Assembly: GCA_945870865.1 (NCBI GenBank)
Contig: CAMBTO010000021.1
Location: forward strand, 1 to 32,058
Reading direction: 5' to 3'
Length of the DNA stretch: 32,058 nucleotides
DNA from: Klebsiella pneumoniae
GTDB taxonomy: Bacteria; Pseudomonadota; Gammaproteobacteria; Eutrophobiales; Eutrophobiaceae
Positions 1 through 32,058 of the stretch are shown here, one piece after another (within the stretch, counting starts at the first letter, position 1; every line of letters starts with the position of its first letter). A model generated the notes under the pieces. It was not told where the DNA came from. It saw only the letters and a program-made list of their open reading frames with translations, and ran no database searches. The translations under genes and the position numbers were made by a program.

Positions 1-1192
1 ATTCGCCCGGTGTACCCGGTGCGACCACGATGACCGGACACTCGCCATTACGGCCATAAATGACCTGCAACAGATCAGCCTGCTCGGTCTTCGTCGGCAG
101 TCCGGTAGACGGACCTCCACGCTGTACATCAATGATCACAACCGGCAACTCGGCCATCACGGCGAGTCCAATCGCCTCGGCCTTCAACGCGACACCCGGA
201 CCGCTGGTACCGGTCAGACCCAGGCTACCGCCGTAGGACGCACCGATCGCCATGCCGATGGCGGAGATCTCGTCTTCCGCCTGTACAGTACGCACCCCAA
301 AATTTCGCAATTTCGCCAATTCATGCAGGATGTCACTGGCCGGGGTAATCGGATACGAGGCATAAATTAGCGGTCGACCACACAGCTCGGCCGCCGCGAC
401 AAATCCGAGTGCCGTCGCCTCGTTACCGGTAATACGACGGTATTCGCCCGGTGCCAACTTTATCTTGCTGACGCTATAACGCGAGGTGAACACCTCCAGC
501 GTGTCGGCAAAATTGAACCCGGCCTGTAACGCAAGTTTGTTCGCCTCGGCCAACAGCGCCTTCTTACCAGTAAAGATCTTGTCTATGCGACGGTTAACCA
601 GATCGAGCGGACGGTCATACATCCAGCAGACCAGTCCCAGCGTAAACATGTTCTTCGTCAGCTCGGCCTGGCGCTTACTCAACCCGACCGGCTCCACCGC
701 GGCGACACAAACCGAGGTAATCGGCAGATCAAATACGGCATAACCGGACAGGCTGCCATCTTCACGCGGGTCGGTCACATAACCGGCCTTCTTCAGGTCG
801 GCCTTGTCGAACGAATCATGATTGAGAATAACGGTACCGCCGGGCTTTAATTCTTTCAAATGCACACGCAAGGCCGCCGGGTTCATCGCCACCAGCACAT
901 CGGGATTATCACCGGGCGTGTGGATATCAAACGAGGAAAAATTCAGCTGGAAACTGCTGACACCGGCCAGCGTACCGGCCGGGGCACGGATTTCGGCAGG
1001 GAAGTCTGGCAAGGTGCTGATGTCATGTCCGACAACCGCGGAGTTATCGCTAAACATCGCGCCGGTTACCTGGATACCGTCACCGGAGTCACCGGCAAAA
1101 CGGATAATCACACTTTCGATTTCTACAAACCCCTTCCCTTTTGTCGTGGTCGTATTCATCGGATTGACCCCCGAATTTGTCTCGTTTGGCAT
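1..1192 (-). CDS. korA: 2-oxoacid:ferredoxin oxidoreductase alpha subunit, 3' part outside window
   Basis: Open frame on the minus strand running off the left edge. The N-terminal part matches the gamma domain of 2-oxoacid:acceptor oxidoreductases (IIRFAGDSGDGIQVTG near the start). The later part matches the pyrimidine-binding alpha domain (GNEATALGFVAAAELCGRPL, then YPITPASDILHELA, QAEDEISAIGMAIGASYGG and DVQRGGPSTGLPTKTEQADL). This gamma-alpha fusion is typical of KorA, which with the TPP-binding KorB converts 2-oxoglutarate (or another 2-oxoacid) plus CoA to an acyl-CoA, reducing ferredoxin. A korB gene is expected just beyond position 1; that is inference. Two in-frame ATGs compete: 1192 (MPNETNSG...) and 1159 (MNTTTTKG...). 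The second has a GGGGG stretch eight bases upstream, the first only a weak ACGAG, so 1159 is a real alternative. Substrate preference among 2-oxoacids cannot be read here. Confidence 0.88.
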   Translation of the reverse strand, partial: MPNETNSGVNPMNTTTTKGKGFVEIESVIIRFAGDSGDGIQVTGAMFSDNSAVVGHDISTLPDFPAEIRAPAGTLAGVSSFQLNFSSFDIHTPGDNPDVLVAMNPAALRVHLKELKPGGTVILNHDSFDKADLKKAGYVTDPREDGSLSGYAVFDLPITSVCVAAVEPVGLSKRQAELTKNMFTLGLVCWMYDRPLDLVNRRIDKIFTGKKALLAEANKLALQAGFNFADTLEVFTSRYSVSKIKLAPGEYRRITGNEATALGFVAAAELCGRPLIYASYPITPASDILHELAKLRNFGVRTVQAEDEISAIGMAIGASYGGSLGLTGTSGPGVALKAEAIGLAVMAELPVVIIDVQRGGPSTGLPTKTEQADLLQVIYGRNGECPVIVVAPGTPGE

Positions 1193-1225
1193 GTCTTGGC
1201 TCGTTTACTCGTCTAAATGTTAATT

Positions 1226-1253
1226 TTAGCAATAACTCAGGATTAATTGCTAA
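1226..1253. promoter_or_regulatory. Inverted repeat upstream of the oxidoreductase gene, possible operator
   Basis: TTAGCAAT at 1226-1233 is repeated inverted as ATTGCTAA at 1246-1253, with 12 bases between, in the AT-rich leader just upstream of the minus-strand oxidoreductase gene. The symmetry is seen directly; its use as a protein-binding site is inference, and I do not match it to a named regulator. Confidence 0.3.
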
Positions 1254-1312
1254 TATATTGAATATCTTTCCAAAATTGCTGTTTATGCGTTGTAAGAATC
1301 CGACGTAGCACC

Positions 1313-1864
1313 TTACGCTAATCGCTCTTTTTCCCAGTACACCTCTTGCCCACCCTCCTGCCGGGCCAGCGTCCGGGCCAACACGAACAGCAGGTCGGAT
1401 AGTCGGTTCAGATAGATGGCCGTCTGCGGGTTTACAGACTCGGTACGAGCCAGTTCAATCACACGTCGCTCGGCACGTCGACACACCGCACGCGCCAGCT
1501 GACACTGACAGGCGGCCGCGTTACCCCCAGGCAGGATAAACTCCTTCAACGCGGGCAGACTCGCGTTGTAATCGTCTATTGCCTGCTCCAGTGCCTGCAC
1601 ATACGACTCGCGCACAAAGGTGTAACCCGGCATTGACAACTCACCGCCCAGATCAAACAACGCATGCTGGATGTCGGTCAGCAAGCGGCTGATGTCTTCC
1701 GGCAGTCCGGTGCTGATCAACAAACCCAGCAGGCTGTTTAATTCATCCACATCGCCCATCGCCTCGATACGTGGCGTGTCCTTGCCGACACGCACACCGT
1801 CACCCAGTCCGGTCGTGCCGTCATCACCAGTACGCGTATAGATTTTTGTCAGTCGGTTACCCAT
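1313..1864 (-). CDS. pduO: PduO-type ATP:cob(I)alamin adenosyltransferase
   Basis: A 183-aa cytosolic enzyme that transfers the adenosyl group of ATP to cob(I)alamin, forming adenosylcobalamin. The N-terminal ATP-binding motif of the family is clear (KIYTRTGDDGTTGLGDG, residues 7-23). The conserved helix with CQCQLARAVCRRAERRV lies around residues 119-135, and the C-terminal NRLSDLLFVLAR segment is also typical. Length fits the family (about 180-190 aa). The ATG is five bases downstream of the stop of the BtuB-like receptor, so the two genes almost certainly share one mRNA under the cobalamin riboswitch. Receptor plus adenosyltransferase points to salvage of external corrinoids rather than de novo synthesis. 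Family assignment is firm; the symbol follows the PduO subfamily and does not imply a propanediol pathway. Confidence 0.93.
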   Translation of the reverse strand: MGNRLTKIYTRTGDDGTTGLGDGVRVGKDTPRIEAMGDVDELNSLLGLLISTGLPEDISRLLTDIQHALFDLGGELSMPGYTFVRESYVQALEQAIDDYNASLPALKEFILPGGNAAACQCQLARAVCRRAERRVIELARTESVNPQTAIYLNRLSDLLFVLARTLARQEGGQEVYWEKERLA

Positions 1865-1869
1865 GGCGG

Positions 1870-3882
1870 CTACCGGTAATCATAGTGCAGTGACAACATG
1901 AAATTGCGACCCGGAGAGGGATACCAGGTCTCCACTTCGGCAAAGGACTGGCGGAAATCGAACCCCGTATTCGCCGCATCACTGTACTGCCGGGCAAACA
2001 GATTATTGACCCGCAACGCCAGCGTGAACTGATCCATCCGGTAGGCCACATTCAGATTGCTGACCACATGCCCGGGCAGTTCTGCAAACGTATTGGCAAA
2101 ATCACCACCGAGCACACGATCACTCACACCGACCAGCTCCAGCCAGCCGCTCAACTGCTCTGCCGGACGGTAACTGGCACGCACGCTCCCGCTGTGTGCA
2201 GCCACAAAGGTCAGATCGGCACCGTCATACGGGCCAGAGACAAACTGTGCATCGGTAAAGTTATAGCTGGCAGCCACATCAAATGTAGTAGTTACGGCAT
2301 AACTGCCGTCCAGCGTCACGCCCTGACGCCGCGTATCACCGGTATTCGTATTCAGAAACAGCAGCGGATCAAACACGATCTCATCATTAATATCGAGCTG
2401 ATAGACCTGCATACCTGCTCGCGCCGCTGTCCCCTGCCATTCCACACCGAGCTCGGACGACAGCCCACTCTGGGTGGCCGGCAAGGCCACCGTTTGGCCA
2501 AACGCAAACAGATCGGCAAAGAAATTATTGTCGGCCACCGCCGAATACTCATCTGCAGTCACAAACCGATAGTTACGATCAAGCCTGCCAAACACCCGCC
2601 AGTCGGGCATAAACTGCCACGCCAGACCGAGCTCCCAGGCATGTTCATTGTCGTCTATCTCCGTCCCCTCCGGCAGTGAACGGCCGAACGCGAGTGTATC
2701 GACGAGGATATCATTACTGACCTCACCATAACGCCCACCGGCAATACCAGTCAGGCTGTTGGTAAACGGCACCACAACCCGGGCATAGGCGCTTTGCTGT
2801 AGCTGGGTATCATCAGTCAGACCAAAGTCAGACTGGATCCGGTAATCGGTAGCAAACAGATCGGCACCGACGGTCAGCAGCGCCTCGCCAGAGGCCAGCG
2901 GCAGCCGTGCATTCAGGCGCGGGGTAAACTCACGGTGACGACGTGCTGAATCAAACAGACCTGGCATACCGCCCGAACTCAACTGCCCGGCAGTGTCGCT
3001 GCGGCGGCTGGTAAATTCGGCGAGCAGCTCCAGACGGTCAGATAAATCCTGACGCAACCCAACACGTCCTGCCCGCGTGTCTGTGTTGATGTAATCGTTG
3101 AGGTTCAGCGCCTGGCTGCGGTCCACTTCCAGTTGATCGAGGAACAAGGGCCCCGGTGCACCCATCTGCTCTGCCTGTCCCTGCAACTCGACAAACACCT
3201 GGCCCGATCCATAATCATAGGCAGCTGTAGAAAACAGGTCGGTCAACTGTAAATTATTATTGTCACGGTAATTGTCATTTAATAGCCGCCGCGCACCGGC
3301 ACGGTAACTGATCCCGTTCGCATGGCTGTTCTCGACCGTCGCTGACAGTGTACGGTTATCATAACTGCCGTAACCGACGTGGACATCGATGTCTGGTGCG
3401 ACCGGTTTGCGGGTGACCACATTAATCACCCCGCCCACCGCCTTGTCACCATACAGACTGCCGAGGCTGCCGCGGACGATCTCGATCTGTTCAATACTGC
3501 TGATCGCCACTGTGTTCAGATCAGGCAGGCTGTTATCGGCATTGTTCAGGCGACGCCCGTCGACCAGGATCAATGTGTTTTGCGGTGCGGTTGCAGAGAA
3601 TCCCCGCAGGCCCACACTCGCATCAGTGCCATCACCGAACAGGTCCGAAACCTCCAGACCACCGTTACTGCGCAGCACATCCAGCATATTCACCGCGCCG
3701 CTGCGACGGATATCGTCGGCGGTGATGACGGAAATAGACAGCGGAATATTCTTCAGCATCGATTCTGTACGAGTCGCACTGACCACGATGTTGTCCACCT
3801 CGTCTGCAACAACAGGACAGGTGGCGTTAAAGGATAAAAGACCCAGATACAAACTGGCCGGGACAAACTTGACGTATGACAT
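1870..3882 (-). CDS. btuB: BtuB-like TonB-dependent vitamin B12 receptor
   Basis: A 670-aa outer-membrane receptor for TonB-driven uptake, most likely of cobalamin. The start at 3882 has an ideal AGGAGGTCAGT ribosome site; an in-frame extension to 3960 lacks one and enters the leader. Residues 1 to about 26 form a signal peptide ending near PVVADEV, followed by a TonB box (DNIVVSAT). The plug domain shows IPLSISVITADDIR, LRGFSATAPQNTLILVDGRR and IEQIEIVRGSLGSLYG. The rest is a beta-barrel ending in FMLSLHYDYR with the usual aromatic-rich terminus. It is longer than E. coli BtuB (614 aa). The B12 role rests on the upstream cobalamin riboswitch and the adenosyltransferase five bases downstream; sequence alone would only say TonB-dependent receptor. 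On the cell membrane TonB-ExbBD and BtuFCD would be partners; none is in this window. Confidence 0.9.
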   Translation of the reverse strand: MSYVKFVPASLYLGLLSFNATCPVVADEVDNIVVSATRTESMLKNIPLSISVITADDIRRSGAVNMLDVLRSNGGLEVSDLFGDGTDASVGLRGFSATAPQNTLILVDGRRLNNADNSLPDLNTVAISSIEQIEIVRGSLGSLYGDKAVGGVINVVTRKPVAPDIDVHVGYGSYDNRTLSATVENSHANGISYRAGARRLLNDNYRDNNNLQLTDLFSTAAYDYGSGQVFVELQGQAEQMGAPGPLFLDQLEVDRSQALNLNDYINTDTRAGRVGLRQDLSDRLELLAEFTSRRSDTAGQLSSGGMPGLFDSARRHREFTPRLNARLPLASGEALLTVGADLFATDYRIQSDFGLTDDTQLQQSAYARVVVPFTNSLTGIAGGRYGEVSNDILVDTLAFGRSLPEGTEIDDNEHAWELGLAWQFMPDWRVFGRLDRNYRFVTADEYSAVADNNFFADLFAFGQTVALPATQSGLSSELGVEWQGTAARAGMQVYQLDINDEIVFDPLLFLNTNTGDTRRQGVTLDGSYAVTTTFDVAASYNFTDAQFVSGPYDGADLTFVAAHSGSVRASYRPAEQLSGWLELVGVSDRVLGGDFANTFAELPGHVVSNLNVAYRMDQFTLALRVNNLFARQYSDAANTGFDFRQSFAEVETWYPSPGRNFMLSLHYDYR

Positions 3883-4000
3883 ACTGACCTCCTGATACAT
3901 GCCCTCACCCGGGCACTGATACGAATGGAGATATCGGGAAGTCAGGACAGATGTCGGCAACAGTCCGGCATCCGACCCTCGCCCGCCGCGATACCGGTTT

Positions 4001-4200
4001 ACAAGTCAGGCCTGTCTCCGGACTTGCAGGTCAGATACAAACAAAGTATCCAGGATAAATCGCCTTCCCGTGCGAACACAGTGGCGTGTGATTTACCCGT
4101 AACCTGCACACCGTTGCGGGGGCAGTGTCGGCATGTGCGCATAAAGGCATGTCACCGACTTCCAGTTTAACCCCGGGAGACGCACACCCGGGGAACCTGA
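4001..4200 (-). ncRNA. Cobalamin (B12) riboswitch
   Basis: On the minus strand, between the promoter at 4211-4239 and the receptor start. Read 5' to 3', it contains the conserved GCCCCCGCAAC core (complement of 4113-4123), then CACGGGAAGGCGA, then the B12 box AAGTCCGGAGACAGGCCTG (complement of about 4007-4025). These are the diagnostic elements of the cobalamin riboswitch family. About 120 bases separate the B12 box from the receptor ATG at 3882. I see no obvious terminator with a T-tract in that stretch, so control of translation initiation is more likely than attenuation; that is inference. High cobalamin should lower expression of the receptor and the adenosyltransferase. The 5' boundary is approximate. 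Confidence 0.93.
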
Positions 4201-4210
4201 ACTTGCCGCT

Positions 4211-4239
4211 ATTCTAGATATAGCACCGCACAATTACAA
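4211..4239 (-). promoter_or_regulatory. Sigma70-like promoter for the cobalamin riboswitch operon
   Basis: On the minus strand, a -35 TTGTAA (complement of 4234-4239), a 17-base spacer and a -10 TAGAAT (complement of 4211-4216) lie just upstream of the riboswitch. The predicted transcript start near 4204 fits the riboswitch 5' end. Pattern match only. Confidence 0.55.
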
Positions 4240-4274
4240 GTTACATAATTATATGAGCTTATTCCAATATGGAC

Positions 4275-4303
4275 TGGTCACCCTCGGACCAGAGGACTAT
4301 AAT
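4275..4303 (+). promoter_or_regulatory. Sigma70-like promoter for metH
   Basis: A perfect -10 TATAAT at 4298-4303, 17 bases after TGGTCA at 4275-4280 (4 of 6 matches to TTGACA). It would start transcription near 4310, some 13 bases before the SAH riboswitch. It is divergent from the B12 operon promoter, with only about 35 bases between the two -35 elements. Confidence 0.6.
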
Positions 4304-4322
4304 CTGCGGCGTAATAAGTTTG

Positions 4323-4422
4323 TCTGAGGAGCGTTGCGATGGGACCACCCACCAGGCTCAGATGAATCTCGAAGTATAACGGCGCTCGCTTGAATAGACC
4401 GGGACACCGGCATGGGCGAGGC
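4323..4422 (+). ncRNA. S-adenosylhomocysteine (SAH) riboswitch
   Basis: Matches the known SAH (ahcY) riboswitch architecture. TCTGAG (4323-4328) pairs with CTCAGA (4357-4362) to form P1. The conserved GAGGAGCGTTGCGA and CCAGGCTC segments lie in it, and AACGGCGCTC follows, whose CGCTC (4383-4387) can pair with GAGCG (4329-4333) as the family's pseudoknot. A further hairpin pairs CTCGC with GCGAG around 4385-4420, closing an inner CCGG/CCGG stem. The family usually precedes ahcY, metH or metF and turns expression on when SAH accumulates, so placement before metH fits. Homocysteine made from SAH is the MetH substrate, making this feed-forward control. The ATG at 4412 lies inside the last hairpin, which argues against it being the metH start. 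The 3' boundary is approximate. Confidence 0.88.
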
Positions 4423-4492
4423 CAAGACCGTTAACCACTCACCGCATGTCTGTTGTTACCCCGCTATAAACAACGTAAACAGATACCGGACC

Positions 4493-8200
<3,708 letters not shown>

Positions 8201-8268
8201 TGAGGAGGCCCGCGTCTATGACTTCGGTCTGGACTGATACGTGAGCAGGATCTTCGAGAAGGTCACAA

Positions 8269-8296
8269 TAAAGACGGGGGTTAGCCCCCGTCTTTA
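8269..8296. terminator. Strong bidirectional terminator hairpin after metH
   Basis: A perfect 12-bp stem, TAAAGACGGGGG / CCCCCGTCTTTA, with a TTAG loop. It lies between the converging metH and hicB genes and has A- and T-rich flanks on both sides, so it can serve both. Confidence 0.85.
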
Positions 8297-8302
8297 CTCG
8301 TG

Positions 8303-8542
8303 CTATGCAACAAACTGAAGTTTATTAGCGTAATCGCGACCAGAAGTAGGAGGAGGAAGTGGCTTTCCTTCCGTTTCATACAGCGTTATTGCTTCATCTA
8401 CAATCTGACATAACTCATCGAATACTTCCTTCTCATTATGCCCATGGCATCCCCCGAAGATTAATCCGGGTGCACTACCGACATAGCATTGATCTTCTTC
8501 AGACCATTCAACGATTTTTACGTACTTTGCGCTACTTTTCAT
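8303..8542 (-). CDS. hicB: HicB family antitoxin
   Basis: A 79-aa protein with the partial RNase-H-like HicB fold: an N-terminal strand (YVKIVEWSEEDQCYVGSAPGL), the GCHGHNEKEVFDEL turn and helix, and a helix ending VDEAITLYETEGKPLPPP. It neutralises the HicA toxin by direct binding. The usual C-terminal helix-turn-helix or ribbon-helix-helix seen in longer HicB proteins is absent; the protein ends soon after TSGRDYANKL. Any autoregulation must therefore come from the short form or an outside factor. Its ATG overlaps the hicA stop (ATGA), so translation is coupled with toxin first, antitoxin second, the common HicAB order. Confidence 0.92.
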   Translation of the reverse strand: MKSSAKYVKIVEWSEEDQCYVGSAPGLIFGGCHGHNEKEVFDELCQIVDEAITLYETEGKPLPPPTSGRDYANKLQFVA

Positions 8543-8736
8543 TTTTTCGACTCCTCTATGGCCAGTCGTACGGCGCGGATCTGGTAATGTTTAGCATCAT
8601 CGCCAGTTTTAGATGATATTGTAATTGGTTCACAAACATCAGGGTGAATAAAATTTCGATGGCTGCCTTTTCCACCGCGATTTCTGAACCCTGCTCGTTC
8701 CAGATCTGTAATCAAATCCCTGATTTTTGGCGGCAT
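8539..8736 (-). CDS. hicA: HicA family toxin (mRNA interferase)
   Basis: A 65-aa protein with the double-stranded-RNA-binding-like HicA fold. It has the family pattern KIRDLITDLERAGF, then GGKGSHRNFIHP with the catalytic histidine at residue 26, and a C-terminal helix. HicA cleaves mRNA and blocks translation when unbound. The start has a good AGGAGG seven bases upstream. Length is normal and the active histidine is intact, so the toxin looks functional. It overlaps hicB by four bases. Confidence 0.92.
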   Translation of the reverse strand: MPPKIRDLITDLERAGFRNRGGKGSHRNFIHPDVCEPITISSKTGDDAKHYQIRAVRLAIEESKK

Positions 8737-8826
8737 CCTTGCCTCCTGTTTTGTTATTCTCCAAAATCCGTATTCAATTGCTGTATTTCGAATTGACCAA
8801 CTATAATACGCCTCACAAATTAAATC

Positions 8827-9288
8827 TTACAACCACCGCTTAACCCTCAATCTGTACTCCTCAAACTCCCCACCAAACAAAGCCGTGAGCGCCCTCTCCT
8901 CCGGCGCAATCTGGAACCGGTTGATATACAAGACATATGCAGGCACACCGACCAACGCCCATAACGAAGCAAGATAAACCGCCCATGCCAGCAGAAACAG
9001 CGCAAAGCCGACATACATGGGATTACGCGAGACCCGATAGATACCTGAACTGACCAGTGATGTGGCCTTTTCCGGTTTGAGAGGATTCACAGTGGTCTTT
9101 GCCAGCCTGAATGAAACCACCCCGGCGATACAAAAAAACGCACCGATCAGCGTAATGGCAGACGCGGCTATAAGTTGGGATGAATCCCTTGCCGGAACCG
9201 TGGGCGCAGTAGAGGCGATACCCCACATTGCCAAACCAAACACAAGGGCGACTATCGGCGGTGGGATCCTGTTTTCGAGTATGCGCAT
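8827..9288 (-). CDS. Isoprenylcysteine methyltransferase-like (ICMT/PEMT family) membrane protein
   Basis: A 153-aa integral membrane protein with about four hydrophobic segments. The C-terminal half carries the signature shared by isoprenylcysteine carboxyl methyltransferases and phospholipid methyltransferases: GIYRVSRNPMYVGFALFLLAWAV, then EERALTALFGGEFEEYRLRVKRWL. These residues bind S-adenosylmethionine at the membrane face. Bacterial members are usually uncharacterised; a lipid or small hydrophobic thiol acceptor is possible but cannot be read from sequence. It appears to be monocistronic. The ATG at 9288 is the first in a frame without a striking ribosome site, so the exact start is less sure than the family. 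Confidence 0.82.
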   Translation of the reverse strand: MRILENRIPPPIVALVFGLAMWGIASTAPTVPARDSSQLIAASAITLIGAFFCIAGVVSFRLAKTTVNPLKPEKATSLVSSGIYRVSRNPMYVGFALFLLAWAVYLASLWALVGVPAYVLYINRFQIAPEERALTALFGGEFEEYRLRVKRWL

Positions 9289-9476
9289 TGCAGCCTGGTA
9301 GTTGTCAGGTGGGCAGATTCCACATTATCAAGACTATGGATGAAATCAACAAGTTGCGTAGTTTTGACCCCGAAACATTAAACGTGCAGTCCACGAGGTA
9401 GCTAATTTAGAATAGTCCTTTTATACTTCCTATACACTCAACAACCGCCCAGCTTGGGCGCATCAGGAGAAACACC

Positions 9477-10220
9477 ATGTTCCGTACCTTTACCCTTATG
9501 TCCGCCACTGTTGTTGCCCTGGCTACGCTCTCGGGCGTCGCACTGGCGCAGGAAATCCCCGGTTATGTTACGGCGGCGGTCGCTGACACCGCTCGTCCGG
9601 CCGAACAGATCGCCGATGATGCCGTCCGCTTGCCTGCTGAAACCGTCGCCTTTGCGATGATTAAACAAGGCGCTGTGGTAGCCGAAGTACGCCCCGGCGG
9701 CGGTTATTACACCCGTATTCTTTCGAAGGCCGTCGGCCCGAATGGCAAGATCTATGCGGTAGACAGCGCCGAGCGACTGAAAGCCACCCCGGATCGTATG
9801 GACAAGATCGCCGCGCTTGCAACGGCCTATCCAAACGTCAAGGTCGCCACCCCGCCGTTTGCCGCGCTGAACGAGATAGGCGAACCGCTGGATGCCGTCT
9901 GGACCTCCGCCAATTACCACGACATGATCAACGGCCAGACCCCGGAAGAAATCGCCGCGTTCAATAAAGGTGTGTTTAGCGCCTTGAAGCCGGGCGGTAT
10001 CTATTTCATCCTCGACCATGCCGCACCGGATGGCTCAGGCCTGACCGCCACCAACACGACCCACCGCATCGATCCGGCGGCCGTGAAAGAACAGGTAATC
10101 TCAGCAGGGTTTACACTTGATGCCGAAGGCGACGCCCTTATGCGTGCCGCCGACGACCGCACCACCAAAGGCGCGTTCGAGAATTCCCAGTTCATGCTGC
10201 GCTTCCGTAAACCGGAATAA
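9477..10220 (+). CDS. Exported class I methyltransferase-like protein
   Basis: A 247-aa protein with a clear Sec signal peptide (residues 1-24, cut near ALA/QE) and a good AGGAG ribosome site. The mature part resembles predicted methyltransferases of the COG4798 type. Motif I appears as VVAEVRPGGGYYTRIL (residues 67-82), where the usual acidic-x-G-x-G is altered to EVRPGGG; an acidic residue ends the next strand (IYAVD, D96). LDAVWTSANYHDM and FSALKPGGIYFILDHA match the later strands, and THRIDPAAVKEQVISAGF is also typical of the group. An exported protein would meet little S-adenosylmethionine, so the real ligand or activity is uncertain. It is followed by a stem-loop at 10242-10266 and stands alone. 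Confidence 0.8.
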   Translation: MFRTFTLMSATVVALATLSGVALAQEIPGYVTAAVADTARPAEQIADDAVRLPAETVAFAMIKQGAVVAEVRPGGGYYTRILSKAVGPNGKIYAVDSAERLKATPDRMDKIAALATAYPNVKVATPPFAALNEIGEPLDAVWTSANYHDMINGQTPEEIAAFNKGVFSALKPGGIYFILDHAAPDGSGLTATNTTHRIDPAAVKEQVISAGFTLDAEGDALMRAADDRTTKGAFENSQFMLRFRKPE

Positions 10221-10241
10221 GCAAAATAGTCAGTGATACAC

Positions 10242-10266
10242 GGCGCGCGAGGATCCCTCGCGCGCC
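10242..10266 (+). terminator. GC-rich stem-loop after the exported methyltransferase-like gene
   Basis: A perfect 11-bp inverted repeat, GGCGCGCGAGG / CCTCGCGCGCC, with a three-base loop, 22 bases after the stop. Only a short T-containing tail (ATTATTTA) follows, so termination efficiency is uncertain. Confidence 0.6.
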
Positions 10267-10596
10267 ATTATTTACAAGACCCGTCCCGAACTAGCACCCA
10301 CATACAACTTTCTTCCCGGCACCACCTTCTGTGCCAATGATTTCGTAACCATCACGGCGCCACGGTAATCCCCCCATTAATAAAGGATAAGTAGTATTGT
10401 TAATTGAGTGATGCGCATATATGACGGCTAACTATGCTTTAACGTGACAGGGTTGCTGCACGTTAATTTTCTTCTATATGGGATCGCTGAACCCGGGGTG
10501 ACCAGGACGATGCGTTTTTACCAATATGCCGGGCTTGCACTTTTCAATAATTCCCTCAGCTGGATTTTAACCCGTCTCTGCACTAATATTATCTCG
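10267..10596. other. Intergenic stretch with no recognised gene
   Basis: About 330 bases between the stem-loop and the stop of the converging amidohydrolase gene. I see no open frame with coding character on either strand, no tRNA-like fold and no copy of the repeats found elsewhere in the window. Confidence 0.5.
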
Positions 10597-11835
10597 CTAT
10601 CTTATCTTCACTCCACGGATATAGACCGCGTTTATCTTGCGCGTATTGGTGATGTCATCCAGCGGATTCGCATCCAGCACAATAAAGTCAGCAATATTGT
10701 CGGTTTCGATCACGCCGGAATCAGACAGGCCCAGCAACTCGGCGGAGGTTTTGGTGGCGGCAACGATCACTTGTGCCGGGGTCAATCCGGCGACAACCAT
10801 GTTTTCCAGTTCTATGTGGTGTTCCCACAGGACACCGCCATCGGTACCAAACGCGGTCTTCACACCGGCCTTGTATAACTTGTCCAGGTTACGCGCCTGT
10901 ATGCCATACAATTTCTGCGCCTCAGGCTTGTCAGTAGCGTCGGCCTGGATCTTGTCCAGCTCAGCCTGTGGCAATGAACCTTTCAGCCAGCCCATGTCCG
11001 CCGCCACGCCGCGATCCGGCAGATTGGGGATCAGGAACACATCAGGATGCGTCTTGAACAGACTGACCGTCTCATCATCAATATCACGGTCACGGACGCC
11101 GTGGGCAAATACATCAATATCTGCCTTCAACAGGCCCTTTGCATCGTCCATCGCGAAGATATGGGCGGCCACCTGTATCTTGTTCTTGTGTGCCTCATCG
11201 ATGATCGCCTTGTAGATGGCGGGCGGCATCTTTTCATACTGGCCCTCACGGTCATCCACCCAGATCTTGAGGATGTCGACATGTCTGGCCACCTGTTCAT
11301 GCACGGCCTGCAACGCCTCCGCTTCATTTTTCACCCAGATGGGCGCCTCAGAACGGCCCTGCTCTGGCATAGTGATACCACGGCCTGCCGTATAGATGCG
11401 CGCTGTACCCGGTATCATTTCCTCGTGCACCTCAAACGGTACGTCGGTGACATCCTGACCCAGGCTCAACACCGCCCCGACGCCAAAATAGGCAAGCTGC
11501 TTTAGTTGCTCAATCAGTTTTTCGCGCTCACCGGACAGGTGTTTATGCGTATCGATGATCGCCGGCATGACCGTCTTGCCAGTCAGGTCTACCCGTGTCG
11601 CACCATCGGGTACACTCAATTCACCACGACGACCTACTGCGGTAATCAGCTCACCTTGTACGATTAAAATACTGTCTTCAATCGGGGCATTGCCGTTGCC
11701 GGATATCAGTCGCGCGCCTTCAAATACTGTTACTGATTGGGCCAGCGCATACGGCCCACTCAGACAGACCACCATCCAAATCAAAAATTTGACTGCACCC
11801 CGTACTCCACCGCCACGCATTGTGTTCATGCGCAT
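10597..11835 (-). CDS. Exported metal-dependent amidohydrolase
   Basis: A 412-aa protein of the amidohydrolase superfamily (imidazolonepropionase/dipeptidase-like branch) with a signal peptide ending near ALAQ (residue 33). Metal-site residues are all present: HxH in IDTHKHL (H97, H99), a candidate carboxylated lysine in DILKIWVDD (K190), H225 in AAHIF, H245 in FAHGVRD and D332 in FGTDGG. It should hydrolyse an amide, peptide or cyclic imide bond in the periplasm; the substrate is unknown. The GGGGGG ribosome site touches the ATG at 11835, so the in-frame ATG at 11829 (spacing six) may be the true start. It lies 46 bases after the exported double rhodanese on the same strand, probably as one operon. 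Confidence 0.87.
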   Translation of the reverse strand: MRMNTMRGGGVRGAVKFLIWMVVCLSGPYALAQSVTVFEGARLISGNGNAPIEDSILIVQGELITAVGRRGELSVPDGATRVDLTGKTVMPAIIDTHKHLSGEREKLIEQLKQLAYFGVGAVLSLGQDVTDVPFEVHEEMIPGTARIYTAGRGITMPEQGRSEAPIWVKNEAEALQAVHEQVARHVDILKIWVDDREGQYEKMPPAIYKAIIDEAHKNKIQVAAHIFAMDDAKGLLKADIDVFAHGVRDRDIDDETVSLFKTHPDVFLIPNLPDRGVAADMGWLKGSLPQAELDKIQADATDKPEAQKLYGIQARNLDKLYKAGVKTAFGTDGGVLWEHHIELENMVVAGLTPAQVIVAATKTSAELLGLSDSGVIETDNIADFIVLDANPLDDITNTRKINAVYIRGVKIR

Positions 11836-11881
11836 CCCCCCGCTTCTGGTTGACTGTTTATAATTAATTGTTCGCCCGGCC

Positions 11882-12670
11882 TTATTTCGCCGCGGCCTTC
11901 ATCTTCGCCTGTATGGCCGACTGCAACGATTCAAACGTACCCGGATAATAGTTCACATTATGATACGGTGATTCCGCCATTGCATCAGCCAGCTTACGGG
12001 CCTGCGCACCATCGCTGCCGAACAGGACTATCCGCGTATTCAGATCCTGGCGTGGCTTTGGTGCCTTGTCGAGTACGCCGGCCTCGATCTGATCGGCGGG
12101 CACATTATGGGCGCCGGGGATCGACCCCTTGGCAAACTCTTCCGGACTGCGACCGTCGAAATAGACGGCGGTACGGTCGACATCAAAAATGCGCACCACA
12201 CCTTCGAGCTCCATCACGGTCGGCCCACCCATCGTGCGCCAGAACGGGATACCAAGCTGGAACCGACGTACATTGGTAAAACCGGCAGCGACCAGTTTCT
12301 TTCCGAGCACGCGACTGGCACCGCAGTTCGGGCCGTTGCAATACAGCACCAGTGCCTTGTTCTTGTCGCCACCGAGCAGCTTTTCAACCTCGGCCACATA
12401 ACCGGCGGCGTCCGGTTCCATATCGATATTGTTCGCACCCGGGATATGACCGGCGACAAACTGTTCACGGGCGCGTGAATCCAGCAAAATGGCACTACCA
12501 TCGATCAGCAGTTGTCTAACCTCAGCTATGCTGGCCTCGGGCGTCGGGACGTCTTCGCCCATGGTGGCGTTGAGCACGTTTACGTCTTGTGCATGGATCG
12601 GTGTAACAATCACAGCCATTGCCAGTAGGGCTCCGACTAACCTTCCTCGAATATATCCTGAATTACTCAT
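11882..12670 (-). CDS. Exported tandem-rhodanese protein
   Basis: A 262-aa protein with a signal peptide (to about residue 27, PIHAQD) and two rhodanese modules. Domain 1 (about 45-150) has LLDSRAREQFVAGHIPGA and the active loop CNGPNC with catalytic C111 followed by GASR. Domain 2 (about 160-258) has VYFDGRSPEEFAKGSIPGAHNVP, but its loop reads GSDGAQAR (218-225) with no cysteine, so it is probably inactive and structural or regulatory. Rhodaneses move sulfane sulfur between thiols or onto cyanide; here this would happen in the periplasm. A good AGGGGTGACGT site precedes the ATG. The amidohydrolase gene follows on the same strand. Confidence 0.88.
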   Translation of the reverse strand: MSNSGYIRGRLVGALLAMAVIVTPIHAQDVNVLNATMGEDVPTPEASIAEVRQLLIDGSAILLDSRAREQFVAGHIPGANNIDMEPDAAGYVAEVEKLLGGDKNKALVLYCNGPNCGASRVLGKKLVAAGFTNVRRFQLGIPFWRTMGGPTVMELEGVVRIFDVDRTAVYFDGRSPEEFAKGSIPGAHNVPADQIEAGVLDKAPKPRQDLNTRIVLFGSDGAQARKLADAMAESPYHNVNYYPGTFESLQSAIQAKMKAAAK

Positions 12671-12726
12671 ACGTCACCCCTCTAATGAAATTGCCTGATA
12701 CATATATACCCGTTTAATCCATCTAT

Positions 12727-12806
12727 CGTCATTCCCGCGCAGGCGGGAATCCAGTCGCTTATTCTATCTGGATTCCGGGTCCGGCATACGCCGTCCCGGA
12801 ATGACG
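12727..12806. repeat. Inverted-repeat element, copy A
   Basis: An 80-bp element bounded by inverted CGTCATTCC / GGAATGACG. The left half forms a hairpin (ATTCCCGC-GCAG-GCGGGAAT); the right half starts CTGGATTCCGGG and folds on CCCGGAAT. It is similar to copy C at 15086 and half-copy B at 14991. Elements of this look (ATTCCCGC...GCGGGAAT) are common short intergenic repeats in proteobacteria. It lies upstream of the rhodanese gene. Confidence 0.8.
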
Positions 12807-12881
12807 ACGGCTTTTCTTTTCCTCCCACCGGATTACCTCATGCGAGGTGACCTCTTTATATGACAACAGACTGAATCTGTA

Positions 12882-13307
12882 TCAGGACTCCAGTTTTGCA
12901 TCCATTGTAATCGTTGCATTCAGTACTTTCGATACCGGGCAACCTGCCTTCGCATTGTTCGCGGCGGTCTCGAATGCAGCCTTGTCAGCGCCGGGGATTT
13001 TTGCGACCACATCCAGATGCACGGCCGTGATGGTGAAGCCGGCCTCCAGTTTTTCCAGTGACAGTGTGGCCATGGTAGAGATACTTTCCGGTGTGATCCC
13101 GGCGTTGCCGAGCTGCGCAGACAAGGCCATCGAGAAACACGCTGCATGGGCGGCGGCGATCAACTCTTCCGGGTTCGTGCCCTTGCCTTCTTCAAACCGG
13201 GTGCCGAAAGAGTATTGTGCGTTGACCAGCAGTTCACTGCCGGTCGATACGGTACCCTTGCCCTCTTTCAGATTGCCTTTCCATACAGCTGAACCTTTGC
13301 GTTTCAT
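12882..13307 (-). CDS. osmC: OsmC peroxiredoxin
   Basis: A 141-aa thiol-dependent peroxidase that reduces organic hydroperoxides. It is close to E. coli OsmC along its whole length: GKGTVSTGSELL, then SFGTRFEEGKGTNPEELI, AAHAACFSMALS with the peroxidatic cysteine C57, and AGCPVSKVL with the resolving cysteine C123. Both catalytic cysteines are present. GAGGAG lies well placed before the ATG. It follows the AbgT-family gene on the same strand by 72 bases and may be cotranscribed with it. Confidence 0.95.
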   Translation of the reverse strand: MKRKGSAVWKGNLKEGKGTVSTGSELLVNAQYSFGTRFEEGKGTNPEELIAAAHAACFSMALSAQLGNAGITPESISTMATLSLEKLEAGFTITAVHLDVVAKIPGADKAAFETAANNAKAGCPVSKVLNATITMDAKLES

Positions 13308-13379
13308 AATCTACTCCTCACGTCTGATTGATTTTTGGAACAAGCTTTTATCAGGCACGTGGCAGACCGGCCTCTACTA

Positions 13380-14876
13380 CTATCCTGTAAATACGCCCAC
13401 ACCCGGTCCCAGCGGCCAGTCCAGCAACATCCAGACGACCAGCATGGCCGACCAGATCAGCAGGAAGCCGATGGAATACGGCAACATCATCGCGATGACC
13501 GTGCCGATACCTGCATTCTTATCGTGCTGACGGGCAAAGGCAACCACCATGCCAAAATAGGGCATTAACGGAGTGATGATATTGGCGGTACTGTCACCGA
13601 TACGATAAGCCACCTGGGTCGCCTCCGGTGTAATGCCGGACAGCAGGAACATCGGCACAAATACGGGCGCAATCAGTGCCCACTTGCCCGAGGCGCTGCC
13701 GATAAACAGATCCAGTACACTGACCAGAATGATAAAGCCCAGTAATAATACAATCGAATTCAACTGGAAGACTTCGAGCAGGCTCGCGCCATTGATAGCG
13801 AGGATGCTGCCGAGATTGCTCCAGGAAAAATAACTGACGAACTGTGCGGCAAAAAACATCAGCACCAGATAAGCCGCCATCGCCGCCATGTGTTTTTCCA
13901 TACCGTCGACAAACTCGCTGGTTTGCTGGTAACGACCACTGACCCGCCCGAAAATCACACCGGTGATCGCAGCATAAAAGGCGATGACAGTGACGATACC
14001 CTTGATGAACGGTGAGGTCAGCACCGCCCCGGTCTGCGGGTCACGCAGGATACCCGACTCCGGCAGCAGTGCGCCCAGCAGCAAAAGGACAAACATAACA
14101 CTGAATGCCCCGACGGCCTGCAACCCTTTTTTGTCAGCCGCGCTGATACCAGTGAGCGATTCGGGTGCCTGTGTAGCATCGGGCAGGCGGCGACAGATGA
14201 TAGTCTCGGTGATCCAGGTGCCGACCACAGACAGCAACAGGGTCGAGACCGCCATGAAATAGTAGTTTCCGGCAGCACTGACCTGGTAACCCGGTTGGAC
14301 CAACGCCGCCGCCTCGGTGGAAATACCGCCGAGGATCGCATCCAGTGGCGTGATTAACAGGTTCGCACTGAATCCGCCGGAGACACCGGCAAACGCGGCA
14401 GCAATACCCGCGACCGGATGACGACCGACACTGGCAAACATCAGGCCGGCCAGCGGGATCAACACGACATAACCGGTGTCCATCGCCATGCTCGACATTA
14501 CCCCGGCAAACACGACACCGAAACTCAGTAATTTGCGCGGCATGTTCAGGATGGTCACCCGCAACAAGGTGCTGAGCAAACCGGAATGTTCAGCGATCCC
14601 CACACCCATGATGGCGATCAGCACAGAACCCACCGGGGCAAACCCGGTAAAGTTGGTCACCGTCTCGGTGAGTATACGATGCAGGCCGGCAACACTGAGC
14701 AGATTGACCGCCGCGATAACATCACCGCTGACCGGATGATTTACCTGTACCGCCAGACCGGCGCAGACAGCCGAGACCACCAGCACGAATATACACAGAT
14801 AAACGAACATCATTGCCGGGTTCGGCAATTTGTTTCCGGCGCATTCAATAGAATCAAGGATAGCTTGGAGTTTCAT
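13380..14876 (-). CDS. AbgT-family transporter
   Basis: A 498-aa inner-membrane protein with a dozen or so hydrophobic segments, typical of the AbgT family (about 500 aa). The family signature near the C-terminus, YRIGDSTANIITPLMPYF, is intact, as is the N-terminal NKLPNPAMMFVYLC. E. coli AbgT imports p-aminobenzoyl-glutamate, a folate breakdown product; other members (MtrF, YdaH) export sulfonamides or p-aminobenzoate. Substrate and direction cannot be assigned here. No abgA/abgB hydrolase genes lie beside it. The ribosome site before the ATG is weak. Confidence 0.93.
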   Translation of the reverse strand: MKLQAILDSIECAGNKLPNPAMMFVYLCIFVLVVSAVCAGLAVQVNHPVSGDVIAAVNLLSVAGLHRILTETVTNFTGFAPVGSVLIAIMGVGIAEHSGLLSTLLRVTILNMPRKLLSFGVVFAGVMSSMAMDTGYVVLIPLAGLMFASVGRHPVAGIAAAFAGVSGGFSANLLITPLDAILGGISTEAAALVQPGYQVSAAGNYYFMAVSTLLLSVVGTWITETIICRRLPDATQAPESLTGISAADKKGLQAVGAFSVMFVLLLLGALLPESGILRDPQTGAVLTSPFIKGIVTVIAFYAAITGVIFGRVSGRYQQTSEFVDGMEKHMAAMAAYLVLMFFAAQFVSYFSWSNLGSILAINGASLLEVFQLNSIVLLLGFIILVSVLDLFIGSASGKWALIAPVFVPMFLLSGITPEATQVAYRIGDSTANIITPLMPYFGMVVAFARQHDKNAGIGTVIAMMLPYSIGFLLIWSAMLVVWMLLDWPLGPGVGVFTG

Positions 14877-15085
14877 AAGCAGGCAGATATTTTCCGTCAG
14901 TCAGGCTGATACCAGCGCTGACAATAACATTATAAGGTGGCGGATGAAAAGGGCTGCGATGTCGCATAAAGGTGCGGCCCGATACATTTACTGGATTCCG
15001 GGCTCGGCTTGCGCCGCCCCGGAATGACGGGATGATTACCACGACACCTGCTAATTCATATCGTCATGTGATATCTCCCAGGGAA
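14877..15085. other. Intergenic region upstream of the AbgT-family gene
   Basis: No gene seen. This is the upstream region of the minus-strand transporter; it holds half-copy B of the inverted-repeat element and leads into full copy C. The whole gene-free gap runs from 14877 to 15238. Confidence 0.5.
14991..15029. repeat. Inverted-repeat element, half-copy B
   Basis: Only the right half of the element (CTGGATTCCGGG ... GGAATGACG) is present; the left ATTCCCGC hairpin is missing. It sits 56 bases before full copy C in the same orientation. Confidence 0.75.
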
Positions 15086-15193
15086 CGTCATTCCCGCGCA
15101 GGCGGGAATCCAGTCATCAAATATCCATCCTTATATAACGACGCTTGAATTCATCTGGATTCCGGGCCCGGCTTACGCCGCCCCGGAATGACG
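15086..15193. repeat. Inverted-repeat element, copy C
   Basis: A 108-bp full copy with the same CGTCATTCC / GGAATGACG ends and the same two hairpin halves as copy A. The variable centre between the halves is longer than in copy A. It is located downstream of the DUF1028 gene and upstream of the AbgT-family gene, so its hairpins could also act as a terminator. Confidence 0.8.
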
Positions 15194-15238
15194 ACGACAT
15201 TTATTCCGTGCACAAACCCGAGAATGCTGAGGAGATTA

Positions 15239-16330
15239 TTATCGGGTAACCCGATTAACCTCCATCAACTGCTTGCTGATCTGCGCGGCCTTGCCCGCCT
15301 CTTCCAGCTTCAGCCATAACTGTTTTACGGTGCGCTGATCTACATAACCCTTGACCGGTGTACCCCAGCCCTGTGCCGTACGGAAGCTGTCCACCGCTGC
15401 AATCGCCTCGGCGTCGTAGATACGCAGCGACGGATCCTGCAAGGAGAGCTCCCGGTTATCGGCCTTGAAAAACCCGAGCGCGTGCAGCATGACCTTCAAC
15501 TGGACGATGTCGTTGCCCTGAAACTGGCTGAGCGTGCGGAACCCGAGCGTCTCGGCCAGGGTGTTATAGATACGGCGTAACTCGGCAACCGGTTCCGGGT
15601 TCTCGCACACGTTGATATCAACGCTGATCTGATCAGGACGACGTGAGGTACCGGGGCGCGGGTCGGCGACCAGCACGGCGGCGGACTGGGTCTCGCCGTG
15701 ACGGCCATCACCGCCGAGCGCCTGTCCGGCGGCTATCGCCTCGATCATGCGATCGGCCAGATGCCGATTCTTGCCTGCACTTTTCTCAAAGGTATCAGCG
15801 ACGGCATCAACGACCTCGGGTCCGACCAGCGAATTACCCTGTACGGCATAACTGAACCCGTTGCGCACCTTGACCCAGTCGCCCTGTGCCTCCGAGCCGT
15901 ATTGCTGTTTACCGGTCCATTGTGCGGTCCGGCCCTGCATATCAATCACACCGACCTGCCGGTTTTCCCGGCCTTCATCGGCGGCCACAACACGGTCGAG
16001 CGCCTCCTGGGCGGACAGCCCCTGCTCCAGCAGGTCCAGAACGTCATTACCGTATTCGATCCGGGTACCACCCTGGGTCGCCACCGCACCCACTCCAGGC
16101 CGGGTCCAGGGCACGGCATTGCCTACACACGGTCGGCGTGTGGTCACGGTTACGCCGGACTCGCCGGTCAAGGGGTCAATGGCCACAATAGAAAAGGTAT
16201 GGAATTCGATCTCAGCACCGGAACCCCAGCCCACCGGTTCCTGGGCAGTAACAGGGGCACTCCCCAGAACTAGGACACTAACGACCAGGGTATGCAACAA
16301 AGCAGGGCGAACTTTTATAAACAACGGCAT
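15239..16330 (-). CDS. Exported DUF1028 protein with C-terminal extension
   Basis: A 363-aa protein. The start at 16330 is chosen for its AAGGATATTGCC ribosome site and because a signal peptide (ending near APVTAQE) begins there; the frame stays open to 16504 without support. The mature N-terminal part is DUF1028, an Ntn-hydrolase-like family: FSIVAIDPLTGESGVTVTT, then VGNAVPWTRPGVGAVATQG, RQVGVIDMQGRTAQWTG and QGNSLVGPEVVDAVADTFE. The last 90 or so residues (VQLKVMLHALGFF... VKGYVDQRTVKQLW) look like a peptidoglycan-binding-like module. A role in cell-wall or peptide turnover is inferred; no activity is established for this family. Confidence 0.85.
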   Translation of the reverse strand: MPLFIKVRPALLHTLVVSVLVLGSAPVTAQEPVGWGSGAEIEFHTFSIVAIDPLTGESGVTVTTRRPCVGNAVPWTRPGVGAVATQGGTRIEYGNDVLDLLEQGLSAQEALDRVVAADEGRENRQVGVIDMQGRTAQWTGKQQYGSEAQGDWVKVRNGFSYAVQGNSLVGPEVVDAVADTFEKSAGKNRHLADRMIEAIAAGQALGGDGRHGETQSAAVLVADPRPGTSRRPDQISVDINVCENPEPVAELRRIYNTLAETLGFRTLSQFQGNDIVQLKVMLHALGFFKADNRELSLQDPSLRIYDAEAIAAVDSFRTAQGWGTPVKGYVDQRTVKQLWLKLEEAGKAAQISKQLMEVNRVTR

Positions 16331-16570
16331 GGCAATATCCTTAAGCGTAGGTGATAACGAAGTCTTGCATTTACCAGCCGTATCTTGCAAGGCTAAAAGC
16401 GCATCAGCATACTGATTTTTATATGATTTCATCCCGACAACATGCAACATAATGGTGCATATGGATCGTCCTGATAAAACAGGATATTCTGACTGAAGGT
16501 TCATGTCATATTGTCAAAATTATGACTGACTGCAGTTGTACTTTCTTTTGACTGTACCAGGGGTAAGTCT

Positions 16571-17008
16571 ATGAACCGTACATTAATTTTGCTGGTACTC
16601 GCCGTTATCGTCTTGTCATGGAACTTTGTCTTTACCGACAAACAGGTCGGCCTGACAGACGAGGCGAGAATATTACAGGGCCTCAGCACAGCGCTGCCCT
16701 ATAAAACCGCCATCGCAGATTACTGGAAAAAGAACGGTGTATTGCCTGCCGAGGTCGATTGGCAAAAGTCCGGCACGGCCATCACTCCGGATCTCAGCCA
16801 GGCCATCGTCGCCTCGATCGACGTCGGCGTCGACGGCCCGGGCGTCATCAGTGTGCACTACACTGCCAGGACTGGACTGGAGGCCCCTGAACGAATTGCG
16901 GGTAAACAGATCAACCTTATACCGGCTATCGTAAATGCCCGTGTCGAATGGACCTGCAAAGGCACACTGGAACCCACCCTGCTCCCAAAGAATTGCACCG
17001 CGCTCTAG
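16571..17008 (+). CDS. Membrane-anchored pilin-like protein
   Basis: A 145-aa protein with a single N-terminal membrane segment (residues 4-21) and a globular part resembling the C-terminal half of type IV pilins. It has a helix with ALPYKTAIADYWKKNGVLP, a beta part with GVISVHYTAR, and a C-terminal WTC...LPKNC pair (C129, C142) that would form the pilin disulfide loop. The prepilin peptidase site (glycine, then phenylalanine and glutamate at +5) is missing, so it is probably not processed or assembled as a normal pilin. It has a GGGG site eight bases before the ATG. The function is unknown; it may be a pilin-fold membrane protein. Confidence 0.7.
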   Translation: MNRTLILLVLAVIVLSWNFVFTDKQVGLTDEARILQGLSTALPYKTAIADYWKKNGVLPAEVDWQKSGTAITPDLSQAIVASIDVGVDGPGVISVHYTARTGLEAPERIAGKQINLIPAIVNARVEWTCKGTLEPTLLPKNCTAL

Positions 17009-17028
17009 AGATCACTGTACCGTATTCT

Positions 17029-17064
17029 GTGGGATCAGCCATCCGGGTATAATAGTTCAAGACC
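17029..17064 (-). repeat. Solo reversed end of the 112-bp MITE-like element
   Basis: GTGGGATCAGCC and the following bases to GTTCAAGACC match, with a few changes, the reverse complement of the right end of the 112-bp elements. The inner part of the element is absent here. It lies 50 bases before copy 1 and 20 bases after the pilin-like gene. Confidence 0.65.
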
Positions 17065-17113
17065 AACTGCACAGCGGTATAACTGATACTTCCAGTTTCG
17101 CGTAATGTCTGGA

Positions 17114-17225
17114 ATCAGCCGTCTGGCTATAATTGTGAAAGACCGTTAGCCGCAGGGATGCGGCGCTCGAGCGTACATGGATGTATTCACAGCGTGTCTT
17201 GAACGATTATAGCCAGACGGCTGAT
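17114..17225 (+). repeat. MITE-like 112-bp palindromic element, copy 1
   Basis: It has perfect 20-bp inverted ends (17114-17133 and 17206-17225, beginning ATCAGCCGTCTGG). The centre holds small palindromes: CCGCAGGGATGCGG, GCTCGAGC and GTACATGGATGTA. Similarity to copy 2 continues weakly to about 17243 (CCCACAG and AATTTGA-like bases). The centre with GAGCGTACATGGATGTATTCACAGCG resembles short palindromic repeats common in gammaproteobacteria. Confidence 0.88.
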
Positions 17226-17354
17226 CCCACAGCAAATTGATAACAGACCTTTTCAACCAGTCCCCTGCCATCGATTTGCACAATTTAATCACTGGACGAT
17301 AATGGACAGGGTTGGGATACTTAGAAGTTGAAATCACTTTTTATCGGGGGAGTA

Positions 17355-19484
17355 ATGAAGGTCTGGGGTAATCGCTTGTGCATCCTAATCGCTACCGGGA
17401 TGTTACTGCCAGGTATGGTCCAGTCTCAACCGCAAGCGGAACAGACTACAGCGACTGGGCCCACAACATCCGCCGATGAGGTGATGAGTTATGAAGCCGG
17501 GTTCTTCAGTCGTTACCAGCCTCGCAATGCGCTCGAGATGGTACGCCAGGTACCGGGATTTCTGCTGGATGACGGTGAAGACAACCGTGGATTCGGTGCG
17601 GCTGCCGGCAATGTGCTGATCAACGGCCGGCGCCCGAGTGCAAAGCAGAATACCCCTTCCGCATTTCTGACACGAATCTCTGCCGGTCAGGTCGAACGTA
17701 TTGAACTGATCCGCAACCAGGTCCGTGGTATAGATATGCTGGGTCATTCTGCGCTGGTCAATATCATCCTGTATGGCGATATGCCAGCCAGGGTCCGTTA
17801 TGAAACATCGCTGCGGCACAATAACCGTGGCCCGATCAAACCCACTGTTGATATCTCACTGACCGACCGTTGGGGTGATATCGACTATACCGCCGGATTT
17901 TACAGTGAGCGTGAGGCGAATGGTGAAACCGGTGATCGCATCCTGTATGACGATATGGGTAACGTGGTTGAAACCAGTGATACCGGCCAGAAATCTACCG
18001 GTATTGAGGTCGTCGGGACGCTGAGTGGCTCTACCTGGATAGGTGAAAGCCTGATCAATGCAAACGGCAAGATCAGCTCGGATTCGCGTAACCCCAGACA
18101 ACATATCGAGATTAGTCCGCAGAGCCTTCCCGGGGGCCTGCGTCAGGAGTTCATTGAGGATGAACTCGTCATCAAGGGTATGGAGGTTGGCACCGATGTC
18201 GTGCGCAATCTGAACGAAGACCTGCTCGGCAAGGCGATATTCCTGTTGTATATGGAAAAAATTCCGAAGACCTCCACACGCCGGCTGGTCAATACGTCTG
18301 GTATCGAGACCTTGCTGCGCATTGCCGATACCGATACAGACACCACCGAAGGTATCGCCCGTCTTGAATTCAACTGGTCGGGTATGGAAGGTCATGCCAT
18401 CCAGCTGAATATGGAAAGTGCCTACAATGAAGTCGATGGCAGTCTGCTTCAGACTGATAATCGTGGCACCGGTCCGACCGTCATCAACGTACCCGGCGCG
18501 AATTCTCGCGTCGATGAGGTCCGCTGGGACCTGCAATTAAAAGACAACTGGTCGCTGGGTAACCTGGAGTTTGATTACGGACTCGGGGCCGAATTCTCGA
18601 CCATCTCCCAGACCGGCGATAGCGAACAGGAACGCAGTTTCCGCTTTCTCAAACCGATGGCCAGTGTGATCTGGTCGGCGGGACAAGGACAACGCCTCCG
18701 TTTCACACTGGAGCGCGAGGTCGCCCAGCTGAACTTCAATGATTTTATCAGTGCGACCGTCTTTGAAGACGATGACATTGTGCTCGGTAACCCGGATTTG
18801 CATCCGGATGCCACCTGGGTGACCAGCCTCGGTTATGAAAAACGCTACGGTAAGATTGGTGTCTTCAAGGTGACGGCCTATCACCACTGGATCGATGACG
18901 TGCTGGATCTGTTGCCACTGACGGCCACCAATGCGGTACCCGGTAATATCGGCAATGGTCGCCGCTGGGGCGTGGATTTCGAGAACTCCATTCCGCTCGA
19001 ATGGCTGGGACTGACCGGCTCAAAACTGAGCCTCACCGCGCGCTGGCAGGACTCCACTGTCGTTGATCCTGTGACCGGTGATAACCGTGTGCTGTCGGGG
19101 CAAGGCGGCAACACCGCCTATCGCAGCCTGATGACGGGCAACCGCAATATGCACTATTTCCTGCGACTGGACTTCCGTCAGGATCTTGAAAGCTCGAAGG
19201 TCGCCTGGGGCTGGACTGCCGCAGAGCGCGATACACGTCTGTTGTTCAAGGTCGATGAGCTGGATACCTACGATGAAGATGTTGCGGTCGATGCGTTTGT
19301 CGAAACAACCCGCTGGTGGGGGGTGAAACTGCGCGTACTCGGCGAGAATCTGCTCGACTTCAAGGAATGGCGTGACCGCACCGTGTTTGAGGGTGAACGT
19401 GATCTGTCACCGATTGACTTCCGGGAGACCCGCAACCGCTACAATGGCCGCAAGATCACCTTGTCGGTCAGTGGCAGTTTCTGA
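17355..19484 (+). CDS. TonB-dependent receptor, unknown substrate
   Basis: A 709-aa outer-membrane protein. The start at 17355 is supported by GGGGGAGTA just before the ATG; a TTG start at 17328 is also open but less likely. The signal peptide covers about 24 residues (to MVQSQ). The plug domain is visible as EMVRQVPGFLLDDG, NVLINGRRPSAK and QVERIELIRNQVRGIDM, followed by a long beta-barrel ending in KITLSVSGSF with its terminal phenylalanine. No classical TonB box is obvious. It belongs to a branch with a shortened plug, unlike the two larger receptors at 20802 and 28408. The nuclease gene begins 22 bases after its stop, so the two are cotranscribed; both are bracketed by the 112-bp elements. 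Confidence 0.88.
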   Translation: MKVWGNRLCILIATGMLLPGMVQSQPQAEQTTATGPTTSADEVMSYEAGFFSRYQPRNALEMVRQVPGFLLDDGEDNRGFGAAAGNVLINGRRPSAKQNTPSAFLTRISAGQVERIELIRNQVRGIDMLGHSALVNIILYGDMPARVRYETSLRHNNRGPIKPTVDISLTDRWGDIDYTAGFYSEREANGETGDRILYDDMGNVVETSDTGQKSTGIEVVGTLSGSTWIGESLINANGKISSDSRNPRQHIEISPQSLPGGLRQEFIEDELVIKGMEVGTDVVRNLNEDLLGKAIFLLYMEKIPKTSTRRLVNTSGIETLLRIADTDTDTTEGIARLEFNWSGMEGHAIQLNMESAYNEVDGSLLQTDNRGTGPTVINVPGANSRVDEVRWDLQLKDNWSLGNLEFDYGLGAEFSTISQTGDSEQERSFRFLKPMASVIWSAGQGQRLRFTLEREVAQLNFNDFISATVFEDDDIVLGNPDLHPDATWVTSLGYEKRYGKIGVFKVTAYHHWIDDVLDLLPLTATNAVPGNIGNGRRWGVDFENSIPLEWLGLTGSKLSLTARWQDSTVVDPVTGDNRVLSGQGGNTAYRSLMTGNRNMHYFLRLDFRQDLESSKVAWGWTAAERDTRLLFKVDELDTYDEDVAVDAFVETTRWWGVKLRVLGENLLDFKEWRDRTVFEGERDLSPIDFRETRNRYNGRKITLSVSGSF

Positions 19485-19506
19485 TCTACCCTGATTCAGG
19501 AAAAGC

Positions 19507-20121
19507 ATGCGTCCGGGTAAGCTGCTGAAACTGATCAAAAGCCGATCGCTGGGGTCCACACTGTTGCTGCTGGGGGCCTTAAGTGCCTGGCAGTATTTTG
19601 ACCAGGGCCGGGTCAGTTGGCACGAGGACCTCGTCAGCGAACTTCTGGGTGATGCCCGTCCCGCTCGCCCGCGCAACACAACAACACCCTCTGCGTTACC
19701 ACCGCCGGGCCAGCAACTGTCCGGCACAGTCGACAGCGTTACCGACGGCGATACCTTACGACTGGTCACCCGGGATTTGGATGAATACAAGATACGCCTG
19801 TACGGCATTGATGCACCCGAACGCGACCAGCCCCACGGCGACACCGCCTCGCTGGCACTGGATGCACTGGTAGACGATCGGGAGGTCATCGTCATGGTGC
19901 AAGACATCGATGGCTACGGACGTCTGGTCAGCACCGTTTATCTCGAAGGCACCAATATCAATGTCGCAATGGTGCGTGAAGGTCATGCGTGGTGGTACAA
20001 GTATTTTGCCAAATCAGACAACACCCTGGCCGAGGCAGAAACCGCCGCCCGTGCGGCACGAGCAGGTCTGTGGGCAAGGACAAAGCCGGTGGCACCGTGG
20101 GACTGGCGACGACGGCACTAA
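19507..20121 (+). CDS. Membrane-anchored staphylococcal-nuclease-like (thermonuclease) protein
   Basis: A 204-aa protein with an uncleaved or cleaved N-terminal hydrophobic segment (residues 16-28), a linker rich in proline and arginine, and an SNase domain (about 70-195). Calcium and catalytic residues of the family are present: DGDT (79-83 region), R97 and D102/E105 in IRLYGIDAPERDQP, and R139 in DGYGRLV. It should cut DNA or RNA outside the cytoplasm. AGGAAAA lies five bases before the ATG. Being cotranscribed with a TonB-dependent receptor suggests a joint nutrient role, for example freeing and importing phosphate or nucleotides; that link is inference. Confidence 0.9.
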   Translation: MRPGKLLKLIKSRSLGSTLLLLGALSAWQYFDQGRVSWHEDLVSELLGDARPARPRNTTTPSALPPPGQQLSGTVDSVTDGDTLRLVTRDLDEYKIRLYGIDAPERDQPHGDTASLALDALVDDREVIVMVQDIDGYGRLVSTVYLEGTNINVAMVREGHAWWYKYFAKSDNTLAEAETAARAARAGLWARTKPVAPWDWRRRH

Positions 20122-20169
20122 TACCGGAGCTATTTAAAAGAGCTGTTCCGGATGCCAATGAAGATTGGT

Positions 20170-20281
20170 ATCAGCCCTCTGGCTATGATTGTGAAAGACC
20201 GTTAGCCGCATGGATGCGGCGCTCGAGCGTACATGGATGTATTCACAGCGTGTCTTGAACGATTATAGCCAGATGGCTGAT
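20170..20281 (+). repeat. MITE-like 112-bp palindromic element, copy 2
   Basis: The same length and orientation as copy 1, with four base substitutions by my count (two in the left end, one in the centre, one in the right end). The flanking similarity continues for about 18 bases on the right (CCCACAGGAATTTGAG). It sits between the nuclease gene and the converging small gene at 20307, so it may also serve as a terminator. Confidence 0.88.
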
Positions 20282-20306
20282 CCCACAGGAATTTGAGAAC
20301 AGTGAT

Positions 20307-20573
20307 TTAAAACCGTCTGGATTTCTTCAGTGCCGGATTGACCTTGTCGAGCTCTGCCTGTACCTGCTCACGTGAATGACGGTAGACAATTTCCCTGCCC
20401 ATTACCGTGCCAGCATAGGCCTGTCCATTCCGTGTCGGTGTCAGTTCACATTGCACGCTGTGCACACCCGTGCCAATGACCACATCGATCCGGTCAGGCC
20501 GTTTATGCAGTACGACCACCTGCATCGATTGTCCACTCTCGGTCACTTCTACGGTAATCGTGTCATTGCTCAT
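20307..20573 (-). CDS. Small conserved-looking protein of unknown function
   Basis: An 88-aa basic, soluble protein without signal peptide or membrane segment. I do not recognise its family. It begins SNDTITVEVTESGQSMQVVVLHKRPDRIDVVIGTG, which suggests a beta-rich N-terminal half, followed by a basic helix (YRHSREQVQAELDKVNP) and a KKSRRF tail that could touch nucleic acid. A GGGGAG ribosome site seven bases before the ATG and coding-like composition support it as a real gene. It lies between copy 2 of the 112-bp element and the terminator of the next receptor gene. Confidence 0.65.
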   Translation of the reverse strand: MSNDTITVEVTESGQSMQVVVLHKRPDRIDVVIGTGVHSVQCELTPTRNGQAYAGTVMGREIVYRHSREQVQAELDKVNPALKKSRRF

Positions 20574-20688
20574 GGCTCAACTCCCCTGGACTGGCGATAG
20601 ATGATTCAGCATAGAGTATCACGCGGAAATTGTCTGGAATTATTCAGCTGGCCAACGGCGGTGTTGTGCCTGTGCCTGGACGGCGGAC

Positions 20689-20714
20689 AAAAAAATAGCC
20701 CTGTCACCAGGGCT
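20689..20714 (-). terminator. Rho-independent terminator for the 931-aa receptor gene
   Basis: A 7-bp stem, AGCCCTG / CAGGGCT (20697-20714), with a TCAC loop. Read on the minus strand it is followed by an ATTTTTTT run. A T-run also follows on the plus strand, so it may work both ways. Confidence 0.8.
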
Positions 20715-20762
20715 GAATTTTTTCCATGCTGCCGGGAGATGGCCCGGCGAGGACAGTCAGCC

Positions 20763-20789
20763 TACCGGCACCCGAAACGGGTGCCGGTA
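20763..20789 (-). terminator. Stem-loop just after the 931-aa receptor gene
   Basis: A perfect 12-bp stem, TACCGGCACCCG / CGGGTGCCGGTA, with a three-base loop, 13 bases beyond the stop codon on the minus strand. There is no T-run, so it may be an mRNA 3'-end stabiliser ahead of the true terminator at 20689. Confidence 0.6.
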
Positions 20790-20801
20790 GACATACTGTT
20801 T

Positions 20802-23597
20802 CTAGTTATAGTTGTACTGGAACTGCACGCCGTAGCTGAACCAGTTACGCGGGCTCAGTGCATTGTCTACACGGCCTGCCGGATCGACATCGAACTCGGG
20901 GTAGTATTTCATACCCGTCTCAAGGATATTGCGGCCCCATAACATCACGCTCCAGGTCTCATCAATATCGCCAAGGCCGACGTTCAGGTTCGCGATAACA
21001 CCGGAGTCATACTTGATGACCTCGTCAAATGCCTCGACGTTCCAGATATAGCCGTCGCGGAAGGTCGTGGTTGAATTGAACATGTATTTGTAGCGATCGC
21101 CAATCGGATACCACCAGTCAACGTTGACTACAAACTTCCAGTCCGGTGTACGCGGGGCCTTGTAACCGCTGCGGTCGATCAGGCCTTCACCGGAAGTATT
21201 GCCAAACTGGGCTATCGATTCCGCAGTGGAGATACACGGCCCGGTGGCAGCTGCCTCGAATTCAGCATCCGTACAACCCGCACCCTTGAAACTGACCATC
21301 ACGCCGTCCATCAGTGCGCCGTTAATACCCAATGTCAGCCTGTCCGTCGCGGCCCAGCGACCATCAAACTCAATACCACGCGTGCGCTGCTCGCCGGCAT
21401 TGGTCGAGAAACTGGACTGCGTACTCAGCCCAGTCGGTACCGTGGTGGCAATCTGCAGGTCAGAAATCGTGACCTGGAATAGGGTGATATTGTAGTTGGC
21501 CGCCCCATCGAGCAAACTTCCCTTCGCACCAAGTTCGAAGTTCTCCGCATTTTCAGCCAGTAGCGGGAAGGTCTCAGGTGGGTTCGGTAAGGAACCGCTG
21601 GAAATATCGGCGCCTCCGCCCTTGAACGCACGTGCCCATTTAGCATACACAGACAGGTCATCTGAGAAGCGGTAACGCAGCGTAACCTGGGGATCCAGAC
21701 TGTCGTCGCGGTATTCATTCAGATATGGGCCGGTATCGTTGCTGTTGTTCTGCCCACGGGTGGCAACGGTAATCGGACCAATATCGACTGGTGAGAGTGT
21801 ATCCCACGCATCCGGTACGCCCCGGCTCGCCGACGGGGAGTTATAGAGGGAGGTCCAGTATCCGGCACGATAGTTACCGCACATGAACTGATTGGGACCT
21901 GCCACGCTGCAATCGACTATCTGGCTGGCAAGATTCCGCGGACCACGGGGAGTCAAACCGGCACAAGGTTGACCGGCCTGACCAAAAACGGCCGTGTCCC
22001 AGTTCGCAAACACGTTGCAATTATCTGCAGGTGATTGATGACCATTCGCCATCGCCGTGGCTGGATTGCCGTCCCCATCATTGGTAAACGGGTTGACATT
22101 AAAGATAAACGTTGAGGCCAGACCGAGGATATAGGAATCCTTTTTAATATCGGTATAACGTGCACCGACATCGAGTGAGGCCTTCTCGGTAAAGTTCCAG
22201 GTCAATGAGGCAAATGCACTCTTCCAGGTCGTGTCCTGCCAGCTTTCGTGGAACCGCATCGGCTGACGCAGGTTCGCGCGCAGCGACATGGTCTGGTATT
22301 TCAGATTGTTAAGATTTCCAAGATCGAGGTCCTCATACTGATAGAACACGCCGGTCTCCCACTCAAACTTGCCACCGCGTGGGGACAGGAATCGGAACTC
22401 CTGGCTGAACATGTCAAAGATTTCGCCACGGTGCTGCAGGTTGGTCGGTATCGGTGAACTGGAATTGTCAAAGTTGGAGGAGCGCTGGTAATCGACATAG
22501 GCGGTATTTGAGTCGATATTGATCTCGTTATCCATCTGGTAGTTCATACCGAGCCGATAGCTGTACGCATCCATATCGTCATGCGCATCGGGACGTTCAA
22601 ATACCTTTGGCCAGATGGTCGTAATATCAACGATACCCGCGTTATTGTCCTCCTGGTCTATACCGGCTATAGGCTTGAAGAACGGGGTCTGGCCCTCACG
22701 GATACCAATACGTTTGAACCCGTTCTCGCAATCCTCCGGAAATGCCAACACCTGTTTGGCGTCGGTAAATGTGGTCAATCCTGGTGTGGTGACTGCGCGC
22801 TCGGTCTGTGGGACGGTACCGGCAGTTCGGCAGACAGACATGCCATCTCCATCACGGCGACGACGTGAATATTCACCCTTCAAGGTAGCCTCAAAGTTTG
22901 AGGTCGGGCTCCACATCAGCGTTGCCCTTGCCGCCTTCTCATCGCTGTCCGGGAACATATCACCGGTTACGACATCGCGTAGATAACCACTCATCCTGTC
23001 GAGCTGGCCAGCAACCCGGATTCCCAACGTATCGGTTATCGGACCACCGATACCACCCTCAACACTCATGCGACCCCAGTTACCAAATTCGGAGGTCACA
23101 TCACCCTGCCATTCCTCGGTCGGTTTTTTCGAGATGATGCTGAATGCGCCGGCGGTGGCGTTCTGGCCAAAGGCGATTGGTTGCGGACCACGCAATACCT
23201 CGAGACGTTCCACATCGAGGAAGGCGCCCATGATCATTGAGGTACGGCCGTAATGCACGCCGTCAGAGAAGGTTGGTACGGCCTGCTCCAGACCAAGGTT
23301 ATTTCCGGTAGTACCCATGCCGCGAACTGCAATGTCCTGGTCCTGGGTGCGGATGTCGATTTCGACGCTGGGCGAGAACATCGAGACGTCCTCCATTGAG
23401 CGCAGACCCTGCGATGCCAGCGTCGCACCACTGAACGCTTCCAGCGATATCGGAACATCCTGAATGGACTGCTCACGGCGCTGGGCCGTGACGACTATCT
23501 CTTCAAGTACCTGGGCAGATACGTTAGATGAAATAATTACAGTGGATAATACGACAGCAGAAATGGCTACAGCTAATACACGCCTTTGAATCAACAT
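20802..23597 (-). CDS. Large TonB-dependent receptor (931 aa)
   Basis: An outer-membrane receptor with a signal peptide (to about residue 28, NVSAQ) and a TonB box (EEIVVTAQRREQS, 32-44). The plug domain shows DVPISLEAFSGATLASQG, DIAVRGMGTT and DVERLEVLRGPQPIAFGQNATAGAFSIISKKP. The large barrel ends with NWFSYGVQFQYNYN. At 931 aa it exceeds siderophore receptors, with long extracellular loops containing cysteine-bearing stretches (for example CNVFANW and GQPCAGLTP). The start has GGGGAGG upstream. It shares its opening and plug wording with the 979-aa receptor at 28408, so the two are likely paralogues. The substrate is unknown. A LysR gene lies 134 bases upstream on the same strand and could control it. 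Confidence 0.92.
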   Translation of the reverse strand: MLIQRRVLAVAISAVVLSTVIISSNVSAQVLEEIVVTAQRREQSIQDVPISLEAFSGATLASQGLRSMEDVSMFSPSVEIDIRTQDQDIAVRGMGTTGNNLGLEQAVPTFSDGVHYGRTSMIMGAFLDVERLEVLRGPQPIAFGQNATAGAFSIISKKPTEEWQGDVTSEFGNWGRMSVEGGIGGPITDTLGIRVAGQLDRMSGYLRDVVTGDMFPDSDEKAARATLMWSPTSNFEATLKGEYSRRRRDGDGMSVCRTAGTVPQTERAVTTPGLTTFTDAKQVLAFPEDCENGFKRIGIREGQTPFFKPIAGIDQEDNNAGIVDITTIWPKVFERPDAHDDMDAYSYRLGMNYQMDNEINIDSNTAYVDYQRSSNFDNSSSPIPTNLQHRGEIFDMFSQEFRFLSPRGGKFEWETGVFYQYEDLDLGNLNNLKYQTMSLRANLRQPMRFHESWQDTTWKSAFASLTWNFTEKASLDVGARYTDIKKDSYILGLASTFIFNVNPFTNDGDGNPATAMANGHQSPADNCNVFANWDTAVFGQAGQPCAGLTPRGPRNLASQIVDCSVAGPNQFMCGNYRAGYWTSLYNSPSASRGVPDAWDTLSPVDIGPITVATRGQNNSNDTGPYLNEYRDDSLDPQVTLRYRFSDDLSVYAKWARAFKGGGADISSGSLPNPPETFPLLAENAENFELGAKGSLLDGAANYNITLFQVTISDLQIATTVPTGLSTQSSFSTNAGEQRTRGIEFDGRWAATDRLTLGINGALMDGVMVSFKGAGCTDAEFEAAATGPCISTAESIAQFGNTSGEGLIDRSGYKAPRTPDWKFVVNVDWWYPIGDRYKYMFNSTTTFRDGYIWNVEAFDEVIKYDSGVIANLNVGLGDIDETWSVMLWGRNILETGMKYYPEFDVDPAGRVDNALSPRNWFSYGVQFQYNYN

Positions 23598-23731
23598 TAT
23601 TGGACACCTCCCCTTTTAGATCTGTACCGCCTACGTTATTTAATATATGGCGATAGTTGCACATTTTTTACACGATTTAATTGGATTAAGCAACAAACTT
23701 TATCAGAGGTCCCTTAGTCAGGATATACGCG

Positions 23732-24607
23732 CTACCTTGTTCTGCGCCAATCAAGTATTTCAATGAATGCCCTGGCGGCATTCGTGAGCGTATGGTGATG
23801 ATGGTGAATATAGCCGAGTTGACGACTCAGCTGGATGCCATCAACCGGCAACACCATCAGACTCTCATCCAGCATCGTCAACGGCAGGATGCTCCAGGCC
23901 ATGCCGACCGAGACCAGCATTTTGATCGTCTCCAGATAGTTCGTGGACATATCTACTTCGAGACGGATCCGGTGGTCCTTGAAGATAGTCTCGACCAGCT
24001 GTCGGGTGAAGGTATTGGCCGCCGGCAGTATGGTCGGATATTCGAGCAGATCGTTCAGCGTTATCTTATCCAGTCGGGTCAGCGCATGATCGGCCGCGGT
24101 CATGATGCACAACTGGTCATCCCATACCGGTTGGCTGAGAATATTATCCATCGTGACCGGTGCGAGTGTCACGACCGCGAGTTCAATCTCCCCGTGTGCC
24201 ACTTGCTGGTAGGCCTGTTCTGAATCCAGAAACGAGATATCAATCGACACCCGCGGATACAGACTGGAATATTCCTTTAACACCGGTGGCAGGCGGTGCA
24301 GACCGATATGGTGACTGGACGCCAGGGACAATCGCCCACTTACGGAGGTGCCGAGGTTATGGATAGCGGTGCGCGTATCGTCGATCTCACGCAGGATCTT
24401 CCTGGCCCGGGGCAATAAAATCTGTCCGGCCTCGGTCAGGATGACGCGTTTACCGATACGATCAAACAGGTTATTACCTATCATCTGTTCAAGTACCGCA
24501 ATGCGCTTGCTGATTGCCGGCTGGGTCAGGTGCAGGCGTTCCCCTGCGAGCGAAAACGAGTTGGTCTCCGCAACGGCAATAAAAGCAGCTAACTGGTTAG
24601 TATCCAT
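23732..24607 (-). CDS. LysR-family transcriptional regulator divergent from leuC
   Basis: A 291-aa regulator. The start at 24607 (MDTNQLAAFIAVAE) matches the usual LysR N-terminus; the frame also opens at a TTG at 24643, which is unlikely. The winged helix-turn-helix is clear (NSFSLAGERLHLTQPAISKRIAVLEQMIG, NLFDRIGKRVILTEAG), followed by a two-lobed effector domain (RLSLASSHHIGLHRLPPVLKEY ... GMAWSILPLTML). Its divergent position from leuCD, over a palindrome-rich gap of about 140 bases, suggests it controls the leucine genes, as in other gammaproteobacteria where a LysR gene faces leuC. The effector is unknown. It may also affect the receptor gene downstream. Confidence 0.93.
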   Translation of the reverse strand: MDTNQLAAFIAVAETNSFSLAGERLHLTQPAISKRIAVLEQMIGNNLFDRIGKRVILTEAGQILLPRARKILREIDDTRTAIHNLGTSVSGRLSLASSHHIGLHRLPPVLKEYSSLYPRVSIDISFLDSEQAYQQVAHGEIELAVVTLAPVTMDNILSQPVWDDQLCIMTAADHALTRLDKITLNDLLEYPTILPAANTFTRQLVETIFKDHRIRLEVDMSTNYLETIKMLVSVGMAWSILPLTMLDESLMVLPVDGIQLSRQLGYIHHHHHTLTNAARAFIEILDWRRTR

Positions 24608-24620
24608 AACATAAAAGGTA

Positions 24621-24693
24621 GAGTATTCCTGATTGTTATTCAAATTATAAAATATATGAATTTGAGTTATTTTTATAACTGAATAGAATACTC
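24621..24693. promoter_or_regulatory. Nested inverted repeats in the LysR-leuC gap, probable operator
   Basis: An outer pair, GAGTATTC (24621-24628) and GAATACTC (24686-24693), encloses CAAATT (24641-24646) / AATTTG (24659-24664) and GTTATTTTTATAAC (24666-24679). The AT-rich dyads suit LysR-type binding (T-N11-A sites) and lie between the divergent starts. The repeats are seen; binding is inferred. Confidence 0.5.
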
Positions 24694-24750
24694 CCCAGAT
24701 TTATTCTGTTATTCGGCAGTTACCTATACTTATAAGGAATGGACAGCATT

Positions 24751-26154
24751 ATGAAAAAGACCATGTATGAAAAGATCTGGGATGCCCATCTGGTGCATGA
24801 AGAACCCGGTCAGGCCCCGATAATCTATATAGACCGCCATCTGGTCCATGAAGTCACCAGCCCGCAGGCGTTTGAAGGTCTGCAAATAGCCAAACGCCCG
24901 GTGCGTCAACCACATGCGATCATGGCGACGCTGGACCATTGTGTGCCGACCAAGGACCGGAATCTGCCGATCAAGGACCCGATAGCGCGCAAACAGGTCG
25001 AGGTGATGATTGAGAATTGCCGCGTGCACAATCTGAATCTGTACGATATGAAGAGCCCGAACAATGGCATCATCCATATTGTTGTTCCCGAGCATGGTTT
25101 TGTCCATCCGGGCATGACCGTGGTCTGCGGTGACAGCCATACCGCCACCCACGGTGCCTTTGGCGCACTGGCGTTTGGTATCGGCACATCCGAGGTCGAA
25201 CATGTACTCGCCGCGCAGACACTGCGTCAGTCCAAGTCCAAATCGATGCTGGTCAAAATTGAAGGCAAATTATCGCCATTCTGCACCGCGAAAGACATCG
25301 CACTCGCGATCATCGGCCATATCGGTACCGCCGGTGGCAACGGCCATGTGATCGAATACGCCGGTTCCGCCATCACCGAGCTCAGCATGGAAGGTCGTAT
25401 GACCCTGTGTAACCTCGCGATTGAAAGCGGCGCCCGTGCCGGTCTGGTCGCACCGGATGGCAAGACGCTCGCGTTCATAAAAGGCCGTGAGTTTGCCCCG
25501 AAAGACGCAGACTGGGAAGCGGCCGTGGCCTACTGGAACAGCATTGCGACCGATGAAGGTGCCAGGTTTGACAAGGTGGTGACCATCCATGCAAACGACA
25601 TCGCCCCGCAGGTCACCTGGGGGACCTCACCGGAACAGGTTATCGGCGTGAATGGCACTGTGCCTGCACCGGAAGACTTCGACGATGATATCAAACGCAA
25701 GGCCTGCGAAAGCGCCCTCTCCTACATGGGTCTGCAGCCACACACCAAGATCACCGACATCCCGGTCGAGTTTGTGTTTATCGGTTCGTGCACCAACGGT
25801 CGTATCGAAGACCTGCGTGCTGCGGCCCATGTCACCCGTGGCAAAAAGGTCGCCCAAAATGTGACCGCGCTGGTCGTGCCTGGCTCTTACCTGGTCAAGA
25901 AACAGGCAGAACAGGAAGGTCTCGACAAGATCTTTCTCGATGCCGGTTGGGAATGGCGTGACCCGGGTTGTTCGATGTGTCTGGCCATGAACGGCGACCA
26001 GCTCGAACCCGGTCAGCGCTGTGCCTCCACCTCGAACCGCAACTTCGAGGGCCGTCAGGGCAAGGGTGGACGTACCCATCTGGTGTCCCCGGCGATGGCA
26101 GCTGCCGCCGCAACCGTCGGTCATTTCGTCGACATACGCAATCTTGATATCTGA
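24751..26154 (+). CDS. leuC: 3-isopropylmalate dehydratase, large subunit
   Basis: A 467-aa subunit that with LeuD isomerises 2-isopropylmalate to 3-isopropylmalate, the second step of leucine synthesis; cytosolic. The start at 24751 ([13 protein letters not shown]) aligns with E. coli LeuC (466 aa). An earlier ATG at 24739 abuts the AAGGA site and is less suitable. Motifs include [16 protein letters not shown] and [27 protein letters not shown]. The three 4Fe-4S cysteines are present, one in [14 protein letters not shown] and two in [11 protein letters not shown]. All active-site parts look intact. leuD follows after 14 bases. Confidence 0.98.
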
Positions 26155-26168
26155 GAGGAAACACTACC

Positions 26169-26780
26169 ATGGAACCTTATGTAACACATGAAAGCATCGC
26201 GGCACTGATGGACCGCAGCAATGTCGATACCGATCAGATCATCCCGAAGCAGTTTCTGAAAGAGGTACAACGTACCGGTTTTGGCAAGCATCTGTTTTTC
26301 GACTGGCGTTATCTGCCGGACGGCTCACCGAATCCGGACTTCGAGCTGAACAAGTCCGCGTTCAAGGGGGCAAGAATACTGGTGGCCGGCGACAACTTCG
26401 GCTGCGGTTCCTCGCGTGAACATGCACCGTGGGCGATCGATGACTACGGCATCAACACGATCATTTCGACCAGTTATGCCGATATCTTCTACAATAACTG
26501 TTTCAAGAACGGTATCCTGCCGATAGTGGTCACCCGCCCGCAACTGGATCAACTGATGGACGAGGTCCGCCACAATGAAGGCGTGAAGTTCACAGTGGAT
26601 CTGGAAAAGCAGACAATCAGCACACCCGGAGGTATCCGCATCTCCTTCCAGATCGACGGCTTCCGCAAGGAGACGATGTCAAAAGGACTGGACGATATTG
26701 CGCTGACCTTGCAGCATGTCGACAAGATCACGGCATTTGAACAGAAGCAGCAACAGCAGTTACCCTGGTTGTGGAATTAA
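26169..26780 (+). CDS. leuD: 3-isopropylmalate dehydratase, small subunit
   Basis: A 203-aa swivel-domain partner of LeuC, of normal length (E. coli 201 aa). Conserved segments: RSNVDTDQIIPKQFLK, DNFGCGSSREHAPWAIDDYG and YADIFYNNCFKNGILP. The GAGAGGAAA ribosome site lies in the 14-base gap after leuC. It ends 23 bases before the ATG of the isopropylmalate synthase-like gene, so the three genes probably form one transcript. Confidence 0.98.
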   Translation: MEPYVTHESIAALMDRSNVDTDQIIPKQFLKEVQRTGFGKHLFFDWRYLPDGSPNPDFELNKSAFKGARILVAGDNFGCGSSREHAPWAIDDYGINTIISTSYADIFYNNCFKNGILPIVVTRPQLDQLMDEVRHNEGVKFTVDLEKQTISTPGGIRISFQIDGFRKETMSKGLDDIALTLQHVDKITAFEQKQQQQLPWLWN

Positions 26781-26803
26781 TATTACGGTCGATACAGACA
26801 GAG

Positions 26804-28351
26804 ATGACAACGACGCCACGACATATTGAACTGATGGATACCACCCTGCGTGATGGTGAGCAGACGCAAGGTGTATCGTTCACGCCGGACGAAAAGGTCA
26901 ATATCGCCCAGGCCCTGCTGAAGAAGCTGAATGTCGATCGCATCGAGGTTGCCTCGGCCAAGGTGTCCAGTGGCGAGATGGATGCGGTCAGCACGATCAA
27001 CGGGTGGGCAGCCGATCAGGGTTTCCTGCATCGTGTTGAGGTACTTGGTTTTGTCGATTTTAACCGCAGTGTCGACTGGATACGCCAGACCGGCGGCCAG
27101 GTGCTGAACCTGTTGACCAAGGGCAGTGAAAAACATTGTCGCATGCAGCTGAACAAGACCCAGGAACAGCACATCGCCGATATCTACAAGACTCTCGACT
27201 ATGCGCAGGAACATGGCCTGAAGGTCAATATGTATCTGGAAGACTGGTCAAACGGCTACAAGGACAATCGCGATTATGTCTATCGCCACATGGAGGCAAT
27301 GCAGGGTCGGGGCATCTCCCACTTCCTGTTACCGGATACACTCGGGATAATGGGGCCAGATGAGGTCCACGCCAGTATCAGCGATATGGTCACGCGCTAT
27401 CCGGGCAACCTGTTTGATTTTCATCCGCACAATGACTATGGACTGGCGACGGCCAATGTGATGGCGGCGGTCAAGGCCGGTGCGGCCGCCGTGCATTGTA
27501 CGATTAACTGTCTCGGTGAACGTGCCGGCAATGCCTCGCTTGCCGAGGTCACGGTTGTGCTGAAAGACAAGCTCGGTATGCAGTTATCTATCAATGAACA
27601 CCATATCTTTGACGTCAGCAAGTTGGTCGAGAATTTCTCCGGCAAATGGATAGCCGCAAACATGCCGGTCGTCGGCACCGATGTGTTTACCCAGACCGCC
27701 GGCATCCATGCGGACGGCGACAAGAAGGGTGGCCTGTACGAAAGCACGCTGACACCCGAGCGGTTCCAGCGCACGCGTACCTACGCGCTCGGCAAGATGA
27801 GCGGCAAGGCGTCATTGCTGAAAAATCTTGAGGCGCTCGACATGACGCTGAGTGAGGAAAACCAGCAGAAGGTTTTAAAACGCATCGTCGAACTCGGTGA
27901 TTCAAAGCAGATGATCACACCGGAAGACATCCCGTTTATCATTGCCGACGTACTGGAAAGCAAGGACTACAACCATGTACTGCTGGAAGGCTGCTCCATC
28001 TCCAGCGACCTGTCGAAAGAATCGACGGTCAAGGTGGTGGCCACCGTGTTTGGCAATCGTCACGAGGCGACCGGCACCGGTAACGGCGGATTTGATGCGT
28101 TCATGAATGCGATCAACCAGGTGCTCGAACACTATGATTATAAGCTGCCAAAACTGGAAGATTATGAGGTGCGTATTCCTCGCGGTGGCGAGACCAGTGC
28201 GTTGACCGAGTCGATCATCACCTGGCAAAGCAGCACCAAGCGTCTGAAGACCCGCGGTGTACATGCCAACCAGGTGTATGCGGCAATCAATGCCGCGTTA
28301 CGGCTAATCAACCTGCAGTTACAGGAAAGAGTCGACGGGCCGCTGGGTTAA
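26804..28351 (+). CDS. 2-isopropylmalate synthase-like enzyme of a divergent (LeuA2-like) type
   Basis: A 515-aa member of the DRE-TIM metallolyase family. DTTLRDGEQTQGVSF gives the DRE signature, FHPHNDYGLATANV the metal-binding HxH, and NCLGERAGNASLAEV the conserved glycine-rich loop. A C-terminal LeuA dimer/regulatory domain follows (STVKVVATVFGNRHEATGTGNGG). The text (for example NMYLEDWSNGYKDN and NLLTKGSEKH) recalls LeuA-like proteins I know best from Bacteroidetes more than E. coli LeuA. It should condense acetyl-CoA with 2-oxoisovalerate, though a citramalate synthase role is possible. Start: ATG at 26804 with a weak AGACAGAG site; a GTG at 26771 overlapping leuD is less likely. The operon context with leuCD supports leucine synthesis. 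leuB is not in the window. Confidence 0.88.
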   Translation: MTTTPRHIELMDTTLRDGEQTQGVSFTPDEKVNIAQALLKKLNVDRIEVASAKVSSGEMDAVSTINGWAADQGFLHRVEVLGFVDFNRSVDWIRQTGGQVLNLLTKGSEKHCRMQLNKTQEQHIADIYKTLDYAQEHGLKVNMYLEDWSNGYKDNRDYVYRHMEAMQGRGISHFLLPDTLGIMGPDEVHASISDMVTRYPGNLFDFHPHNDYGLATANVMAAVKAGAAAVHCTINCLGERAGNASLAEVTVVLKDKLGMQLSINEHHIFDVSKLVENFSGKWIAANMPVVGTDVFTQTAGIHADGDKKGGLYESTLTPERFQRTRTYALGKMSGKASLLKNLEALDMTLSEENQQKVLKRIVELGDSKQMITPEDIPFIIADVLESKDYNHVLLEGCSISSDLSKESTVKVVATVFGNRHEATGTGNGGFDAFMNAINQVLEHYDYKLPKLEDYEVRIPRGGETSALTESIITWQSSTKRLKTRGVHANQVYAAINAALRLINLQLQERVDGPLG

Positions 28352-28358
28352 AAAGATT

Positions 28359-28389
28359 GTGACGACCACCCCGGAGGGGTGACCGTCAC
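28359..28389. terminator. Hairpin between the converging leucine operon and receptor gene
   Basis: An imperfect stem of GTGACG...CCACCCC against GGGGTG...CGTCAC with a GGAG loop. Read on the minus strand it is followed by an AATCTTTTTAA tail, so it mainly terminates the receptor gene at 28408; it also lies eight bases after the plus-strand stop. Confidence 0.7.
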
Positions 28390-28407
28390 GAAGTAACAAC
28401 AGGGGTC

Positions 28408-31347
28408 TTAGTTAAAGAAGTTGTACTTGAACGTCAGTGCGACCGACTTGACCTGATTGGAACGCAGGCCCTCACCCGCCAGTTCACTGATATTGGAGGT
28501 GTACTCTGGACGGAAGGTCGACCGGGGTTCAAGCAGATTGCGCAGCGCAAGCCCCACGTGCCATTTGTCATCCACCTCACCGATACCCAGATGCAGGTTC
28601 ATGTCAGCCGATCCGTCCTGGATTGTTGATTTGTCGAATGTACGGAAGTCCGTGTAATACGAGCTTGAGGCTATCACCCGGGCACCCATGTCCACCTTGT
28701 ATCCCTTGAACGGGATCCAGTAATCGACGTTGAAGCTGCTGCTAAACTCTGGCGCAAATGCCGCCGTCTGTCCGGCACGGTCAATAACCGCGACCAATAT
28801 ATTGTTAAAGTCGCTTACATTCTGGGGAAAGCCCGGTTTGAAAATGATATCGCAACCTGACTCTGCGGAAGTGCGGACTTCATGCTCGGTACAGTTGGCA
28901 TTGGGGAAGTAGGTGAACTTACTGTCGAGATAGGAAAAGTTGAGTCCTAACAGCAGCTGGTCCGAGACAGCGAACTGACCGTCAAGCTCCAGACCCTGGG
29001 CACGTTGTGCACCGATATTGATTACCTCGGTACTCTGGGTATCCGTACCGACGTCCGTCACCGTGGTGGCGATCAGGTCCTCAAAGTCCACCCGGAACAG
29101 CGTGGCGTTATAACGGCCACGTCCATCGAGGAAGGTCCCGCTGGCCCCAATCTCAAAGGTCTCACTGTATTCCGGATCTATCAGCAGTTCATCGAACCCA
29201 CCGGGATCGGTCGATAGCGGCTGTGAACCGCCAAAACCCAGGTCATACGCACCCGCCTTGAACGCCGTTGCATACTTGAAGTAGGTAGACAGCTCATCAG
29301 AAGGACGATAACGCAGAACAATCTGCGGGTCCCAGTGGTCCCAGCTGCGTTCGATATCCGACCACTGTTCGGCCGCGCGTTGCTGCGTGCTCCAGGGAGT
29401 CATGCCGACAGCCGCCGTATAATTACCACGCCAGGTCGCCGGGATAGAGCGCTGCGTGCTGACCGGCACGAACCACAGATTATTCAGGTTAACGTTTCGA
29501 CCGTTAAGGCTGGGGACCAGGTACAGCGCATCATCAGAAGTGATGCGTTGCGCCAGCGGCTCAAGCCCCTTGATACAGTCGGTCGGAGTCACATCCTGCA
29601 CCGGTCTGCCACCCCAATCTGATGTATCCCCTCTCCATGCGTTCGCATTTGCGGACGTCGCGGGATTCGTGGTCGCTCTCCCGGTGCAAGGCGTCACATC
29701 GTAAATCCAGGAGGAGTTATAGCTGACCAGTCTCGGGTCCTTCTTCGCCTTCGAGTAACGTACACCGGCATCGACCGACATCTTGTTGTCCCAGAAGTTG
29801 TAAGTCAGGTTACCGAAGTAACTGTTCCAGACGGCCTGCTGGTAATTGTCGTTCAGGCGATTGTTGAAGCGAATCTCGGCGCGGGCATCAATCGTCGTGA
29901 AGTGCAGGTCCTCTTTCTGGATGAATGCACCGACCATCCATTCGATCCTGCCGGGCTCGTACGATGAAATCCGGACTTCGGAACTCATCTGGTTATAGTC
30001 CTCAAGCCGATTGCGGATATTTTCGGCAAAAGGCGTGTTCCGATCCGCTGACGCATCCTGGTAATAACTCTCCATGTAGTTATTGGTCCACTGGACCTCG
30101 ACATTGCTATCGAAGCGGTAGTTTACATCAACCTGGAAGTTTTTCGGTTCCATGAACTGATCGTCCATGTATCCGTTATTGGTAATGCCCGTACCGTTAC
30201 CAAAGTATCCGTTCAGGTTACCGGTGCCAAACACGACCGGCGTGACATTCCAGTCACCCCCCGCGACGTTGTTCAGAAAGTACGCCGAGGCCAGGCGGAT
30301 GTCTGGGAAACCCGTGATGGTATCCCGCGTGCGCACAAACACAGTAGGTGCCTCACGCACATAGGTCTGTCCGGTATAGGCGTAATTGTCACCGCAAACA
30401 TCAAGTTCATGGATCGGTGTATTCCAGCCGGTACCCCCTTCTGCGTAATCAAGCCACATCGCAGTCGGATCGGTCTCAACGTCGGCAAAGGTAGGTGTAT
30501 TCGGTGTACGTGAAAAGCGGTTTGGATAATCGGCCTGATCACGTCGACAGACCCGGCTGGCCGCCGCCCACTGTTGCTGGGCTAGTTCAATCTTGCTGAA
30601 CACGGTCAGATTCTCGGTCGGTTCCCACTGCAATGACAGACGTCCTCCCAGGAAGTTACGATAACCCATCGGGTACCCGGTTACGGCGTCTCGCAGATAT
30701 CCGTCTCGTGAACTGTAGATACCGGCCAGACGAAATGCCAGTGCATCGGTGATGGGCCCACTGACAGCCGCCTCCAGTTCCTTGTCACCAAACCGTTTCC
30801 ATGCGGACATATCTCCGGTCTGTCCGGTCTCGGCATTGACGAAACCGTCCCATTCCTGCGTAGGTCTCGCGCTGACGATACTCATGGCGCCACCGGTGGC
30901 GTTCATACCGAAGTGAATTGGCTGAGGTCCTTTCAGCACTTCTACCCGCTGCACGTCCATGAAGCCGAGTGCACCCATTGAGCCCTGGCCCAGGTTGACG
31001 TTATCGAGGAACAACGGTGTCGCCGAGTCGTTAGCCCAGTTACGACCGACGGTTCCGAATCCACGGATGAACACATCGGAACCTTGATCGCCGCCTTCAT
31101 TCACGAATACCGCAGGCGTGAAGGCCGACAGTTCTTCCAGATTGTCAAAACCCTCTTTCTGAAGTGTGTCAGCCGCATAAACGTCGATGGCAATCGGCAC
31201 GTCCTGCAGGGATTGTTCACGGCGTTGGGCGGTTACAATGATCTCTTCCAGTACCTGACCGATGGCCGGTGCCGGAGCGAGTAGTATGGTGGTTAAAAGA
31301 ATGGTTATAAGGTAAAGCCTTGGTATAAAGCGTGTCAATATAGACAT
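28408..31347 (-). CDS. Large TonB-dependent receptor (979 aa)
   Basis: An outer-membrane receptor with a signal peptide (to about residue 29, APAIGQ) and a TonB box (EEIIVTAQRREQS). The plug domain has DVPIAIDVYAADTLQKEG, DVFIRGFGTVGRNW and DVQRVEVLKGPQPIHFGMNATGGAMSIVSARP. A very long barrel with large loops ends SVALTFKYNFFN. It resembles the 931-aa receptor at 20802 from the signal peptide through the plug. The start at 31347 leaves five bases after GGAG; GTG and ATG codons at 31353 and 31350 are in frame. The substrate is unknown. No inner-membrane transporter sits next to it, so the partner system lies elsewhere. Confidence 0.92.
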   Translation of the reverse strand: MSILTRFIPRLYLITILLTTILLAPAPAIGQVLEEIIVTAQRREQSLQDVPIAIDVYAADTLQKEGFDNLEELSAFTPAVFVNEGGDQGSDVFIRGFGTVGRNWANDSATPLFLDNVNLGQGSMGALGFMDVQRVEVLKGPQPIHFGMNATGGAMSIVSARPTQEWDGFVNAETGQTGDMSAWKRFGDKELEAAVSGPITDALAFRLAGIYSSRDGYLRDAVTGYPMGYRNFLGGRLSLQWEPTENLTVFSKIELAQQQWAAASRVCRRDQADYPNRFSRTPNTPTFADVETDPTAMWLDYAEGGTGWNTPIHELDVCGDNYAYTGQTYVREAPTVFVRTRDTITGFPDIRLASAYFLNNVAGGDWNVTPVVFGTGNLNGYFGNGTGITNNGYMDDQFMEPKNFQVDVNYRFDSNVEVQWTNNYMESYYQDASADRNTPFAENIRNRLEDYNQMSSEVRISSYEPGRIEWMVGAFIQKEDLHFTTIDARAEIRFNNRLNDNYQQAVWNSYFGNLTYNFWDNKMSVDAGVRYSKAKKDPRLVSYNSSWIYDVTPCTGRATTNPATSANANAWRGDTSDWGGRPVQDVTPTDCIKGLEPLAQRITSDDALYLVPSLNGRNVNLNNLWFVPVSTQRSIPATWRGNYTAAVGMTPWSTQQRAAEQWSDIERSWDHWDPQIVLRYRPSDELSTYFKYATAFKAGAYDLGFGGSQPLSTDPGGFDELLIDPEYSETFEIGASGTFLDGRGRYNATLFRVDFEDLIATTVTDVGTDTQSTEVINIGAQRAQGLELDGQFAVSDQLLLGLNFSYLDSKFTYFPNANCTEHEVRTSAESGCDIIFKPGFPQNVSDFNNILVAVIDRAGQTAAFAPEFSSSFNVDYWIPFKGYKVDMGARVIASSSYYTDFRTFDKSTIQDGSADMNLHLGIGEVDDKWHVGLALRNLLEPRSTFRPEYTSNISELAGEGLRSNQVKSVALTFKYNFFN

Positions 31348-31724
31348 CATCACTCCCCCTCTACTGTTAAATTAATTTAATCGCCATCGCTCCTTTTTAC
31401 CGTTGTTGTTGACCAACAGGAGCCGGGTTACGAACTATTTTTTCTACAGATGAAGATGTAACTTGACTAATAAAACAATTGCTTTTTGGGGCTGTTATTT
31501 AAGGTGCGCACCTCCTTCCAGGTTTTTTGTTGATGATAAGTACAGGATAGCGCGTGATTCATCTCGTCGCAAACTTCTAAAAATGTGTTGACAATAATCG
31601 CTACCTGACCATTGCAGCTGATCAATATGGTAGCGTTACTGGAGTCATTGTATTGAACTGCCTGTTGTAAATATAGACAAGATTCAGGTGTAAAACAGAA
31701 AGATTACCGATTGCGAAAATGCAG
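31348..31724. other. Long leader/intergenic region upstream of the 979-aa receptor
   Basis: No gene recognised. On the minus strand it is a leader with AT-rich blocks and AGGAGGT-like and AAAAAGGAG runs. It includes a perfect 12-bp palindrome, AGGTGCGCACCT, at 31502-31513, which could be an operator. A TTGACA hexamer occurs on the plus strand near 31585 without a fitting -10. Confidence 0.4.
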
Positions 31725-31765
31725 GGAGGCTTTCCGGACCTGTCAGAGAGGTCCGGAAGGCCTCC
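31725..31765 (-). terminator. Strong hairpin after the DUF2279-like gene
   Basis: A 15-16-bp stem with one single-base irregularity (GGAGGC-TTCCGGACC against GGTCCGGAA-GCCTCC) and a nine-base loop, about 30 bases beyond the stop of the minus-strand gene. It is followed on that strand by CTGCATTTTCG, a weak T-run. Confidence 0.7.
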
Positions 31766-31795
31766 ACGGCATAGAATCGGATTAGATTGGTGAAC

Positions 31796-32058
31796 CTACA
31801 GCTTCGACTTCGCCGTCACTATGGTAAACGGTGGCTGGTAATAATGGAACATCTTGCAGAAACCGCCACAGCCTGCGGCGGTCAGGATCTTGCCCACATC
31901 CAGACCCACACCTACGTAAAGATTTCGCTCGCGATTCGGATCATGGTTATCGAAGCCGCGGATATAATAACCGGCCTGTAACTCCAGATACTCGAGCGGT
32001 GTACCGTCCAGCTGATCGAAGCCGTCCAGTTGCAAGGCGACCAGATAGCGGGCGTGCT
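31796..32058 (-). CDS. DUF2279-like protein, C-terminal part only
   Basis: The last 87 or so residues of a protein that runs off the right edge; there is no start in the window. The text ARYLVALQLDGFDQLD, then LEYLELQAGYYIRGFDNHDPN and RNLYVGVGLDVGKIL resembles the end of DUF2279 (YfiM-like) predicted outer-membrane or periplasmic lipoproteins. A short extension with CGGFCKMFHYYQPPF follows. The function of the family is not established. Confidence 0.7.
   Translation of the reverse strand, partial: HARYLVALQLDGFDQLDGTPLEYLELQAGYYIRGFDNHDPNRERNLYVGVGLDVGKILTAAGCGGFCKMFHYYQPPFTIVTAKSKL

Follow-up and report, generated by a model that had tools for sequence, protein, structure and literature searches.

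In the window (the whole stretch of DNA analysed, 32,058 nt), two near-identical repeats lie in the same direction on either side of a pair of genes, and the locus raises the question of whether the repeats delimit a mobile unit or are better understood on their own. The bracketing is incidental, and the repeats are probably MITE-like palindromic carriers of a dual-hairpin module of the YPAL/RU-2 type that, judged from its sequence, is predicted to bind CsrA.

The repeats and the genes between them

The first-pass annotation had described two 112-bp copies of equal length and direction with four differences, and direct comparison confirmed this: 17114-17225 and 20170-20281 are both on the plus strand and differ at 4 of 112 positions, with similarity reaching over 149 nt at 91%. 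The reversed solo end that it placed at 17029-17064 is also present (17027-17063, 89% complementary to 17196-17232), as part of a longer half-element. The 112 bp form the inner part of palindromes of ~175-180 bp, the ends of which are degenerate in the window. Each copy folds as a near-perfect palindrome, with an RNA folding energy of -68.7 kcal/mol for copy 1 (shuffled mean -34.6, z = -11) and -61.9 kcal/mol for copy 2 (z = -7). The features are as follows.

17005-17063 (about), minus strand: half-element, 3′ arm only, reversed (inverted-repeat pairs I1 and I2; consensus reading)
17077-17257 (about), plus strand: copy 1, full palindromic element with degenerate inverted-repeat ends (boundaries placed by family consensus and by end and flank comparison)
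17114-17225, plus strand: copy 1, 112-bp inner repeat (direct comparison of copies)
17135-17206, plus strand: copy 1, conserved core module (core model R1, 76 bits, E = 3.1e-19)
17149-17164, plus strand: copy 1, hairpin 1, GCCGCA-GGGA-UGCGGC (fold; covariation in other species), with motif CAGGGATG at 17153-17160
17174-17185, plus strand: copy 1, hairpin 2, UACA-UGGA-UGUA (fold; conserved among the genome's copies), with motif CATGGATG at 17176-17183
17328-19484, plus strand: outer-membrane beta-barrel (receptor-like) gene, outside the element (PF14905 OMP_b-brl_3, 27.4 bits, cut-off 27)
19507-20121, plus strand: SNase-family nuclease gene, outside the element (PF00565, 2.5e-23)
20133-20311 (about), plus strand: copy 2, full palindromic element (family consensus reading); its right end overlaps the stop of a convergent 88-aa reading frame
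20170-20281, plus strand: copy 2, 112-bp inner repeat (direct comparison of copies)
20191-20262, plus strand: copy 2, conserved core module (core model R1, 76.8 bits, E = 1.7e-19)
20205-20220, plus strand: copy 2, hairpin 1 (fold), with CATGGATG at 20209-20216
20230-20241, plus strand: copy 2, hairpin 2 (fold), with CATGGATG at 20232-20239

The two genes had been read as a TonB-dependent receptor and an SNase-like nuclease. The nuclease (PF00565) and the outer-membrane assignment (PF14905) both stood; that the 17328-19484 product is a TonB-dependent receptor is plausible, PF14905 being its sole domain match and no Plug domain having been found.

The annotation had also proposed that the same-orientation repeats might allow excision or duplication of the gene pair, or mark a past composite insertion. 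A genome-wide count of the element, put forward there as a check, gave about 40 copies in the genome of origin (G000; 2.17 Mb, 97 contigs), roughly half of them complete and half matching in the core only. If 41 copies were placed at random, chance would give 1.1 pairs of same-strand neighbours no more than 3.1 kb apart, and 69% of simulations contain at least one; another same-strand pair, 1.7 kb apart, occurs in this genome. The block 15236-21947 is collinear with the sister species (G001), to which it aligns unbroken at 89.6% DNA identity; both copies and the half-copy occupy the same places there, and the two copies are 3048 bp apart compared with 3056 bp in the window. In three other species of the genus, the element was absent by BLAST, as was a close copy of the nuclease. 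The bracketing is incidental because there are ~40 copies, about one such pair is expected by chance and the sister species has the collinear block; on these same results a composite transposon or excisable module was rejected. Recombination between direct repeats that are 96% identical and 3056 bp apart is possible in principle, but the sister species has the same bracket, spacing and flanking genes, each copy has its own ends and no transposase was found, so that a unit able to be excised, duplicated or moved as a composite is already largely refuted and strikes us as very improbable. The annotation's own counter-argument, an ordinary repeat that follows genes throughout the genome together with a gene pair syntenic in relatives lacking it, held in its first half: genome-wide, copies lie mostly 3′ of genes.

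The palindromic carrier and its ends

One copy (L009, on contig C66 of the genome of origin) has an empty counterpart in the sister species. The empty site reads ...ACTGGTC TA GACACAAG... and the filled site ...GGTC TA[AATAACTGTTCCGAATT ... AATTCGGAACAGTTATT]TA GACAC..., with TA on both sides, within the palindrome GTCTAGAC, in this only filled/empty pair. By this comparison the full element measures ~174 bp, has inverted repeats at its ends and meets TA at each junction; either it entered GTCTAGAC or it was precisely lost from there. Most copies have a recognisable form of the end consensus CTARATAACTGTTCC, which has 37 matches in the genome of origin and 48 in the sister species, compared with 7 and 12 for the reversed control. 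The earlier description of the repeats as MITE-like is thus upheld, with terminal inverted repeats, noncoding sequence, about 40 dispersed copies and a target-site duplication (TA, at one filled/empty pair).

TA duplication at CTAG is reminiscent of IS630 elements. No DDE_3 gene, as expected of an IS630-type transposase, was found in either genome, nor was there an inward-facing pair of element ends at the distance of an insertion sequence. A search for RAYT/Y1 transposases returned one 101-aa open frame in the genome of origin and two matches in the sister species, none with a link to the element, and a transposase with ends matching the repeats, suggested as a further check in the first-pass annotation, was not seen in these two genomes. 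The core of this genome had no match on plasmids, phages or E. coli genomes at blastn sensitivity, which a diverged core could escape.

The carrier is separable from the sequence at its tip. At contig C1, positions 104060-104152, a 93-bp hairpin has the same ends and no core, and the hairpin at the orthologous site in the sister species (L229), in flanks 87-90% identical over ~2.7 kb, is tipped with the long core. REP-type sequence (GTCATGCCGGG...) lies between these ends in other elements, and a further one consists of nothing but a 55-bp end-to-end hairpin. The core is thus a part that the tip of the palindrome can have or lack.

The arms vary between copies yet pair: over 22 arm pairs in 29 copies, 97% are paired, and the whole structure has 135 cells with changes on both sides compared with 28.6 after shuffling (0 of 500 shuffles), counts that come from related copies and hence not from independent events. 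Nine orthologous element pairs from the two species contain 16 changed arm pairs, of which seven changed on both sides with pairing kept, four changed on one side and still pair, and five are unpaired. Where arm pairing is imperfect, the core strand has G-U 69 times (39 of them in one column) and A-C once, which suggests that this strand folds on its own. Template-switch repair, or exchange among copies, might likewise keep the arms complementary.

Copies lie mostly beside gene 3′ ends, with convergent and divergent neighbours at 17:1 in the genome of origin and 15:2 in the sister species, as judged with a simple ORF caller. This placement would suit a generic 3′-end element, a bidirectional RNA stem serving in stabilisation, termination or processing as has been suggested for YPAL and ERIC, with incidental GGA loops at its tip. 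The great stability of the stem, the covariation of the arms and the reported expression of YPAL together with upstream genes (PMC2229807) are in keeping with such an element. We nevertheless think it improbable: there is no T-run or terminator-like site at the copies (neither window copy has an intrinsic terminator, that is, a GC-rich stem-loop followed by a T-run), and fixed GGA loops, fixed spacing and the addition of loops in long variants, all described below, would be left unexplained.

The conserved core and its likeness to CsrA sites

The conserved part of the element is a ~70-nt core at the tip of the palindrome, one strand of which forms two hairpins with CANGGANG loops, the two GGAs being separated by 20 nt. 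GTDB genome contigs were scanned once with the pattern GAGYSTACANGGAYGTANTYACRGCG, which covers the second hairpin and its flanks only; among the matches listed, the informative titles were all Gammaproteobacteria, with Marinobacter, Microbulbifer, Stenotrophomonas, Yersinia, Pectobacterium, methylotrophs, Rheinheimera and others. Conservation of hairpin 2 across species is not independent evidence since the search pattern fixed it. The first hairpin was free to vary. Among the matches listed, 119 distinct copies from other species had enough upstream sequence, and of these 110 have a GGA loop in the first hairpin (23 when shuffled) and 87 have CANGGANG (0 when shuffled), GGA being the commonest trinucleotide in these loops. 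The distance from GGA to GGA among these listed copies is 23 nt in 74 of the 87 and 22-27 nt in the rest. Coupling within the core is perfect in the matches listed, GAGC-C occurring with AC-G-GCG (74) and GAGC-G with AC-A-GCG (45).

In an alignment of 66 copies (A4, curated to this first-hairpin type), C20, G23, A25 and G27 occur in every copy, A21 and G24 in 65 of 66, and the n positions vary. All four Watson-Crick forms occur at stem pairs 14-33 to 19-28, the loop motif being retained. Long variants (on C1 in the genome of origin and on C16, C5 and C39 in the sister species) have an extra insert in hairpin 1 that adds a further CANGGANG hairpin (as CCGUUACAGGGAUGUAACGG in three variants) besides other GGA motifs. 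A tandem array of about six ~227-bp units, five of them with an intact core, occurs in one genome (G565).

By covariance model, the core is present in 79 of 369 gammaproteobacterial genomes and 71 of 272 genera; the 290 genomes with no match indicate that the module is dispensable. In a phylum-wide draw, all 28 core-positive genomes were Gammaproteobacteria, the number of genomes from other classes in the draw not being stated.

The CsrA/RsmE consensus is (A/U)CANGGANG(U/A) (PMC6692469), the SELEX consensus for CsrA is RUACARGGAUGU, and one CsrA dimer can span two sites separated by 10-63 nt, most effectively when the gap exceeds 18 nt (PMC7652899). Both core hairpins match the former consensus, so that the core has at least two hairpin loops with CANGGANG; hairpin 2 in the window agrees with the SELEX consensus at 11 of 12 positions, and the 20-nt gap falls within the range that one dimer can bridge. 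The genome of origin encodes a canonical CsrA. Matching the presence lists by eye, we found that, among near-complete genomes, 65 of 66 with the core have csrA and 215 of 248 without it do (p = 0.002, kinship ignored); when the quality filter is dropped, the figures are 74 of 79 and 239 of 290, respectively (p = 0.007, kinship ignored). A csrA match was absent in five core-bearing genomes, one of them 98% complete.

Two observations bear on how the core would be read as RNA. Relative to neighbouring genes in tandem, the copies favour neither strand (6:4, 5:3, 23:29). A plain sense 3′-UTR role would predict such a preference and is thus not supported; none would be needed if the core acted in trans from any read-through transcript or served mobilisation. 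The only catalogued transcript, Rfam Ysr224, is antisense to the GGA-loop strand, which counts against the CsrA reading.

The likeness to CsrA sites might instead be convergent, the elements being selfish palindromes whose core hairpins are read, as single-stranded DNA or RNA, by a mobilising enzyme. The elements are interspersed and mobile, lack strand bias relative to genes and have a core separable from its carrier, and the strand-specific G-U pairs would fit a single-stranded DNA intermediate equally. However, no enzyme was identified in the searches, TA at the junctions suggests a DDE enzyme whose substrate would be the ends and not a hairpin, the fixed letters are exactly those that CsrA reads and the free letters those that it ignores, and the core is associated with csrA. 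We therefore regard this alternative as unlikely, though less so than a generic 3′-end element.

The CsrA-binding reading remains the one we favour. A non-autonomous interspersed palindrome would carry the ~70-nt dual-hairpin module at its tip, and RNA of the core strand would form a long stem ending in two short hairpins with CANGGANG loops, a predicted landing site for one CsrA/RsmA dimer. Transcription of the dispersed copies would come mostly by read-through from flanking genes; no promoter inside the element was recognised by a consensus scan. Transcribed copies may bind CsrA and could act together in trans as a diffuse CsrA sponge, or in cis by tethering CsrA to transcripts, with the long stem shielding the RNA ends.

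Metabolism, biofilm and virulence in Gammaproteobacteria are under the global control of CsrA/RsmA, for which a few dedicated sRNAs are the known RNA antagonists. A broader proposal, which we advance tentatively, is that YPAL represents one branch of a superfamily of mobile repeats that has carried a two-site RNA module for CsrA/RsmA binding through the genomes of Gammaproteobacteria, so that dozens of dispersed chromosomal copies may form an evolvable sponge or cis-tethering network beside the CsrB/RsmZ genes. If so abundant a repeat does carry a pair of CsrA-binding sites, the availability of CsrA in many genomes would hang on transcription through dozens of repeats, a regulatory load so far uncounted, and YPAL would gain a specific and easily tested function.

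Comparison with known systems

The closest relative is YPAL/RU-2. The published Y. pestis RU-2/YPAL sequence contains gcgccaaggatggcgcggctcgagcctacatggatgtatttacggcg (PMC2759123, Table 1b), which is the same core as here with both CANGGANG motifs present, and a Y. similis copy (L081) aligns with the published RU-2 core. YPAL is 167-168 bp long, is thought to have been recently mobile and has dyad-symmetric targets (PMC2229807); in length, palindromic form, intergenic position and mobility it resembles the elements described here. By reading, the outer arms and ends differ, RU-2 starting with ttcagactgctgac and the ends here having the sequence CTARATAACTGTTCC, and YPAL target duplications are reported as 3-26 bp, whereas here TA lies at both junctions inside GTCTAGAC at one site; the host here is an unrelated gammaproteobacterium. 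Since the outer sequences differ, we file the present elements as sharing the YPAL core without being YPAL. Our literature search did not find a link between YPAL and CsrA, nor, in reviews and a second study, a protein partner for YPAL, which was described in 2006-2007.

Ysr224 (RF02770) overlaps the YPAL core in Y. similis (126.5 bits) and Pectobacterium (73.3 bits) and is annotated on the strand opposite the GGA loops. At 18-20 bits, the window copies stay below its gathering score of 70; an Rfam scan of the window gave only this sub-threshold match and a chance miRNA match. TwoAYGGAY RNA (RF01731), for which CsrA binding was proposed on sequence grounds (PMC4333381), likewise has two hairpins with AYGGAY loops; its model matches nothing in the genome of origin (E up to 10) or in eight core-bearing loci. 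ERIC, NEMIS/Correia and other bacterial MITEs are similarly small, noncoding, flanked by inverted repeats, located near genes and able to fold as RNA, but their sequences are different, and we did not find the CANGGANG twin hairpin reported for them in our literature search.

CsrB, CsrC and RsmX, Y and Z differ in organisation, the elements here being dispersed multi-copy repeats with two predicted sites each and no recognised promoter or terminator. They are alike in presenting multiple GGA hairpin loops for CsrA/RsmA dimers, and the long variants and the tandem array come closest to them.

Gene ends and receptor genes at element copies

The reversed half-element, which consists of the 3′ arm only (17005-17063, minus strand), ends in a CTAG (17005-17008) that contains the TAG stop codon of the pilin-family gene at 16571-17008, and because of this position it may be the source of that stop. 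Copy 2 of the element likewise contains the end of an 88-aa frame (20307-20573, minus strand).

Elsewhere in this genome, reading of the flanks placed copies L018 (contig 18) and L025 (contig 2) beside paralogues of the outer-membrane receptor-like gene; at L018, the element lies between two apparent tandem receptor paralogues.

REP-type repeats

The window holds a second repeat family besides the MITE-like element, with the sequences CGTCATTCCCGCGCAGGCGGGAATCCAG and CTGGATTCCGGG...CCCCGGAATGACG:

12727-12818, REP-type repeat family
14989-15041, REP-type repeat family
15086-15205, REP-type repeat family

REP-type sequence of the same kind is enclosed by some elements with MITE ends in this genome (C22:4526-4745 and C81:6572-6746).

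Variation and relatives of the dual-hairpin core

In the curated 66-copy core alignment, columns 41 and 59 were perfectly coupled between GAGC-S and AC-R-GCG (a C in the former always goes with a G in the latter, and a G with an A), which suggests that a C-G pair below hairpin 2 is replaced by a G-A pair in part of the copies. In another genome, locus L267 (G565:C1:94200-95650) comprises ~ 6 tandem units of ~ 227 bp that carry the dual-hairpin core, and another hairpin (GTAGGAGCGGCTTCAGCCGCGATAA) recurs along with it; this array may be a multi-site CsrA RNA. Rfam Ysr224 (RF02770) is the antisense of the YPAL-type core, both in the Y. similis copy (L081:7888-7994) and at L095:638-745, and its strand assignment may merit re-examination.
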